Origin: an uncultured Clostridium sp.
Lineage (GTDB): Bacteria; Bacillota; Clostridia; Clostridiales; Clostridiaceae
Direction: 5' to 3'
DNA length: 63,510 bases
Assembly: GCA_903789665.1 (NCBI GenBank)
Contig: CAIFEX010000020.1
Span: 1 to 63,510 of the forward strand
Positions within the stretch are counted from its first letter, which is position 1, and each line of letters opens with the position of its first letter. Shown here one piece after another: positions 1-63,510 of the stretch. The position numbers were made by a program, and so were the translations under genes. The notes beneath the pieces were generated by a model. It was not told the origin of the DNA, searched no databases, and was given only the letters and a program-made list of their open reading frames with translations.

Positions 1-56
1 TGCAGTTTCATTCACAAGGATTAGAAAATGCACCATGGTGGATTCCTTTAGAATAG
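1..56 (+). CDS. C-terminal end of an unidentified gene
   Basis: The frame starting at base 3 is open from the window edge to TAG at 54-56 and encodes a plausible protein tail ending APWWIPLE. A strong intrinsic terminator begins about 30 bases downstream, as expected after a real gene. Only 17 residues are visible, so no family can be assigned. Confidence 0.45.
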   Translation, partial: QFHSQGLENAPWWIPLE

Positions 57-84
57 TGTAGATGAAAGATAAAATAAAGTGTCA

Positions 85-130
85 TATAAATTCCAGTAAT
101 ATATCTCTTTGCTGGAATTTATAATTTTTT
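85..130 (+). terminator. Intrinsic terminator
   Basis: A perfect 12-bp stem (85-96 with 112-123) with a 15-nt loop is followed by ATTTTTT. It closes the gene ending at 56. It also lies directly against the truncated chemoreceptor that follows, leaving that reading frame without room for its own promoter. Confidence 0.85.
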
Positions 131-920
131 GACACAATTAAAGATAAAAATTGTCTTTTCGATTCATGCAGGACTTGTAGATTTTGCTGCTCCCGTATTT
201 TTAAACGGGAAAGTTATTGGAAATATGTTTGGGGGACAAGTTCTTACCGAAAAACCGGATGAAGATAAATTCAGAAAGATAGCAGGGGAGATAGGTGTTG
301 CTCCAGAAGAATATATAAAAGCTCTTAGGAAAGTCAAGATTGTAGAGAGGGATAAGGTGGAAGCTGCCGCAAATGTGCTGTACATGATTGCAAATGTGCT
401 TTCAAAATTGGGATACAATCAGTATAAAATGAAGAATTTGAGCCAAATTGCAAATGAAAATTTGGATCAGATAGCTGCATCTGTAGAAGAACTCTCTTCA
501 TCTGCCGTAAGTGTATCGGAAAATCAGCAGTCCCTCAATAAGGAAATACAGAATATAAGGGAACTTTCGGAAAAGATCCATAAGATTATAGGATATATAA
601 GAAATATTGCAGATCAGACAAAGATGTTAGGATTAAATGCAGCTATTGAAGCTGCAAGAGCTGGAGAATATGAGAAGGGTTTTGGCGTAGTAGCTGATGA
701 AATAAGAAAACTCTCGGATAATTCCAAAGAAACAGCTGAAAATATTGTAAAGCTCACTTCAAGCATTCAGAAGTCGGTTTCAAAAACCGTGGAGGTTTCA
801 GCTCACACTCTGAAGGCCAGTGAGAATCAAGCGGCATCTGTTGAACAGATCAATGCTAGCTTACAAGAGGTGCTCTCTTTAGTATCCAATATGAATGAAA
901 TGGCACAAAAACTTAAATAA
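129..920 (+). pseudogene. 5'-truncated PocR-domain methyl-accepting chemotaxis protein
   Basis: The last part of a PocR-type ligand-binding domain ([11 protein letters not shown], then GGQVL) is followed by a helical linker and an MCP signalling domain with the conserved hairpin tip ([20 protein letters not shown]). Such proteins are normally about 350-400 residues and signal to CheA/CheW; the open frame here is 263 codons. Family-like sequence starts abruptly at about base 162, at the point where a YxCHAGL motif is expected. Upstream lie only a terminator stem and no ribosome-binding site or ATG; the only in-frame start is a TTG in the terminator T-run. I read this as the 3' remnant of a deleted gene. 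A short product is possible but unlikely. Confidence 0.75.
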
Positions 921-1166
921 TTTTAATCCATTGGAAGTAGCACATGTAATTAAAATATGTCAAATTATCAAGTATATGAATGATTAAATAAAGGTAAGCA
1001 TGGATTAGAAAAACATATGGGATATGATGCATTCGCAATTAAATTGTCGTATTCCGTTAAAAATAGCCTTAAAGTCTTGAAAAGAAAACTGTTATAAAAG
1101 TGAATAATAATATATAATCATTCCATACTAAAGTTAAGGTAAAATTTACTTTTAGGGGTGCAAAAA

Positions 1167-3011
1167 ATGGTATCTAAATTGGGAAGATTATTAATTGGCA
1201 AAAGTTTGAAAACCAATGAGTTGAAATCCGAAAAATTCAATGTATTTTGGGGACTGCCCGTATTGTCAAGCGATGCAATATCCTCTGTAGCATATGCGGG
1301 TGAAGAGATACTTTGGGTTCTCATACCTGTTCTGGGTATAATGTCGTATAAATACATGTTTTATTCGGCACTTTGTATTGTATTTTTAATGATTTTAGTC
1401 ACACTTTCATATAGACAAACTATAGATGCTTACCCTCAAGGGGGGGGTTCCTATATTGTCGCCAAGGATAATTTGGGAACAATTCCCGGACTTGTGGCAG
1501 GGGCATCTTTAACTATTGGCTATATTTTAACGGTGGCTGTAAGTACGTCTGCAGGTACGGCAGCTATAATTTCTGCAATACCTGTATTATTGCCCTATAG
1601 GGTTGCCATAACATTGTTGTTTATATTTATTATAACTATAGGTAATTTGAGAGGGATAAGAGAGTCCGCCAAGGTATTCGGCACTCCCACTTATTTATTC
1701 ATGGTCGTCATATTGATTATGATATTTTTTGGAATATTTAAAGTAAAGGTACTGGGATATGTACCCAAGCCAATTTATAAAATACCTCCGGTAGTTTCCG
1801 ATATAACCGTTGTATTGTTTTTGAGAGCCTTTTCTTCAGGGTGTACGGCACTTACTGGAATAGAAGCGGTGAGTAATGGCATCCCAAACTTCAAGGAACC
1901 TTCACAGAAAAACGCCAAGAGGGTCCTGGAGCTTCTTGCGCTGGTAGTGCTTGTGATATTTGGGGGAGTTTCCTATCTTGCTACCTTGTACCATGCAGTG
2001 CCTAATCCCAATATGACCGTGGTTGCCCAAATAGCTCACCAGGTATTTGGAGGAACCGTCATGTTCTATTTGGTTCAGGCAACTACTGCCATTATACTCA
2101 TAATGGCCAGCAATACTGCATTTGCAGGATTACCGCTGCTTTTGGCCTTCATAGCCAAAGACGGATTTGCTCCAAGACAGTTTGCCAAAAGAGGTAAAAG
2201 ACTTGGATACTCAAATGGGATAATAAGCCTTGGATTGGTATCATCTCTGCTAGTTATTATGTTTCAGGGAGATACTCACTATTTGATGCCCCTATATGCA
2301 GTGGGAGTTTTCATATCCTTTACGTTGTCCCAGGCGGGAATGTTTAAAAGATGGATAAGACTTAAAAGCAAAGGCTGGATCCGCAGGGCTGCCATAAATG
2401 GTATAGGTGCACTTGTTACTTTTGCGACGGCTGTCATATTGGGAATAACTAAGTTTTTGAGCGGAGCATGGGTTGTATTCGTACTGACGCCTCTGATAGT
2501 TTATATTATGATGGCTATTAAAAATCATTATTCTGAAGTGGCCAGACAGTTAAAACTTCCGGTGAGCGAAAGGCCCAAGGAAAAGGTGGACTTGTCCAAA
2601 CAAAAACGATATGTAATAGTACCTATAGACACTTTAAATAAATCCTTCCTGAAAGCACTAAATTATGCCAGGACCATTTCGGACAATATAATAATTTTTC
2701 ATGTGTCTGTAGATGATGAAGCTACTGCCAGACTTTTGAAAAGGTGGCATGAATACAATGTAGATATACCAATAGTGGTAAAGAAATCTCCCTACAGGAG
2801 TATATTGGGTCCCCTGGTTAAATTTATCAAGTCAGAGGAATATGCAGCAGGACCCAAGGACACTGTAACAGTGGTTTTAGCCCAGCTTATAGTTACGAAA
2901 TGGTGGGGCAATATCCTTCATAACCAGACGGCACTGTTTATCAGGACGATGCTTCTCAGAATGAGAAATATAGCCGTAGTTACAGTTCCATATATAATAT
3001 TTGAAGATTGA
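1167..3011 (+). CDS. kimA: KimA-like potassium importer (APC superfamily)
   Basis: About 12 hydrophobic segments of an APC-superfamily transporter are followed from about residue 475 by a soluble USP-like domain, the architecture of Bacillus KimA (YdaO), a proton-coupled high-affinity K+ importer inhibited by c-di-AMP. The motifs LSSDAISSVAYAGE, YPQGGGSYIV and FSSGCTALTGIEA match that protein closely from memory. ATG 1167 is preferred over the in-frame GTG at 1158 because AGGGGTG at 1154-1160 is well placed for it. The gene stands alone with its own terminator. I found no c-di-AMP riboswitch in the 245-base leader. A general amino-acid permease is the alternative, but the C-terminal domain argues against it. 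Confidence 0.8.
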   Translation: MVSKLGRLLIGKSLKTNELKSEKFNVFWGLPVLSSDAISSVAYAGEEILWVLIPVLGIMSYKYMFYSALCIVFLMILVTLSYRQTIDAYPQGGGSYIVAKDNLGTIPGLVAGASLTIGYILTVAVSTSAGTAAIISAIPVLLPYRVAITLLFIFIITIGNLRGIRESAKVFGTPTYLFMVVILIMIFFGIFKVKVLGYVPKPIYKIPPVVSDITVVLFLRAFSSGCTALTGIEAVSNGIPNFKEPSQKNAKRVLELLALVVLVIFGGVSYLATLYHAVPNPNMTVVAQIAHQVFGGTVMFYLVQATTAIILIMASNTAFAGLPLLLAFIAKDGFAPRQFAKRGKRLGYSNGIISLGLVSSLLVIMFQGDTHYLMPLYAVGVFISFTLSQAGMFKRWIRLKSKGWIRRAAINGIGALVTFATAVILGITKFLSGAWVVFVLTPLIVYIMMAIKNHYSEVARQLKLPVSERPKEKVDLSKQKRYVIVPIDTLNKSFLKALNYARTISDNIIIFHVSVDDEATARLLKRWHEYNVDIPIVVKKSPYRSILGPLVKFIKSEEYAAGPKDTVTVVLAQLIVTKWWGNILHNQTALFIRTMLLRMRNIAVVTVPYIIFED

Positions 3012-3017
3012 ACATAT

Positions 3018-3047
3018 AAGACGGCATTTTGTCGTCTTTAATTTTTT
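3018..3047 (+). terminator. Intrinsic terminator after kimA
   Basis: An 8-bp stem, AAGACGGC (3018-3025) with GTCGTCTT (3031-3038), has a 5-nt loop and a T-rich tail at 3039-3049. Confidence 0.85.
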
Positions 3048-3059
3048 TTATAAAAGTTG

Positions 3060-3088
3060 TTGATTATTTGTAGTAGTTGTGTTATCAT
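3060..3088 (+). promoter_or_regulatory. Sigma-A type promoter of the ACT-domain gene
   Basis: TTGATT (3060-3065), a 17-nt spacer and TATCAT (3083-3088), with TG one base upstream of the -10 (extended -10). It sits between the kimA terminator and the start at 3147. Confidence 0.5.
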
Positions 3089-3146
3089 AGTTTACATATT
3101 CAAGTGGACATGTGTATTTTATTTACGGACAAGGACGGGATTTTTT

Positions 3147-3584
3147 ATGAATGCTAGGTTTCTTATAATTGATGCCAGGATACTTCCAGATATATTTACC
3201 AAGGTAGTAAAGGTAAAGGAACTTTTGAGAACTAAAAAGGTAAAGGATATATCAGAAGGGGTAAGACGTGTTGGAATAAGTAGAAGTACTTATTATAAAT
3301 ATAAAGATGCAGTTTTTTCATTATCCGAAGGTATAGTTGGACACAAGATAACGGTTGGTTTGGTTTTAGCCCATAAGGCAGGTACCTTATCCAAGATACT
3401 TGATATAATAGCTCAAAAAGAGGGCAACATACTCACTATAAATCAGGACATACCTATTAATAATGCTGCAACTGTATCTATAACTTTTGATGCCTCTAAG
3501 CTTGAAATAGAGGTGAACGAGCTGTTGGGATATATAAGAAATTTGAAAAATGTCATAAAAGTTAATTTGCTTGCAGTAGAATGA
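3147..3584 (+). CDS. pheB: ACT domain-containing protein (UPF0735, PheB family)
   Basis: This 145-residue protein has a helix-turn-helix-like N-terminal part (DISEGVRRVGISRSTYYKYK, about residues 30-52) and an ACT domain (about 70-145). That is the size and layout of the UPF0735/PheB family, often found beside pheA or hom genes. ACT domains usually bind amino acids, so a regulatory role in aspartate-family metabolism is inferred; the molecular function is not established. ATG 3147 is chosen because AAGGACGG lies just upstream and the family starts there. It is followed by the T-box leader of hom. Confidence 0.75.
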   Translation: MNARFLIIDARILPDIFTKVVKVKELLRTKKVKDISEGVRRVGISRSTYYKYKDAVFSLSEGIVGHKITVGLVLAHKAGTLSKILDIIAQKEGNILTINQDIPINNAATVSITFDASKLEIEVNELLGYIRNLKNVIKVNLLAVE

Positions 3585-3611
3585 ATATGATTTTGTTCTT
3601 ATATGGAAAAA

Positions 3612-3846
3612 ACCATGACGAGGAAGAGTAAACAGTAAACCGCTTTTAGAGAGGGGAATTCACAGGCTGAAATATTCCCCAGGTATGAACTGTCGAAAAC
3701 CACCTCTGAGTTGTATATTGAAGTTTAAACAATAGATATTTCCACAGGTCTGTGTTAAAGACGTAGAGATGGCAGTTGATTTTACTGCCAATTTGGGTGG
3801 AAACGCGACAAAAACTCGTCCCATGATGGGGGGAGTTTTTTTATTT
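3612..3846 (+). promoter_or_regulatory. T-box leader, probably threonine-specific
   Basis: The conserved T-box GGGTGGAAACGCG lies at 3795-3807 and is followed by a terminator stem (about 3811-3840) with a T-run. Stem I closes by GAGG (3620-3623) pairing CCTC (3703-3706); AGAGTAAA follows on the 5' side. The specifier, read as the triplet separated from that lower stem by one purine, is ACC (3699-3701), Thr. An out-of-register reading gives AAC (Asn), but a C would then follow the codon. Uncharged tRNA should allow read-through into hom and thrB. Confidence 0.85.
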
Positions 3847-3885
3847 AATGATTTTGGCTATTGAATAAAAAAAGGGGGCTTTTAA

Positions 3886-5133
3886 ATGATAAATATAGCA
3901 ATGCTGGGTTATGGGGTAGTAGGAAGCGGCGTGGCTGAATTGATATTGAGGAATAAATATAAGTTCAAGCGTAAGCTAAATGAAGAACTGGTATTGTCAA
4001 AGATCTTGGTAAGAAATATTGAAAAACATGCAGATAATAGGAATTACAGACTTTTAACCGAAAATATAGACGATATTTTTAAAGAAAAAGTGGATATCAT
4101 AGTAGAAGCTATGGGAGGGCTTGATCCTTCCTATGAATATGTGAAAAGAGCTTTAAACATGAAAAAACATGTAATTACGGCCAACAAGGACTTGATTGCA
4201 GAGTATGGATATGAACTTCTGAAATTGGCTAGGGAAAATGGGGTTACTATTCATTTTGAAGCAAGCGTAGGAGGTGGTATACCCCTGTTAAAGCCGATAA
4301 ACGAGTGCCTTGTGGGGAATCAAATAAAAAGTATAAAATCCATATTAAATGGTACTGCAAATTTTATATTATCCAAAATGAACCATGATAAAATGAGCTA
4401 TGAAAATGCTCTGAAACTTGCACAAAAATTGGGATTCGCAGAATCAAATCCCGAGGCTGATGTAAAAGGATATGATGCCGCTAGAAAGCTCTCCATCTTG
4501 TCAACTATTGCCTACAACAGGAGAGTGAACTGGAAAGATATAAAAGTCAAGGGAATTGACGGAATTGACAGCGATGATTTTAGGTATGCCAAGTTGAAAA
4601 AATGCAGTATAAAACTTTTGGGGATCAGCAGAGCTTTTGAAGAAAGTGTATATGCCTCTGTTATGCCGGTGATGGTAAGAGAAAATTCACTTCTTGGAAA
4701 TATTGAAGATGAATACAATGGAATATTAGTAGAGGGCGATGCAGTCGGAGATGTGATGTTCATGGGAAAGGGTGCAGGTATGTTTCCGACAGCCAGTGCG
4801 ATTTTCGGTGACATAGCAGATGTGATTGAGCATAAAAGTGAAGAGCCTGTTATATTCGGCAAAGAAAGGGCAAGGGTGAATGGAAACTGGGGACTGAAGA
4901 GCAAGTGGTTCATGAGGATAAAAACAGTTAATAGGGTTAAAATCATAGAGAGCCTCTCCATGAATTTTAAAAAATGCTATATTTTATCCAATGATTTTTC
5001 AAAAAATAGGTACGAGGTGGTAGCTTTTGTAATCTCAGATAATGAAGATACTTTAGACAATTATATTGAAAAAGTAAAAGACGAAAAATATGCTGGCTCA
5101 ATAAAAAAAATTTTGGTTTTGGATAAGGAGTGA
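3886..5133 (+). CDS. hom: Homoserine dehydrogenase
   Basis: Reduces aspartate semialdehyde to homoserine with NAD(P)H, the branch point towards threonine and methionine. The 415 residues comprise an N-terminal Rossmann fold (GYGVVGSGVAE, residues 8-18), the catalytic domain (KHVITANKDLIAEYG; NGTANFILSKM; GFAESNPEADVKGYDAARKL) and a C-terminal ACT domain from about 340 that usually mediates threonine feedback. GGGGGC precedes ATG 3886. It lies directly behind the T-box and is followed 7 bases later by thrB. Confidence 0.95.
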   Translation: MINIAMLGYGVVGSGVAELILRNKYKFKRKLNEELVLSKILVRNIEKHADNRNYRLLTENIDDIFKEKVDIIVEAMGGLDPSYEYVKRALNMKKHVITANKDLIAEYGYELLKLARENGVTIHFEASVGGGIPLLKPINECLVGNQIKSIKSILNGTANFILSKMNHDKMSYENALKLAQKLGFAESNPEADVKGYDAARKLSILSTIAYNRRVNWKDIKVKGIDGIDSDDFRYAKLKKCSIKLLGISRAFEESVYASVMPVMVRENSLLGNIEDEYNGILVEGDAVGDVMFMGKGAGMFPTASAIFGDIADVIEHKSEEPVIFGKERARVNGNWGLKSKWFMRIKTVNRVKIIESLSMNFKKCYILSNDFSKNRYEVVAFVISDNEDTLDNYIEKVKDEKYAGSIKKILVLDKE

Positions 5134-5140
5134 TTGAGAG

Positions 5141-6040
5141 ATGACTAAGATAAGAGTTAGGATTCCTGCAACTACCGCCAATATGGGACCGGGATTTGAT
5201 ACTTTGGGTATGGCCCTGAGATTGTATAATGAAATTGAGGTTGAGGAAATAGATGGACAAACAGAAATATACAACGGCGGCCTGAAATCAGAGAAGGATT
5301 TTAAAGATAATCTCATATATGAAAGTATAGTTAAAACTATGGATGAACAGAAATACCCCTATAGGGGGTTTAAAATAAATGTAGTTAGATGCGACATACC
5401 TATTTGCAGGGGGCTGGGCAGCAGTTCCGCCTGTATAGTTGGCGGTATAGCAGCTGCCAATGCTATTATGGGAAACAGGATGAACTTGGAAGATATGATT
5501 GATCTGGCTGTGAAAATAGAAGGGCACCCAGATAATGTGGTGCCGGCTGCTTTGGGCGGGATGTTAGTATCTCTTAAAGCAGGGGGAAAGGTAAAGTATT
5601 CAAGGGTAACTGTTCCAGATGAATTGAAGTTTGCCGCAATGATACCATCTTTTCAAATTAATACCGATTTTTCGAGGAAAGTGCTGCCGAATACCTATTT
5701 GAAAGAGGACTGCATATTCAATATATCGAGGTCCGCCATGCTTATAAGTGCACTTTATAACAGTGAATTTGATAAATTGAGAATATGTTTCGGAGATAAG
5801 GTGCACCAGCCTTATAGAAAAAATTTAATAAAAAATTCTGAAGCCATATTTAAAAGGTCGAGAGAGCTTGGCTCTATAGGTGAATTTATAAGTGGCTCCG
5901 GTTCCACACTTATGGCTGTCCTTGATAAAAATACAGACGAGTTTGTGGAATCCATGAAAGGTTTTTTGGATGAACTGGAAGATAATTGGAATGTGATATT
6001 GCTTGAGCCGGATTTAGAGGGAGTTAAAATTGACATCTAG
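5141..6040 (+). CDS. thrB: Homoserine kinase
   Basis: GHMP-family kinase that phosphorylates homoserine with ATP on the way to threonine. Family signatures are visible: PATTANMGPGFDTLGMAL near the N-terminus, the ATP-binding PICRGLGSSSACIVGG (about residues 87-102) and the C-terminal SGSGSTLMAVL. The length (299) is normal. ATG 5141 follows hom by 7 bases, so the two are co-transcribed under the T-box. No thrC follows. Confidence 0.95.
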   Translation: MTKIRVRIPATTANMGPGFDTLGMALRLYNEIEVEEIDGQTEIYNGGLKSEKDFKDNLIYESIVKTMDEQKYPYRGFKINVVRCDIPICRGLGSSSACIVGGIAAANAIMGNRMNLEDMIDLAVKIEGHPDNVVPAALGGMLVSLKAGGKVKYSRVTVPDELKFAAMIPSFQINTDFSRKVLPNTYLKEDCIFNISRSAMLISALYNSEFDKLRICFGDKVHQPYRKNLIKNSEAIFKRSRELGSIGEFISGSGSTLMAVLDKNTDEFVESMKGFLDELEDNWNVILLEPDLEGVKIDI

Positions 6041-6103
6041 AGGTTATATTTTTTTTCATACCCTAATAATAATATATAAATAACGTAAATAGGGGTGAAA
6101 AAA

Positions 6104-6790
6104 ATGAGATACACACGGTATGATTTAAAAAAGGATAAAAATTCTAAAACTTTCGTGATTTTGATATCGTCAATACTTTTGTCAGCATTTATACTGGGGA
6201 CTTTTATATTTCAAGTTATGTTGAAAGATCCAGGCAATTTAAACTATGAAGGCACATCCCAAAGTACTTCCACCTTAAAAAAGGGAGATATAAAATTTAT
6301 AGCTGTTCAAGGTGGAATTTACAGAGATAAAAATAATGCGGAAAAAGAAAAAGAGCTGCTTTCTAAATATGGACTTCCCTTTTATATTGCAGAGCCGGAT
6401 AAGACAAGAGTTTTTTTGGGAATTTTTCTGCAAAATGATGCGGATAAAATTATGAAATCTCTCAATGGACAAAATGTGGAAACCTCAAAGATGGTGTTTA
6501 CAGTGAAGCAGGAAGATGTGTGCAATACTGAAATAGTCCAGATAATAGATGCAAACTTAAAAATATTAAATAAGCTTTCATCAAAAGATGTAGAGTCCAT
6601 ACAAACTTCCGAACTGAAGAAATGGTGTTCTTCTCTTGAAAAGGACAGGGCTGCAGGCGGTAAAAATAAATTGGTTTTAGACGAATTAAACGAATATATA
6701 AATAAGCTTCCAGGGGAAATAACGAAGGACAACAGTGAGGAAAATTATGTTTATCTGTTTAATGTATTGAAAAAGATAGGTTCCAATTGA
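6104..6790 (+). CDS. SPOR-domain membrane protein
   Basis: A short cytoplasmic N-terminus is followed by one transmembrane segment (about residues 20-42) and an extracytoplasmic region whose first 80 residues read like a SPOR fold (FIAVQGGIYRDKNNAEKEKE, then RVFLGIFLQNDADKIM). SPOR domains bind denuded peptidoglycan at division sites, which fits the cell-wall genes downstream; the exact role is unknown. ATG 6104 has AGGGGTG at 6091-6097, better than the in-frame GTG at 6095. It has its own stretch after thrB and is closed by the long hairpin at 6817. Confidence 0.6.
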   Translation: MRYTRYDLKKDKNSKTFVILISSILLSAFILGTFIFQVMLKDPGNLNYEGTSQSTSTLKKGDIKFIAVQGGIYRDKNNAEKEKELLSKYGLPFYIAEPDKTRVFLGIFLQNDADKIMKSLNGQNVETSKMVFTVKQEDVCNTEIVQIIDANLKILNKLSSKDVESIQTSELKKWCSSLEKDRAAGGKNKLVLDELNEYINKLPGEITKDNSEENYVYLFNVLKKIGSN

Positions 6791-6816
6791 ACTTAGAATA
6801 TTTTAGAGGCTATTAT

Positions 6817-6862
6817 CATAAATGGCATGTATTAGTATATGAACTAATACATGCCATTTATG
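6817..6862. terminator. 20-bp perfect hairpin
   Basis: Bases 6817-6836 pair exactly with 6843-6862, leaving a 6-nt loop. A T-rich stretch appears only about 17 bases later (6879-6887), so this is a terminator or RNA-stabilising stem rather than a textbook intrinsic terminator. It separates the SPOR-domain gene from the DUF4321 gene. Confidence 0.7.
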
Positions 6863-6967
6863 TATATTGAATTAAAAAATTTTTTTTAACAATAATATAT
6901 ATACTTGTTTATGCATTTATTAAATGATAAACTATATAGGATATATTATTAAGGTAGGGGGTTTTGT

Positions 6968-7228
6968 GTGAAAGGGTCGGGGAAGAAAAGAGGGCTCTTA
7001 TGGATTTTTATATTTCTAGGAGCTGTATTGGGAAGTATTCTTGGAAATATTATTGGAAGCAGCTTGAGCTTTTTAAACTTTTTTAGAGATTCCTATGCAG
7101 TTGGGATGTCTAAACCCTTAGTTTTAAATCTGAAAGTTATAGTATTGACTTTTGGTGTAAATTTTAAAATAAATATTATGTCTATAGTGGGCATAATTAT
7201 GGCTATAATATTATATAGAAGGTATTAG
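6968..7228 (+). CDS. DUF4321 domain-containing small membrane protein
   Basis: This 86-residue protein has two hydrophobic segments (about 10-32 and 62-84), a glycine-rich first helix ([19 protein letters not shown]) and a polar loop. It matches the DUF4321 family in length and pattern, which in clostridia commonly precedes maf. It starts at GTG 6968 with GGTAGGGGG just upstream. The function is unknown; its place at the head of the maf-radC-mreBCD run suggests an envelope role. Confidence 0.7.
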
Positions 7229-7239
7229 GAAGTGATGGC

Positions 7240-7818
7240 TTGAAAATTGTATTGGCTTCGGCTTCTAGCAGAAGAAGGGAACTTTTGAAAAGATTGGTAA
7301 AGAATTTTCAAGTGATAGTAAGCGATTTTAATGAAGATTCTGTTGCTTTTCAGGGGGATTGTTCCTCATATGTCATGAAATTGGCTGAAGGCAAGGCCAA
7401 AAATGTATGTAATAAATGTACATGTAGAGATTCAATAATAATAGGATGTGATACAGTAGTATTTCTTGATGGAGAAATAATGGGGAAACCCAGCGGCAGC
7501 AAGGAAGCTTTTTGTATGTTGAGGGCCTTGAGCGGAAAGGAACATCAGGTATATTCTGGAATATCGATTGTAGATAAGAGTTCTAATGAGATCTATAGTG
7601 ATTTTGCATGTACTAATGTTAAATTTTCTAAAATAGATGATAGACAGATAGAAAGATATTTAAAAACCGGAGAATATAAAGACAAAGTGGGATCCTATGG
7701 TATACAAGGTTATGGAGGAATTTTCGTAGAAAAAATTCACGGATGTTATTACAATGTAGTAGGATTACCTTTAAATAAGTTGTATAATATGTTAAGAAAG
7801 ATGGGGGTAAATTTATAA
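7240..7818 (+). CDS. maf: Maf family nucleotide pyrophosphatase
   Basis: The N-terminal [12 protein letters not shown] is the Maf signature, followed by [17 protein letters not shown] and a C-terminal [18 protein letters not shown]. Maf proteins hydrolyse non-canonical or canonical NTPs (dTTP/UTP for the YhdE type) and are linked to septum inhibition in Bacillus. The start is TTG 7240, 12 bases after the DUF4321 stop. 192 residues is the normal length. It is co-directional with radC and mreBCD, the conserved Firmicute order. Confidence 0.92.
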
Positions 7819-7831
7819 TAGGAGTTTTTAA

Positions 7832-8524
7832 ATGAATAATATGTTGAAAATTATGGATTTACCGGAAAATGAAAGACCAAGGGAGAGGCTGTTTAGATAT
7901 GGATCAGAATCCCTGTCCAATGCGGAACTTTTGGCTATAGTACTTGGATGTGGTACTAAAAGAGAAAATATAATATCACTGAGCAGCAGAATTATAAAGA
8001 ATAGTAGAGGACTAAATGGGCTTTTCAATTCTAGTCTGGAAGATCTTACCTGTATTTGTGGTGTGGGAAAGGCAAAAGCTGCCAAGATTATGGCGGTAGT
8101 TGAATTGTCAAAGAGATTTAGATCCTATAAAGGTGGAAATGATTGCAAAATATGTAATCCTGAGGACGCAGCAATGCTGGTTATGGAGGAAATGAAAGAG
8201 TTAAAACAGGAATATCTCAAAGTGGTGATATTGAACACCAAAAATGTAGTTATAGGAATTAAGAATGTATTTATTGGGAGTTTAAACTTTTCCATAGTTC
8301 ATCCAAGAGAAGTGTTTTTTTATGCAATAAAAAAGAATGGCGCTTCCATAATAGTTTGTCATAATCACCCTTCAGGAGATCCATCACCCAGCGATGAAGA
8401 TATAGATGTGACTTATAGATTAAAAAAGTGTGGTGAGCTTTTAGGTATACAGTTGATTGACCATTTGATAATAGGCGGGGGAGTATACGTAAGTTTAAAA
8501 GAAAAAGGAATTTTGAGAGATTGA
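7832..8524 (+). CDS. radC: DNA repair protein RadC (JAB/MPN domain)
   Basis: An N-terminal helix-hairpin-helix region (LTCICGVGKAKAAKIMAVVE, about residues 70-90) is followed by a JAB1/MPN metalloprotease-like domain with the HxHPSGDPxPSxED zinc motif (CHNHPSGDPSPSDED). Despite its name a repair role is unproven; the domain suggests metal-dependent hydrolysis. 230 residues is standard. The gene sits 13 bases after maf and 15 before mreB. Confidence 0.93.
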   Translation: MNNMLKIMDLPENERPRERLFRYGSESLSNAELLAIVLGCGTKRENIISLSSRIIKNSRGLNGLFNSSLEDLTCICGVGKAKAAKIMAVVELSKRFRSYKGGNDCKICNPEDAAMLVMEEMKELKQEYLKVVILNTKNVVIGIKNVFIGSLNFSIVHPREVFFYAIKKNGASIIVCHNHPSGDPSPSDEDIDVTYRLKKCGELLGIQLIDHLIIGGGVYVSLKEKGILRD

Positions 8525-8539
8525 AAGGAGAAAATATAA

Positions 8540-9559
8540 ATGGGATTTTTTGGAATGACCAGAGATATGGGAATTGACTTAGGGACAGCTAATACGCTGA
8601 TATATGTTAAAGGGAAGGGAATAGTGCTTAGGGAACCTTCTGTAGTGGCTATAAATATAAACAGCAATGTTAAAAAGGTGATGGCAATAGGTAACGAGGC
8701 CAAAGATATGATAGGAAGAACACCTGGGAATATAGTTGCTGTCAGGCCGCTTAAAGATGGAGTTATTGCTGATTTTGACGTAACTCATACTATGCTTAGG
8801 AAATTTATAGAAAAGGTAAGTCCTAAATCGGCATTCACAAGCCCTAGGATTTTTGTGTGTTTCCCTTCAGGTGTGACCGAAGTGGAGAGAAGGGCTATAG
8901 AGGAAGTTACAAAACATGCAGGTGCAAGAGACGTACTTCTCATGGAAGAACCTATGGCAGCTGCTATTGGGGCTGGTTTGCCTGTAAATGAGCCAACCGG
9001 AAGCATGATTGTGGATATAGGAGGTGGCACCACGGAGGTTGCAATAATATCTCTTGGAGGAATTGTGACAAGCAAATCTTTAAGAATTGCAGGAGATGAA
9101 TTGGATCAAGCCATAATAAGCTACATAAAAAAGGAATACAATCTTATGATAGGGGAAAGAACGGCGGAAAATATAAAGATTGAATTGGGTTCGGCCTTTG
9201 AAATGGATGAAGAGGATAAATCCATGGAGATAAGGGGAAGAGATCTGATCTCGGGATTACCTAAAGTTATAAATATAACTGAGAGTGAAGTTAGAGAATC
9301 TTTGAAAGAGCCTATATCGGCTATAATCGAAGCTATAAAGACCACACTTGAGAAAACACCTCCGGAACTTGCATCAGATATAATGGACAAAGGAATCATG
9401 CTGGCGGGGGGAGGAGCTATGCTTAAAGGACTGGATTTGTTGATAAATCAGGAAACCCACATGCCTGTTCATATAGCTGAAGCACCCCTTGACTGTGTTG
9501 CACTTGGTGCGGGGAAAGCCCTAGATACTATTGATAAAATAGTAGCTAGTAGAAAATAG
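8540..9559 (+). CDS. mreB: Rod-shape determining protein MreB
   Basis: Bacterial actin that forms membrane-associated filaments and guides the elongation machinery. Actin-fold motifs are clear: [22 protein letters not shown] at the N-terminus (phosphate 1), [19 protein letters not shown] (phosphate 2) and [15 protein letters not shown] (adenosine). AAAGGAG precedes ATG 8540. It heads mreBCD and is followed 9 bases later by mreC. Confidence 0.97.
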
Positions 9560-9568
9560 TGATAAGCC

Positions 9569-10429
9569 ATGAAATTTTTAAAAAATAAGTTGATAGTAAC
9601 TATAATAATACTTTCAATTATATTTTTGATTCTAATTCCTTTTAGTATCAGGGGCGGCGGCAAATCAGTCTTAAGAAATGGTATAGGTGTTACTTTTAAC
9701 CCAATTCAAAAGGGTTTGTATGGTTTTAACAATGGGATAAAAAACTGCATAAGTTTTATTATAAATTTTTCTGAGGTAAAGGATGAAAATTTGACACTGA
9801 AAAAGGAAAATAGTTTATTGAAGAATAAGCTAGTAGAATATAATTCTTTAAAAAATGAAAACTCGCAGCTCAGGAAAGAACTTAATTTTAAAAAGCAGAG
9901 GGCAGAATATAGTTATATAGGTTGTGACATAATAGGCAAAAGTGCTGATGGGATTCTGGATGAATTTGCAATAAATAAGGGAAGTGCGGACGGAATAGGC
10001 AAGCAGATGGTTGCTGTTACTGCAGACGGCCTTGTGGGTCAAGTCATCCATGTGGAGAAGAACTGGTCCATAATTCAATGCCTGACTAATGAAAATCTGG
10101 CAGTGGGAGGCACAGTTGCAGGCTCATCAGCCTCAAGTGGGGCAACTAACAGTGGTATTGTGAAGGGATATAAGGACAGTGAGAATAAATATCTGGCCAA
10201 ACTTTATTATCTTCCCCCGGAATCCACCATTAAGAAAGGCGATCAAATCTTAACTTCGGGAATTGACAATTCATATCCCCAGGGAATAAGAATTGGTTCT
10301 GTAATAAGTGTAGAAGATGATAAGGGAGAGGTAATGAAAAATGCTGTGATAAAACCTTATGTAAATTTTGATAAAATTCAGGAACTGCTCATAGTGGTTC
10401 CCAAAAATAAAGTGGATATTAAATACTAG
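9569..10429 (+). CDS. mreC: Cell-shape protein MreC
   Basis: One N-terminal transmembrane segment (about residues 8-26), a coiled coil (about 65-105, ENLTLKKENSLLKNKLVEYN) and an extracytoplasmic beta domain with GLVGQVIHVEKNW and the typical end (GDQILTSGIDNSYPQGIRIG). MreC connects MreB to the PBP2/RodA synthases outside the membrane. The length (286) is normal. Confidence 0.95.
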   Translation: MKFLKNKLIVTIIILSIIFLILIPFSIRGGGKSVLRNGIGVTFNPIQKGLYGFNNGIKNCISFIINFSEVKDENLTLKKENSLLKNKLVEYNSLKNENSQLRKELNFKKQRAEYSYIGCDIIGKSADGILDEFAINKGSADGIGKQMVAVTADGLVGQVIHVEKNWSIIQCLTNENLAVGGTVAGSSASSGATNSGIVKGYKDSENKYLAKLYYLPPESTIKKGDQILTSGIDNSYPQGIRIGSVISVEDDKGEVMKNAVIKPYVNFDKIQELLIVVPKNKVDIKY

Positions 10430-10440
10430 GGTGGTAAAAG

Positions 10441-10932
10441 ATGAAAAAAATATTAGTTCTTACTCTCTTGTCAATTGTATTATTTATCTTGGATAATGTG
10501 TTGATGCCTTTTTTTGCTATAAGAACATTTTATCCAAGTTTGCTGTCAATTTTTATAATCTGCTATTCCATTGTAAATGGAAAATGGGAAGGATTGTGGC
10601 TGGGAGTATTTGCGGGAATACTTCAGGATGTATATTTTTCCCAGGGATTTGGAATAAATTCTTTTACCAATATGATAGTTTGTATCATGGCGGGAGTTGT
10701 AGGAAACAGCATAATCAAAGAAAAAAGACTTATTCCCGTTATCTCCTGCTTTTTATTGATTCTGTTTAAGGGAATTTTAGTATGGAGTATCCTCTACTTG
10801 GGTGGAGTGTATGTAAATATGATAAATGTGTTTTTCTCTGCTTTTTATGATATGATTTTGTGTATCTTTATGTATAAACCGGTTTATAATTTCTGCAGGA
10901 AAGATTATATGCAGGTTAAATGGAAATTCTAA
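10441..10932 (+). CDS. mreD: Cell-shape membrane protein MreD
   Basis: 163 residues with about five hydrophobic helices and the family features GLWLGVFAGILQDVYFSQGFGIN. MreD is the third member of the elongasome scaffold. GGGTGG precedes ATG 10441, 11 bases after mreC. Confidence 0.92.
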   Translation: MKKILVLTLLSIVLFILDNVLMPFFAIRTFYPSLLSIFIICYSIVNGKWEGLWLGVFAGILQDVYFSQGFGINSFTNMIVCIMAGVVGNSIIKEKRLIPVISCFLLILFKGILVWSILYLGGVYVNMINVFFSAFYDMILCIFMYKPVYNFCRKDYMQVKWKF

Positions 10933-10968
10933 GGGGAGAAAAATTTATAAAAGTGGAGGTGGTACCTT

Positions 10969-13632
10969 GTGAGAGAAAAAAGGTATTCCAATGTTACAAG
11001 ATACACTGCGCTTGTAGTAATTATGTTGGTTGTTTTTGCTGTTATTATTGGAAGACTTTTCTTTCTTCAAGTTGTAAAGGGCCAGGATTATAAGGAACAG
11101 TCCAATAATAAATCCATAAGAGAAATTCCGGATATAGCTCCAAGAGGGAAGATCCTGGACAACAAAGGAAGGATTTTGGCTACCAGCAGCCAGGGATATA
11201 TGTTGGTGTATAACCAGGCGGATGAGAGTGATAAAGTTTTTTTCCCTACCATGAGTAGAGTATTTAAAATATTGGATGACAGCGGCGAAAGTCAGCAGGA
11301 TGATTTCGAACTCAAGATAAATCCATTTAGATTTGAATTCAAGAGTGACGATGAAAAAACCAGGACAAATCTTGAAATTAAGTTTAAAAGGGACAGAGGA
11401 TTGAATGAACCTATAGAAAAGAAAATCAAAAGTGAAAACAAGAATATTTCTGACGACGAGTTAAAAAGTATGGTTAACAAAGAACTTTTAAAGATATCTC
11501 CAAAAGATACTTTTAAAAAGCTTGTAAAACAGTACAATATAAGCACTGCCTATTCTCTGAATCAGCAGAGAAGATTTATGATTGTCAAGGATGCCCTGAA
11601 GATGCAGAGCTTTTCCGGGTATAAACCTGTGACTGTAGCCAGCAACATAAAAAAGGACACTGCTTTTAAATTTTTGCAGATGTTGAATGAACTTCCGGGA
11701 ATAGATGTAACTACGCAGCCTATAAGATCCTATCCCAATGGTGATTTGGGTTCTAATTTTATAGGGTATATATCGAAAATATCCTCCAACTATGAAAAAT
11801 ATACGGAAAAAGGATATGATGTAAATAGTGATTATGTAGGTCAGGCGGGCATCGAAGGAGCTTTTGAAGATAGACTTAAGGGTTCAAAAGGTGGAAGAAT
11901 AGTAAAACTCAATAAAAACGGAAGAATAACTGAAGAACTTGGCAAGAGGGAACCTTATCCGGGTCAAACAGTACAGCTTACAGTAAACAAGGATGTTCAG
12001 AAAGCTGCTGAGACTTCACTTGAAAATACCCTGTCGGATCTCAAATCCAATCCCAATCAGATGACAGGTTCCAATACTGCAAATGCTACGAGAGGTACTG
12101 CAGTGGTGATTGATGTCAATACGGGAAGTATAGTTGCAATGGCACAGGTGCCCAGGTATGATCCAAATTCTTTTGCAGTTCCGGGCAAACTTAGTTCGGA
12201 GATGTACAATCAGTATTTTAACCCTGATTTAGAGCAGTTTGGAAAAAATTATATTGAATCACGTGGAATTACGGCTAATTACCCGGGAGAAAGTGAAAAT
12301 GAAGTGCTGGATACTCTTTTCCCGATAGATAAGAGCATAAAAAACAACAGCACTATAAGAAAAGATGTCTATGATATATATCCGAAGCCTTTTTATAACT
12401 ATGCTACACAGTCACTTGTACCTCCAGGTTCAACTTTTAAGCCCATGACGGCCATTGCAGCACTTGAAAGTGGAACCATAACTCCAGCTTTTACTGTAAA
12501 TGACCAGGGCTTTTTTGATCAGGGCGGTAAAATTGTACAGTTTAAGACAGATGGACCACAGGGAGTTGTAAATCTTATAACTGCCATACAAAAATCCAGC
12601 AACCCCTACTTCATGACAGTGGGGAAAAAACTCAGGGATGCTTTTGGAGATGATATCCTGGCTAAGTATGCATGGAAATTTGGACTTGGTGCAAACCCGA
12701 AGAGCAGTGTTAAACCGGCTACGGGAATAGAGATACCGGAAAAGTACGGACAGGTGTATAATACTGCTTCAAATAGAAATGTCTATGCAGACACTTATCT
12801 TTGGAAAACCATGTCAATACTTAAAAACGGTCAGGATGATTTTGGACACAAGGTAGTTACCGTGGATTTATATGACAGAAATGACGATTCCAATCAAACT
12901 ACTGCGACCAAGAACAATATCAAGACACTGATAAGGAATTCTATAAAAGATGGGACCAGTTCCTTTGACAGGTCGGAATATAAAAAATTGTTTTCAGAAC
13001 TTGCAGTTGAAGATCCCAATAATAAAAAAGATGTCAGTGACAGTCAGATGGACAATCTGATAAATGTGATATACAGTATAACTATTTCAGATGCCCATGC
13101 ACAGTTGAAGGTACCTGCCAATATAGAAAATGCCGCTATAGGTCAGGGGTTAAACCAATTTACACCTCTTCAGATAGCAAATTATGTTGCAACTCTTGCC
13201 AATGGCGGTACCAGATATAAATTGCATCTTGTAAAGCAGTACCTGGATCCAAATGGAAAAGTTATTGAAAAGGTCAATCCGGAAGTTATACAGAAAACCG
13301 GCATAAGCCAGGATAATTTACAGGCAGTTAAAGCCGGAATGAGCGCTGTTAATGAAAGAGGTACGGCAGCAAAAGTATTTGCAGGATTTCCAATAGGTAC
13401 TGCAGGTAAAACCGGTACTGCCCAGAGTTTGGGAAATCAAGAACAGGTGGGAAGAACCGATTATGCTGAATATATTGGCTTTGCCCCAAGTGACAAACCT
13501 CAGATAGCTGTGGCCGTGGTTCTGTTTGATGGTGGACAGGGTGGAAAAGGAGCAGCTACTGTGGCGAGAGATATTTATTCTGCATATTTTACTTCAAATG
13601 GTACTCTTACCGGACAGAACAGCAATAAATAA
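10969..13632 (+). CDS. mrdA: Penicillin-binding protein 2, elongasome transpeptidase
   Basis: Cross-links lateral-wall peptidoglycan together with RodA. After an N-terminal transmembrane anchor (about residues 12-32) comes a dimerisation domain (APRGKILDNKGRILA) and a penicillin-binding domain with the catalytic SxxK (S488-TFK491), SSN (near 544) and KTGTAQ (K814). At 887 residues it is longer than enterobacterial PBP2 (about 630); extra charged segments occur at about 105-190 and between the SSN and KTG motifs, a common clostridial trait. The GTG start at 10969 follows GGAGGTGG. A strong terminator follows. Confidence 0.93.
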   Translation: MREKRYSNVTRYTALVVIMLVVFAVIIGRLFFLQVVKGQDYKEQSNNKSIREIPDIAPRGKILDNKGRILATSSQGYMLVYNQADESDKVFFPTMSRVFKILDDSGESQQDDFELKINPFRFEFKSDDEKTRTNLEIKFKRDRGLNEPIEKKIKSENKNISDDELKSMVNKELLKISPKDTFKKLVKQYNISTAYSLNQQRRFMIVKDALKMQSFSGYKPVTVASNIKKDTAFKFLQMLNELPGIDVTTQPIRSYPNGDLGSNFIGYISKISSNYEKYTEKGYDVNSDYVGQAGIEGAFEDRLKGSKGGRIVKLNKNGRITEELGKREPYPGQTVQLTVNKDVQKAAETSLENTLSDLKSNPNQMTGSNTANATRGTAVVIDVNTGSIVAMAQVPRYDPNSFAVPGKLSSEMYNQYFNPDLEQFGKNYIESRGITANYPGESENEVLDTLFPIDKSIKNNSTIRKDVYDIYPKPFYNYATQSLVPPGSTFKPMTAIAALESGTITPAFTVNDQGFFDQGGKIVQFKTDGPQGVVNLITAIQKSSNPYFMTVGKKLRDAFGDDILAKYAWKFGLGANPKSSVKPATGIEIPEKYGQVYNTASNRNVYADTYLWKTMSILKNGQDDFGHKVVTVDLYDRNDDSNQTTATKNNIKTLIRNSIKDGTSSFDRSEYKKLFSELAVEDPNNKKDVSDSQMDNLINVIYSITISDAHAQLKVPANIENAAIGQGLNQFTPLQIANYVATLANGGTRYKLHLVKQYLDPNGKVIEKVNPEVIQKTGISQDNLQAVKAGMSAVNERGTAAKVFAGFPIGTAGKTGTAQSLGNQEQVGRTDYAEYIGFAPSDKPQIAVAVVLFDGGQGGKGAATVARDIYSAYFTSNGTLTGQNSNK

Positions 13633-13639
13633 AAATAAC

Positions 13640-13670
13640 TTGCGAATAGCTTAGTCTATTCGCAAATTTT
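13640..13670 (+). terminator. Intrinsic terminator after mrdA
   Basis: TTGCGAATAG (13640-13649) pairs perfectly with CTATTCGCAA (13656-13665) over a 6-nt loop and is followed by ATTTT. Confidence 0.85.
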
Positions 13671-13746
13671 ATGTCATAATATAGTTTGAGAAGGAATTAT
13701 ATAGAAGGTATTGAATTATTATTATATGTGACTTGTGGAGGCTGAT

Positions 13747-14379
13747 ATGATAGATAATAGTATAATGGTTAAGGGCAATAGAGATGGGATAAATGTAATT
13801 ATAAATATGAATAGATTTAAAGATTTTGAGGAGATGCTCGAATACTTAATTAAAAGACTTTCCGTGGGAAGCATGTTTTATAGAGGATGCACTATCAAGA
13901 TAACCACGGAATTAAAATACATAAATCAGAGGCAATTTGCCAAACTCAAAGATGTATTATTTGAAAAATTTTTAATAAAAGATTGTATATTTGAGGACAG
14001 CAATGAAAAACCAAACAAAATATTTTCGGGAATTTATGAGGGAAGGACCAAATTCTTGAGAAGGACCGTAAGAAGTGGACAAGTTATAGATTACTCGGGA
14101 AATATAGTTATAATTGGAGATGTAAATGCTGGCTCGGAAATATATGCAGGGGGAAACATAATAGTCTTTGGTTCACTTAGAGGTTATGTTCATGCCGGAT
14201 TTGGCGGCAATTCCAAAGCCATAGTTGCATCGATTTGCCTTCAGCCGGAAATGCTCCAGATTTCAAATATAGTTACCAGGTCCCCTGAGGATAATGTTAG
14301 ACCTGAATATCCCGAAGTAGCTAGGATAAAAGGGAATACAATCATAGTAGAACCTTATCTCCCCAATAAATATGTTTGA
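13747..14379 (+). CDS. minC: Septum site-determining protein MinC
   Basis: Inhibits FtsZ assembly away from midcell when recruited by MinD. The C-terminal beta-helix domain is plain (about residues 100-200: [35 protein letters not shown]). 210 residues from ATG 13747, which has GGAG at 13737-13740 at good spacing; an in-frame GTG at 13735 overlaps that site and is unlikely to be the start. Unusually, a transporter gene separates it from minD. Confidence 0.93.
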
Positions 14380-14406
14380 ATTTGATGCTATTAGGGAGAG
14401 GATAGA

Positions 14407-15342
14407 ATGGTAATTTTAAATGCATTGGAAAGTGTATTGAGTATAGTTATAATGGTTTCAACAGGCTATTTTTTATGTTATAAAAAATGGCTGGGTCAGG
14501 ATTCTTCAAAGGCTTTTTCAAAATTGGTCTGCAATTTGGCTATTCCATGCCTTATGATATCCCAGTTTGAAGAAAATTTTAATAAAGACAAATTGATTAG
14601 TATGGCGAGAGGGCTGTATATTCCCTTTGCATCCATGGCAATTTGTTATGTAATTGCCGTGGTGATTTCTAAAATTATAAAAGTTAAAAAAGGGAGGATT
14701 GGCACTTTCAGATCCATGTTTTTTGTATCAAATTCGATATTTATCGGCCTGCCTGTGAATATGGCTTTATTCGGTACAAAGAGTATACCGGATGTACTGC
14801 TGTATTATATAGCAAATACTTCATTTTTTTGGACTCTTGGCGCTTATGAAATAAGCAGGGACGGCCAGGGAGATACTGCCAGAATATTCTCATTTGATAC
14901 ATTGAAGAGGATTATCTCACCGCCGCTTATAGGCTTTGTACTGGCATCCGCATTGGTGCTGTTAAATGTTCATGTTCCCAAATTCCTTCTGGATACGTGC
15001 AGATATTTTGGAAATTTAACTACTCCCCTAGCCATGATATTTATAGGAATAACAATTTATTTTGTAAACTTTAAAGAGTTGGAGTTTGGAAAAGATGTAT
15101 TGGCAATACTCTTGGGAAGATTTTTTGTCTGTCCGGTAATCATGCTTTTGTTATGCCGCGGTTCTGTTCCAACACTTATGAAAAATGTATTTGTAATCCA
15201 GGCTGCCATGCCTGTTATGACAAATACGGCTATAGTTTCAAGAAATTATAATGCAGATTACAAATATGCTACAGTAAATACAGTTGTGACAACTATTGCC
15301 AGCCTGGCGGCTATTCCAATTTATATGTTGATACTGAGTTAA
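14407..15342 (+). CDS. AEC family transporter
   Basis: 311 residues with about ten hydrophobic segments; the N-terminal half (VSTGYFLCYKKWLGQDSSKA, then NLAIPCLMISQFEENF) and the C-terminal PVMTNTAIVSRNYNAD match the auxin-efflux-carrier family of malate/malonate or amino-acid permeases. The substrate cannot be told. It lies 27 bases after minC in the same direction, inside what is usually a contiguous min operon, and is followed by a 217-base gap containing a likely promoter before minD. It may be a later insertion. Confidence 0.85.
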   Translation: MVILNALESVLSIVIMVSTGYFLCYKKWLGQDSSKAFSKLVCNLAIPCLMISQFEENFNKDKLISMARGLYIPFASMAICYVIAVVISKIIKVKKGRIGTFRSMFFVSNSIFIGLPVNMALFGTKSIPDVLLYYIANTSFFWTLGAYEISRDGQGDTARIFSFDTLKRIISPPLIGFVLASALVLLNVHVPKFLLDTCRYFGNLTTPLAMIFIGITIYFVNFKELEFGKDVLAILLGRFFVCPVIMLLLCRGSVPTLMKNVFVIQAAMPVMTNTAIVSRNYNADYKYATVNTVVTTIASLAAIPIYMLILS

Positions 15343-15495
15343 ACTGGCATTCATTGGAATATGAAAGTTTTTTAATATTATGGATTATTTTTATTACATT
15401 TAGTATAATGTGTTGTAGATGGTTTTTTGTTCAAGACTTAGAATATTGAGAATAATTGATAATAGATAAAAATAAAAAATATAAGAGAGAAAGAA

Positions 15496-15562
15496 GAGGT
15501 GAAAAGGCCTGATTATTGGATAGCAGATTTGTCTAATGTTTGAAAATCAGGCAGCATATATG
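15496..15562 (+). promoter_or_regulatory. Structured minD translation-initiation region
   Basis: A good Shine-Dalgarno (GAGGTG, 15496-15501) lies 58 bases before the family-consistent start ATG 15560. Between them GCCTGATT (15507-15514) pairs with AATCAGGC (15545-15552), and an inner stem TTGGATA/TGTCTAA is possible. Folding would bring the Shine-Dalgarno to an effective distance of about 12 bases from ATG 15560 and bury the alternative ATG 15536. This is inference from base pairing only. Confidence 0.35.
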
Positions 15563-16357
15563 GGAGAAACAATTGTAGTAACATCAGGCAAAGGTGGTGT
15601 AGGAAAAACTACTACTACGGCTAATATAGGTACAGGACTTGCTCTCTTGGGGAAAAATGTTGTGGTGGTTGATGGAGATACAGGGCTCAGAAATTTGGAC
15701 GTGCTCATGGGTCTTGAAAATAGAATTGTATTTACACTGTTGGATGTGGTTGAAAACAAATGTAAGTTAAAGCAGGCCCTTATAAGGGACAAAAGACTGA
15801 CAAACCTTTATCTCATGCCTACGGCACAGACGAGAGATAAAGATGATGTGAGTTCCGATCAGATGATGAATTTAATTCATGAACTGAAAAAGGAATATGA
15901 CTACGTCATAATAGATTGTCCTGCAGGAATCGAACATGGTTTTGAAAATGCCGTAGTAGGTGCGGATAGGGCACTTATTGTAGTGAATCCAGAGGTAACT
16001 TCTGTCAGAGATTCCGACAGAGTCATAGGAAAACTTGATTCTAAGGGATTGGAGGATCACCAGCTTATAATAAATAGACTGAATTATAAGATGACAAAAA
16101 GTGGGGATATGCTGGATGTAAATGATATATTGGATAGCTTGGCTATAAAACTTGTGGGAGTAGTGCCAGACGATAAAAATATAACAATTTCCACCAACAG
16201 AGGAGAGCCGATAGTATTAAATGATAAAACTGTATCAGGACAGGCTTTTAGGAACATATCCCGAAGAATTACAGGAGAGAAAATACCCATAATGGATTTA
16301 AGTGCTGGACAGGAAGGATTTTTCTCATCTATAAAAAAATTATTTGGCATTAAATAG
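15560..16357 (+). CDS. minD: Septum site-determining ATPase MinD
   Basis: ParA/MRP-type ATPase with a deviant Walker A (GKGGVGKTTTTANIG), VVDGDTGLRNLDVLMGLE and DYVIIDCPAGIEHGF; the C-terminal amphipathic helix (EGFFSSIKKLFGIK) binds membrane. It recruits MinC and is cycled by MinE. ATG 15560 gives the usual MGETIVVTSGKGG start (265 residues). ATG 15536 would add eight residues and is in frame, but neither has a Shine-Dalgarno at normal linear spacing. minE follows by 12 bases. Confidence 0.94.
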   Translation: MGETIVVTSGKGGVGKTTTTANIGTGLALLGKNVVVVDGDTGLRNLDVLMGLENRIVFTLLDVVENKCKLKQALIRDKRLTNLYLMPTAQTRDKDDVSSDQMMNLIHELKKEYDYVIIDCPAGIEHGFENAVVGADRALIVVNPEVTSVRDSDRVIGKLDSKGLEDHQLIINRLNYKMTKSGDMLDVNDILDSLAIKLVGVVPDDKNITISTNRGEPIVLNDKTVSGQAFRNISRRITGEKIPIMDLSAGQEGFFSSIKKLFGIK

Positions 16358-16369
16358 GGAGGTAAGATA

Positions 16370-16636
16370 ATGGACTTGTTTAAGATATTCTCCAGGTCAT
16401 CTTCTAAAGATGTAGCCAAGGAAAGGTTGAGATTGATATTAATACATGATAGATGCTGTGTTTCTAAAGATGTACTTGAAAATATAAAAGAAGATATATT
16501 GAAAGTACTCTCGAAATATATGGAAATAGATTGTTCAGAAATAGATGTGAAAATGACAACTCCTGAAAAAGTAAATGGAGATTCAGCTGCGTTAGTGGCT
16601 AGTATACCTATAAAAAAAGTTAAAAACAACAGGTAA
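16370..16636 (+). CDS. minE: Cell division topological specificity factor MinE
   Basis: 88 residues; the N-terminal amphipathic and MinD-binding region includes SSKDVAKERLRLILIHDR, the family signature, and the C-terminal topological domain follows. It stimulates the MinD ATPase and drives pole-to-pole oscillation. GGGAGG precedes ATG 16370. The MinCDE type, rather than DivIVA with MinJ, governs division-site placement here. Confidence 0.95.
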   Translation: MDLFKIFSRSSSKDVAKERLRLILIHDRCCVSKDVLENIKEDILKVLSKYMEIDCSEIDVKMTTPEKVNGDSAALVASIPIKKVKNNR

Positions 16637-16712
16637 CTGTTGATAATTTATTCATGGCTTTTTTATTTCCCTGTGGTATAATCATTATAGTTATATTGGA
16701 GGGGTATATGAA

Positions 16713-17834
16713 ATGCTTGAAAAATTCACTATAAGTAGAAGACTTTTAAAAGAATTTGATTTTCCTATAATTATTACTGTTATAATTATATGTTTGTTTG
16801 GCAGCTTAAATATCTACAGCGCATCCCATGTAAACAGCGGTTCCTATTATTTAAAGGCCCAGCTTGTGTGGATAGCTGTAGGACTTGCTTTGGTCTATTT
16901 GCTGCTTTTGATAGATTATGCTGCTATAAAAGATTACGCTGCCATAATTTATTGGTTTGGCGTATTTCTGCTTGTACTTAATTGTATCCCATTTTTTAAA
17001 TATACGGTAAACGGAGCATCTTCATGGATTAGAATTGGAAGTATTTCCATGCAGCCTTCTGAATTTGCCAAAGTCGGAATTATAGTAATGCTGGCTAAAC
17101 AGCTGGATGATATGGAAGGCAGGATTAACAATTTTAAAAATATTGCTAAACTCACAGTATATGCCCTCATTCCCATGGCACTCATTGTAAGTCAGCCTGA
17201 TATGGGGATGACTATGGTGTGTTTCTTTGCTGTTCTCGGGATGTATTTTATAGCAGGATTAAATTTCAAGGTAATATTGGGAGGATTTTTAGGAATTTTT
17301 ACTTTGGGAGCAATTGCATGGAACTCATCGCTTATAGAATATTATCAAAAGATGAGAATTATATCTCTGTTTAATCCTGAAAAATATCAGGCATCTTTTT
17401 CCCTTCAGGTTACACAGTCAAAAATAGGAATTGGTTCCGGAGGAATTTTAGGGAAGGGTTTCCTGAAGGGTACCCAGATTTCAGGAGGTTATGTTCCGGA
17501 ATCTCACACTGATTTTATATTTTCTGTAGTGGGGGAAGAATGGGGACTTATAGGGTGTCTGGTATTGATAATATTTTATATGATCATAGTGTACAGGGCT
17601 ATAAAAATAGCTAAAGAGTCCAAAGATATCTTTGGAACTATGGTGTGTGTAGGGATAATATCTACTATATTGTTCTCAATTTTTCAAAACATAGGCATGA
17701 CAGTTGGACTGCTGCCTATAACCGGTATTACTCTTCCCTTTATGAGTTACGGGGGTAGTTCTATCCTCTCGTCTTTTATAGAATTGTCCTTAATATTGAA
17801 TATAGGTATGAGGAGAAGAAAAATTAATTTTTAG
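16713..17834 (+). CDS. rodA: RodA/FtsW family peptidoglycan glycosyltransferase
   Basis: SEDS-family polymerase with ten hydrophobic segments. Family motifs are [27 protein letters not shown] and the C-terminal [10 protein letters not shown]. The position after mreBCD-PBP2-min and the length (373) indicate the elongation enzyme RodA rather than FtsW. GGAGG lies 13 bases before ATG 16713, and it is preceded by a 76-base gap after minE with a plausible -10 (GTATAAT at about 16676). mgsA follows by 14 bases. Confidence 0.92.
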
Positions 17835-17848
17835 GGGGATATATTTAT

Positions 17849-18214
17849 ATGAAAATTGCTTTTATAGCACATGACAAGGAAAAAGATGATATTGTGGATT
17901 TTGTAAAGAGATATAAAGATGTATTTAAGGATCATGAGATTTTTGCTACAGGAACTACCGGGAAATTGATAAGCGATATGACAGGTATAAAGGTACATAG
18001 GTTTCTTTCGGGGCCAATGGGAGGAGATCAGCAGATAGGTTCAAAAGTAGCCCAGGGAGAAATGGATATGGTTATATTTCTAAGAGATCCTCTTACTGCC
18101 CAGCCCCATGAGCCGGACATTTCAGCACTGCTTAGAATTTGTGATGTACACTGTGTGCCATTGGCTACTAATCTCGGTTCAGCAGAGATATTTGCAAAGG
18201 CCCTGAGAAGGTAA
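17849..18214 (+). CDS. mgsA: Methylglyoxal synthase
   Basis: Converts dihydroxyacetone phosphate to methylglyoxal and phosphate. The 121 residues contain [10 protein letters not shown], the phosphate-binding [20 protein letters not shown], the catalytic [15 protein letters not shown] and the C-terminal [11 protein letters not shown]. The GGGGG ribosome-binding site and 14-base spacing place it in the rodA transcript. A weakly paired terminator follows. Confidence 0.96.
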
Positions 18215-18240
18215 AATTAGTTTTTGATTTTATATTTGGT

Positions 18241-18288
18241 AAGATTTGATACTGAAACATTTTGATTTTAGTGTTGAATCTTTTTTAT
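18241..18288 (+). terminator. Terminator after mgsA
   Basis: Bases 18241-18257 (AAGATTTGATACTGAAA) pair with 18266-18282 through a 17-bp stem that uses a few G-U pairs, followed by TTTTATTTT. Confidence 0.75.
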
Positions 18289-18397
18289 TTTGCTGAAAAT
18301 GAAAAAATCAGGTTAATGACGGCAAAGTGCAGGTTAGGAATAATTGCAGTTATGTTTAAATATATATTAATATATACATTTCAAAGGGGGTTAAAAA

Positions 18398-18736
18398 ATG
18401 GGGCATTACGATCTGGAATATGAGAGGTACTATAAGTCCCTGAAAGGAAAAATGAACTATTCACCTTATCGAAGCGGACCAAAAAAGACAAATTACTTAA
18501 CTAAGAGAATTATAAGAGACTTAGCCGGAGTTCTGATATTATTTGTATTTGTTATAACCTGCAAACTGGTTTCAAATTCTCAGGGCAAATATTTGTATAA
18601 TTATTCCAAGAAAATTGTCAGTGAGAATTATGATTATGGTAAATTAAAAACCCAATTGAAAAGTATAAATATAAATTATATTGGGGACAGAGTCAAAGAT
18701 GTAGTTGAACAGCTTAAAATAGACGAAAAAGATTAA
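18398..18736 (+). CDS. Small membrane protein in the SpoIVFA position
   Basis: 112 residues: a basic, Tyr-rich N-terminus, one transmembrane segment (about 47-66, LAGVLILFVFVITCKLV) and a short extracytoplasmic tail. It lies 18 bases before the SpoIVFB gene, where SpoIVFA (which anchors and restrains the SpoIVFB protease) is expected. SpoIVFA proteins are usually about 260 residues with a C-terminal LytM-like domain, which is absent here. I infer a minimal SpoIVFA equivalent from position and topology only. GGGGG precedes ATG 18398. Confidence 0.5.
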   Translation: MGHYDLEYERYYKSLKGKMNYSPYRSGPKKTNYLTKRIIRDLAGVLILFVFVITCKLVSNSQGKYLYNYSKKIVSENYDYGKLKTQLKSININYIGDRVKDVVEQLKIDEKD

Positions 18737-18754
18737 TGGTTAAGAGGTATTTCC

Positions 18755-19612
18755 GTGATTAGAATGAGCAAATATTTTATACCCTATGTGGCATTTTTAA
18801 TTGTCGTAGGTTATAAAGGACAACTTATTTGTACATTTATTGTAGTTTTTTTTCATGAAGTGGTTCACTACCTTACAGCTAGATATTACAACTTTTCAGG
18901 GTTTGACATAGAGTTTATAGCGGTAGGTGCAGTGGTAAAGCTTAAAGATATAGATGAAGCATTCCCCAAAGAGGATTTGATGATTTCAACCTCCGGACCT
19001 GCAGCTAACCTGGTTTTAAGTATGTTTTTTTATTTGATATATCATATTTCTAACTCAAGCCTGTGCTATATGCTTTTTTCTGTAAATCTAGTCATAGGCT
19101 TATTTAATTTGATCCCGGCATTTCCGCTTGATGGAGGGAGAATACTCAGAAGTGCGCTGAACTTGAAGATAACCTATAAAAAAGCAAACAGGATAATGAT
19201 AGTTTCAAGCATATTTATTGGAATAGTACTCATGTTCTTTTATATATTTCTGTTTTTTAATGGAAATAACAATTTTAATATTGGAATAATAGGAGTACTT
19301 ATAGTGGCGTCGTCCCTAAAAGAAAATGAAAGGGTATCATATATAATAATGGGTGATATTATCAAGAAAAAATATAAATTTCTAAAAAGGGGATACATTG
19401 AAAACAGAAATGTATCCATATATTACAAACAGGATTTGCTCACTGCAATGGGTTTGTTTGATAAAAGCAAATACAATATATTCATGGTACTGGATGAAAA
19501 TATGAATGTAGTGGATATAATTTACGAAGAGGAAATAATAGAAGCTTTAAAGTTGTATGGAAATATAACTATAGAAAAATTTATCAAAATAAGTGAAACA
19601 AAGGATCCCTGA
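18755..19612 (+). CDS. spoIVFB: Site-2 protease of the SpoIVFB type (M50)
   Basis: Intramembrane zinc protease that in Bacillus frees sigma-K from pro-sigma-K in the mother cell. The zinc motif HEVVH (FFHEVVHYLTARY, about residues 31-35) and the second metal ligand NLIPAFPLDGGRIL (about 118-131) are intact, with six hydrophobic segments and a C-terminal CBS-like region (LTAMGLFDKSKYNIFMVLDE). GTG 18755 has GAGG seven bases upstream. 285 residues is normal. It implies a spore-forming host. Confidence 0.85.
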   Translation: MIRMSKYFIPYVAFLIVVGYKGQLICTFIVVFFHEVVHYLTARYYNFSGFDIEFIAVGAVVKLKDIDEAFPKEDLMISTSGPAANLVLSMFFYLIYHISNSSLCYMLFSVNLVIGLFNLIPAFPLDGGRILRSALNLKITYKKANRIMIVSSIFIGIVLMFFYIFLFFNGNNNFNIGIIGVLIVASSLKENERVSYIIMGDIIKKKYKFLKRGYIENRNVSIYYKQDLLTAMGLFDKSKYNIFMVLDENMNVVDIIYEEEIIEALKLYGNITIEKFIKISETKDP

Positions 19613-19688
19613 ATTTGACATTTGCATTGTGAACCGTGCGGGCTTATGCTAAAATATAGAGATGATGTCTAACAGGAGGAATTTGTTC

Positions 19689-21542
19689 ATGAATAGAATT
19701 TCTGATGATATATTATTTAGAGTGGAAAAACCTGCGCGGTACACCGGAGGAGAGCTGAATTCATATGTGAAGAATAAAGACAAAGTTGATGTCAGATTTG
19801 CATTTTGCTTTCCCGACGTATATGAAGTGGGAATGTCCCATCTTGGAATGAAAATACTTTACTATATATTAAACGAGAGAGATGACACTTATTGTGAAAG
19901 GGTTTTTGCACCGTGGCCAGATATGGAAGGGCTTATGAGGGAAAATAATGTTCCCCTATATGGATTGGAAAGTAAAGATCCCATATCAAATTTTGACTTT
20001 ATAGGATTTACACTTCAATATGAGATGAGTTATACCAATATTTTGAATATGCTGGATCTGGCGGGCCTATCTGTAAGAGCCTCAGAAAGAGGTGAGGGGG
20101 ATCCGGTAGTTATATGCGGCGGACCCTGTGCCTATAATCCAGAGCCACTTTGGAATATAGCAGATCTATTTGCCATAGGCGAGTCGGAAGATCAGATAAA
20201 CGAAATCATAGATCTTTATAAAAACTGCAGGGGAAGTAAATCGGAATTTCTGAGAAAAGCATGTCACATAGGAGGGGTTTATGTCCCCTCGTTTTATGAC
20301 GTAGGTTATAACGAGGATGGTACTGTAAAGAGTTTTGAACCTATTTATGAAGATGTTCCCGCAAAGGTTACCAAGAGAATAGTCAAGAACCTCAATGAAG
20401 CGGATTATCCAGATAAACTTGTAGTACCTTTCACAGATATAGTACATGACAGAATAGTTCTGGAAACATTCAGGGGGTGTACTAGGGGATGCAGATTTTG
20501 TCAGGCGGGTATGATATACAGACCTGTAAGGGAAAAAAGCACTTCCAAATTGTTGGAACAAGTAGATAAGCTTATAAAGAGCACGGGCTATTCGGAAGTT
20601 TCACTTACATCTCTGAGTATATGTGATTATTCAGATTTAAAAAATCTGGTATATAACTTCATTGAAAGATATGGAGAAGACAAGGTAGGTGTTTCTCTGC
20701 CCTCACTCAGGGTGGATTCTTTTTCTGTAGGGCTTATAAATGAAATACAAAAGGTAAGGAAAACCGGGCTTACTTTCGCACCTGAAGCGGGAAGCCAGAG
20801 AATGAGGGATGTTATAAACAAAGGTGTTACGGAAAAGGATCTTATGGAATGTGTAAGCAGCGCCTTCAAGTCGGGGTGGTCTACTATAAAATTGTACTTT
20901 ATGGTGGGACTTCCCTATGAGACTATGGAAGATATACGGGGAATAGTGGATTTATCTGAAAAGGTTGCAGGGGAATACTACAAGATCCCGAAAAAGGAGA
21001 GAAAAAAGGGACTTAAGGTAAATATGAGCACATCTATATTCGTGCCTAAGCCATTTACGCCATTTCAATGGGCACCTCAGATATCCATGGAGGATGTGAG
21101 AAGGGAGATAGAAATCATAAGAAAGTCCATAAAAAGCAAACATATATTCTACAACTGGCATGAAACTCCACTCAGTTATTTGGAAGCTGTATTTGCCAGG
21201 GGGGATAGAAAGATGTGTGATGTTCTAATAAAGGCCTATGAGAGTGGGGCTAAATTTGACAGCTGGTCGGAGTATTTCAATTTTGATATATGGAAGAGAG
21301 CTTTTAAAGAGTGTGGTGTAAGCGGAGATTTTTATGCCTATAGGGACAGAAGCTACGATGAAGTGCTCCCCTGGGATTTTATAGATACAGGAGTCAACAA
21401 GAGCTTTCTGATAGAGGAGAATGAAAAGGCCAAAAGTGCTCTTGTTACCCCGGATTGTAGGCTTGGATGCAGAAATTGCGGTGTTAATGTCAATTTAGGG
21501 GGGAAATGTTTTGAGGGAACAGTATTTGATAAAGTTCAGTAA
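19689..21542 (+). CDS. B12-binding-domain radical SAM protein (TIGR03960 family)
   Basis: The N-terminal part resembles a B12-binding domain (FCFPDVYEVGMSHLGMKILY), followed by a radical SAM core with the 4Fe-4S Cys motif CTRGCRFC (about residues 263-270) and a C-terminal Cys-rich tail (CRLGCRNC). Matches the TIGR03960 family, whose substrate is unknown; its gene is normally paired with a TIGR03936 gene, as here. ATG 19689 is selected because AGGAGGA ends 8 bases upstream. The last 32 bases overlap the next gene, suggesting translational coupling. Confidence 0.9.
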   Translation: MNRISDDILFRVEKPARYTGGELNSYVKNKDKVDVRFAFCFPDVYEVGMSHLGMKILYYILNERDDTYCERVFAPWPDMEGLMRENNVPLYGLESKDPISNFDFIGFTLQYEMSYTNILNMLDLAGLSVRASERGEGDPVVICGGPCAYNPEPLWNIADLFAIGESEDQINEIIDLYKNCRGSKSEFLRKACHIGGVYVPSFYDVGYNEDGTVKSFEPIYEDVPAKVTKRIVKNLNEADYPDKLVVPFTDIVHDRIVLETFRGCTRGCRFCQAGMIYRPVREKSTSKLLEQVDKLIKSTGYSEVSLTSLSICDYSDLKNLVYNFIERYGEDKVGVSLPSLRVDSFSVGLINEIQKVRKTGLTFAPEAGSQRMRDVINKGVTEKDLMECVSSAFKSGWSTIKLYFMVGLPYETMEDIRGIVDLSEKVAGEYYKIPKKERKKGLKVNMSTSIFVPKPFTPFQWAPQISMEDVRREIEIIRKSIKSKHIFYNWHETPLSYLEAVFARGDRKMCDVLIKAYESGAKFDSWSEYFNFDIWKRAFKECGVSGDFYAYRDRSYDEVLPWDFIDTGVNKSFLIEENEKAKSALVTPDCRLGCRNCGVNVNLGGKCFEGTVFDKVQ

Positions 21543-22227
21543 AGGTGAGAATATAAAATTTATAAGCCACCTGGATCTAATGAGGACTCTGCAGAGAATG
21601 ATAAGAAGATCGGGAATACCTGTAGAGTATTCCAGGGGATTTAACCCGCATATAAATATGTCTATAGCGCAGCCCCTTTCCGTGGGAATTTATTCTACCG
21701 GCGAATATATGGATTTATATTTGAAAGAGCATATTCCGAAGGGCGAGATTGTGAGAAGACTGAATTGCAGTGCTCCTGAAGGTATAAGAATATTGAGAGC
21801 CTGCAGGGTCAAAAGGAATGAAAATTCCAAAACGTTTAAATCCATGGCAAGTATAAGTGCTGCTGAATACGTTATTGGTATTGAGTATGACGACACCGGC
21901 AAGCTGCGTGAAAATTTGAGCGTTCTGGAGAAGACAGATCACTGGTATGATCTGAAGAAGACCAAGAAAGGGGAACACAGAGTGGATATCAGAAAACTCA
22001 TAAAGTCAATAAAATATGCCGTTGAAGATAATAAACTGACTATCCATACTGTGCTCTGCTGCGGAAGTGTAGAAAATCTGTCCCCACAGCTTTTAGCCCA
22101 CTTTATACAGCATAATACGGAAGACGTAAATGTTGATCATTTTGTAAATATAGTTAGAAAGGAAATGTACGGTAAGATAGGGAACAAACTGGTACCTCTC
22201 TGTGAATACATAAAATACGTGCAGTAG
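21511..22227 (+). CDS. TIGR03936 family radical SAM-associated protein (DUF2344)
   Basis: 238 residues with the family hallmarks LIKFSKGENIKFISHLDLMR, RSGIPVEYSRGFNPHINMS and SVGIYSTGEYMDL. It lacks a radical SAM Cys motif itself and is the fixed partner of the preceding radical SAM enzyme; in some species the two are fused. TTG 21511 follows GGGGGG inside the upstream gene. The two probably form one tRNA or metabolite modification unit, but the reaction is unknown. Confidence 0.9.
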   Translation: MREQYLIKFSKGENIKFISHLDLMRTLQRMIRRSGIPVEYSRGFNPHINMSIAQPLSVGIYSTGEYMDLYLKEHIPKGEIVRRLNCSAPEGIRILRACRVKRNENSKTFKSMASISAAEYVIGIEYDDTGKLRENLSVLEKTDHWYDLKKTKKGEHRVDIRKLIKSIKYAVEDNKLTIHTVLCCGSVENLSPQLLAHFIQHNTEDVNVDHFVNIVRKEMYGKIGNKLVPLCEYIKYVQ

Positions 22228-22258
22228 GAAATAATTTTAAAATAAAGGGGGGCTGTAT

Positions 22259-23698
22259 TTGAAAGAAATATTTGTTGAAAGAAGAATGGAACTTCTGAGA
22301 ATTGTTATAAGAGAAAATGGAATTTTGAAGGAATGTCTTATGGAAGAACAAAATGGTGCTGCTTACCCGGGTGATATATACAAGGGCGTTGTGAAAAATA
22401 TAGTTCCTGCTATAAAGTGTGCCTTTATAGATATAGGATGCAGTAAAAATGCCTATATGTATATGGACAGCAGATTTGAAAATCTTAATTTGAAAAAAGG
22501 TCAGGATATTTTGGTTCAAGTTGTTAAGGAAAGCTATGGCAGTAAAGGACCAAAAGTTGTAAAGAATATAAGCATACCTGGCAAATACTGTGTTCTGTGT
22601 GGCCCTCCGGGAAACATAAGGTTTTCAAGAAAGATAGACAATGTGGACTTTGAAAAAAGTGTAAGGAAAAAGGTGAAACTTCCTGCAGACACGGGTATTA
22701 TGATAAGAACCGATGCCCAGAATGTAAAACCGGATGTTATAAATAATGAAATAAATAAATTGTCCAAGTGCTGCAGCAGCATAAAAAGAAAGGGAACATA
22801 TTCTTTGAAACCAGGGCTGATATTTGAGGAAGGCGGGATACTTGGTGAAACTTTAAGAGACAAGTTAAATGGCAGCAGACTCAAGATATATTTAAATGAT
22901 GAAAGGGATTATTCCTATACGGAGAAGTTCTTGAAATATGTAAGCAATGCGGAGATAGAACTGGTATTACATAAAGGCGGCAGAAATTTGTTCTCGGCCT
23001 ATGATATTGAAAGGGATATACTTGGATTGCTAAACAGAAGGGTTGAATTAAGCTGCGGGGGTTATATAATTATAGACAGGACGGAGGCCATGTTCGTCAT
23101 AGATGTTAACTCAGGTAAAAATATAAAAGGCAGGACAATGGATAAAACCGTGCTTATTACAAATTTACAGGCCGCAGAGGAAATTACGAGGCAGATAATA
23201 CTTAGAAATTTGAATGGAATAATTTTAATAGATTTCATAGACATGGACAAAAAAGGCGACAGAAAGAAAGTGCTGGATAAATTAAAAAGTGGATTTGTAG
23301 ATGATAAAAATAAAACTGTGATATATGATTTTACAGAATTGAATTTAGTCCAGATAGCCAGAAGAAGAAAGGGAAAACCAATATATGATTATATGGAAGA
23401 AAATTGTACATATTGCCGTGGAAAGGGTAAAAAGATAAAATTATCTTACATGACAGTACTCATTGGAAATGAAGTCCTAAATATAAAGGAGAATGAAGAG
23501 ATAAGAAATATTCATATCAGTATGAATCCATTTTATAAAAAAGATATAGAAAAGAATATGAAAAAATTCATAAAGGATATAAATGCCGAAGACATGGGAG
23601 TGTATATTACCTATGGTGGCAGCAAGTCATTCTATAAATTTGAGCCGCTTGTATTTGACAGCCAGCTTGACGATTTTAAGGGATTCAAAGTGAATTGA
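22259..23698 (+). CDS. rng: Ribonuclease G/E family protein
   Basis: 479 residues: an S1-like RNA-binding region (YKGVVKNIVPAIKCAFIDIG), the RNase E/G catalytic domain with the Mg-binding aspartates (AMFVIDVNSGK; ILIDFIDMDKKGDR) and the zinc-link CTYC near residue 383. It endonucleolytically processes rRNA and mRNA. TTG 22259 follows AAAGGGGGG. The order radical SAM pair, rng, rplU is conserved in clostridia. Confidence 0.93.
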   Translation: MKEIFVERRMELLRIVIRENGILKECLMEEQNGAAYPGDIYKGVVKNIVPAIKCAFIDIGCSKNAYMYMDSRFENLNLKKGQDILVQVVKESYGSKGPKVVKNISIPGKYCVLCGPPGNIRFSRKIDNVDFEKSVRKKVKLPADTGIMIRTDAQNVKPDVINNEINKLSKCCSSIKRKGTYSLKPGLIFEEGGILGETLRDKLNGSRLKIYLNDERDYSYTEKFLKYVSNAEIELVLHKGGRNLFSAYDIERDILGLLNRRVELSCGGYIIIDRTEAMFVIDVNSGKNIKGRTMDKTVLITNLQAAEEITRQIILRNLNGIILIDFIDMDKKGDRKKVLDKLKSGFVDDKNKTVIYDFTELNLVQIARRRKGKPIYDYMEENCTYCRGKGKKIKLSYMTVLIGNEVLNIKENEEIRNIHISMNPFYKKDIEKNMKKFIKDINAEDMGVYITYGGSKSFYKFEPLVFDSQLDDFKGFKVN

Positions 23699-23713
23699 AG
23701 AAATTCAAAAAGC

Positions 23714-23742
23714 TTTACAAAGGAAGGTATATGTGCTAAAAT
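23714..23742 (+). promoter_or_regulatory. Promoter of the rplU operon
   Basis: TTTACA (23714-23719), a 17-nt spacer and TAAAAT (23737-23742) with an upstream TG (extended -10). It lies just after the rng stop and before the L21 leader. Confidence 0.65.
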
Positions 23743-23747
23743 GACAC

Positions 23748-23836
23748 CTGTAGACCGCACAAAAAAGGTTTTTTTAAAATATGTGAAAGTATTTTTGCAT
23801 ATACCTTTTAGGCGAGACTGGAGTGAGGAGGTGTTT
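23748..23836 (+). promoter_or_regulatory. Ribosomal protein L21 leader RNA
   Basis: The 90-base untranslated stretch between promoter and rplU contains the elements of the Firmicute L21 leader: GTAGACCGCAC near the start, an imperfect hairpin around AAAGTATTTTTGC, and TAGGCGAGACTGGAGTGAGGAGG just before the start. Such leaders are thought to mediate autoregulation by L21. The assignment is from sequence resemblance only. Confidence 0.7.
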
Positions 23837-23839
23837 TGA

Positions 23840-24154
23840 ATGTACGCAGTTGTGGAAACTGGAGGAAAACAGTATAAAGTTTCCGAGGGCGATGTTATCT
23901 ACGTTGAGAAATTGAACGGTGAAGTGGATTCAACAGTCGAACTCGATAAAGTACTTATGGTGAATAAGGATGATACAGGAGTAGTTGTTGGGAAACCTGT
24001 AGTTGAAGGAGCTAAAGTCAATGCTAAAATTTTAGCCCAGGGAAAATCCAAGAAAATCTTAGTATTTAAGTATAAGGCCAAAAAAGATTATAGAAAAAGA
24101 CAGGGACATAGACAGCCTTATACAAAATTACAGATCGAAAAGATCGATGCATAG
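23840..24154 (+). CDS. rplU: 50S ribosomal protein L21
   Basis: 104 residues, starting [17 protein letters not shown] and ending with the basic [19 protein letters not shown] typical of L21. GAGGAGG precedes ATG 23840. It forms the classic trio with prp and rpmA and is followed after only two bases by prp. Confidence 0.98.
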
Positions 24155-24156
24155 TT

Positions 24157-24483
24157 ATGATTGAGGCAGTTTTTGAAAAAAAATCCGGCAATTTGGTTTC
24201 GGCTTTGCTTCAGGGGCATGCAGAATATTCAAAGGGAAAGTATGATTTGGTCTGCAGTGCTGTTTCTGCTGTGTCTCAAAGTACTGTTATTGGAATAACG
24301 GAAGTGCTGAAATTGGACCTTGATTATTCCATAGACGATGGACTATTGAGTTTTTCGCTTGAAAGTATGAAAAAAGAAGATATTTTGAAATGTCAAGTAC
24401 TTGTGGAAACTATGTTGCTTGCTTTAAAGAGTATGGAAATTAATTTTAGTAAATATATAAGTGTAAAAGTTAAGGAGGTGTAG
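24157..24483 (+). CDS. prp: Ribosomal-processing cysteine protease Prp
   Basis: Cuts the N-terminal extension from L27. The 108 residues contain the catalytic pair: His in [14 protein letters not shown] (about residue 22) and Cys in [13 protein letters not shown] (about residue 34). It lies between rplU and rpmA. Its presence agrees with the extended L27 encoded next. Confidence 0.95.
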
Positions 24484-24487
24484 CTGT

Positions 24488-24790
24488 ATGTTGATTATGA
24501 ACCTTCAGTTGTTTGCCCATAAAAAAGGAGTGGGCAGCTCAAAGAATGGCAGGGATAGCGAATCCAAGAGACTTGGAGTTAAATCCGCAGACGGCCAGTT
24601 TGTTTTGGCAGGAAATATACTGGTGAGACAAAGAGGAACCAAGATCCATCCCGGAGATAATGTAGGCAGAGGATCTGATGATACCTTATTTTCAAAAATT
24701 GATGGTGTAGTCAGATATGAGAGAATTGGCAAGAATAAAAAGAAAGCAAGTGTTTACCCGGTAGAGGTAGAGAAAGCGGCAGCAGAATAA
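24488..24790 (+). CDS. rpmA: 50S ribosomal protein L27 (with Prp-cleaved extension)
   Basis: The mature core begins [20 protein letters not shown]; it is preceded by MLIMNLQLF, the Firmicute leader removed by Prp after the Phe. AAGGAGG at 24472-24478 sets ATG 24488 as start, though ATG 24497 is also in frame. Followed by a terminator. Confidence 0.97.
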
Positions 24791-24800
24791 GTATTTTATT

Positions 24801-24828
24801 AAGGCATCCTGGTAAGGGTGCTTTTTTA
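24801..24828 (+). terminator. Intrinsic terminator after rpmA
   Basis: AAGGCATCC (24801-24809) pairs with GGGTGCTTT (24816-24824) with two G-U pairs over a 6-nt loop; T-run at 24822-24827. Confidence 0.8.
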
Positions 24829-24878
24829 AAACCTGTTCAGGTGTGTATAATATAATTACAGGAGGGAAGTGACTTGAA

Positions 24879-26153
24879 GTGTTTGTAGATACTGCTAAGA
24901 TATTTGTAAGATCTGGCGACGGTGGAAACGGATCCGTATCTTTTAGAAGAGAAAAGTATGTTCCACTTGGAGGCCCGGACGGCGGAGACGGAGGAAAAGG
25001 CGGAGATGTCATACTTGTAGTGGACAAAAATATGACTACTCTGCTGGATTTTGCGTATAGGAGGAAGTATAGGGCAGAAAAGGGCGGAGATGGTTCCGGT
25101 TCGAAATGCTCAGGAAAAAATGGGGAGAATCTTTATATAAAAGTTCCTCTGGGTACAGTTGTAAAAGATGTGAATAGCGATAAAATAATGGCAGACTTGT
25201 CCCATACCGGTGACAGGTGTCTGGTGGCAAAAGGCGGGAAGGGCGGAAGAGGAAATGTGAAATTTACTACTTCCGTAAGACAGGCGCCGAATTTTGCCGA
25301 ACCTGGAATGCCAGGTGAAGAAAGATATATAAGCCTTGAATTAAAATTATTGGCGGATGTGGGCCTTGTGGGTTTTCCCAATGTAGGTAAATCGACGCTT
25401 CTGTCGGTGGTTACCAAAGCCGAGCCTAAGATTGCAAATTATCATTTCACAACGTTATCGCCCAATCTTGGGGTAGTTGATGTAAAGGGAATTAGAAGTT
25501 TTGTAATTGCCGATATACCTGGTATAATTGAGGGTGCGGCAGAAGGTGTAGGATTGGGAACGGAATTTTTGAGGCATATTGAAAGAACCAGAATTTTGAT
25601 ACATGTAGTGGACATATCCGGTATAGAAGGGAGAAATCCTGTTGATGACTTTGTCAAGATAAATAATGAATTAAAAAAATATGATGTGAAACTCTGGGAT
25701 AAACCTCAGATAATTGCTGCGAACAAGGCAGATATTTTATATGACAATAAGTCCTTTGAGAATTTTAAAGATGAATTGAAGAAATTGGGATATACCAGAG
25801 TATTTAAAATATCCTGTGCTACAAGGAGCGGTATGAGGGAACTCATGCAGGAGACTGCCAGAATGCTTGATTCCATACCTATCACGGATGTGGAAATAAA
25901 TGAAGAGGATAAATTTATACCGGAGGAAAAGAAATTCACCTACAGCATAAGAAAAGAAGGAAATGTATATATAGTTGAGGGAGACTTTGTTGACAGGCTG
26001 CTTGACAGTGTAAATGTAAATGATCCCGATGAATGGAGGTATTTCTATAAGGTTCTGAAAAATAAAGGTGTTATTGAAGATTTAGAAAAAAAGGGAATTA
26101 AAGATGGGGATGTAGTTAGGCTCAATGATTTTGAATTCGACTACGTCATATAA
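24879..26153 (+). CDS. obgE: Obg family GTPase
   Basis: The glycine-rich Obg domain ([20 protein letters not shown], repeated GG-G) occupies about residues 1-158. The G domain follows with G1 [10 protein letters not shown]3 DIPG and G4 NKAD, then a C-terminal OCT domain ([13 protein letters not shown] to the end). Involved in 50S assembly and stress and sporulation control. GTG 24879 follows AGGAGGGAAG. 424 residues is the Firmicute length. Confidence 0.97.
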
Positions 26154-26177
26154 TTATAAGTAAATGGGGAGAAACAT

Positions 26178-26789
26178 ATGATTAAAAAAGCTATTTTTGG
26201 AGGAACCTTTGATCCAATACACATCGGTCACATACACATAGCTTATGAGGCGCTTTATAGATTAAAACTGGATGAGATAGTATTTATGCCGACGGGTAAT
26301 CCGCCTCACAAATTGAAAAAGTATGTTACGGATGGTTCCCTGAGATATAAAATGGTGAAAAGTGCTATTGAGTCGGAAGGTAAATTTACTGTGAGTGATT
26401 ACGAAATAAATAGACCCAATTTGAGTTACACCTATAACACATTAGAACATTTTAGCAAATTAGAAAAGGATACTAAATGGTATTTTCTTGTTGGCATGGA
26501 CTGCTTAATGGATATTCAAAATTGGAAAAGGGTAGATGATATATTTAAATTATGTCAGTTCATTGTATTTAACAGGCCGAACTTTCCGGCTTTCACCAAG
26601 GAAAGCATAAAAAGACAGAAGAAAAAAATTGAGGACAGATATTCTACTGAGATAATATATCTAAATGCACCGCTTTTGGATATCTCTTCCACTACTATAA
26701 GAAAAAACATGAGAGAAGGGAGAAGAGTTGATTATCTTCTCCCGGAAAATGTTTCTGATATTATTGAAAAATTTGGCCTGTATAGATGA
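26178..26789 (+). CDS. nadD: Nicotinate-nucleotide adenylyltransferase
   Basis: Makes deamido-NAD from nicotinate mononucleotide and ATP. The N-terminal [15 protein letters not shown] and C-terminal ISSTTIRKN are the nucleotidyltransferase signatures. 203 residues. It lies between obgE and yqeK as in many Firmicutes. Confidence 0.96.
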
Positions 26790-26822
26790 ATAATTATAAT
26801 TTTGATTTTGGAGTGATGAACT

Positions 26823-27413
26823 ATGTGGGATGAGGGACAAATTATCGAATATTTGAAAGAAAATTTAAAAGAGAGCAGATACGAACACAGCCTCAGCGTG
26901 AGAGATACAGCTGTTAAAATGGCAAAAATCTATGGCGCCGATATTGATAAGGCACGTACAGCAGGGCTTGTTCATGATTGTGCTAAGTATATGTCAAATG
27001 AGGAAATATTGGATATAGCAAGTAAAAATAATATAAATGTAGATGAAGTGGCAAAAGCAAATCCCCAGCTTTTACATGGGAGTATTGCTTCCGTAATAGC
27101 CCGAAACGATATGGGGATTTATGATGAGGAAATACTGGATGCCATAAAATATCACACTACGGGAAAAAAGAATATGAATCTTTTAGAGAAAATAATATAT
27201 ATCTCAGATTATATAGAACCTCTGAGGGATTTTCCGGGGGTAGAAGATCTCAGGAAAAAGGCCCTTGTAAATTTGGATGATGCCCTGCTTGATGCTTTTA
27301 ACAATACTATAGAGGTTGTTATATCGAGGAATCAGCTGCTTCACATGAATACGATCGAAGGCAGAAATTATTTAATTTGCAAAAAAATGAATATAAAAAA
27401 CATTTACCGTTAG
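26823..27413 (+). CDS. yqeK: HD-domain hydrolase YqeK
   Basis: HD-domain protein with ligands in RYEHSLSVRDTA and GLVHDCAKYMS, and KYHTTGKKNMNLLEKIIYISDYIEP in the C-terminal half. YqeK proteins are symmetrical Ap4A hydrolases. 196 residues from ATG 26823. In many Firmicutes rsfS follows directly; here the next gene is ridA, so rsfS must lie elsewhere or be missing. Confidence 0.9.
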   Translation: MWDEGQIIEYLKENLKESRYEHSLSVRDTAVKMAKIYGADIDKARTAGLVHDCAKYMSNEEILDIASKNNINVDEVAKANPQLLHGSIASVIARNDMGIYDEEILDAIKYHTTGKKNMNLLEKIIYISDYIEPLRDFPGVEDLRKKALVNLDDALLDAFNNTIEVVISRNQLLHMNTIEGRNYLICKKMNIKNIYR

Positions 27414-27497
27414 GGTAAATATTTGATATAATGATATTGTTATAGTAATAATATTTTGCAAGTTGTTTTTTAATTAAGTTTTCTAGGAGGTTTTATT

Positions 27498-27878
27498 ATG
27501 GAAAAAAATATAATAAGTACAAAAAAAGCACCAGGAGCCGTGGGACCGTATTCACAAGCTGTTAAAGTTGGGAACTTTTTGTTCACGTCAGGTCAGATTC
27601 CACTGAATCCTGCTACGGGAGAACTTGTTTCAGGCGATGTTAAGAAAGCTGCTAAACAATCTTTGGAGAACATAAAAGCTCTTCTTGAAGAGGCGGGAAC
27701 ATCCTTTGACAAGGTTGTTAAAACTACTGTGTATGTAAAAAATATGGCAGATTTTGCAGCTGTAAATGAAGTTTATGCTACATATTTCAAAAAAGATATG
27801 CCTGCAAGATCCTGTGTAGAAGTAAAGCTTCCCAAAGATGCTTTGGTAGAGGTAGAAGTGATAGCACTGCTGGACTAA
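27498..27878 (+). CDS. ridA: RidA family enamine/imine deaminase
   Basis: 126 residues with the YjgF/RidA motifs [20 protein letters not shown], the catalytic Arg and final [20 protein letters not shown]. It removes reactive 2-aminoacrylate-type intermediates formed by PLP enzymes. Single gene with CTAGGAGG upstream and a hairpin downstream. Confidence 0.95.
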
Positions 27879-27896
27879 AAATAGGATAGATTTAAT

Positions 27897-27928
27897 AAAG
27901 GAGTGAACTTTTGAAAGTTCACTCCTTT
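27897..27928 (+). terminator. Hairpin after ridA
   Basis: Bases 27897-27911 are the exact reverse complement of 27914-27928 (15 bp, AAAGGAGTGAACTTT). The stem ends in TTTCA with little T-run. It probably terminates ridA, though it also carries a buried GGAG. Confidence 0.65.
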
Positions 27929-27975
27929 CAAAGTATAAAGTATATTGAAGTGCTTTAAGGAAGGGACTTTATTAA

Positions 27976-28875
27976 ATGGAAGAAAATAAAATAGTATTTG
28001 AAGTCAAAACTGAAGAAGAAGGATTGAAATTGAGGGCATATTTAAAAAAAGTTCAGAGACTCTCAAGCAGGCTTATAAGAGGGGCAGCTTTAGACGGACG
28101 GCTGGAAGTAGATGATAGGAGGGCAAAGTTAAATCATATAGTGAAAGCAGGTGAAAATATTTCTTTGAATCTTGCAAAAAAAGAATCTCAAAATATAGAA
28201 CCTGAAAAAATGGATATAAAAGTCATATATGAAGACAGAGATATGTTGGTTGTGGATAAACAGCCCGGTGTAGTGGTCCATCCTACAAAGAGTTATCCCA
28301 GCGGTACCCTGGCCAATGGAATTACATATTATTTTAGAAAAAAAGGTGAAGACTGTATAGTTAGGCTGATTAATAGACTGGACAGGGATACTTCAGGTCT
28401 TATAATAGTTGGCAAAAATCAATTTGCACATATGTCTCTGGCAAGAGATATGAAAGACAAAAACTTTGAAAAAAATTATATAGCTGTTATCCACGGAAAA
28501 ATGGAAAATGAGGAAGGTATTATAGATCTGCCTATATACAGGGATAGAGAAGCCGGTATAAGAAGAGTCATAGATAAAAGAGGACAAAAAAGTATAACCC
28601 GCTATAAAGTAGTGTGTGATTTCAAGAAAGATCAATTGTTGAAGCTTACCCTGGAAACCGGCAGAACCCACCAGATCAGAGCCCATCTAAGCTATTTGGG
28701 TCATCCGCTGTATGGAGATACCCTGTATGGAACGGAGGATGACAGCCAATATATAGACAGGCAGGCACTTCATGCCTATAGACTCAAATTTCCACATCCG
28801 AGGGGAAATGGAGTAATGGAACTCAGGGCCGATATTCCCCAGGATATTGTGGACTTAATAGGAAAAATAAAATAG
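27976..28875 (+). CDS. RluA family pseudouridine synthase
   Basis: 299 residues: an S4-like N-terminal domain (LRAYLKKVQRLSSRLIRGA) and the RluA catalytic domain with INRLDRDTSGLIIVGKN (catalytic Asp in RLDRDTSG, about residue 139) and the late motif GRTHQIRAHLSYLGHPLYGD. It isomerises uridine in 23S rRNA or tRNA; the exact site cannot be told (RluD-like by S4 domain and length). Convergent with dacF. Confidence 0.92.
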   Translation: MEENKIVFEVKTEEEGLKLRAYLKKVQRLSSRLIRGAALDGRLEVDDRRAKLNHIVKAGENISLNLAKKESQNIEPEKMDIKVIYEDRDMLVVDKQPGVVVHPTKSYPSGTLANGITYYFRKKGEDCIVRLINRLDRDTSGLIIVGKNQFAHMSLARDMKDKNFEKNYIAVIHGKMENEEGIIDLPIYRDREAGIRRVIDKRGQKSITRYKVVCDFKKDQLLKLTLETGRTHQIRAHLSYLGHPLYGDTLYGTEDDSQYIDRQALHAYRLKFPHPRGNGVMELRADIPQDIVDLIGKIK

Positions 28876-28886
28876 GTTTCAACTAT

Positions 28887-30104
28887 TTAGAATATGAATT
28901 TTTTTATAGCGAATACAGCTATCACGATCAGCAATACTGCTGCAGCTGGAACTATATATTTGTTTTTCATTATTATGTTCTCAATAATATCTGAATTCAG
29001 TATCTGTTTTTCACCGTGGCTGATTCCACTTGAAAGATTTAATTCCCCTATATTTTCTCCTTTAAAATACACATTGGCTTTACTTACTATATCTCCTACC
29101 TTAAAAAATTTAAAATTCAGATTTTCCTTTTTGACAATTAGGTGAGGAAGATTTTTATCATCCTTTTCCCTGATATAATAGAAATCAGAGCCTGCCAAAA
29201 GGGGGACAGATAGTTTATTCTTACTATAAGTGGTAACTAAATCCCCCTTAGAATACAATTTTACCAATTGAAAATTGTTGAATCCAAAATTAAATAGGGA
29301 TATTGAATCCGGGAAGAAAGTTTTATTTTTATCATGTATTAAAGCTATGATTAATGTTTCGCCATTTCTTGTGGCTGCTGCCGTATATGAGTGAAGAGAT
29401 TGAATAGTATATCCTGTTTTTCCACCTTCACATCCGCTGTAATAATATTTGGATTGCTTCTGTACAAGCCTGTTTTCATTCCAGACAGTTCTCGGTTTTG
29501 CAGATTTATTTGTAGGTGGAATTGTATAGGATATAGTGGTGGCAATCTTCGAATATTCAGGATTTTTGCATAATTCTCTCATTATGAGGGATAGATCTTT
29601 TGCAGAGGTTTTATGTTTTTCATTAAACAATCCGGTGGGGTTTATAAAATTTGTATTTTTTGCCCCAAGTTCCTTTGCCTTTTTATTCATTTTTACTGCA
29701 AATTTATCTGACGAACCGCTGACGTGCTCTGCCAATGCTTCAGCACAGTCATTGTCGGAGGCCAATAACAGTCCATATAATAAATCCTTTACAGTAACTT
29801 CTTCACCTGGAAGAAGTCCCAACCTAGTTCCATCTACCTTTGGCGGATTGTTTCCTATTATAACTTTGTCATTCAGATTTGTATTTTCCAGTGTGAGCAA
29901 AGCGGTCATTATTTTAGTGGTAGATGCCGGTGGATAAGCTGAATCTGGATTTTTAGCATATAAAACCTTGCCGGTGGTTGCATCCAGTACGACTGCACTG
30001 TCGGCAGAAACGGAAGGAGGTGTTTCTCTGGCATAAACATCATTATATGAATTGCCCGAGTAGATAAATAAAAGCAGCAATATGAATATAATTGTTTTTT
30101 TCAT
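28887..30104 (-). CDS. dacF: D-alanyl-D-alanine carboxypeptidase (DacF type, S11)
   Basis: 405 residues with a signal peptide (residues 1-25, VYA-RET), the S11 motifs S61-TTK64, SDND and KTGYT, and a C-terminal hydrophobic segment that would anchor it (VPAAAVLLIVIAVFAIKKFIF region). It trims the terminal D-Ala of peptidoglycan stem peptides, often during sporulation. Start chosen at 30104 because AGGAGG lies just upstream; the frame stays open 75 bases further up. Divergent from comEA, convergent with the rluA-type gene. Confidence 0.92.
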   Translation of the reverse strand: MKKTIIFILLLLFIYSGNSYNDVYARETPPSVSADSAVVLDATTGKVLYAKNPDSAYPPASTTKIMTALLTLENTNLNDKVIIGNNPPKVDGTRLGLLPGEEVTVKDLLYGLLLASDNDCAEALAEHVSGSSDKFAVKMNKKAKELGAKNTNFINPTGLFNEKHKTSAKDLSLIMRELCKNPEYSKIATTISYTIPPTNKSAKPRTVWNENRLVQKQSKYYYSGCEGGKTGYTIQSLHSYTAAATRNGETLIIALIHDKNKTFFPDSISLFNFGFNNFQLVKLYSKGDLVTTYSKNKLSVPLLAGSDFYYIREKDDKNLPHLIVKKENLNFKFFKVGDIVSKANVYFKGENIGELNLSSGISHGEKQILNSDIIENIIMKNKYIVPAAAVLLIVIAVFAIKKFIF

Positions 30105-30125
30105 TTTTTCCTCCTTTGAAATTAT

Positions 30126-30232
30126 CCTCAAACAGCATAAAAAAATAATATTGTCAATAAAATTTTTTAAAACTGTCAATAATTTAAATTATAAACTTAA
30201 ATACATTCTGATGCAAATTATGCTGTTTGAGG
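30126..30232. promoter_or_regulatory. 15-bp inverted repeat between dacF and comEA
   Basis: CCTCAAACAGCATAA (30126-30140) and its exact reverse complement (30218-30232) lie 77 bases apart in the AT-rich space between the divergent dacF and comEA starts. Each arm lies 22-46 bases from one start codon, as expected of a shared operator or of mirrored elements. Confidence 0.5.
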
Positions 30233-30277
30233 CAGTATATTTTAAGTTTGATGCTGAAGATTGAAAGGAGGAAAAAA

Positions 30278-30874
30278 ATGAAGTATAAAAAGCAAATAAT
30301 AGGCTCCCTTGTGATTTTAGGCGTATTTCTTATATTTTTAATTGTAGGATATTTCAATTCAAGAGAAGTGAAAGTTGACGAGAGTACCGGCGGGGATATA
30401 TTTAAGGAAGAATCTACTGCTAAAAATAACTCCGGTGGTATAACTGTTTACGTAAATGGGGAGGTTAAAAAGCCGGGAGTGTACAGGTTAAAAAATAATA
30501 GTAGGGTGGAAAATCTAATAAAGGCTGCCGGAGGTTTTACAGATGAAGCCGATAACTACAGATTGAATTTGGCCAAGAAACTGAAAGATGAAGATTACAT
30601 ATACGTGGACAGTAAAAAGGATAATGCTTCAGGAAACCCTGTTTCTCCGGAATCTTCAGGGAATCATATAGGAAATGACGGCAAGGTTGATGTAAACAGG
30701 GCGTCCAAGGAAGAATTGAAGACTATTCCCGGGATAGGTGACATAACTGCACAGAAGATAATTGATTATAGAGAACAAAATGGAGATTTTTCTTCTGTGG
30801 AAGATTTAAAGAAAATAGATAGAATAGGAGATAAAACCCTTGATAAAATTAGGGATAAAATAGATATAAGATAG
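30278..30874 (+). CDS. comEA: Competence protein ComEA (helix-hairpin-helix DNA receptor)
   Basis: 198 residues: an N-terminal transmembrane anchor (about 8-26), a SLBB domain (ITVYVNGEVKKPGVYRLKNN) and two helix-hairpin-helix motifs at the C-terminus (VDVNRASKEELKTIPGIGD, IDRIGDKTLDKI). It binds double-stranded DNA outside the membrane for uptake. ATG 30278 follows AAAGGAGG; the frame is open 51 bases upstream. comEC is 30 kb away rather than adjacent. Confidence 0.93.
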   Translation: MKYKKQIIGSLVILGVFLIFLIVGYFNSREVKVDESTGGDIFKEESTAKNNSGGITVYVNGEVKKPGVYRLKNNSRVENLIKAAGGFTDEADNYRLNLAKKLKDEDYIYVDSKKDNASGNPVSPESSGNHIGNDGKVDVNRASKEELKTIPGIGDITAQKIIDYREQNGDFSSVEDLKKIDRIGDKTLDKIRDKIDIR

Positions 30875-30939
30875 ATTTATTTGTTCAAAAATATTGCAGG
30901 ATATTATATAATTGTAATGAAAGAATGGAGGTGGCAAAG

Positions 30940-31971
30940 ATGGCTAAAAGATTGACCGAACTTACGAGAACTTCAGGTTGAGCCGCAAAAATAGAGCCGG
31001 GGACTCTTTCGAACATATTGAATAAGTTACCAAAAATGAATGACAAGAATTTGATGGTTGGAATAGAAACTTCAGATGATGCCGCTGTATATAAATTGAA
31101 TGATGAAACAGCGGTGATTCAAACTCTTGATTTTTTTACTCCGGTGGTAGATGATCCATATACCTTTGGACAGATTGCTGCGGCAAATTCTCTCAGTGAT
31201 ATATATGCCATGGGCGGAAAACCTAAAGTGGCACTTAATATAGTTTGCTTTCCTTCCTGTCTTTCAGTTGATGTACTGGGGGAGATACTGAAAGGAGGGG
31301 CTGATAAGGTTATAGAAGCGGGAGCTGTTGTAATAGGCGGCCATACGGTAGATGATAATGAACCCAAATACGGATTGTCCGTTATGGGTCTGGTACATCC
31401 TGACAGGATACTTAGAAATTTTGGATGTAAAATAGGGGATAGGATAATGCTTACCAAACCTATTGGAACAGGCATAATAATTACTGCTATAAAAGGTGAA
31501 ATTGCATCTAAAGATGCATATGAAAAAACAGTTAAGGTCATGTCTACCCTGAATAAATATGTGGGTGAAGTGATAGCTAAGCATGACATAACTGCCTGCA
31601 CGGATGTAACGGGTTTTGGGCTTATGGGTCACAGCTATGAGATGGCATCCGCATCCAATGTGACATTGAAACTGTATGGAAATAAAATTCCGTATATAAG
31701 CGAGGCCAGAGAATATGCTGAAATGGGAATTGTTCCTGCAGGTGCATATAAGAATAGAAGGTATATAGAAGGTAAATACAATATAAAAAATATTCCAGAG
31801 TGGATGGAAGATGTTTTATTCGATCCTCAGACTTCAGGAGGTCTTCTTTTTACATGTCCTGAAAAGGAAGCTTATAAAATCATGAATGAAACCTGCAGTT
31901 TGGAGATAAAACCTTCTATAATAGGTGAAGTCATGCCTTTAGAGGGGAAAAAATATATAATTGTGGAGTAA
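30940..31971 (+). CDS. selD: Selenophosphate synthase, itself a selenoprotein
   Basis: Makes selenophosphate from selenide and ATP. The true start is ATG 30940 after TGGAGGTGG; codon 14 is an in-frame TGA (30979-30981) in LTRTSG-U-AAKIEPG, exactly where SelD carries its catalytic Cys or Sec. Reading through gives 343 residues with the AIRS-family motifs SDDAAVYKL, GGHTVDDNEPKYGL and DVTGFGLMGHSYEMA. A program that stops at TGA would miss the first 26 codons. It heads selD-selA-selB-tRNA-Sec. Confidence 0.95.
30979..31020 (+). promoter_or_regulatory. Bacterial SECIS element of selD
   Basis: Directly after the UGA, AGAG (30994-30997) and CTCT (31005-31008) can close a small hairpin with a G-rich loop containing GG, about 15-25 bases downstream of the UGA, as needed for SelB binding. 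The fold is hand-drawn and not energetically tested. Confidence 0.55.
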
Positions 31972-32006
31972 AAAAACTGTATGTAATTGTATGAGGAGGG
32001 CGTAAT

Positions 32007-33389
32007 TTGGAAAAGAATAGATTACTGAGAAAACTTCCCAAAATTGATGAACTTCTGAATTGTGAAATTGTAAAAATTGAATTGAACAATACTATGAGAG
32101 TGCTTGTGATGAATTCACTGAGGGAGTCTATAGATTTTTACAGAGATCTTATTTTGCGTGATAAAATAGAAGATTTTTCTGAAAAAGAAATACTTGAAAA
32201 ATTCAAGGAAATAGTTGACAAGAAAAAACAATCGAATTTCAAGGGCTTGATAAATGCTACGGGTGTTATTATACATACTAATCTTGGAAGATCACTTTTA
32301 TGTAAAAACGCCCTGGAAAACGTAATTAATGTATCCAGTAACTACAGCAATTTGGAATATAACTTGGAAAAGGGCACTAGAGGTTCAAGATATGAACATG
32401 TTGAGGAAATAATTGAAGATATCACAGGAGCTGAAAGTTCACTGGTTGTCAACAATAATGCCGCTGCAGTGCTTTTGGTTTTAAATACCATGTGCAGCGG
32501 GAAAGAAGCTATAGTGTCCAGGGGACAGCTTGTAGAGATTGGAGGCTCTTTTAGAATACCGGAAGTGATGAAGTACAGCGGTTCTAATATTGTGGAAGTT
32601 GGAACCACCAATAGGACGCATATTCAGGATTATGAAAATGCAGTAAATGAAAATACAGGTGTTTTTATGAAAGTGCATACTTCAAACTTCAGGGTGATTG
32701 GATTTTCAGAGGAAGTGCCTGCCGAAGATTTGGTCAGACTTGCGGCAAGAAAGAGGATACCTGTGGTAGAGGATATAGGAAGCGGTACCTTGATAGATTT
32801 TTCGAAGTATGGATTTACACACGAGCCAACAGTACAGGAAAGCGTAAAGTGCGGCATAGATGTGATCACTTTCAGCGGCGATAAGATGTTGGGAGGACCG
32901 CAGGCAGGAGTAATTGTGGGGAAAAAGAAATATATAGACAAAATGAAAAAAAATCAGCTTTTGAGGGCATTGAGAGTGGATAAAATGACTCTTGCCGCCC
33001 TTGAAGGTACCCTTAAGTATTATGTGGATGAAAAAGAAGCTGTAAAAAATATTCCCACACTGTATATGATGTTAAGCAGCAGCCAGAAGCAGGAGAAAAG
33101 GGCTCGTATTTTAAAAGAAAAGCTGGAAAATAAAGTACCTGATTTTGAATTTACGGTAGACAGTGATTATTCTATGGTAGGCGGGGGCTCTATGCCTGAA
33201 GAAAAAATACCCACCTATGTAATTAGAGCCAGGAGCTGTAAAATGCCTCCTGAGGAAGTAGATAGAAAATTGAGAAAGGCACGTATTCCAGTAATCGTCC
33301 GCATAGCCAACGATGAAATTGTAATGGATTTGAGAACTATGTTCGACAAGGATTTTGACATTTTAGTGGATGAGTTTGCAGATCTGTAA
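32007..33389 (+). CDS. selA: L-seryl-tRNA(Sec) selenium transferase
   Basis: PLP enzyme that converts Ser-tRNA(Sec) to Sec-tRNA(Sec) using selenophosphate. 460 residues; the N-terminal [12 protein letters not shown] and [16 protein letters not shown] are SelA signatures, and the PLP lysine lies in [13 protein letters not shown] (about residue 294). TTG 32007 follows GAGGAGGG. It is 35 bases downstream of selD and 30 upstream of selB. Confidence 0.96.
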
Positions 33390-33419
33390 ACTTGTTGGCT
33401 TGAGTTGGAGGTAATTTAT

Positions 33420-35327
33420 ATGAAACATGTTGTAATAGGGACAGCAGGGCACATAGATCACGGTAAAACCGCTCTTATAAGAGCTCTTACGGGAAGGGAA
33501 ACCGATACCTTAAAAGAAGAGAGGGAAAGGGGAATATCCATAAATCTCGGATTTACTTTTTTCGACTTGCCTTCTGGAAAGAGAGCTGGAATTATAGATG
33601 TACCAGGTCATGAAAAATTTATAAAAAATATGCTGGCGGGAGTCAGCGGAATAGATTTGGTACTTATGGTCATTGCAGCAGATGAGGGAATTATGCCCCA
33701 GACTAAGGAACATTTTGAAATACTTCAGCTGTTAAATGTAAAAAGGGGTATCATAGTGATAACCAAAATTGATTTGGTTGACAGAGAATGGCTGGACATG
33801 GTGGTGGAAGATGTGAAAAATGAATTCAAGGGAACTTTTCTGGAGAATGTCCCCATTCATAAAGTCTCTTCTAAAACGAAGGAAGGACTGAATTCTCTCG
33901 TAGAAGATATAGATAAACTTACAGATGTAGTGCCTCAGAAAGATACCACCGGTCATTTCAGGCTCCCTGTGGACAGATCATTTTCCATAAGTGGTTTCGG
34001 AACTGTTGTAACCGGGACTGTAATCAGTGGAAAAATAAGAGAAGGTGAAAATGTACAGATATACCCCTCGAAGATAAAATCCAAAGTAAGGGGGATACAA
34101 ATTCATGGACAGCAGGTAAAGGAGGCGGAGGCAGGTGAGAGATGTGCAGTTAATTTAGCTAATGTCAAGACCTCAGATATAAATAGAGGTGATGTGGTAT
34201 CTGTAGAAAATTTTATGGAACCCTCTCTCATGGTGGACTGCAAGTTATATTATCTTAAAAGCGCCTCCAGACCTTTGAAAAACAGGCAGAGAGTGAGACT
34301 TTACCACGGCACCAGCGAAATTATATGTAGAGTTGTAATACTTGACAGGGAGGAGATAAGTCCCGGAGGGGAAGCTTATGTTCAGTTAAGACTGGAAAAA
34401 CAGCTTACTTCCCAGAGAAATGACAGATTTGTAATAAGGAGCTATTCCCCGATGTATACCATAGGTGGCGGCATTATAATAGAGCCTGCAGCCAGAAAGG
34501 CAAAGAGGTTCAATTTGGAATATATAAAAGAATTAAAACTGAAAGAAAGCGGCAGAACTGAAAATATACTTGAAAATACAATTAAAAATTTAAGCGGCAG
34601 ATATCCTGGAAAAGAAGATATATTAAAAGCCATTGGGAAAAGAGATGAGAATATTCAAGAAGAGCTTGAAAAACTCGTAAAGAGCGGATCGGTAATCGTG
34701 TTGAATGAAGGAGAAAAACCGGTATACCTTCACAGGGGTTTTTTAGACGAAAAGGTAAAAGTTCTTCAAAGTATTTTAAAGGATTTCCACAGTAAAAATC
34801 CTTTGAAAACCGGTATGTCCAAGGAAGAAATAAAAAACAGGGTGTTTGGCAGCAGAATAAAGCAAAAACTATACAGCTGTATAGTTGAGTTACTGGAAGA
34901 TGAAGGTAAGGTAAAAGCTTGCGGCAGTTTTATATCCTTGAAGAACTTCAAAGTAAAATATACTCCGGTGCAGAAAAAAATTAAAGAAAAAATACTGTCA
35001 GAATTTGATAAGGAAGGGTTTATTCCCCCTAAATATACGGAAATGGAAGCTGGCTGTGAGGATAAGGGGAATTTTAAAATGGTATTTGAATCTCTGATAG
35101 ACAGTGGAGATTTAGTGAAAATTGGAGAAAACTGCTGCTTTTTATCCAGGGATTACGAGAAAGCAAAAGATGTTGTAGTAAATTTTATAAGATCACGGGG
35201 GAGTATGTCTCTTGCCCAGTTGAGGGATGAACTGAATACCAGCAGAAAATATGCTACTATATTTATGGAACATTTTGATAGTATAAAGCTCACAAAAAGG
35301 GTTGGAGATTCGAGAGTCCTGTATTAA
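33420..35327 (+). CDS. selB: Selenocysteine-specific elongation factor SelB
   Basis: EF-Tu-like GTPase (G1 GTAGHIDHGKTAL, G3 DVPGHEKFIKNM, G4 TKID) followed by beta-barrel domains and four winged-helix repeats at the C-terminus that read the SECIS (about residues 370-635, ending RVGDSRVLY). It delivers Sec-tRNA to UGA codons. ATG 33420 follows TTGGAGGT. 635 residues is normal. Confidence 0.96.
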   Translation: MKHVVIGTAGHIDHGKTALIRALTGRETDTLKEERERGISINLGFTFFDLPSGKRAGIIDVPGHEKFIKNMLAGVSGIDLVLMVIAADEGIMPQTKEHFEILQLLNVKRGIIVITKIDLVDREWLDMVVEDVKNEFKGTFLENVPIHKVSSKTKEGLNSLVEDIDKLTDVVPQKDTTGHFRLPVDRSFSISGFGTVVTGTVISGKIREGENVQIYPSKIKSKVRGIQIHGQQVKEAEAGERCAVNLANVKTSDINRGDVVSVENFMEPSLMVDCKLYYLKSASRPLKNRQRVRLYHGTSEIICRVVILDREEISPGGEAYVQLRLEKQLTSQRNDRFVIRSYSPMYTIGGGIIIEPAARKAKRFNLEYIKELKLKESGRTENILENTIKNLSGRYPGKEDILKAIGKRDENIQEELEKLVKSGSVIVLNEGEKPVYLHRGFLDEKVKVLQSILKDFHSKNPLKTGMSKEEIKNRVFGSRIKQKLYSCIVELLEDEGKVKACGSFISLKNFKVKYTPVQKKIKEKILSEFDKEGFIPPKYTEMEAGCEDKGNFKMVFESLIDSGDLVKIGENCCFLSRDYEKAKDVVVNFIRSRGSMSLAQLRDELNTSRKYATIFMEHFDSIKLTKRVGDSRVLY

Positions 35328-35446
35328 CACCCAGGAAAATACTGTATATAATTGCTGCATTATGGTTATAGTAAGTGTAAAGTTATTTATAGGAAATACT
35401 GATAGAATATATAAATTTATTTTATGGGTTCTGCTTTATTAATTTG

Positions 35447-35475
35447 TTGACATTATAGCATAGTGTACTTATAAT
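35447..35475 (+). promoter_or_regulatory. Consensus promoter of the tRNA-Sec gene
   Basis: TTGACA (35447-35452), a 17-nt spacer and TATAAT (35470-35475): a perfect sigma-A consensus. Transcription would start about 14 bases before the mature tRNA. Confidence 0.85.
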
Positions 35476-35495
35476 GATACATGGTGCTTTTAAAT

Positions 35496-35592
35496 GGGAG
35501 TAGATAGGTGCTGGTGTGCCTGCCGGTCTTCAAAACCGTGTTGCCGTGCTAAGACCACGACGGGTGGGTTCGATTCCCACATATTCCCGCCA
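35496..35592 (+). tRNA. selC: tRNA-Sec (UCA anticodon)
   Basis: 97 nt including an encoded 3' GCCA. The anticodon loop CTTCAAA sits in the stem CGGT/ACCG and reads UGA. The acceptor stem GGGAGTA pairs with TATTCCC, the T loop is GGTTCGATTCC and the variable arm is long, as in tRNA-Sec. It follows selB from its own promoter and completes the locus. Confidence 0.95.
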
Positions 35593-35987
35593 GTTGATAT
35601 AGCTTAAACCATTGAATTTACTCAATTTGATTACATATTTTAAAGGACTTTTATAACAAAAAAATGTTATAAAAGTCCTTTTTTGTATTAAAAAAAACTG
35701 TTTTGCGGTTATTGTGATTTAAGTAATTTAGAAATACACAGATAGATTATTATCCGTGTATTATAATCATTATTTTAAGTCTTTGATTTGATTTTTTAGT
35801 ATATTAAAGTATTTGCGTGTAGGTACATTTAATTGAAAAATCCAGGGGTGAAAATCCCTGGAATGAGGTTTAATGCAATATAAGTTTAGATACTGGAGAT
35901 TTATGGATTAGTGTAATGGATATGTTACTAATGTTACCGAATTTATTAATATGAAATGTTATAATATCCATACAACTTAACTTTAAT
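35593..35987. other. Gap after tRNA-Sec
   Basis: Holds the tRNA terminator (35642-35684), a short stem TCCAGGG/CCCTGGA (35841-35862) and, near the end, an extended -10 element (TGTTATAAT, 35957-35965) in front of the small Cys-rich gene. I see no other gene. Confidence 0.5.
35642..35685 (+). terminator. Intrinsic terminator of tRNA-Sec
   Basis: AAAGGACTTTTATAAC (35642-35657) pairs perfectly with 35666-35681 over an 8-nt loop and runs into TTTTTTG. Confidence 0.88.
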
Positions 35988-36008
35988 ATGATGTTGAAGG
36001 TGATTTTG

Positions 36009-36179
36009 TTGAAATTAATAGCAATAAAGGTGCATATGGTTAACTGGATAAAAAATATGGCTTATGGTTCCAAACCAACCGTTAGTGGGTATACAGCTGC
36101 TGGACACTGCCCTAATTTTGCCACTCATTGCTGTTTAACATGTGATAGATGTTGGAAAAATTATCATGGTAAGAAATAA
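36009..36179 (+). CDS. Orphan Cys-rich small peptide, possible modified-peptide precursor
   Basis: From TTG 36009 (GAAGGTG six bases upstream) a 56-residue basic peptide is encoded: an amphipathic N-terminal half, then GSKPTVSGYTAAGHCPNFAT followed by HCCLTCDRCW. ATG 35988 is also in frame (63 residues). Five Cys, three Thr and two Ser fall in the last 35 residues, and PTVS...HCxN...CC loosely recalls lacticin-481-type lantibiotics; the CxxC spacing could instead bind zinc. An extended -10 lies at 35957-35965. No modifying enzyme, transporter or immunity gene is adjacent, and I do not recognise the family. Expression and function are unknown. Confidence 0.5.
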   Translation: MKLIAIKVHMVNWIKNMAYGSKPTVSGYTAAGHCPNFATHCCLTCDRCWKNYHGKK

Positions 36180-36985
36180 TTTTGCTTGGATTGTGTATAT
36201 CCACTAGGATAAGCACTGTTAATTGGCGTTTATTCTCATTTTATTCATAAAATAATTGGATTTGTTGCAAATAGTTAATTAATATGGCACCAAGTTGTAA
36301 TAGAAACCATGTATACTTATAAGTGTCCTGAGGGAATAAGCCTTAAAGAAAATGAAAATAATTGCTTTATATAAAAATATTATTGGTAATTACTATTACT
36401 GGTGTCTGCGGTTGCAGGGCACGTTAAATTTAAATGCAACCGCCAGCAGATTCTTTATAAAATCGATCTCCCTTAAGATTATACAAGATAGGCATCCTAA
36501 ATGGTGGGTGCTTATTTTGCTTGGAGGAAAATAAAAAATAATGGAAAAGAAAAATAAATAAATTATTCGGATACATGAATGAGCGCCAGATGTCATACAA
36601 AAATGTAAGAATAGAAATGAAATTCAAAATGAACGGTGTGGACAAATACTTTACAGGTTAAAAACAGCATAAAAATGCCGTAAAAATTTATAAAATATCA
36701 TACAGTTAATAAAGATAAACCTGAAAAAGAAAATAACAAGTAACTTTTGGAAGAAGTTACTTGTTTGTATATGGGTTCTTTCTCGTATAGCATGATTTTG
36801 TGAATTTACAAATTCTCTGTAATTATTCACTCGCACACTCTATTATTATATTATAGCTGGAACAAAAAATACACTCATTTATGGTATTTTTATTAATTTG
36901 ATAATTTTCGTGCAAAATAATGTGATTATTTAGCCATGAGCTATTATCTTGGTTCAGGCTATTTTTATTTATTATTTTGCATAAA
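36180..36985. other. Gene-poor stretch
   Basis: No convincing gene. It contains a dyad GCGGTTGCA/TGCAACCGC (36408-36416 and 36435-36443), a 28-codon frame MNERQMSYKN... ending at about 36660 without a clear ribosome-binding site, and a 12-bp stem AACAAGTAACTT (36735-36746) with 36754-36765. The composition is very AT-rich. Confidence 0.4.
36735..36768. terminator. 12-bp hairpin, possible bidirectional terminator
   Basis: AACAAGTAACTT pairs exactly with AAGTTACTTGTT over a 7-nt loop. On the minus strand it is followed by ATTTTCTTTTTC, on the plus strand only by TGTAT, so it fits best as terminator of the minus-strand small gene at 36986. Confidence 0.5.
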
Positions 36986-37201
36986 TTAAATTAGTTTATC
37001 GGATTTTTCTCTCATCTCAAGCTGAATTTGCGCAGGCAATTGTTGATATATTTCTTTTATATAATCTTTGTCGGTTATAGCTTCGTAAATTGATTTTGAA
37101 AGAATTTCAGTAAATTGTTTTTTAGTCAGATCAGATACTTTTTTAAATTTGAATGAACTGACAACAGATTGAACAGCTTTATTTATAGAATTTCTGAGCA
37201 T
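36986..37201 (-). CDS. Small hypothetical protein
   Basis: 71 residues, mostly helical, with a basic N-terminal half (NSINKAVQSVVSSFKFKKVS) and an acidic/amphipathic second half; no transmembrane segment or Cys. AGTGGGGTGATG upstream of ATG 37201 (minus strand) is a good ribosome-binding site, and a hairpin lies 220 bases downstream, so it is likely expressed. I do not recognise it. Its neighbours are the metallo-hydrolase (divergent) and the gene-poor stretch. Confidence 0.5.
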   Translation of the reverse strand: MLRNSINKAVQSVVSSFKFKKVSDLTKKQFTEILSKSIYEAITDKDYIKEIYQQLPAQIQLEMREKSDKLI

Positions 37202-37410
37202 AAATACATCACCCCACTTTTAAAAAATAATTCTAGAAAATAGTGTGGAAACCTTTGGGAGATAATGTAATTGTCATAAACTTTTGTTTTGAAATGATTA
37301 TGGATTTCTATAGTTGTTGATGCTATAATTTTTATATTGGTAAGAAATATAGTAAAAAATGATGCAAGAAAGGTGGACTAAGCTTTAGTAAAATTTGCTA
37401 AAGGTAAAAT

Positions 37411-38313
37411 ATGAAGGTAAAAAGAGTGAAGGGCAGTACGTTTTGTATCGACACGGGGATGACGTATATACCTTTTTATAAGATCAATGAAAGGGAAATT
37501 ATCATGCTGGATACGGGATGGGCAGGAGAAAGAAGAGGGATAAATGAAATCCTTCAAAGGAATGGTTTTAAAGTCAAAGGTATAATATGCACTCATGGAC
37601 ATATAGATCATGTGGGAAATAATTCATATTTAAAGGAAAAATATGGATGCAATATTGCTATGCCAGCCTATGAGGCATTTATATGCAGCTCTGCAGTAAA
37701 TTTAAAACTTTATTATAATAATCAGACGTTATCCGATATAAAAGAACATTTCGGGAGTATGATCTGTAAAACGGATATTATGATTTTAAACCACCAGCAT
37801 TCGGTGTCTGTAGGTGGTGTTGAATTTAAAATTATTCATACACCAGGTCACAGTCCCGCACATATATGTATTATTACTCCTGATGATGTTGCATATCTTG
37901 GAGATTCTCTCATAGGTTATGAAGTCATGAAAGGGGCAAAAATGCCTTATGCTTATATACTTACTGAAGATTTGAAAAGCAAGAAAAAACTTTATGGTTT
38001 AAATTTCAGTGAATACATAGTGGCTCATAGGGGGATATTTGACAATATTACAAAACTCGTGGCCGACAATATAAATTTTTATAAAACCAGGGTGGAAAAA
38101 ATATACGATATAATAAGCGGTTCCATGACAATGGAAGAGATTATGAAATCTGTTATAAAAAAATTCAAACTGCATGTAAACAGCAAGTATAAATATGCCG
38201 TTATGACAAAAATGCTCGAGTCCTATGTACAGTATCTGGATGAAATGGGAGTCATAAAATTGGGTGTGGATAATGGGGCCCTTAAATACTCAAAGATAAA
38301 ATATACGGACTGA
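37411..38313 (+). CDS. Metallo-beta-lactamase-fold hydrolase
   Basis: 300 residues with the zinc motif THGHIDHVG (HxHxDH), a second metal ligand in IHTPGHSPAHI, Asp in YLGDSLIG and the final His in IVAHRGIFD. A C-terminal helical region of about 70 residues resembles the winged-helix tail of glyoxalase-II-like enzymes. The substrate is unknown. ATG 37411 follows AAAGG. It is convergent with the sulfite reductase operon and has no clear functional link to it. Confidence 0.85.
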   Translation: MKVKRVKGSTFCIDTGMTYIPFYKINEREIIMLDTGWAGERRGINEILQRNGFKVKGIICTHGHIDHVGNNSYLKEKYGCNIAMPAYEAFICSSAVNLKLYYNNQTLSDIKEHFGSMICKTDIMILNHQHSVSVGGVEFKIIHTPGHSPAHICIITPDDVAYLGDSLIGYEVMKGAKMPYAYILTEDLKSKKKLYGLNFSEYIVAHRGIFDNITKLVADNINFYKTRVEKIYDIISGSMTMEEIMKSVIKKFKLHVNSKYKYAVMTKMLESYVQYLDEMGVIKLGVDNGALKYSKIKYTD

Positions 38314-38336
38314 AATTTTGTTTTAATTACTTTATT

Positions 38337-38369
38337 GGAGATGACATGAAAATTTATAATGTCATCTCC
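38337..38369. terminator. Hairpin between convergent genes
   Basis: GGAGATGACAT (38337-38347) pairs perfectly with ATGTCATCTCC (38359-38369) over an 11-nt loop. It probably serves both the hydrolase gene and the sulfite reductase operon, although neither flank has a long T-run. Confidence 0.6.
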
Positions 38370-38393
38370 CTGTTAATTGAAAATGAATTTATG

Positions 38394-40706
38394 TCATTTT
38401 TTTTGAACTACGAGCAGATTATAACCATTGTAATTTGCATCCGTAGAAATTATTTTGTTTCCCTCTTTTTTTACACTTTGCGGAACATTGTTTATAGGGT
38501 CGCCGTCATCTAGGTAAAATCCTACTTTTTGTCCGGATTTTATCTTGGAAAGTTCTATCTTTACTTTTACAAAGTTCATAGGGCATTTTACCCCTCTCAG
38601 ATCCACAATTTTGAAATCTGAAGTTTTATTCCGGCTGTTAACTTCACAGCTGTTTTCATTTTTTTCTTTTGGAAGTGTTATTTCCAGCTTCCCGTTCAGG
38701 GATTTGTACATGGCCTCTACTTTGTTGTAGAGATATTCAACTTCAGGTGCTTTAGATGATATGTCATTTGTCCCGTCAATTTTATAGTCTATAAGATCCT
38801 GAAACAATTTTTTAATTGAAGATTTGACATAGCCCGTTTCTATAAAGTTCCTGTTGAATTCTTCAAATATTTCCCTGTCTTTGTTGGAATCCACCCCTCT
38901 GAGTACCAGAAGAGTCCTTGCTGAAGACAATGCGGAAGAGTATAGATCTGAGTTTTGTTTTGTATTCTTGTACCTTTCCAGTGATGATTTTGCATTTGAC
39001 AGATCAAGTTTTATGATGTCCATTACACCCGAACTGCATTCTCCAGGTCCGCGGCCTTTCAGTGAAAATTTTTCACAGGCTCCGAAATCAAAATATATAT
39101 CCGGATCTTCAACAAATTTATCCACATTGGTGTATTTGTTTATAAGCTGTTGTATGTCTTCGGATTTGTTGCCCAAAAAATCATAAAAATTTTCATGCCC
39201 GGAATTTAATTTCAGTTTGGCAAGCTCATATATGAATAACGGTACTTTCTTTACAGGAACATCCCCATAATCATCCCCCATTCTGGCTATATTTGATCCC
39301 ACTTTACCTCCAAAGGATATGGAATACATAGGTACGAGCCCATTTTTCGTACGCTTGGCTCTTCCATGAAGGCCTATGGCACCTTTTTCATGCTGGGCAC
39401 AGGAATTTGGACAGCATGATATAAACAATCTTGGCAGTGCATCTCTTAATTCAGATGAGGCACCTTCAAATTTTTTCTTTATGGCTTTTAAAAGATTTTG
39501 TGAAAGACATAATCCAAGCTGGCAGGTGGAGGCGCCAACACAGGTTACAGAATTGTCTATATTGTATATGGAAGTAAAGGTACCCGTTATTTTTATGAGG
39601 TCTTCAGCATCTTTTTTCTTTAAATCCCTTATAAAAAAGCCCTGGGTATTTGTGACCCTGATGGATATTTCATAGTTCAATTTTTCTATAAAATCAAAGA
39701 CTTTATTTAAATTTTCCACTTTTAGATTCCCACTTTGAGGATGAATGTAAACAGAATAATAACCTTTCTGTTTCTGTGGGAACAGTACATTTCTGAATTT
39801 CCTGTCTACTTTTATATCTCGGACTATTTTAGCATCGGAATGCAGTATAAATTCATTTTCATCCACTTGTATGTTGAGATCGCCTTTTTTCTTTAATTTG
39901 CGTATTTCCCCTTCTAATTCTTCAACAAATTTTTTTTCACCCAATCTCATGAGTATGAATCTTATTCTGGCTTTGTTTTTGTTGGTTCTGTCTCCCTCTG
40001 ATTCAAATACGTTTTTAAGACCCTGTATATAGTAGAGTATTTCATCTGCAGGTATAAAATTACTTAATTTTAAAGCTACTCTTGGGCTTCCGCCGAATCC
40101 TCCGGCTCCATATACCTCAAAACCCCTTTTGTCATTCACTATTTTTGCAATAAAACCTAGATCTGATATGGTTGCATTGCCTGTATCTTTTGAGCTGTTG
40201 GAAAAGCCTATTTTGTATTTTCTGGGCATATTCATGGTAGTTGGATCTTTTATGAGATAGTTAGTAGCTGCCTTCATGTAAGGTGTCACGTCAAAGACGT
40301 CATCTATTGAAACACCTGAAAGAGGGGAACACTCCACGTTTCGTACGGTATTTCCACCAGTGCCCTTTGTTATTATGCCAACTTCTATAAGAGAATTTAA
40401 TATTGGATAGGCATCTTTTAAATCCACACTTTGAAATTGAATGTCCTGTCTGGAGGTGAATTTCAATTTACCTTTTGAATATTTTTCGGCCAACTTGCTT
40501 ATATGTTTGAACTGCTTTAAGGATATGACCCCTCCCGGTATCCTGGTTCTTACCATGTAGGTTTCTTTTTTCCTCTGTTCATATACCCCCATGGAAACCC
40601 TGAAGGCTTTAAATCTTACGGGATCTATTTTATCATTTAAATATTCTTCAGACTTTTCTTTTATGTCTTCTATGGATTTGTAATGATCTTCATTTATTTC
40701 TATCAT
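38394..40706 (-). CDS. Siroheme sulfite (nitrite) reductase fused to a TusA domain
   Basis: Ferredoxin-type assimilatory reductase with two half repeats and the 4Fe-4S/siroheme cysteines C389-x5-C395 and C432-x3-C436 (CVGASTC; CCPNSC). After about residue 690 a full TusA/SirA sulfur-carrier domain follows, with the conserved GVKCPMNFVKVKIEL. Reduction of sulfite to sulfide coupled to sulfur handover is the natural reading; nitrite reduction is possible but the operon argues for sulfur. It is the last gene of a minus-strand operon thiS-thiF-JAMM-reductase under a SAM-I riboswitch. 770 residues is longer than the usual 500-600 because of the fusion and a linker. AAGGAG precedes ATG 40706. Confidence 0.85.
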   Translation of the reverse strand: MIEINEDHYKSIEDIKEKSEEYLNDKIDPVRFKAFRVSMGVYEQRKKETYMVRTRIPGGVISLKQFKHISKLAEKYSKGKLKFTSRQDIQFQSVDLKDAYPILNSLIEVGIITKGTGGNTVRNVECSPLSGVSIDDVFDVTPYMKAATNYLIKDPTTMNMPRKYKIGFSNSSKDTGNATISDLGFIAKIVNDKRGFEVYGAGGFGGSPRVALKLSNFIPADEILYYIQGLKNVFESEGDRTNKNKARIRFILMRLGEKKFVEELEGEIRKLKKKGDLNIQVDENEFILHSDAKIVRDIKVDRKFRNVLFPQKQKGYYSVYIHPQSGNLKVENLNKVFDFIEKLNYEISIRVTNTQGFFIRDLKKKDAEDLIKITGTFTSIYNIDNSVTCVGASTCQLGLCLSQNLLKAIKKKFEGASSELRDALPRLFISCCPNSCAQHEKGAIGLHGRAKRTKNGLVPMYSISFGGKVGSNIARMGDDYGDVPVKKVPLFIYELAKLKLNSGHENFYDFLGNKSEDIQQLINKYTNVDKFVEDPDIYFDFGACEKFSLKGRGPGECSSGVMDIIKLDLSNAKSSLERYKNTKQNSDLYSSALSSARTLLVLRGVDSNKDREIFEEFNRNFIETGYVKSSIKKLFQDLIDYKIDGTNDISSKAPEVEYLYNKVEAMYKSLNGKLEITLPKEKNENSCEVNSRNKTSDFKIVDLRGVKCPMNFVKVKIELSKIKSGQKVGFYLDDGDPINNVPQSVKKEGNKIISTDANYNGYNLLVVQKK

Positions 40707-40720
40707 AATTTCACTCCTTT

Positions 40721-41140
40721 TTAAATTATTTTGTATTCAGGTTTTTTAACATTTTTGTCCTTGTCAATTTTAAATAAGTTAAATACCGGCTTTTCTTTTT
40801 CAAGAGATAAAATTCCATATAATATTTTATCATCAAAAGCGAGCCTTTTATCTTCTTTGGATGGTCTGGAAGGTGAATACGGGTGGGAATGATAATTTCC
40901 AATCATACTGAGCTTTGCAGTTCTCATAAGTTTTACAGCTTTGAACTGTTCGGCGGGATCCATGGAAAAATGCTTACTGCTGTGATCCTTATTCGTCAAA
41001 ACATATATTTTTTTTATGAGAATATCTTCGCCGTGGTTTAATCCTGCAAGATAACCACAGCATTCATCTGGAAATTCATTTCTGGCCTGCTCTAAAATTT
41101 TTTTATACTGTAGTTTGTCTATATATATCATAACCGTCAC
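40721..41140 (-). CDS. JAMM/M67 metallopeptidase
   Basis: 139 residues with the JAMM zinc motif HSHPYSPSRPSKED (HxH-x10-D) and the early acidic PDECCGYLAG. Such bacterial enzymes cut residues after the Gly-Gly of ubiquitin-like sulfur carriers. GTG 41140 overlaps the thiF stop (GTGA); ATG 41131 is the alternative start. The partner carrier two genes upstream carries four extra residues after its glycines, just the substrate such a peptidase needs. Confidence 0.88.
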   Translation of the reverse strand: MTVMIYIDKLQYKKILEQARNEFPDECCGYLAGLNHGEDILIKKIYVLTNKDHSSKHFSMDPAEQFKAVKLMRTAKLSMIGNYHSHPYSPSRPSKEDKRLAFDDKILYGILSLEKEKPVFNLFKIDKDKNVKKPEYKII

Positions 41141-41967
41141 TTGCTCGATTTCTCTGTTTTAAGATCACAAGCAGCCTGCTTATAGTCTATCAATTTTTTT
41201 ATCGTGGGGTGATCACCGCATACTTTACAGCTTTTGTTTTTAGATACCTTTATTTTTCTAAACTCCATTTTAATCGCATCGTAAGTTAAAAGGTATCCGG
41301 CAAGATTGCTTCCAATTTTGAGTATGTACTTGAGAGCCTCTGTTGCCTGAAGTGTTCCTATAATTCCACCCATTACGCCCAGAACACCTGCTTCCCTGCA
41401 GCTTGGGACGACATTTGCTGGAGGCGGCGATTGAAAAATACATCTGTAGCATGGAGTGCCATTATCAGGTATGTAAGTGGTGAGCTGTCCTTGAAATCTT
41501 ATTATTCCCCCGTGGGAAAATGGTTTCTTGGAAAATACACAGGCATCATTTATTAAAAATTTGGCTGGAAAATTATCTGTACCATCTATTATGAAATCAT
41601 AGTCCTGATCTTTTATTATATCCAGTATATTGTTTGAATTTACAAGCTCATTATAAGTTATTACATTTACATCCGGATTCAATTTGTTTATGGTTTCCTT
41701 TCCGGATTGAACCTTGGGTTTTCCAACGTCTTTTGTCTGGTGTATTATCTGCCTTTGAAGATTTGAAAGATCAACTACGTCTCCATCTACGAGACCCAAA
41801 GTCCCCACTCCTGCAGCGGCAAGATACATTGCAGCCGGCGCTCCCAAACCTCCTGTACCTATTATGAGAATTTTTGAGTTCAAAAGTTTTTCCTGGCCTT
41901 CTACACCTACCTCAGACAGAATTATATGTCTTGAATATCTTTCTATCTGATCTTCGCTAAAATCCAA
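41137..41967 (-). CDS. ThiF/MoeB/HesA family carrier-activating enzyme
   Basis: E1-like enzyme that adenylates the C-terminal glycine of a ThiS-type carrier. It has the nucleotide motif GTGGLGAPAAMYLAAAGVG, the Arg finger region LSNLQRQIIHQTKDVG and two zinc CxxC pairs (CYRC, CKVC). 276 residues from TTG 41967, chosen because GGGAGG lies eight bases upstream; an ATG at 42009 would add 14 poorly family-like residues. It overlaps the thiS end by 11 bases. Confidence 0.9.
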   Translation of the reverse strand: MDFSEDQIERYSRHIILSEVGVEGQEKLLNSKILIIGTGGLGAPAAMYLAAAGVGTLGLVDGDVVDLSNLQRQIIHQTKDVGKPKVQSGKETINKLNPDVNVITYNELVNSNNILDIIKDQDYDFIIDGTDNFPAKFLINDACVFSKKPFSHGGIIRFQGQLTTYIPDNGTPCYRCIFQSPPPANVVPSCREAGVLGVMGGIIGTLQATEALKYILKIGSNLAGYLLTYDAIKMEFRKIKVSKNKSCKVCGDHPTIKKLIDYKQAACDLKTEKSSK

Positions 41968-42172
41968 TGTTTCCACCTCCCATGAAGTATAAAAAATCAA
42001 TCTTGTCATTTTCTTTTAAAACAGTACTGCTGAAATTGTTTCTGTCCACAAATTCATCGTTTAACTGTACGGAAACCATATCCGGCATTTTTACATTTTC
42101 TGTTTTTAAAACTTCTGTTACAGTCACCCCTTTCTTTATGTCCTTGCCTTTTCCATTAATTGTTACTTTCAT
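41957..42172 (-). CDS. ThiS-like sulfur carrier protein with C-terminal extension
   Basis: 71 residues of a beta-grasp carrier (MKVTINGKGKDIKKGVTVTE; KENDKIDFLYFMGGG). Carriers normally end in Gly-Gly so the terminus can be adenylated and turned into a thiocarboxylate; here GGG is followed by NIGF, so it must be trimmed, presumably by the JAMM peptidase encoded two genes later. The GGG codons double as the Shine-Dalgarno of thiF. AAGGAGGG precedes ATG 42172. A role in thiamine synthesis is less likely, as no thi genes are near and the leader is a SAM riboswitch. Confidence 0.85.
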   Translation of the reverse strand: MKVTINGKGKDIKKGVTVTEVLKTENVKMPDMVSVQLNDEFVDRNNFSSTVLKENDKIDFLYFMGGGNIGF

Positions 42173-42260
42173 AGTACCCTCCTTATTGATGAATATAGGA
42201 TTTTATCTTTTAACCGTTTTGGGAAAAAGACTTTATATTTATATCTTAAGACTTTGACAA

Positions 42261-42416
42261 AATAAAAAACTTTCCTGTTTTATAATTTACAAGAAAGTCA
42301 TTTTATAATTTTCTCATCTTTCAGGTAAATTATATAACCTGTTGGAATTGGCACCTTTGAAATAATCAGGTTGCCGGGCGTCATAGGGCCAGTCCCTCTG
42401 CCTCTCTTGATAAGAA
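42261..42416 (-). promoter_or_regulatory. SAM-I riboswitch (S-box) with terminator
   Basis: On the minus strand the aptamer runs 42416 to 42311: CTTATCAAGAGAGG, GAGGGACTGGCCC, GCCCGGCAACC and GGTGCCAATTCC are textbook S-box elements, and P1 closes by TTCTTATC with GATGAGAA. The expression platform is a terminator (42298-42269, ACTTTCTTG/CAGGAAAGT) with T-run at 42268-42261. High SAM should stop transcription of the carrier-protein/sulfite reductase operon, placing it in the methionine/cysteine regulon. Confidence 0.95.
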
Positions 42417-42436
42417 TTCAATATTTAATTTATTAA

Positions 42437-42466
42437 ATACTAACACATTTAAAATAAAATTGTCAA
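42437..42466 (-). promoter_or_regulatory. Promoter of the SAM-controlled operon
   Basis: On the minus strand TTGACA (42466-42461), an 18-nt spacer and TAGTAT (42442-42437) with TG upstream. It is back to back with the trp promoter, the -35 boxes only 17 bases apart. Confidence 0.75.
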
Positions 42467-42483
42467 TGAACGTAAAAATCATA

Positions 42484-42512
42484 TTGACAATTTTGAGAAA
42501 GTGGTATATTAT
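42484..42512 (+). promoter_or_regulatory. trp operon promoter
   Basis: TTGACA (42484-42489), a 17-nt spacer and TATTAT (42507-42512). It starts the T-box leader at about 42519. Confidence 0.85.
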
Positions 42513-42518
42513 ATAAAA

Positions 42519-42866
42519 TAATTCAATTTCTAAAACTTATGAGAGGAAAGAGTAGATAGAGGAATTTAGTTTAAGCGAGTCCGGGGCAGTGAGAGCCGGG
42601 TGCTGTAGCCTGTATTGAATGGGTCTTCGAGGTGCCCTGCGAAATGATAGTAGCAGGAGACGGTAGTCTACCGTTAAAAAGACAGGGTATCGAGTAAAAT
42701 CCGTACCTGAATGAGATAGTTTGTAAATAGGTGGTACAGCGAAATTTTGCATTTCGTCCTTTTGGATGGAATGCTTTTTTTGTTTATCAAAATCTATTTT
42801 TCAAATTAATAATGGGTGGCACCGCGGTCATTTCGTCCCAGTTTGTGGATGAAATGGCCTTTTTGC
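42519..42866 (+). promoter_or_regulatory. Tryptophan T-box with two tandem antiterminator/terminator modules
   Basis: Stem I carries AGAGTAGA and the specifier TGG (42620-42622, preceded by GAA), i.e. Trp. Two T-box sequences follow: AGGTGGTACAGCG (42729-42741) and GGGTGGCACCGCG (42814-42826). Each has its own terminator: 42749-42759 with 42764-42774 and T-run, and 42826-42838 with 42847-42859 and T-run. Only about 30 bases separate the first terminator from the second T-box, too few for another Stem I. Low charged tRNA-Trp should switch on trpEGDCFBA. Confidence 0.92.
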
Positions 42867-42901
42867 ATTTAATATCAATTTATTTGGAGAAAGGTGGTAA
42901 A

Positions 42902-44332
42902 ATGATAAATTTGTCTGAAGGGGAGTTTTGCAGTTATAAAAACTTGAAGAAGAATTTTCCGCTGTTCATGAAAAGCAGCGGGGATGAGACGACTCCTATA
43001 AGTATTTATTACAGTTTAGCCGGAAAAAATAAATTTCTGCTTGAGAGCATACATTCTGAAAATGAGATAGGCAGGTATTCTTTTATAGGTGTGGATCCAT
43101 ATATGAAAGTGAGAAGTTGTGGAAACGACATATGTGTGGAAAAAAAAGGTTCATTAGAGAAAGTGAAAGGAAAAGTACTTGATTATATTAGAAAATATTT
43201 GAATGTTCCCTATGAGACTTTAGGCCTTTCCATTCCGTTTACAGGAGGGGCAGTAGGGTATGTGGGATATGATATTGCAAGGCAATACGAGAAGCTGCCT
43301 GATGAAAATAAAGATGATATTCAGACTCCGGAATCCTATGTGATGTTTTATAAAAAGTTTATCTGCTATGATCATTTCAAACATGAAATTTATTTCATTT
43401 ACAATTTTATGAAAGGGGATAGTGTGACTTATCATGAGGTAGAATTTCAGCTGGAACAGTTAAAAAATATGGTAGGCAGGGGAAATTCATTTCATGAACT
43501 TGAGGGAAAAAATGCGGCAAAACATGTTACTTCCAATGTTACGGAAGAAAGATACTGCAAAATGGTGGAAAAGGCCAGAGAATATATAAAGGCAGGCGAC
43601 ATATTCCAGGTGGTTTTGTCCCAGAGGCTGAAGTCAAAGAGTATTTCCGATCCCTTTGACGTGTATAGAAGGCTCAGATCTGAAAATCCATCCCCTTATC
43701 TGTTCTATATTGATTTTGGAGAATTTAAGATAGCAGGGTCGTCACCTGAAAGTCTTGTATCTGTGAAAAACGGAAGAGTGACCACCAATCCCATAGCGGG
43801 CACAAGACCAAGGGGTAAAAATGTAAAGGAGGATATAAAACTCAGGCAGGAACTTTTAAGTGATGAAAAAGAGAGAGCAGAACATGTCATGCTGGTGGAT
43901 CTGGGAAGAAACGATATAGGAAAGATAAGTGAATTTGGCAGTATAAATCTGGATAAATTTATGGACGTAGGCTTTTGTTCCCATGTAATGCACATAGTTT
44001 CAAAGGTGTCAGGCAGGCTGAAGAAAAATTTGGGATATATAGATGCATTGATATCCTGCCTTCCGGTGGGAACTGTATCCGGAGCTCCAAAGATAAGGGC
44101 AATGGAAATAATTGACGAACTGGAGGACAGCAAAAGGGGAATATATTCGGGAGCTGTAGGGTATTTTTCCTTCAATGGAAACATGGATACCTGTATTGCA
44201 ATAAGGACCATACTTTTTAAAGACGGGTATGCCTATGTTCAATCAGGGGCAGGTATTGTCTATGATTCCGTTGCTGAAAATGAATATAGGGAAACACTTA
44301 ACAAGGCCAGGGCCATGATAGAGGTGATATAA
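42902..44332 (+). CDS. trpE: Anthranilate synthase component I
   Basis: Chorismate-utilising subunit. 476 residues from ATG 42902 (GAGAAAGG upstream). The N-terminal LLES segment (KFLLESIHSENEIGRYSFIG) is the tryptophan feedback site, and the catalytic end has NPSPYLFYIDFGEF, VTTNPIAGTRPRGK and TVSGAPKIRAMEIIDELE. It is first in the operon and overlaps trpG by one base (ATGA-type). Confidence 0.97.
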   Translation: MINLSEGEFCSYKNLKKNFPLFMKSSGDETTPISIYYSLAGKNKFLLESIHSENEIGRYSFIGVDPYMKVRSCGNDICVEKKGSLEKVKGKVLDYIRKYLNVPYETLGLSIPFTGGAVGYVGYDIARQYEKLPDENKDDIQTPESYVMFYKKFICYDHFKHEIYFIYNFMKGDSVTYHEVEFQLEQLKNMVGRGNSFHELEGKNAAKHVTSNVTEERYCKMVEKAREYIKAGDIFQVVLSQRLKSKSISDPFDVYRRLRSENPSPYLFYIDFGEFKIAGSSPESLVSVKNGRVTTNPIAGTRPRGKNVKEDIKLRQELLSDEKERAEHVMLVDLGRNDIGKISEFGSINLDKFMDVGFCSHVMHIVSKVSGRLKKNLGYIDALISCLPVGTVSGAPKIRAMEIIDELEDSKRGIYSGAVGYFSFNGNMDTCIAIRTILFKDGYAYVQSGAGIVYDSVAENEYRETLNKARAMIEVI

Positions 44333-44922
44333 TGATACTTTTGATAGATAATTATGATTCTTTTACCTACAATCTCTACCAGTATGTTGGAGAAATCTAT
44401 GAAAATGTAAAGGTGGTGAGAAATGATCAGATATCTTTGAGGGAAATAGATGTGCTGAATCCGGATGGGATAATACTTTCTCCAGGACCTGGAATACCTG
44501 AAAATGCAGGTATATGTATAGATGTAGTCAGGAAATTTGGAGCTCGGATACCGATTCTGGGAATATGCCTTGGACATCAGGCCATAGGCTGTGCCTATGG
44601 GGGCAGAGTGGTGAGAGCGGGGAATATAATGCACGGGAAAACATCCCAAGTGGCTTTAGAACAGAGTGAAATATTTGAACATTTGAAAGATTCCATAGAT
44701 GTGATGAGATATCACTCTCTTGTTTTAGAGAGAAAAAGTCTTCCCGAGGAGCTTGCTGTAATTGGCGAAAGCCTTGATGACGGGGAAATAATGGCTGTAA
44801 AACATAAAAAGTATAGAGTCTATGGACTTCAATTTCATCCTGAGTCCATTCTTACGGAAAATGGGAAGACAATTATCAAAAATTTTGTGGAGGGGATTTG
44901 CAATGCTGCAGGAAATAATTGA
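44332..44922 (+). CDS. trpG: Anthranilate synthase glutamine amidotransferase
   Basis: Class I amidotransferase supplying ammonia to TrpE. The catalytic Cys lies in [10 protein letters not shown] (about residue 80) and the His-Glu pair in [10 protein letters not shown] near the C-terminus. 196 residues. Both neighbours overlap it (1 base with trpE, 20 bases with trpD). Confidence 0.97.
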
Positions 44923-45913
44923 GGATGTTATAGGTGGAAATGATCTGGGAGAAAAAGAAGCTTATGCTTCCATGAATGAGATCATGCATGGAAGGGCAAC
45001 TGATTCTCAAATAGGAGGATTTTTGATAGCTCTCAGAATGAAAGGAGAAACTTCTAAGGAGGTAACAGGCTTTGCCAGGGCGATGAGGGACAATGCCCTG
45101 ACCTTAAAGCTTGATTCTGATTATGTCATCGATACCTGTGGAACCGGCGGTGATGGTGGAAAGACCTTCAATATATCAACTGCAGCTGCAATAGTTGCGG
45201 CTGCTGCAGGAGTGAAGGTGGCAAAGCACGGTAACAGGGCGGTGTCCAGTAAAAGCGGGAGTGCAGATGTACTTGAAAAGCTTGGATTTGATATAAATTT
45301 AAATCCGGAGGATGCCAGAAGAAGTATAGATGAAAATGGTATGGCATTTCTCTTTGCCCAAAAGTATCACAGTGCCATGAAAAATGTGGCAGGTCCAAGA
45401 AAAGAATTGGGGACAAGAACTGTGTTCAACCTTCTGGGGCCGCTTACGAATCCTGCCTTTGTAAAAGGACAGGTGCTTGGAGTATATGACAAAGACTTGA
45501 CTCATCTGACGGCTGAAGTGCTTATGAATCTGGGATGTGAAAGAGCTCTGGTGGTTCACGGAGAGGACGGCCTCGACGAGATAAGCACTACATCTAGGAC
45601 TTATGCAAGTGAGCTTAAAGATGGTAATATAAAAGATTATACTATAAATCCGGAAGATTTTGATATCAAGGTCTCCAGCATGGATGACATAGCAGGCGGC
45701 ACAGCTTTTGAAAATGCCAAGTCCATAGTTGAAATTTTAAAAGGCGGTAAAGGTCCCAAAAGGGATATTGTGCTTTTGAACAGTGGAGCGGCACTTTATA
45801 TTGGGAAAGCTTCCGGGAGTATAGCAGAGGGAATAGATATGGCAGGAGAAATTATAGATTCAAAAAAGGCCTATGAAAAGCTGCAGGAACTTGTGAATTA
45901 CAGGATATTGTAA
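44903..45913 (+). CDS. trpD: Anthranilate phosphoribosyltransferase
   Basis: Transfers phosphoribose from PRPP to anthranilate. 336 residues; the PRPP loop is [19 protein letters not shown] (about residues 78-95) with [18 protein letters not shown] after it. ATG 44903 follows GGAGGGG and lies inside the end of trpG. Confidence 0.97.
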
Positions 45914-45929
45914 GGAGGTGATAAATAAA

Positions 45930-46721
45930 GTGATACTTGAAGATATAATTGCAAAAAAAATACCCAAGATCAGACGGGAAAAACAAATTGTACCCGCAGC
46001 AAAACTTGTTAAAAACTTTAATGATTCGACAAAGAGGGATTTCAAAAGAGCACTGGACAAAAGAGGGATATCCATTATTGCCGAGATAAAAAAAGCTTCT
46101 CCTTCAAGGGGAGTGATACTAAAAGATTTTGATGCAGTGAAAATAGCAAGAATATATGAAAAATTGGATATAGATGCAGTTTCCGTACTTACAGAAGAAA
46201 ATTTTTTCCAAGGAAATGATAGATATATAGGTGAAGTTAAAAAAGTAAATTCAAAACCTGTACTGAGGAAGGATTTTATAATTGATCCATATCAGATATA
46301 TCAGTCGAAGGCTCTTGGAGCAGATGCCCTGTTGCTTATAACTGCAATTTTAAAAGATAGATTGAAAGAGTATTACAAGCTGGCGGAAAAAACTGGGCTT
46401 CAATGTCTGGTGGAGGTTCACGACGAGAGGGAACTTGAAACTGCACTGCAGACGGAATGTAATATCATAGGTATAAACAATAGAAATCTAGAGAATTTTT
46501 CGGAGAATTTAAAAAACACAGAAAAACTTATAAAAAAAATACCTTCAGGTATTACCGTGGTATCTGAAAGCGGGATAAAAAACGAGGAGGATGTAAGATA
46601 TCTGGAAAGTGTTGGAGCAGATGCAGTGCTTATAGGCGAGACCTTTATGAGAAACGTAAATAATGTATCCAGACTCCATGAATTTGTAGATAATATAAGA
46701 ATATCAAGTTTTAAATATTAA
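45930..46721 (+). CDS. trpC: Indole-3-glycerol phosphate synthase
   Basis: Ring closure of carboxyphenylaminodeoxyribulose phosphate. A beta/alpha barrel of about 263 residues with IIAEIKKASPSRG, LRKDFIIDPYQIYQSKALGA and GINNRNL. GTG 45930 is favoured because AAGGAGGTG ends at 45920; GTG 45918 is in frame but overlaps that site. Unlike other junctions in the operon it is followed by a 145-base gap. Confidence 0.96.
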   Translation: MILEDIIAKKIPKIRREKQIVPAAKLVKNFNDSTKRDFKRALDKRGISIIAEIKKASPSRGVILKDFDAVKIARIYEKLDIDAVSVLTEENFFQGNDRYIGEVKKVNSKPVLRKDFIIDPYQIYQSKALGADALLLITAILKDRLKEYYKLAEKTGLQCLVEVHDERELETALQTECNIIGINNRNLENFSENLKNTEKLIKKIPSGITVVSESGIKNEEDVRYLESVGADAVLIGETFMRNVNNVSRLHEFVDNIRISSFKY

Positions 46722-46866
46722 AATTCAAATATAAAATATTAAATTTGGTAGATTTTCAGTCTTAGCTGAAAATCCTCATTAATTGTGAATTGTAAATTGT
46801 TAAAGTTTGTTCTTTGAACTTTATAATAAAGTGGCAGCATTTGAACAAGTATGGGGGGTGCAGCCT
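46722..46866 (+). repeat. Insertion-like spacer between trpC and trpF
   Basis: The only sizeable gap in a tightly packed operon. It contains a stem GATTTTCAG/CTGAAAATC (46751-46775 region) and a run of short AATTGTGAATTGTAAATTGTT repeats (about 46780-46802) like those at 63403-63450. It then reads as coding-like sequence in frame with trpF but with weaker family resemblance. It looks like a small intergenic repeat element. Confidence 0.45.
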
Positions 46867-47499
46867 GTGACTCTGGTGAAAATATGCGGGATAAGGAGAA
46901 GCGCTGATATAGAAATTTTAAATGAACTGATGCCGGACTATGCAGGATTTATATTCTGTAACAGCAAAAGAAAAGTAACTGTAAGTGAAGCAGAAGAGCT
47001 TATAAAAAAATTAGACATCAGTGTCGGAAAAGTGGGAGTCTTCAAAAACAATGATGTGGATGAGGTAATTGATGCAGCCCGATATTTGAAATTGGATGTA
47101 ATTCAGCTCCATGGAGACGAAAATGAAAAATATCTGAATTGTTTGAAACCTTTTAATATATGGAAGGCAGTTCATATAGATGTAAATCAGGGGTACAGTG
47201 AGGATATTGTGCAAAAAATACACAGTACATGTAAGCTGGGAATTGAAGCCTTGCTGCTGGACAGCAGTGTAAAAGGCAAAAGAGGCGGTACCGGAATGAG
47301 TTTCAACTGGAATGTATTGAAGGATATTCATATAGACAAAAAATTGGTTCTGGCAGGAGGGCTTAATTCAGGGAATATTGTTCAGGCCATAAAAATTGTT
47401 AGACCGCAGGTGGTAGATGTGTCCGGCGGTGTAGAGGAAAATGGTATGAAAAGTTTTAAAAAAATAAAAGATTTCATAGGGAAAGTGAGGAGTATATAA
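46867..47499 (+). CDS. trpF: Phosphoribosylanthranilate isomerase
   Basis: Amadori isomerase of tryptophan synthesis. The family start is [20 protein letters not shown]; the phosphate-binding end has [15 protein letters not shown] and [14 protein letters not shown] 46867 follows GGGGGGTG at 46853-46860; the frame stays open 60 bases upstream into the spacer but that part is not family-like. 210 residues. Its stop shares a base with the trpB start. Confidence 0.93.
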
Positions 47500-48674
47500 T
47501 GGAAGGAAGATTTGGAAAATTCGGCGGCCAATACGTTCCTGAGACCGTGATGAATGCAATCACAGAGTTGGAAAGGGAATTCAACGAGGCCATAAAAGAT
47601 AAAAAGTTCATAGATGAATACAAATATTATCTTAAAGAATATGTTGGAAGAGAGAATCCATTGTATTTTGCCAAAAATATGACGGAAAACCTGGGAGGAG
47701 CCAAGGTATACCTCAAGAGGGAGGATTTAAACCACACCGGGGCACATAAGATAAACAACGCCCTGGGCCAGGTACTTCTTGCCAGAAGAATGGGGAAAAA
47801 GAAAGTTATAGCTGAAACGGGCGCGGGACAGCATGGAGTTGCAACTGCAACTGTAGCTGCCCTGTTTGGAATGAAGTGTGAGATATTCATGGGTGAAAAG
47901 GACATAAAAAGACAGGCCCTTAATGTGTTTAAGATGAAGATATTGGGGGCAGAAGTGACCTCTGTTACTGCTGGAACTGGGACGCTGAAGGATGCAGTAA
48001 ATGAGGCCATGAGAAACTGGGTCTCAAATATAGAAGATACTTTTTATGTAATAGGATCCGTAATGGGACCTCACCCATATCCTACCATGGTGAGGGACTT
48101 CCAGAGAGTTATAGGGGACGAGGCCAGAAGACAGATTCTGGAGAAAGAAGGAAAACTACCTGATTATATTATAGCCTGTGTAGGCGGCGGAAGTAATTCT
48201 ATGGGTATTTTTTATCCTTTTGTGGAAGATAAATCCGTTAAACTCATAGGGGTGGAAGCAGCGGGAAAGGGACTAGACACAGACAAGCATGCGGCAACCA
48301 TAGAAAAGGGCTCCGTAGGTGTGATCCACGGAATGATGACCTATGTGCTCCAGGATGAAGATGGACAGATACTTCCTGCCTATTCCATATCGGCAGGTCT
48401 TGATTATCCTGGAGTGGGTCCGGAGCATGCATATTACAATGATGTAAAGAGGGCAGTTTATAAATCTGCCACGGACAGGGAGGCAGTGGAAGCATTTGCC
48501 TATCTTTCAAGAGTGGAGGGGATAATTCCCGCCCTTGAAAGTGCACATGCAGTGGCCTATGCCATAAAGCTTGCCCCAAAACTTGACAAGGACAAGATAA
48601 TTATCATAAATTTATCAGGAAGAGGAGACAAGGACATGAATACCATGGCAGCTATAATGGGGGTGGAATTATAA
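47499..48674 (+). CDS. trpB: Tryptophan synthase beta chain
   Basis: PLP enzyme joining indole and serine. 391 residues; the PLP lysine is in [15 protein letters not shown] (about residue 83), with [13 protein letters not shown] and the phosphate-binding [10 protein letters not shown]. Standard TrpB1 type. Overlaps trpF and trpA by one base each. Confidence 0.98.
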
Positions 48675-49468
48675 TGAACAGGATAGATTTGAAATTCAGC
48701 CAGTTGAAGGAAAAAAATGAAAAGGCACTCATACCTTTTATAACGGCAGGTGATCCGGATTTGGAAACTACTGTGAAAATTGTACTTGCAATGGAAAATT
48801 CAGGAGCGGATATAATAGAATTGGGTATACCCTATTCGGATCCTCTGGCAGATGGTGTTACAATACAGGCATCTTCAAACAGGGCACTTAAAAATGGAGT
48901 GAAGATATTCAAGATAATGGACACAGTGAAAAACATAAGGGAAAAAACACAGGTGCCTCTCGTGTATCTGGTCTACTACAGTTCCATATTCAAGTATGGA
49001 ATGGAGAAGTTCATAAAAGAATGCAGCAGCTGCGGCATAGATGGACTCATAATACCGGATCTTCCCATAGAGGAGAGAAAAGATATCATAACAATGGGAG
49101 GTAAGTATGGAGTGTACCTTATTCCTCTTGTGGCACCTACGTCCAAGGAGAGAATAGAAAAAATAGTAAGGGGTGCCAGGGGATTTGTGTACTGTGTTTC
49201 CGTAAACGGAGTTACAGGTGCGAGAAACTCCATAAACACTGATATAAAAGAATATATGAAAATTGTTTCAAGCTACACTGACATACCCAAGGCGCTTGGA
49301 TTTGGAATATCATCTGCAGCCATGGCTGAAAAATTCAAACCTTACTGCGAAGGTATAATTGTGGGCAGTGCGTTGATTGACAAAATAGCGGAGGGAAAAG
49401 ATAAGGAGGATATGCTGAATAGTGTGAAAGCATTTATTGGAGAATTGAAAAATGCCTTAAAACAGTGA
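48674..49468 (+). CDS. trpA: Tryptophan synthase alpha chain
   Basis: Cleaves indole-glycerol phosphate. 264-residue barrel with the catalytic Glu in IIELGIPYSDPLADGVTIQA and the Asp of the same motif, plus GFGISSA and GSALID for phosphate. Last gene of the operon; a terminator follows at 49513. Confidence 0.97.
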   Translation: MNRIDLKFSQLKEKNEKALIPFITAGDPDLETTVKIVLAMENSGADIIELGIPYSDPLADGVTIQASSNRALKNGVKIFKIMDTVKNIREKTQVPLVYLVYYSSIFKYGMEKFIKECSSCGIDGLIIPDLPIEERKDIITMGGKYGVYLIPLVAPTSKERIEKIVRGARGFVYCVSVNGVTGARNSINTDIKEYMKIVSSYTDIPKALGFGISSAAMAEKFKPYCEGIIVGSALIDKIAEGKDKEDMLNSVKAFIGELKNALKQ

Positions 49469-49512
49469 TTTGATTCTGTGTTTTTAAAAATTACGTTGTA
49501 AAAGTGTGTGTT

Positions 49513-49540
49513 AAGAACGCCTCTTTACAGGCGTTCTTTT
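49513..49540 (+). terminator. Terminator of the trp operon
   Basis: AAGAACGCCT (49513-49522) pairs perfectly with AGGCGTTCTT (49529-49538) over a 6-nt loop and ends in TTTT. Confidence 0.9.
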
Positions 49541-49596
49541 GATGATTCTCTTTTTTGATATATAGAGCAATTTCTAAAATAATTATTTTGATATTG

Positions 49597-49625
49597 TTGA
49601 AATAGAAACAAAAATTTAATATAAT
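49597..49625 (+). promoter_or_regulatory. Promoter of the MarR-family gene
   Basis: TTGAAA (49597-49602), a 17-nt spacer and TATAAT (49620-49625), 35 bases before the start codon. Confidence 0.7.
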
Positions 49626-49659
49626 ATTATTAATATACCGGCAGATGGGAGGATGAGCC

Positions 49660-50148
49660 ATGAACAAAGAAGAACAAGTCCTAATGGGTTTTTGGGACAT
49701 ATTTAACAAGAGAATTTGGCTTGATGGCTTTAAAATGAAAGCCAGCCTCAAGGATTACAAGCCCTCTGAAGTACATTGCATGGAATATATTGAAAAAAAT
49801 GCAGATTCCAATGTGACAAAACTTGCGAAAGCCTTTTATATAACAAGAAGCGCCGTAAGTAAATTAACTAAGAAGCTTATAGAAAAGGGTCTTGTCGAAA
49901 GCTACCAGAAGCCGGATAACAAGAAAGAAATATATTTCAGGCTTACTAAACAGGGAAAAACAATTAACAAAGTCCATGAGAAACTGCACAAGGAGTTTCA
50001 AGAGCGGGATAGGGTTGTGTTTGAGCAGATAACCGAGGAACAATATGACAGTATGCTTAATTTTGTGGAAAAGTATAATAGACATTTGGATGCAGAGATA
50101 AAAAAATTAGGTGTAGATATTACGTCTGGTTATTGTGATAAGCTATAG
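49660..50148 (+). CDS. MarR family transcriptional regulator
   Basis: 162 residues with a winged helix-turn-helix (about 45-110: LAKAFYITRSAVSKLTKKLI, GLVESYQKPDNKKEIYFRL). MarR proteins are usually repressors released by small phenolic or redox ligands. GGGAGG precedes ATG 49660. The flavin reductase gene lies 146 bases downstream and is a plausible target. Confidence 0.9.
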   Translation: MNKEEQVLMGFWDIFNKRIWLDGFKMKASLKDYKPSEVHCMEYIEKNADSNVTKLAKAFYITRSAVSKLTKKLIEKGLVESYQKPDNKKEIYFRLTKQGKTINKVHEKLHKEFQERDRVVFEQITEEQYDSMLNFVEKYNRHLDAEIKKLGVDITSGYCDKL

Positions 50149-50294
50149 GCAGCCAATTCTATTGAGAGTGGGCTGCATTTTTATTACTAACATTTTGTTG
50201 ACAAAGACTCAAAAATGCGATAGGGTATCTATGGGTCTTAAGACACAAAATTATTTCAATCAAAATGGCCCCAGGATAATAAGGAGGAAAAAGA

Positions 50295-50861
50295 ATGAAT
50301 ATCATTGGAATTATTGCAAGTCAGCGTAAAGAAGGAAATACCGCCTTTATTGTAAACAAAATACTTGAAGGTGCCAGGGAACAGGGAGCGGAAATCAGAT
50401 CATTTAGTTTTAGTGATCTTGATATCAAACCATGCCGGGGCTGTTGGGCCTGCCACAAAGGCGATCAGGGTTGTGTTATCAATGACGACATGCAGGAAAT
50501 TTATGACGCCATTGAGCATACCGATGCCATCGTTTTAGGCTCGCCGATTTACATGGGACAGATGAGTGCCCAGGGTAAGATATTCACAGACAGGCTGTTT
50601 GCGAGATTTTCTCCACGGTTTTCTCCATTTTTCAAAGAAAATACTGTGAAACAAAGGCTGATTCTTTCGTTTAACCAAGGTAATCCTGATGCCGGACTGT
50701 TTAGACCGTATATTGATTACACGAAACACATATTTGAGGTGCTGGAATTTGATGTTAAAGAGGTGCCTGTCGTTACTGGTTTGCGAAATGAACCGGCATA
50801 TGAAAGGGAAGATCTACCCATGGTCTTGAAAAATTTCGGTTCGTCGTTGGTTTCGAAATGA
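50295..50861 (+). CDS. NAD(P)H-dependent FMN reductase, flavodoxin family
   Basis: 188 residues of the iron-sulfur-flavoprotein/WrbA-like fold: IGIIASQRKEGNTAFIVNKI (FMN phosphate loop), the Cys-rich CRGCWACHKGDQGCVIND and GSPIYMGQMSAQGKIFTDR. Soluble electron carrier or quinone/nitro reductase; the substrate is unknown. AAGGAGG precedes ATG 50295. Codon use is slightly more GC-rich than its neighbours (gccgcctt, ccacggtt), hinting at later arrival. Confidence 0.85.
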   Translation: MNIIGIIASQRKEGNTAFIVNKILEGAREQGAEIRSFSFSDLDIKPCRGCWACHKGDQGCVINDDMQEIYDAIEHTDAIVLGSPIYMGQMSAQGKIFTDRLFARFSPRFSPFFKENTVKQRLILSFNQGNPDAGLFRPYIDYTKHIFEVLEFDVKEVPVVTGLRNEPAYEREDLPMVLKNFGSSLVSK

Positions 50862-50924
50862 TTTCTAGATTAAGTAAAAGATAGAGCGTTTATAAAACTG
50901 TTCTTAAAGTATTTCTACTCCCAT

Positions 50925-51067
50925 ATTGTATCTATTAGTAGCTTATATATCTCTACCTTATTGAAAAACAACAAAGCTAGGGCAGTGAGATTTTCAACGT
51001 TGGAGGCAATTTGTAGGGAACTCAAATGCCAGCCGGGGGATTTGCTGGAATATAAAGAAAATGATTA
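50925..51067 (+). pseudogene. 3' remnant of an Xre-type helix-turn-helix regulator
   Basis: In the frame ending at TAG 51065-51067 the sequence reads NNKARAVRFSTLEAICRELK then CQPGDLLEYKEND, the unmistakable C-terminal half of a roughly 70-residue Cro/CI-like regulator. The part upstream (HIVSISSLYISTLL) is only vaguely related and there is no start codon or ribosome-binding site. The gene is decayed. Confidence 0.7.
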
Positions 51068-51278
51068 GCGTGAACTTTCAATGCTCCTAAAAGCATAGAA
51101 TATGTAGTTGAAATGATGGGGATGCTGGACATTATGCAGGCAGCCCTTTTGCCTTTTTTGTCAGTGTATATATTTATGCTGAACTGTTGAAATAGCTGAA
51201 ATGTAGAAAAAAGTAAAATAATGTTGTATAATGGATTTTGCAATATCAAAAATCAAAAAGAACATTTTAGGGGGTATT

Positions 51279-52679
51279 ATGAATCTTTTTAGAAAAAAGT
51301 CATTGAATCAAGTTAAGGAGAGCATTCAAAAAACGGGTTTGAGTAAAAATCTAAGGGCAAAGGATATAGCGGCCCTTGGAATCGGAGCCGTTGTTGGTGT
51401 GGGAATATTTGTTGCTACTGGTGAAGGGGCTCATATGGCAGGACCAGCTATAATACTGTCGTTTATATTTGCAGGAATAGTAGCTTGTTTATGCGGTTTG
51501 TGTTATTGTGAATTATCCACAATGTTTCCGGTAGCAGGGAGTACATATTCATATGCATATATAGCTTTTGGGGAATTCACAGCTGTGATCATAGGATGGT
51601 GTTTGACAGCGGAATATATTGTAGCGGCGAGTGCGGTGGCGTCCGGATGGTCGGGAACATTGAGGGGTATATTACAATCTGCAGGTGTTTCACTTCCCAA
51701 GGCTATTTCCACGTCTCCATGGAATGGTGGAATTGTGGATTTACCTGCTATTGCAATAATAATGCTTTTGACGGCGCTGCTCTATACCGGAATGAAGGAG
51801 AGCTCAAGAGTAAATAATATGATTGTTGTAATAAAGATATCCGTGATTTTACTCTTTATATTTTTAGGCGTATCACATATAGATACATCGAATTATCACC
51901 CGTTTATTCCCAATGGATGGCATGGAGTTTTTACGGGAGCCGGAACTGTATTCTTTTCATTTCTGGGATTTGATGCTATCTCCACTTCAGCTGAGGAGGC
52001 CGCTGATCCCAAAAGAGATGTATCAAGGGGCATAATAATGTGTCTTATAGTAGTGTGTATCCTCTATGTATCAGTGGCGACAGTGCTTACGGGAATTGTC
52101 CCATATAAGGAAATCGTTTCTGATAATGCGGTACCTGAAGCTTTATTGAGATTGGGTATAAGGTGGGGTTCTGCCCTTGTAGGTGTAGGTGCCATTTTGG
52201 GAATGATTTCTACTATGATAGCGGTTTTATATGGACAGGTGAGAGTTTTTATGGCGATGTCGAGAGACGGACTTCTCCCTAAGGCATTTTGCAAAATACA
52301 CAGCAAGCACAAGACTCCATATATAGCTACTGTAGTTGCAGGGGTAATAGCTTCGACAATAGCGGGATTTTTGCCGCTTAGTGTTATAGTTGAATTTGTA
52401 AGTATTGGAACTTTGATGAGTTTTATGGTTGTATCTGCAGGAGTTATATATCTTAGGAAGACCATGCCGAATTTTGAAAGAAAGTTTAAATGCCCTGGAG
52501 TTCCGTTTACACCTATAATAACTATAATATGCTGTATAGCACTCTTGGTATCCATGAGGGCTGTAACCTGGATTGGGTTTATAGTCTGGTTGTCTATAGG
52601 ACTTATTGTATATTTTATCTATGGAAGAAAACACAGTGTATTACAGCAAATTGAAGATAAGAAAAAGATGACTGTTTAG
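51279..52679 (+). CDS. APC family amino acid permease (cationic amino-acid type)
   Basis: 466 residues and about 12-13 hydrophobic segments; LRAKDIAALGIGAVVGVGIFVATGE near the N-terminus and FFSFLGFDAISTSAEEAADPKRD are typical of the CAT/YfnA branch. It is a proton- or exchange-driven amino-acid importer of unknown substrate. ATG 51279 follows TTAGGGGG; the frame is open 48 bases upstream. Confidence 0.9.
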   Translation: MNLFRKKSLNQVKESIQKTGLSKNLRAKDIAALGIGAVVGVGIFVATGEGAHMAGPAIILSFIFAGIVACLCGLCYCELSTMFPVAGSTYSYAYIAFGEFTAVIIGWCLTAEYIVAASAVASGWSGTLRGILQSAGVSLPKAISTSPWNGGIVDLPAIAIIMLLTALLYTGMKESSRVNNMIVVIKISVILLFIFLGVSHIDTSNYHPFIPNGWHGVFTGAGTVFFSFLGFDAISTSAEEAADPKRDVSRGIIMCLIVVCILYVSVATVLTGIVPYKEIVSDNAVPEALLRLGIRWGSALVGVGAILGMISTMIAVLYGQVRVFMAMSRDGLLPKAFCKIHSKHKTPYIATVVAGVIASTIAGFLPLSVIVEFVSIGTLMSFMVVSAGVIYLRKTMPNFERKFKCPGVPFTPIITIICCIALLVSMRAVTWIGFIVWLSIGLIVYFIYGRKHSVLQQIEDKKKMTV

Positions 52680-52712
52680 TATTAAAATGGCGAGAAATCA
52701 TACGCTTGTCTT

Positions 52713-52738
52713 AGGCGGTATGGTGGATCGCCTTTTTA
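52713..52738 (+). terminator. Terminator after the permease
   Basis: AGGCG (52713-52717) pairs with CGCCT (52729-52733), followed by TTTT. The stem is short but sits 34 bases after the stop. Confidence 0.6.
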
Positions 52739-52832
52739 ATTTGATTGAGAAATTGTTATTTTACAAAACTTGTACATTGGCTTGTTATAATAGTATAATG
52801 ACAATATAATTAATCGAAAGTGAGCTGATATA

Positions 52833-53201
52833 ATGGAAAATATACTTGAGTATTACAAAAATGAGTTGAAGTGGAACCCGCCTTTTGCTGAGATATTTTC
52901 TAAATATTCACCGGGTGGATTAAAGGGATATTTGGTGATGTGTGAATCTGTTCAAGAGGGACACCTGTCTAAAAAAACACAGGAGTTGATTTTTACTATA
53001 CTGGACAGCTTGGATAATGAGGTAAGCGGTGCAAAGGCACATGCTGTTGCTGCCATAGAATCTGGATTAACTATGGAGGAATTGGTGGAAGCGTTCATAA
53101 TTGTAACTATTGTCAAGGGTATAAATGTAATGTGCAAAGCAGGTGTTCAGGCCATTGAGGTGGCAGAAAAAAGATATAAGGAGATAAATTCAAATATATA
53201 G
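52833..53201 (+). CDS. Carboxymuconolactone decarboxylase-like protein lacking the usual Cys
   Basis: 122 residues of the AhpD/CMD fold. The core helix, usually ExxxCxxC/H, reads SGAKAHAVAAIESGLTMEEL: the His is present but the Cys is replaced by Ala/Lys, so peroxidase or disulfide chemistry is improbable. Two Cys lie elsewhere (VMCE, NVMCKAG). It is followed 10 bases later by a zinc-ribbon gene, suggesting one transcript. The function is unknown. Confidence 0.75.
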   Translation: MENILEYYKNELKWNPPFAEIFSKYSPGGLKGYLVMCESVQEGHLSKKTQELIFTILDSLDNEVSGAKAHAVAAIESGLTMEELVEAFIIVTIVKGINVMCKAGVQAIEVAEKRYKEINSNI

Positions 53202-53211
53202 GAGGATTAAT

Positions 53212-53424
53212 ATGGAAAAGATACAATATGTCTGCCCAAAATGTGGCGGAAGGGAATATGAGTCCGATCAATTTCAAGCAACAGGAGGAAATTTTGCAAA
53301 GATATTTGATGTGCAGAATAAGAGATTTGTCACAATAACCTGCAGGAGATGCGGATATACAGAGCTGTATAAGGCTCAGTCCTCAAGCGGATGGAATATT
53401 TTGGACCTGCTTATAGGGAACTAG
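53212..53424 (+). CDS. Zinc-ribbon protein
   Basis: 70 residues with two CxxC pairs (CPKCGGREY and CRRCGYTELY) separated by about 35 residues, as in the small COG3478-type nucleic-acid-binding or zinc-finger proteins. GGAGG precedes ATG 53212. No known partner; co-transcribed with the CMD-like gene. Confidence 0.8.
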   Translation: MEKIQYVCPKCGGREYESDQFQATGGNFAKIFDVQNKRFVTITCRRCGYTELYKAQSSSGWNILDLLIGN

Positions 53425-53602
53425 GTACCGTTTATGATTCAATTAGAAAAGTCGATTAATGTTAAATAATAGTTAATTACGGTTAATTTTTTAAAATTTA
53501 TAGTGCAATCATGCGTCTGGTTTTGTATAATTAGGAGCACAGTTAGGCTGAAATTGGCAATGTGAAAAACTGTGCATTGTCTAAATTGGAGGTTATAATA
53601 AC

Positions 53603-55210
53603 ATGAATGTTCTTGTGCTCAATGGCAGCCCAAAAGGAGAAAAAAGCAATACACTAAGGATAACTAGAGCTTTTTTGGATGGGCTTGAGAAAGTCAAAAA
53701 TTGCAATGTGGATATAGTGAATATCGACAAAAAAAATATAGAACACTGCAGGGGATGTTTTAACTGCTGGACCAAAACTCCGGGTAAATGCATAATAAAA
53801 GATGATATGGAACAACTCATAGAAAAGTATGTGGTATCAGATATTGTCATCTGGAGTTTTCCGCTTTACTATTTTGGAATGCCGTCAAAAATCAAGGCTT
53901 TTCTTGATCGTATGCTTCCCACTAATCTTCCATATATGGATCTGAAAAAAGATGGAACCAGTGGGCACCCGCCCCGGTATGACCTGTCAGATCAAAAATA
54001 TATTCTCATTTCTACCTGCGGATTTTACAGTGTTAAGAATAACTATGATGCTCTTTTTAAACAGTTTGAGATACTGTTTGGCGGCAAACTGTCAAAAATA
54101 ATTTGCCCTGAGGGAGAATTACTTCATGTCCCGCAGCTTGAAGGAAAAATTTCAGAGTATCTGTCTTATGTAAAACAGGCAGGTAGGGAATTTGCAGGCA
54201 GTGGTGTCATTGACAGTAACACGCGGAATAAACTTAGTGAATTGCTGTATCCTCCTGATGTTTTTGTGGAAATGGCAAATGCCAGCTGGAATATTTCAGA
54301 AGGGGATTCTTCACAGGGAAAACTGCCGCAGGACAGAGCTTATAATTTTATAAAACAGATGGCGGCTGTATACAATCCTGAAAGCTACACGAAAGATATT
54401 CTAGTTGAAATATATTTTACGGATATCGATAAAACTTATCAACTTTGTCTGGGAAAGCAGAAATGTACTGTCAATATTGAGAATTTTGCTCCATATACAA
54501 CCAGAATTGAGACGACTTTTGAACTTTGGGAAAAGATTTCGGAGGGAAGGGTCAATGGGGCGGAGGCTCTGATGAAAAAGCAGTACAGGGTGCTGGGTGA
54601 TTTCAACACGATGCTTAAAATGGATGCCTATTTTGGGACAAAAAGGAAAACGGCTGAAAGGAGACCTGTGGAAAATAAAACAAATATGGCCCTGATTCTG
54701 TTTCAGTGGATAGTATTTTGGGTGGTAATTCCTATAAACGAGGTTTGGGGAGGTGCTGCAGGAATTGTCTTTTGTTCTGTTATACCTCTTTTGTCATATA
54801 AGTTTAAACTTACAATTTACGATAAAATGAGTATACCATTGGTGTGCATTTTGAGTATTCTGGCAATGCTCGGGGTGAGTTCAATACCTCTGCTCTGTCT
54901 TTCATATATTGTATTTGGACTTATGTGGATATTGTCCTGTGGGGGCAGAATACCCCTTACTGCATATTATTCATGTAATGATTACAATGGGGAGGATGAC
55001 TTTCAAAACCCGCTTTTTTTGAAGACAAACAGAATTTTGACTGCAGCTTGGGGTGTGCTTTTTTTAATAATTGCCCTTTTTACTTATTTCTTAATGGAAA
55101 GTACCTTATCCAGCTATACCGGTCTTGTAAATTCAATTGCACCTGTGATCATGGGTATTTTTACAAAGTGGTTTGCGAGCTGGTATCCGGCAAAAGTTGC
55201 CCGGGGATAA
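53603..55210 (+). CDS. Three-part fusion: FMN reductase, SCP2-like and membrane domains
   Basis: Residues 1-190 are a flavodoxin-fold NAD(P)H:FMN oxidoreductase (NVLVLNGSPKGEKSNTLRI; CRGCFNCW; SFPLYYFGMPSKIKAFLDRM). About 245-345 resemble an SCP2/sterol-carrier lipid-binding domain (ILVEIYFTDIDKTYQLCLG). From about 365 come six hydrophobic segments. I infer a membrane-tethered flavoenzyme acting on a hydrophobic substrate or a quinone. GGAGG precedes ATG 53603. It is tail to tail with the FAH-family gene with a 4-base gap. Confidence 0.7.
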   Translation: MNVLVLNGSPKGEKSNTLRITRAFLDGLEKVKNCNVDIVNIDKKNIEHCRGCFNCWTKTPGKCIIKDDMEQLIEKYVVSDIVIWSFPLYYFGMPSKIKAFLDRMLPTNLPYMDLKKDGTSGHPPRYDLSDQKYILISTCGFYSVKNNYDALFKQFEILFGGKLSKIICPEGELLHVPQLEGKISEYLSYVKQAGREFAGSGVIDSNTRNKLSELLYPPDVFVEMANASWNISEGDSSQGKLPQDRAYNFIKQMAAVYNPESYTKDILVEIYFTDIDKTYQLCLGKQKCTVNIENFAPYTTRIETTFELWEKISEGRVNGAEALMKKQYRVLGDFNTMLKMDAYFGTKRKTAERRPVENKTNMALILFQWIVFWVVIPINEVWGGAAGIVFCSVIPLLSYKFKLTIYDKMSIPLVCILSILAMLGVSSIPLLCLSYIVFGLMWILSCGGRIPLTAYYSCNDYNGEDDFQNPLFLKTNRILTAAWGVLFLIIALFTYFLMESTLSSYTGLVNSIAPVIMGIFTKWFASWYPAKVARG

Positions 55211-55214
55211 TGTT

Positions 55215-56117
55215 TTAAATAACTTTGTTTCTAAGGGTACCTATATTTTCAACCTCACACTCTACAATATCGCCTTTTTTTAGGAATCTTGAAGGATTGA
55301 ATCCCATGCCAACCCCTGATGGGGTCCCAGTTGCTATGATATCTCCCGGCCTCAATGTCATTCCTGAGGACAGCTCATTTATTATAGTGGGAATGTCAAA
55401 TATGAAATTCCTTGTATTGGAATTCTGCCTAAGCTCTCCATTTACTCTGCTGCAAAGATTCAATTCTACAGGAAATTTGATTTCGTCCTTGTAGACTACA
55501 CATGGTCCAAATGAAGTAAATGTATCAAGGCTCTTTCCTCTATACCACTGGACATGTTTTTGTTGAATATCTCTTGCACTTATATCATTCATAATAGTAT
55601 ATCCAAATACATGGTTCTCAGCCCTTTCTTTCGGTATGTTAGTTCCTTCTTTTCCTATTATTACCGCCAACTCAACCTCATAATCCAATTGATTGGTAAT
55701 ATCTGAATGACTGTCTATAAAATCTCCCGGACCTATTGGACTAACAGCCCTCTTTGAAAAATATACAGGATGTTCAGGAATATCTATAGAATCATCTTTA
55801 AAACTTTTGGCAGTTTCTTTTACATGGTCTATGTAATTGAGGCCCAGACATATTACATCGCTTTCCGTTTTTCCTATAGGTGCGGCTATTGTGACATTGG
55901 ATTTGTCATATACACTGTTTTTGGGGTAATCTGAATCATTGTATATATATTTTAATTTTTCAATATCTTCATCCTTCAGGTTTTCTATAAGATCCTTCAT
56001 GTTTTTATACTGACCCTTGAGCTTTATACTGCCGAGATCAATTATATTTTCCATGCTTTTACTGTACATTCCAAGCTTTTTTTCGCCTCTGTCATGTTTA
56101 AAAATTATAAACTTCAT
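55215..56117 (-). CDS. Fumarylacetoacetate hydrolase family protein
   Basis: 300 residues; the C-terminal FAH fold has the metal ligands in DYEVELAVIIG, the catalytic region FGYTIMNDISARDIQ and TGTPSGVGMGFNP. Members act as hydrolases, decarboxylases or isomerases on small 2-keto acids; the substrate cannot be told. AAAGG precedes ATG 56117 (minus strand). The N-terminal 80 residues are the small domain found in YcgM/HpcE-like enzymes. Confidence 0.88.
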   Translation of the reverse strand: MKFIIFKHDRGEKKLGMYSKSMENIIDLGSIKLKGQYKNMKDLIENLKDEDIEKLKYIYNDSDYPKNSVYDKSNVTIAAPIGKTESDVICLGLNYIDHVKETAKSFKDDSIDIPEHPVYFSKRAVSPIGPGDFIDSHSDITNQLDYEVELAVIIGKEGTNIPKERAENHVFGYTIMNDISARDIQQKHVQWYRGKSLDTFTSFGPCVVYKDEIKFPVELNLCSRVNGELRQNSNTRNFIFDIPTIINELSSGMTLRPGDIIATGTPSGVGMGFNPSRFLKKGDIVECEVENIGTLRNKVI

Positions 56118-56290
56118 AATATCACCTTTCCTTTAACATTGTATTTATCTAATGAAGTATTAAATATTTTGTTTTACATTTCCTTTAAATCATAGAAATA
56201 AAAATTGTATTTGAACTGGGACAGTAAATATTGACAGAATGAAATAAAAAGATTAACATATATAAAACAAGCATTTTATTAAAATTGAAG

Positions 56291-56336
56291 AAGAGTGCTG
56301 CATTACTGTTTTAAGTAGTATTGCAACACTCTTTTA
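56291..56336 (+). terminator. Hairpin upstream of the acyltransferase gene
   Basis: AAGAGTG (56291-56297) pairs with CACTCTT (56327-56333), with inner pairs TGCA/TGCA and ACT/AGT, and is followed by TTATTTG. It lies 25 bases before ATG 56361, between divergent genes, so it may act as an attenuator rather than end a transcript. Confidence 0.45.
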
Positions 56337-56360
56337 TTTGTTATAAGTGAGGTATTGCAG

Positions 56361-57515
56361 ATGAAGAAAAGACTTGTAGAACTTGATGTATTGAGGGGTA
56401 TTGCATTTCTCATGGTTGTAGTTCAACATACAATAGGAGGGTATTCCTATTCGAAAGGCATATCATACGACAGTATGGTTTTATCAAGAGCTATTTATAT
56501 AATTGCACAACCTGCAGTTAAAATATTTTTGGTATTGATGGGCATGACACTTATATACACCTATATCGATAAATTTCATTGGAAATCATTTTATATAAAA
56601 AAGATGAAATTCTTACTCATACCGTATATAATTTTTTCTATATTGGACATATACCTGCTAAAGGATTGGGGAAAATTAAAAAATATTTTTGGACAAATTG
56701 TTACGGGAAATGCAGCATATCACCTCTGGTATATGGGTATGGCTATTAGAATTTATGCCTATTTTCCGGCAATAATTTTTATCACAAGGGCAGTGCGCAA
56801 AAAATCCCATGCATTCAAGAGAAATTTTCTTTTATTGTACAGTGCTGCCTATATATTTGTACTTGAAAACAACGATGATATTTGCAGCTTTTTGGGCAAG
56901 CTCATATTTGGGAATCCTACAGAACTTCAGCAGAAATTTATAAATGTATCCCCTGCAGCCTGGTTTTTATATTTTGTAATAGGTGTTTATGCAATACTTG
57001 GTTATAGAAAGTTCAAGAATATGGCTCTGAAATACGGAAAGGTAATTATTGCACTGTATATGTTTGTTGCAGGGACAGTGTATTGCAGAAGCATAAATTT
57101 ATTTGGAGACAATTTTTTCATATATGATAAATTCAATTGTGAAATTGATGTAGCAAATAGTATTCTGTGTATGATGTCATTTTATGTGCTTTCATTATAT
57201 ATTGTAAAGAAAAAATTACTTTGCGGCTTCTTTAAATTTATAGCCAGGTATTCCTTCCCATCTTATTTATTTCACATAGTGGTGCTCCAGTATTTTGCCA
57301 ACAGCATACATCAGACAAAATATTTTTATTCGTCTCTGATTCTTCTGATACTGACGGTATCCGTAACTTCCTGTATTTTTTACATCGTTGGATTTATTCC
57401 GTTTAGCAGATATGTTACAGGAGTTAAAGAAAATTTTAGTTTCCATAAAAAGAAAATTAATGGACCCAATAACTCATTTATAGATAATTACTATTGTCAG
57501 AAAGGGAATGTATAA
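56361..57515 (+). CDS. Membrane acyltransferase (Acyl_transf_3)
   Basis: About 384 residues and ten transmembrane segments; the N-terminal ELDVLRGIAFLMVVVQHTIG carries the family RG and His, which is the presumed catalytic His. It transfers acetyl or other acyl groups to surface sugars, peptidoglycan or lipids; the acceptor is unknown. GAGGT precedes ATG 56361. Cytoplasmic loops are Lys-rich. It stands alone before the P-type ATPase homologue. Confidence 0.85.
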   Translation: MKKRLVELDVLRGIAFLMVVVQHTIGGYSYSKGISYDSMVLSRAIYIIAQPAVKIFLVLMGMTLIYTYIDKFHWKSFYIKKMKFLLIPYIIFSILDIYLLKDWGKLKNIFGQIVTGNAAYHLWYMGMAIRIYAYFPAIIFITRAVRKKSHAFKRNFLLLYSAAYIFVLENNDDICSFLGKLIFGNPTELQQKFINVSPAAWFLYFVIGVYAILGYRKFKNMALKYGKVIIALYMFVAGTVYCRSINLFGDNFFIYDKFNCEIDVANSILCMMSFYVLSLYIVKKKLLCGFFKFIARYSFPSYLFHIVVLQYFANSIHQTKYFYSSLILLILTVSVTSCIFYIVGFIPFSRYVTGVKENFSFHKKKINGPNNSFIDNYYCQKGNV

Positions 57516-57638
57516 AGTTAATTTTTATAAATACGATATTTATGTACGTAATGTTTTTTATTTAAAGCTGCACTTGTCTATTCAGTATTAAATCAAGCTT
57601 CAAACCTGCAATTGTTTGATAGGAGGGTTTATAGATAT

Positions 57639-60227
57639 ATGATTGAATGGTACAAATATCCGTGGAGTGAAGTAGTTAAAGAACTAAACAGTGATACATA
57701 TTATGGACTGGATGAAGAGCAGATAAAGCCTCTTAGAGAAAAATACGGAAAAAATGAAATCATCATGCCGGAAACCAAGAGCTTATTTTACCTTATACTT
57801 AAGCAGCTTAAGGAAATATGGGTATTGTTGCTGATATTTTGTACAGTTTTGTTTATATATTCAGGTATTGGAAACTGTGGGATTATATCTTTGGCTATCA
57901 TCTTTTTAAATATATTTTTTACGGTCTTGGAGCAGTATAAAAGAGAAAAAGGTATAAGGGAACTGCAAAAATTGAATTCAGGAGCGGCGAGAGTAATAAG
58001 AGACGGGCGGACTATGAGAATACCTTCTGGAGAACTTGTAGTAGGAGATATAGTTATAATTGGCAGGGGTGAAGGTGTACCTGCGGATATGAGAATTGTT
58101 GAAAGCAATGATTTGAAAGTAAATGAGTGTTCTGTTACAGGAGAAAATTTTTTAGTTGAAAAATATGAATTCAAAATAGATGATCGGGAACCATCACTTT
58201 CTGATATGAAAAATATGCTTTTCAAATCTTCCTATATAGCGGATGGTGATGGTACGGGAATAGTTACAGCAGTTGGTATGGATACCCAGGTGGCTAATAT
58301 AATAAAACTTTTGCTTGAAAGTGAAGAAAAAAGGGAATTTTTTGGCTCGAGAATAAATAGGGTTATGAATGCTTTTAGCCTTTTGTCGGTAATTTGTGCT
58401 TTGGCAATCGGCATACTTATGGATTTTACATTCAGCATAAATATTTACCATGTTGTAAAGACAATGGCAGTTTTATTTTTAAGTATTATTCCCCAGGTAA
58501 TGATTGCTGTAATTTCTCTTGTGGGAGTGATTTTGCTAAAAAAGTTCAAAAAAGAGGATATAATTTTTAAGGATCTGCTGAGTGTGGAAAAGTTTTCAAA
58601 AGTTTCAGCAATTTGTACAGATAAGGTAGGAGCTTTTTCCAAAAACAAAATGAGAATAGTAAAGGCCTATGGGAGTAATGGCATCGTGGATATAAATGGA
58701 AAAACTTTGAGAGACGGCATGGGTGAAAGCCTGTATAGAATGATAAATATAGGGCTTTTATGCAATGATGTAAAATCTGTGAAGACAAACGGGGAAAACT
58801 GGGTAAAAAATTTAGTGGAAGCCTCTCTTATAAGGTTTGGAGCTAGAAACGGCGTATATAAAAAGGAACTGGATAAAAAATACGGCAGGGTATTTGAAAT
58901 TTTGTTTGACAGTGAAAGACGTATAACTACCACTGTAAATAAGATGGACAAGAAGTATAGAGCTCATGTTAAAGGGGCTACGGATTCTATTTTGAGCAGA
59001 TGTACACATATATTGAAGAACGGTTTGGAAATGGAAATAACGGAAGAAGATATGGAATCTATAAGGAATGCCGACATTAGCATGTCCAACGAAGGCTTGT
59101 ATGTCGAGGCATTTGCCTATAGGAATTTTAATTATGAACCGAGTATAAAGGAAAATATCGAGAGCAATTTGATCTTTGTGGGATTGATTGGTTTCGACAA
59201 TATGTTAAAGGAAAATGCATCGGATTCCATAAAAAAGGCACTGTCTCTTTCAATAAAACCTGTTATCATTACGGATGACAGTAAGCTTACAGCCCTGGCC
59301 GTAGGTAAGAAAATGAACATTGCATCTAGAATTTACCAGACAATTTCCGGAGTTGAAATGGACAATATGATGGATGAGGAGTTCGATCGCATTGGAGAAA
59401 AAATAATCTTCTTTTCCAGAATAAGTTCCAAACATAAAGTTAAAATAATAAGGGCATTGAAAAGTTATGGTTATATAACAGCTATAACGGGATGGAAACT
59501 TACGGACTTGCCTGCACTTAAGATATCAAATGTGGGTATAACCAACACCAAGAGTAAAATAGTAAAGAAATTATGTGATATATTTGTTAAGGATATGGAT
59601 TTTATGGGATTTTTAAAGACCATAGAGAATTCAAGAAAAATTATGAATATGATAAAAAAGATAATTGTATATATTATAAGCTGCTGTACAGGACTTGCAG
59701 TATTTTTGTCAATGCTTTTTTTATATGGTTTTGATACTTCCCAATATGTTGTAATGGAATCTCTTTGGTTTAACTGTGTTGTCATGTTTTTGTCGGCTTT
59801 GTCTCTCATGAATCAATATAAAGATGAGGACGGTGATTATATACCATCTACGATTGACAGGGATATAATAGGAGAAAATTGGGGATTTATTTTGTTTGGA
59901 GGATTTTCCATGGGAGTTTTGTCTTTTATATCCCTGTATGTGTCCGATCTGTGGCAGAGTAAGTTTTCATTTTTGACCTCCATTTCAATTTTGAATTTCT
60001 GTGCCTCAATATTTGTATACAGTTTTTCCAATAAAAAATTTTTTCAAAATAAGATTTCAAATATAATTACGGTTGTAAATATTATTTTGCAATTGGCCGT
60101 AACTTTTATTGCGGGCAGGTTCTTGATTATGTTCAATTTGGTCTATTGGGAGATACTTTTTGTATGTGTGCTGATATGGACTGTTTTATGTGTAAACATC
60201 AAATTCCACAAAAATCAATATGATTAA
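57639..60227 (+). CDS. Degenerate P-type ATPase homologue
   Basis: 862 residues with the complete P-type layout: cation-ATPase N-terminal domain, actuator, P/N domains and about eight to ten membrane helices. Key motifs are altered: DKTGT is DKVGA (D328 kept), TGES is TGEN, the ion-binding IPEGLPA of M4 is IPQVMIA, TGDGxND is TGWKLTD and the M6 NxxTD is NCVVM. The KGAT/P nucleotide motif survives (HVKGATD). Loss of the TGDG Asp and of the ion ligands makes transport unlikely although the frame is intact. ATG 57639 is preferred, with AGGAGGG upstream; TTG 57612 is in frame. It precedes comEC by 57 bases. Confidence 0.85.
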   Translation: MIEWYKYPWSEVVKELNSDTYYGLDEEQIKPLREKYGKNEIIMPETKSLFYLILKQLKEIWVLLLIFCTVLFIYSGIGNCGIISLAIIFLNIFFTVLEQYKREKGIRELQKLNSGAARVIRDGRTMRIPSGELVVGDIVIIGRGEGVPADMRIVESNDLKVNECSVTGENFLVEKYEFKIDDREPSLSDMKNMLFKSSYIADGDGTGIVTAVGMDTQVANIIKLLLESEEKREFFGSRINRVMNAFSLLSVICALAIGILMDFTFSINIYHVVKTMAVLFLSIIPQVMIAVISLVGVILLKKFKKEDIIFKDLLSVEKFSKVSAICTDKVGAFSKNKMRIVKAYGSNGIVDINGKTLRDGMGESLYRMINIGLLCNDVKSVKTNGENWVKNLVEASLIRFGARNGVYKKELDKKYGRVFEILFDSERRITTTVNKMDKKYRAHVKGATDSILSRCTHILKNGLEMEITEEDMESIRNADISMSNEGLYVEAFAYRNFNYEPSIKENIESNLIFVGLIGFDNMLKENASDSIKKALSLSIKPVIITDDSKLTALAVGKKMNIASRIYQTISGVEMDNMMDEEFDRIGEKIIFFSRISSKHKVKIIRALKSYGYITAITGWKLTDLPALKISNVGITNTKSKIVKKLCDIFVKDMDFMGFLKTIENSRKIMNMIKKIIVYIISCCTGLAVFLSMLFLYGFDTSQYVVMESLWFNCVVMFLSALSLMNQYKDEDGDYIPSTIDRDIIGENWGFILFGGFSMGVLSFISLYVSDLWQSKFSFLTSISILNFCASIFVYSFSNKKFFQNKISNIITVVNIILQLAVTFIAGRFLIMFNLVYWEILFVCVLIWTVLCVNIKFHKNQYD

Positions 60228-60284
60228 TAAGTCATTTTTAGGCAAATATGATAATATCGAACTGCATTGTATGGAGGTATCATT

Positions 60285-61997
60285 ATGACCATGAAAAGGC
60301 CTTTGGTATTTTATTCTGTATCCTTGTACCTGGGATGTTTATTTGCCCTGTTATTTTTAGACAGTATTTTAGCGGCAGCGATAATGGCTGCTTTTTTTCT
60401 TATAATATTATTTTTCACGCTGGAAATTAAAGCTTTTATGATAAATGTAATGTTCTTTTTATTTGGAATACTCAGCTTTTATATGTATTTTGGCATAGAT
60501 ATTCAAAGCCCCGAAAAAATCAGAGTTGTGGGTGTTAAGAACTATTATTTTATAGGAGATTTTAAAGGCAGAAAAATTATACTGGAGGGTAAAACCAAGG
60601 GCCTGGAAGAAGGACAGAGGGTAGAGGCAGAGGGTAGATTTAAAAGAGATTTCGATGTTGAAAAGGGAATTATCGGGCATTATTATATGACGGGATACAA
60701 GTACTGCAAAAGTGACTTGGTATGCCGCTCTTATGAATTCAAGAAAAATCTTCATAAGAGATTTAAAAATATGATTGGAAAGGAGAGGGCGGCTCTTGTC
60801 ATGGCTCTATGCTACGGAGAAACATCTTATATAGACAAGGATCAGATGAAAGATTTTCAGGAACTGGGTATAGTTCACGCCGTGAGTGTTTCAGGTTTTC
60901 ACATGGCTCTTGTGTATATGGTGCTGGAATATACGGTTGGTCTCAGAATAGCCATAGTTGTATCTCTGCTCTATGCATTTTTTACAGGTATGGCGGCGGC
61001 AACCATGAGATCATTTATAATGATAGTTATATTTAAATTGGCAAATGTATTTTTTAGAGAATACGACAGCATATCTTCTCTGGCTTTGTCGGCCCTTGTT
61101 TTAATTGTATTTAAACCTTATTATATAGTGGATATAGGATTTGATCTATCTTTTTTGGCAACCTTAGGCATACTTTTGTATAATAAGAATATATTTAGGA
61201 AGTTATATAGACTACCTGAAAAACTGGCATCAAGTATAAGCTTGACTCTTAGCTCTCAGATTTTTTCAATTCCATATATAGCTTTTACGATACAGAATTT
61301 CAGCTGTGGATTTATTTTAGGCAATCTGTTTTTAATTCCACTGTTTTCAATAATAATTGTGCTTGGGAACGGTGCACTGTGCCTGTATCCCTGTGAAATA
61401 CTGTTCAAGTATGTGTGTAAAGTCATCGGCTTTGTCTTTACTGTGATGGATGGTGCAGGTATAATTGCACTGAAGTTGTGCCCTGAAGTGATGTATTTGA
61501 GTTATAGAGATGGGCTGATAGCTATTTTGTTATTTACATCTGTTGTAATGTGCAGGAAGGGATATAGAAAATTCAAATACATTCCTACTGCATGTTTGAT
61601 GTTTGTAATAATTCAGGAATATGCATTTTTTACCGGCATATCCTTTGTAAATGCGGCCAGCGGAGAAGCTGCTCTTATTGAAAAGGGTCTGAACAAAATT
61701 ATGATATGCAATTATGATTATTTGGATGCCAGGTGGATATGGGACATCGAGAAGCAGCAGCCCATAAATAAAGTTATAACTAATCCGCCTGAGAATTTCG
61801 CCTATGATTTAGGCGGTGGTTCTTATTTGAAGATAAGTGGTAACTCCGGGAATAACATGGAGATGACACTTGATTCTGGGAGCAGGAAATTTAAATTTTT
61901 TTTAGATAAGAGTAATAAGAAGACAAATATGAAAGATTCCCTGGAAAAGGGAAGTTCCTATGTTATAATGTTTAATATGATCTTCAAAGTCAGATGA
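60285..61997 (+). CDS. comEC: ComEC/Rec2 DNA-uptake channel without the hydrolase domain
   Basis: The N-terminal OB-like region (about residues 75-140: GDFKGRKIILEGKTKGLEEG) and the competence domain (ALVMALCYGETSYIDKDQMK, GIVHAVSVSGFHMALVY, MRSFIMI) with about ten membrane helices are present. The usual C-terminal metallo-beta-lactamase domain (HxHxDH) is replaced by about 110 residues without metal motifs. ComEC passes single-stranded DNA into the cell. 570 residues compared with about 770 in Bacillus. GGAGG precedes ATG 60285. Confidence 0.85.
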   Translation: MTMKRPLVFYSVSLYLGCLFALLFLDSILAAAIMAAFFLIILFFTLEIKAFMINVMFFLFGILSFYMYFGIDIQSPEKIRVVGVKNYYFIGDFKGRKIILEGKTKGLEEGQRVEAEGRFKRDFDVEKGIIGHYYMTGYKYCKSDLVCRSYEFKKNLHKRFKNMIGKERAALVMALCYGETSYIDKDQMKDFQELGIVHAVSVSGFHMALVYMVLEYTVGLRIAIVVSLLYAFFTGMAAATMRSFIMIVIFKLANVFFREYDSISSLALSALVLIVFKPYYIVDIGFDLSFLATLGILLYNKNIFRKLYRLPEKLASSISLTLSSQIFSIPYIAFTIQNFSCGFILGNLFLIPLFSIIIVLGNGALCLYPCEILFKYVCKVIGFVFTVMDGAGIIALKLCPEVMYLSYRDGLIAILLFTSVVMCRKGYRKFKYIPTACLMFVIIQEYAFFTGISFVNAASGEAALIEKGLNKIMICNYDYLDARWIWDIEKQQPINKVITNPPENFAYDLGGGSYLKISGNSGNNMEMTLDSGSRKFKFFLDKSNKKTNMKDSLEKGSSYVIMFNMIFKVR

Positions 61998-62031
61998 TTA
62001 CCAATAATAATTAGGGTGGAAGTGAACAAAG

Positions 62032-63066
62032 GTGATTGATATAGCTGCTTTTAATAAAAACTTGAAAAATGGTCATATAGAAAATTGCTATCTATTCTGC
62101 GGAAATGATGAATTCCTTATGAGGGAGAACATAATGCTGTTGATTAAAAGGGTATTGAAACCCGATTTTATTGATTTGAACTATGTAAAATTTGATGGAA
62201 ATTCACTGGAAAACTTCGACGCCGTGATAAATGCCTGTGAAACCCTTCCCTTTATGAGCGATAAGAAAGTCGTGCTTGTGTATAGAGCTTCTTTTATGGA
62301 AGAAGAAAGGGGCTATAAGAGCAAACTTTCCGGTGAATTTAAAAAAATAAAGGACTATTTGAAAAATGTACCGCAGCATTGCATTCTGATATTTTACTGT
62401 GTATTTAAAAGTAAAAGGGATAAACCGGGCAGAATTATATACAGCCTGGATAAAGATATATGTGTGGTTAAAGCCGATAAAATAAAAGGATATCAACTGG
62501 AAAACAAAGTTCAAAAGTTTTTTCAGATTAGGGGTAAGAACATAAGAAAGATGGATCTCAGGATATTTTGCAATCTTATGGAAGGAAACAACCTCAGTGT
62601 AATAGAAAATGAAGTGGAGAAGCTGTGCTGTTATACCTGCGGCAGAGATATAAAGAGAGAAGACATCCAGAAAATGTTTTTAAGCGGCAGTGAAGAGGAT
62701 ATTTTTGATGTGGTGAATGCCATCTCGAATAAAAATTTAAAAAGAGCGCTTTATCTGCTGAATGAACTTGTGGACAGCGGTGCTAAAACAAACTATATTT
62801 TGTCCATGATAGAGAGACAGTTCAGCATGCTTTTTAAGATCAAATTATTGCTGGAAAGAGGGAAAAAGAAGCCCGAGGTCATGAAACTGTTAAAAATCAA
62901 ATCAGGATATGGATACAGTATAATGGTCCAGCAGAGTAAAAAATTTACCTTAAGACAGCTTAAAAGATCCATAGGACTTTGTCTGAATATGGAAAAAAAT
63001 ATGAAAAGCCTTTCTTTAGATGGAAAAACTGAATTGGAACTTCTTTTGATAAATACAGTCGCATAA
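62032..63066 (+). CDS. holA: DNA polymerase III subunit delta
   Basis: Clamp-loader subunit that opens the beta ring. 344 residues with NCYLFCGNDEFLMRENIMLL, the lid region VVLVYRASF and the late IFDVVNAISNKNLKRALYLL. GTG 62032 follows GGTGGAAG. The order comEC-holA-rpsT is conserved in Firmicutes; rpsT here is convergent. Confidence 0.95.
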   Translation: MIDIAAFNKNLKNGHIENCYLFCGNDEFLMRENIMLLIKRVLKPDFIDLNYVKFDGNSLENFDAVINACETLPFMSDKKVVLVYRASFMEEERGYKSKLSGEFKKIKDYLKNVPQHCILIFYCVFKSKRDKPGRIIYSLDKDICVVKADKIKGYQLENKVQKFFQIRGKNIRKMDLRIFCNLMEGNNLSVIENEVEKLCCYTCGRDIKREDIQKMFLSGSEEDIFDVVNAISNKNLKRALYLLNELVDSGAKTNYILSMIERQFSMLFKIKLLLERGKKKPEVMKLLKIKSGYGYSIMVQQSKKFTLRQLKRSIGLCLNMEKNMKSLSLDGKTELELLLINTVA

Positions 63067-63102
63067 ATAAATAACCGGTGCTCACCGGTTATTTATTTAT
63101 GC
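63061..63102. terminator. Perfect 20-bp bidirectional terminator overlapping two stop codons
   Basis: Bases 63061-63080 are the exact reverse complement of 63083-63102 with only two bases between. The GC-rich centre (ACCGGTG/CACCGGT) flanked by A/T arms gives a U-run in both directions. The holA stop (63064-63066) and the rpsT stop (63097-63099) lie inside the two arms. Confidence 0.9.
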
Positions 63103-63363
63103 AGTCAATCCGTTTAATTTCAAAGTCAATTTGGATTTATCCCTTGCTGCTTTATTCTTGTGAATTATACCCTTTGATGCAGCCATATCCAAAGCTTTTA
63201 CAGCCTCCCTTAAAGTGGCTTTAGCTTCTTCTGCATTTCCATTATCAATAGATGACAAAAACTTTTTTTCAGTAGTTTTCAGTGAAGATTTTATCATCTT
63301 ATTTCTCAATGTTTTAGTTTGAATAACTTTTATTCTCTTTTTTGCAGATTTTATATTTGCCAT
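63097..63363 (-). CDS. rpsT: 30S ribosomal protein S20
   Basis: 88 residues, basic and helical, starting [20 protein letters not shown] and ending [11 protein letters not shown], the S20 pattern. AGGAGGTG lies just upstream of ATG 63363 (minus strand); the frame is open 51 bases further. Convergent with holA. Confidence 0.97.
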
Positions 63364-63402
63364 GTTTTCACCTCCTTGTGTTTTTATGGAGTTTAAATAA
63401 AT

Positions 63403-63450
63403 GTACATTGTCAATTGTACATTGTGAGTTGTCAGTTGTCAATTGTGAAG
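63403..63450. repeat. Short tandem ATTGT-rich repeats upstream of rpsT
   Basis: GTACATTGT recurs at 63403 and 63417, TTGTCAATTGT at 63408 and 63436, with variants between. The same kind of sequence occurs in the trpC-trpF spacer (about 46780-46802). It lies in the upstream region of rpsT on the minus strand. Confidence 0.55.
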
Positions 63451-63510
63451 AGTATATTGGATCGTGTCAATTTACTGTAGGTTAAAAAGCTACAGACTTT
63501 CCCTGCAATA

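Follow-up and report, generated by a model that had tools for sequence, protein, structure and literature searches.

A SAM-riboswitch-preceded HcyS-type sulfur operon with a sulfite reductase–TusA fusion in a Clostridium that has probably lost the dedicated metY

The HcyS pathway of Wolinella reportedly supplies the biochemistry of a protein-thiocarboxylate route to homocysteine; its cluster is said to include a sulfite reductase already, and the tail of its carrier is said to be a single Ala. CysO/Mec+/CysM of Mycobacterium tuberculosis reportedly consists of a carrier, a JAMM peptidase and a PLP enzyme, with cysteine as the product. The Wolinella work is cited in the available parts of PMC6225789 and PMC5764234. 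The available sections of Iyer et al. 2006 (PMC1779556) describe operons of ThiS, E1, JAB, SirA, sulfite reductase and O-acetylhomoserine (OAH) sulfhydrylase genes, low-GC Gram-positives included, and a ThiS fused to the reductase in actinobacteria.

Here, we analysed a stretch of 63,510 nucleotides (the window) from an uncultured Clostridium sp., in which four minus-strand genes follow each other in the order ThiS-like carrier, E1, JAMM peptidase and sulfite reductase–TusA. These genes, and a SAM riboswitch with them, had been placed by a first-pass annotation made from the letters alone, and our Rfam and Pfam searches found them at the same positions. Judged by its gene content, the operon is of the HcyS type: like the Wolinella system, it has a carrier with residue(s) after Gly-Gly, an adjoining E1, an intact JAMM protein and a sulfite reductase, with MetY encoded in the relatives. 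It differs from that system in the fusion of the reductase to a HEPN-like bundle and TusA, in a tail of NIGF instead of one Ala, in its S-box control, and in the missing dedicated metY in this genome. The logic of carrier, JAMM peptidase and PLP enzyme is also that of CysO/Mec+/CysM, whereas the present operon is linked to metY in relatives and stands under apparent SAM control.

The operons in row 4e of Iyer et al. share with ours the ThiS/MoaD-like protein, JAB, an E1 without rhodanese, SirA and sulfite reductase, together with O-acetylhomoserine sulfhydrylase, and the locus has the composition of that row, sulfur assimilation gene included; the SAM riboswitch and the reductase–SirA fusion have no mention in the available text of that paper (PMC1779556). 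The operon is likewise without mention in the available parts of PMC3766115, PMC2940859 and PMC10418091.

Genes and riboswitch of the operon

The carrier (41957..42172, minus strand, 71 aa) matches Pfam ThiS with 44.9 bits, above the cut-off, and ends in FMGGG-NIGF, so that the residues after Gly-Gly in the first-pass reading are indeed there. Four residues follow GGG in all 23 related carriers (19 from family relatives and 4 from other loci), which were collected without requiring a tail. The E1-like adenylyltransferase (HcyF/MoeB/ThiF-like; 41137..42009, minus strand) has its invariant residues, scores 286.6 bits against Pfam ThiF, above the cut-off, and shows no Pfam match to a rhodanese domain. 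Its likelier start is the TTG at 41967, because this codon stands directly after GGAGG; the ORF as drawn would then be 14 codons too long. In C. psychrophilum (locus L096) the E1 reads as two ORFs. The JAMM/JAB metallopeptidase (HcyD/Mec+-like; 40721..41140, minus strand; likely start ATG at 41131) matches Pfam Prok-JAB with 85.0 bits, above the cut-off. The residues E, HSH, S and D, which we take to be those of the JAMM motif, are intact and invariant in 6/6 aligned sequences, and the nearest solved chain by sequence is 2kks.

NIR_SIR, NIR_SIR_ferr and TusA, all above the Pfam cut-offs, lie on a single ORF of 770 aa (38394..40706, minus strand). The TusA domain (residues 699-766, 38409..38612, with Cys708 in CPMN) scores 58.1 bits in Pfam and has Foldseek matches to E. 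coli TusA. The active site reads PRKYK, as in 1zj8, and is invariant in 14/14 aligned reductases, whereas wild-type tobacco nitrite reductase has PRKWN, whose final Asn is presumably the mark of a nitrite reductase. At the level of sequence, the active-site lysines speak for sulfite over nitrite as the substrate, and the nitrite reductase reading was rejected for want of that Asn. Between the reductase and TusA domains, Pfam gave no family up to E 1. Here, residues 558-668 (38703..39035) form helices in an AlphaFold2 model (mean pLDDT 73, pTM 0.56), and the best-ranked all-helical Foldseek match was 2hsb (E 0.054; TM by target 0.65, with the aligned range not displayed); the model weakly suggests a HEPN-like bundle separating the two. 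The first-pass annotation had stressed that the sulfide source is built into one polypeptide. The fusion is present, but it is a fusion and not a new part, since a sulfite reductase reportedly belongs to the Wolinella cluster already.

Upstream of the carrier, the SAM-I aptamer (S-box; 42311..42416, minus strand) matches Rfam RF00162 with 96.3 bits against a gathering cut-off of 44.4 (E 5.7e-22). The lowest-energy structure predicted for 42255-42420 (z = -3.46) contains P1 and a terminator hairpin with a U-run (42262..42306, minus strand), and the operon would apparently be off when SAM is plentiful. The riboswitch precedes the operon in 9/9 operon-bearing genomes of the genus and in 1/11 outside it. 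Terminator-type S-boxes likewise stand before sulfur amino acid genes in the SAM-I regulons of Firmicutes, where the target operon differs; in the open-access literature searched we found no report of S-box control of such an operon. The link to methionine supply drawn earlier holds, and since the S-box senses SAM, methionine fits better than cysteine.

Dedicated metY in the relatives and its absence here

A fused reductase was found in 20 of the 194 family genomes, the source genome included. The first-pass annotation had proposed a search for the same four-gene order beside metY; in all 19 other genomes the four genes are immediately followed by a dedicated metY of the same orientation, whose position ranges from a 44-base overlap (with starts as drawn) to a gap of 170 bases. 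A scan of contigs gave 15 loci. Four lay beyond the genomes already counted: one in Geosporobacter, one in an Alkaliphilus whose reductase is unfused, and two in Thermincola bins, one of which is truncated at its contig end. In Geosporobacter metY also follows the four genes, and in Thermincola it follows a cysK-like gene (by eye). The operon MetYs of the 19 genomes, Geosporobacter and Thermincola form one group, separate from canonical MetY. We also tried 3ri6, which we take to be the Wolinella MetY, as a discriminator of the two types, but it scores equally against both (294 and 293 bits) and therefore cannot tell them apart.

Some clusters continue with adenylylsulfate kinase and APS reductase (by family at locus L099, by eye in the others). 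As to where the sulfite would come from in this genome, PF01507 (CysD/CysH) had no match. The gene labels CysK, CysD/N, ROK, SUF, trpB and thiG, where given without a family search, were assigned by eye (one ROK by family).

The kinship with HcyS/HcyF/HcyD proposed in the first-pass annotation is borne out by the gene content and by this metY linkage, but the system is of a known kind and not a new one, as the available text of Iyer et al. (PMC1779556) indicates.

In the window, the corresponding junction (38314..38393, from alignment with BL-3 and C. luticellarii, with gaps in the relatives) is 80 bases long. Both of these nearest relatives carry metY exactly at this junction, which is why we consider the dedicated metY probably lost in this lineage. 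A tblastn search of the window with the MetY of a relative found neither a gene nor a remnant (best E 0.13, inside another gene), and the sole PALP match in the window is trpB by its position among trp genes; the absence of metY and cysK from the window noted before is correct. In the whole source genome there is no operon-type MetY, the best matches being 42% identical. MetY in the cluster, which belongs to an HcyS-type pathway, is thus a feature of the relatives and is lacking here. With its dedicated acceptor gene gone, this genome cannot be assumed to complete the homocysteine route; by gene content, the window copy would be the front half of an HcyS-type pathway, and we claim the full set for the relatives only.

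The source genome has a canonical MetY behind a SAM riboswitch of its own, beside a metH-like gene with a separate S-box, and also a metA-type gene. This MetY is the best remaining acceptor. Canonical MetY, only distantly related to the operon type, occurs in 19/19 relatives in addition to the operon MetY, and so presumably has another job.

Proposed sulfur route and alternative readings

We consider it probable that the operon serves clostridial protein-thiocarboxylate sulfur assimilation, the dedicated MetY having been lost and the canonical MetY most likely substituting for it. The individual reactions, like the choice of MetY, are our inference from the genes. At low SAM, transcription would read through the terminator. 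The reductase would convert sulfite to sulfide, or to a TusA-bound persulfide, while JAMM would remove the NIGF tail and E1 would adenylate the exposed glycine of the carrier. Sulfur from the reductase or TusA would then displace AMP to give carrier-COSH, which a PLP sulfhydrylase would join to O-acetylhomoserine, and JAMM would release homocysteine. In the relatives this sulfhydrylase would be the dedicated MetY at the operon end; here the S-box-controlled, stand-alone canonical MetY most likely takes its place, using carrier-bound sulfur or plain free sulfide. That the pathway has been rewired, so that a carrier thiocarboxylate loaded by reductase–HEPN–TusA would feed a general sulfhydrylase (canonical MetY or a CysK), is possible but doubtful; in the relatives these enzymes presumably work with free sulfide.

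Rather unlikely, in our judgement, is that after the loss of metY the operon is a sulfite reductase only, passing sulfide to canonical MetY and CysK, with carrier, E1 and JAMM as relics. The loss itself and the presence of canonical MetY and cysK-type (PALP) genes fit such relics, whereas all four ORFs are intact, their catalytic residues are retained, and dN/dS against the two nearest relatives is about 0.07 (0.054-0.113 for all four genes). The window proteins carry 8 substitutions in alignment columns where 17-20 sequences are otherwise uniform (17/20 for the carriers, where the pattern required the tail, and 19/20 for E1). For three relatives the counts are 1, 2 and 1. The higher count here may reflect decay; E1 T203S, one of the 8, also occurs in Thermincola. 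At sites fixed in six outgroups, the window lineage has 21 amino acid changes and the two relatives have 9 or 11; at 4-fold sites the figures are 22 and, for the relatives, 36 or 39 (Fisher p 0.0066 and 0.0087). However, 15 control genes of the obg region (of 24 window ORFs with any match, those shared by the window, the two relatives and each of the six outgroups) show the same tendency (amino acid against 4-fold p 0.037), and the operon does not exceed these controls significantly (p 0.28 and 0.11). Because the controls behave alike, we rejected relaxed selection after metY loss as unproven, although the within-operon test had looked positive.

Still less probable is a rerouting of the thiocarboxylate to another acceptor, for example a CysK-type enzyme making cysteine. 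In G273, which belongs to the same class, the fused cluster lacks a metY within 32 kb, and ~3 kb upstream of its E1 lies a cysK-like gene (by eye); the cysK-like gene of Thermincola lies between reductase and metY. There are 8 PALP matches in the source genome, trpB included, and a homologue of one of these genes (C3) stands upstream of the carrier, besides metY, in 4/19 family loci (L089, L090, L092 and L096). Against this, the genome's own cysK-like genes all lie outside the stretch of contig that carries the operon, and the ligand of the S-box is SAM. We give very little credence to carrier, E1 and JAMM forming a SAMP-like, ubiquitin-like tagging system with JAMM as a desampylase: desampylase is the best NCBIfam match of JAMM and UbaA the second-best of E1, but both fall below the cut-offs (67.2 bits with 130 needed, and 338.2 with 450 needed), and S-box control and the constant linkage to sulfite reductase–TusA and, in relatives, to metY argue otherwise. 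Hardly any weight goes to a thiamine sulfur system, even though the carrier scores 61.8 bits against TIGR01683 ThiS (NCBIfam), above the cut-off. The ThiS of thiamine synthesis ends at Gly-Gly and is accompanied by thi genes; a second ThiS of the source genome, which ends at GGG and adjoins a thiG-like gene, lies away from the operon, where no thi genes were recognised, and the operon carrier has its NIGF tail and a riboswitch for SAM, not TPP.

The preferred reading, assimilation through a carrier thiocarboxylate, would link this route with a SAM riboswitch in clostridia, among them C. tyrobutyricum and C. luticellarii, and the one-chain design of reductase and TusA extends to Geosporobacter and Thermincola. 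Operons with and without a dedicated MetY make a clean pair for asking what this enzyme does beyond canonical MetY. If the rewiring is true, the lineage would be a natural experiment on an ordinary enzyme using carrier-bound sulfur.

The riboswitch and the carrier, E1 and JAMM genes

We observed a SAM-I riboswitch (S-box) at positions 42311–42416 of the minus strand (Rfam, 96.3 bits against a cut-off of 44.4). Folding of this strand gave P1 and a strong hairpin with a U-run, 3′ of the aptamer, which is a predicted classical terminator. Four intact ORFs follow, encoding a carrier, an E1-like protein, a JAMM peptidase and a sulfite reductase–TusA fusion. The ThiS-like carrier (71 aa) ends in GGG-NIGF. 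Four residues also follow the GGG in the carriers of all 19 Clostridiaceae relatives, Geosporobacter, two Thermincola bins and the class genome G273, and most of these tails end in GF or GL. The second ORF encodes an E1-like ThiF/MoeB protein. Its automatically called start probably lies 14 codons too far upstream: a TTG at 41967, immediately preceded by GGAGG, is the likelier start and falls within the carrier's last codons. The carrier and E1 genes therefore overlap, and coupling between them is likely. In the JAMM peptidase (third ORF), all six aligned sequences share the motif residues glutamate, HSH, serine and aspartate without change. On a C. psychrophilum contig, the E1 of the five-gene operon (L096:10457–11323) is split into two ORFs, which points to either a disrupted gene or an error in the sequence.

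At the gathering cut-off and within the fetched stretches, an S-box was found 5′ of the operon, on the same strand, in all nine operon-bearing genomes of the genus; seven adjoin the carrier (134–266 bases before it) and two have one intervening gene. Outside the genus, only 1 of 11 family operon loci has one, again with a gene intervening. Therefore, the S-box is a trait of the genus. The window's own genome carries 14 S-boxes. On the plus strand, at 42530–42840, a T-box leader lies 5′ of trpE with 92.4 bits against a cut-off of 93, directly followed by a second, partial T-box (19.7 bits); together they are likely a tandem T-box, divergent from the adjoining operon S-box.

The sulfite reductase–TusA fusion

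In the fusion protein (770 aa), two half domains of the sulfite/nitrite reductase type precede a C-terminal TusA domain. Among 14 aligned fused reductases, C389, C395, C432, C436 and a PRKYK stretch are invariant; these serve the cluster and the substrate site. G431C, unique to the window sequence, adjoins C432. In alignments with solved structures, wild-type tobacco nitrite reductase has PRKWN, whereas 1zj8 has PRKYK; the PDB names the latter nitrite reductase NirA, but it is reported to be a sulfite reductase. Nitrite reductases are the closest solved chains when the whole sequence is scored, so the prediction of sulfite as substrate rests on the PRKYK-type residues and the neighbouring genes. 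In TusA, where CPxP is the usual motif, C708 is invariant and N711 replaces the second proline in all 14 sequences.

When residues 541–690 were submitted, the linker (558–668) matched no Pfam family up to an E of 1. Structure prediction with 13 sequences (mean pLDDT 73, pTM 0.56) placed a helix bundle at 558–668, and an invariant C557, in GEC, lies just N-terminal of it in the aligned fused reductases. TusA-type proteins took the top Foldseek ranks for the fusion model. The best-ranked all-helical matches were HEPN-domain proteins (2hsb, E 0.054, TM by target 0.65, listed without an aligned range), with several HepT chains ranking nearby, which weakly suggests a HEPN-like bundle. At loci L066, L067 and L100 of other family genomes, an S-box lies immediately 5′ of an unfused ∼550-aa sulfite reductase with 53–56% identity to the fused one.

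Distribution of the operon and the fate of metY

The fused reductase aligned over its full length in 20 of the 194 family genomes, counting the own genome (9 of 13 in the genus), in one further class genome among 391 (G273), and also in Geosporobacter and Thermincola. We fetched all 19 other family loci; in each, metY lies directly 3′ of the reductase on the same strand, from a 44-base overlap to a 170-base gap. Together with their Geosporobacter and Thermincola counterparts, these operon MetYs make up a single cluster (100/99 support), separate from canonical MetY. In Thermincola a cysK-like gene (by eye) sits between reductase and metY. In G273 no metY-like ORF was found within 32 kb of the cluster, and a cysK-like gene (by eye) lies ∼3 kb upstream of E1. 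In 4 of the 19 loci (L089, L090, L092, L096), the region upstream of the carrier also holds a homologue of the PALP gene on contig C3 of the own genome. In several clusters, genes of assimilatory sulfate reduction come next: adenylylsulfate kinase and APS reductase (assigned by family in L099, by eye in the others).

In BL-3 and C. luticellarii, the two nearest relatives, the reductase gene and a convergent metallo-hydrolase gene flank metY. The same flanking pair occurs in the window, with 80 bases separating the two and without metY; the hydrolase is 77% identical to the BL-3 copy and 71% to that of C. luticellarii. No trace of metY was left anywhere in the window, and no operon-type MetY was found in the own genome, where the best matches are 42% identical. 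Canonical MetY remains there behind its own S-box, beside a metH-like gene with an S-box; it scores above the TIGR01326 cut-off, and the BL-3 operon MetY below. As canonical MetY is also present in all 19 relatives (80–95% identical; truncated by the contig end in G046), gene content argues that the dedicated metY was probably lost from the window lineage and not exchanged.

Decay of the four remaining genes may or may not have set in. Compared with the copies in the two relatives, those of the window have a dN/dS of 0.054–0.113, rough values as dS is near 1. The window branch carries eight changes at otherwise invariant columns, and a separate count within the operon suggested acceleration on this branch; an acceleration special to the operon was not supported against 15 control genes.

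Sulfur supply and the proposed route

The class of system was already described by Iyer et al. 2006 (PMC1779556), where row 4e lists ThiS/MoaD-like, JAB, E1, SirA, sulfite reductase and O-acetylhomoserine sulfhydrylase in Alkaliphilus metalliredigenes, C. thermocellum, Desulfitobacterium hafniense and others. As far as that row goes, the window operon shares the ThiS-like carrier, JAMM/JAB, E1, TusA/SirA and sulfite reductase. Searches of an open-access library turned up no mention of the S-box link or the reductase–TusA fusion, which is weak evidence of absence.

The own genome has a MetA-type gene, and no PF01507 gene was found in it. Hence, CysD sulfate activation and CysH reduction are not encoded in their usual form, and the cell must obtain sulfite by another path. 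Beside the BL-3 operon, a second S-box, in divergent orientation, lies 5′ of apparent sulfonate-type ABC transporter genes (L081:13384–17844), a possible sulfite source; next to the operon in the window no such genes were seen. C. luticellarii also has a second S-box there (L082:13459–13565), and metK is one of the genes that follow it. Elsewhere in the own genome, a SAM riboswitch heads SsuABC-like transporter genes (contig C6, L010:449–14504). Behind these come two nitrogenase-like D/K gene sets, an H-like gene reading as two overlapping frames, and MetNIQ-like genes; an S-box metK and a NifB gene lie nearby (D-like, NifB and SsuA labelled by family, the rest by eye). This locus is possibly a SAM-controlled methylthio-alkane reductase-like methionine supply. 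On contig C3, an S-box (69372–69489, 77.7 bits) lies ∼500 bases 5′ of a gene run resembling a SUF iron-sulfur operon; a 53-aa ORF lies in the gap.

An Hcy-type route, as reported for Wolinella, would be the simplest account of the operon, and gene linkage backs it strongly. Sulfite would be converted to sulfide or persulfide on the reductase–TusA chain; JAMM would trim the carrier, E1 would adenylate it, and the carrier would then be thiocarboxylated. From this thiocarboxylate MetY would make homocysteine, and SAM would shut down the whole route. In the window's own genome, judging from gene content, either canonical MetY or another enzyme would have to replace the last enzyme, or the front half would have become an ordinary sulfide supply.
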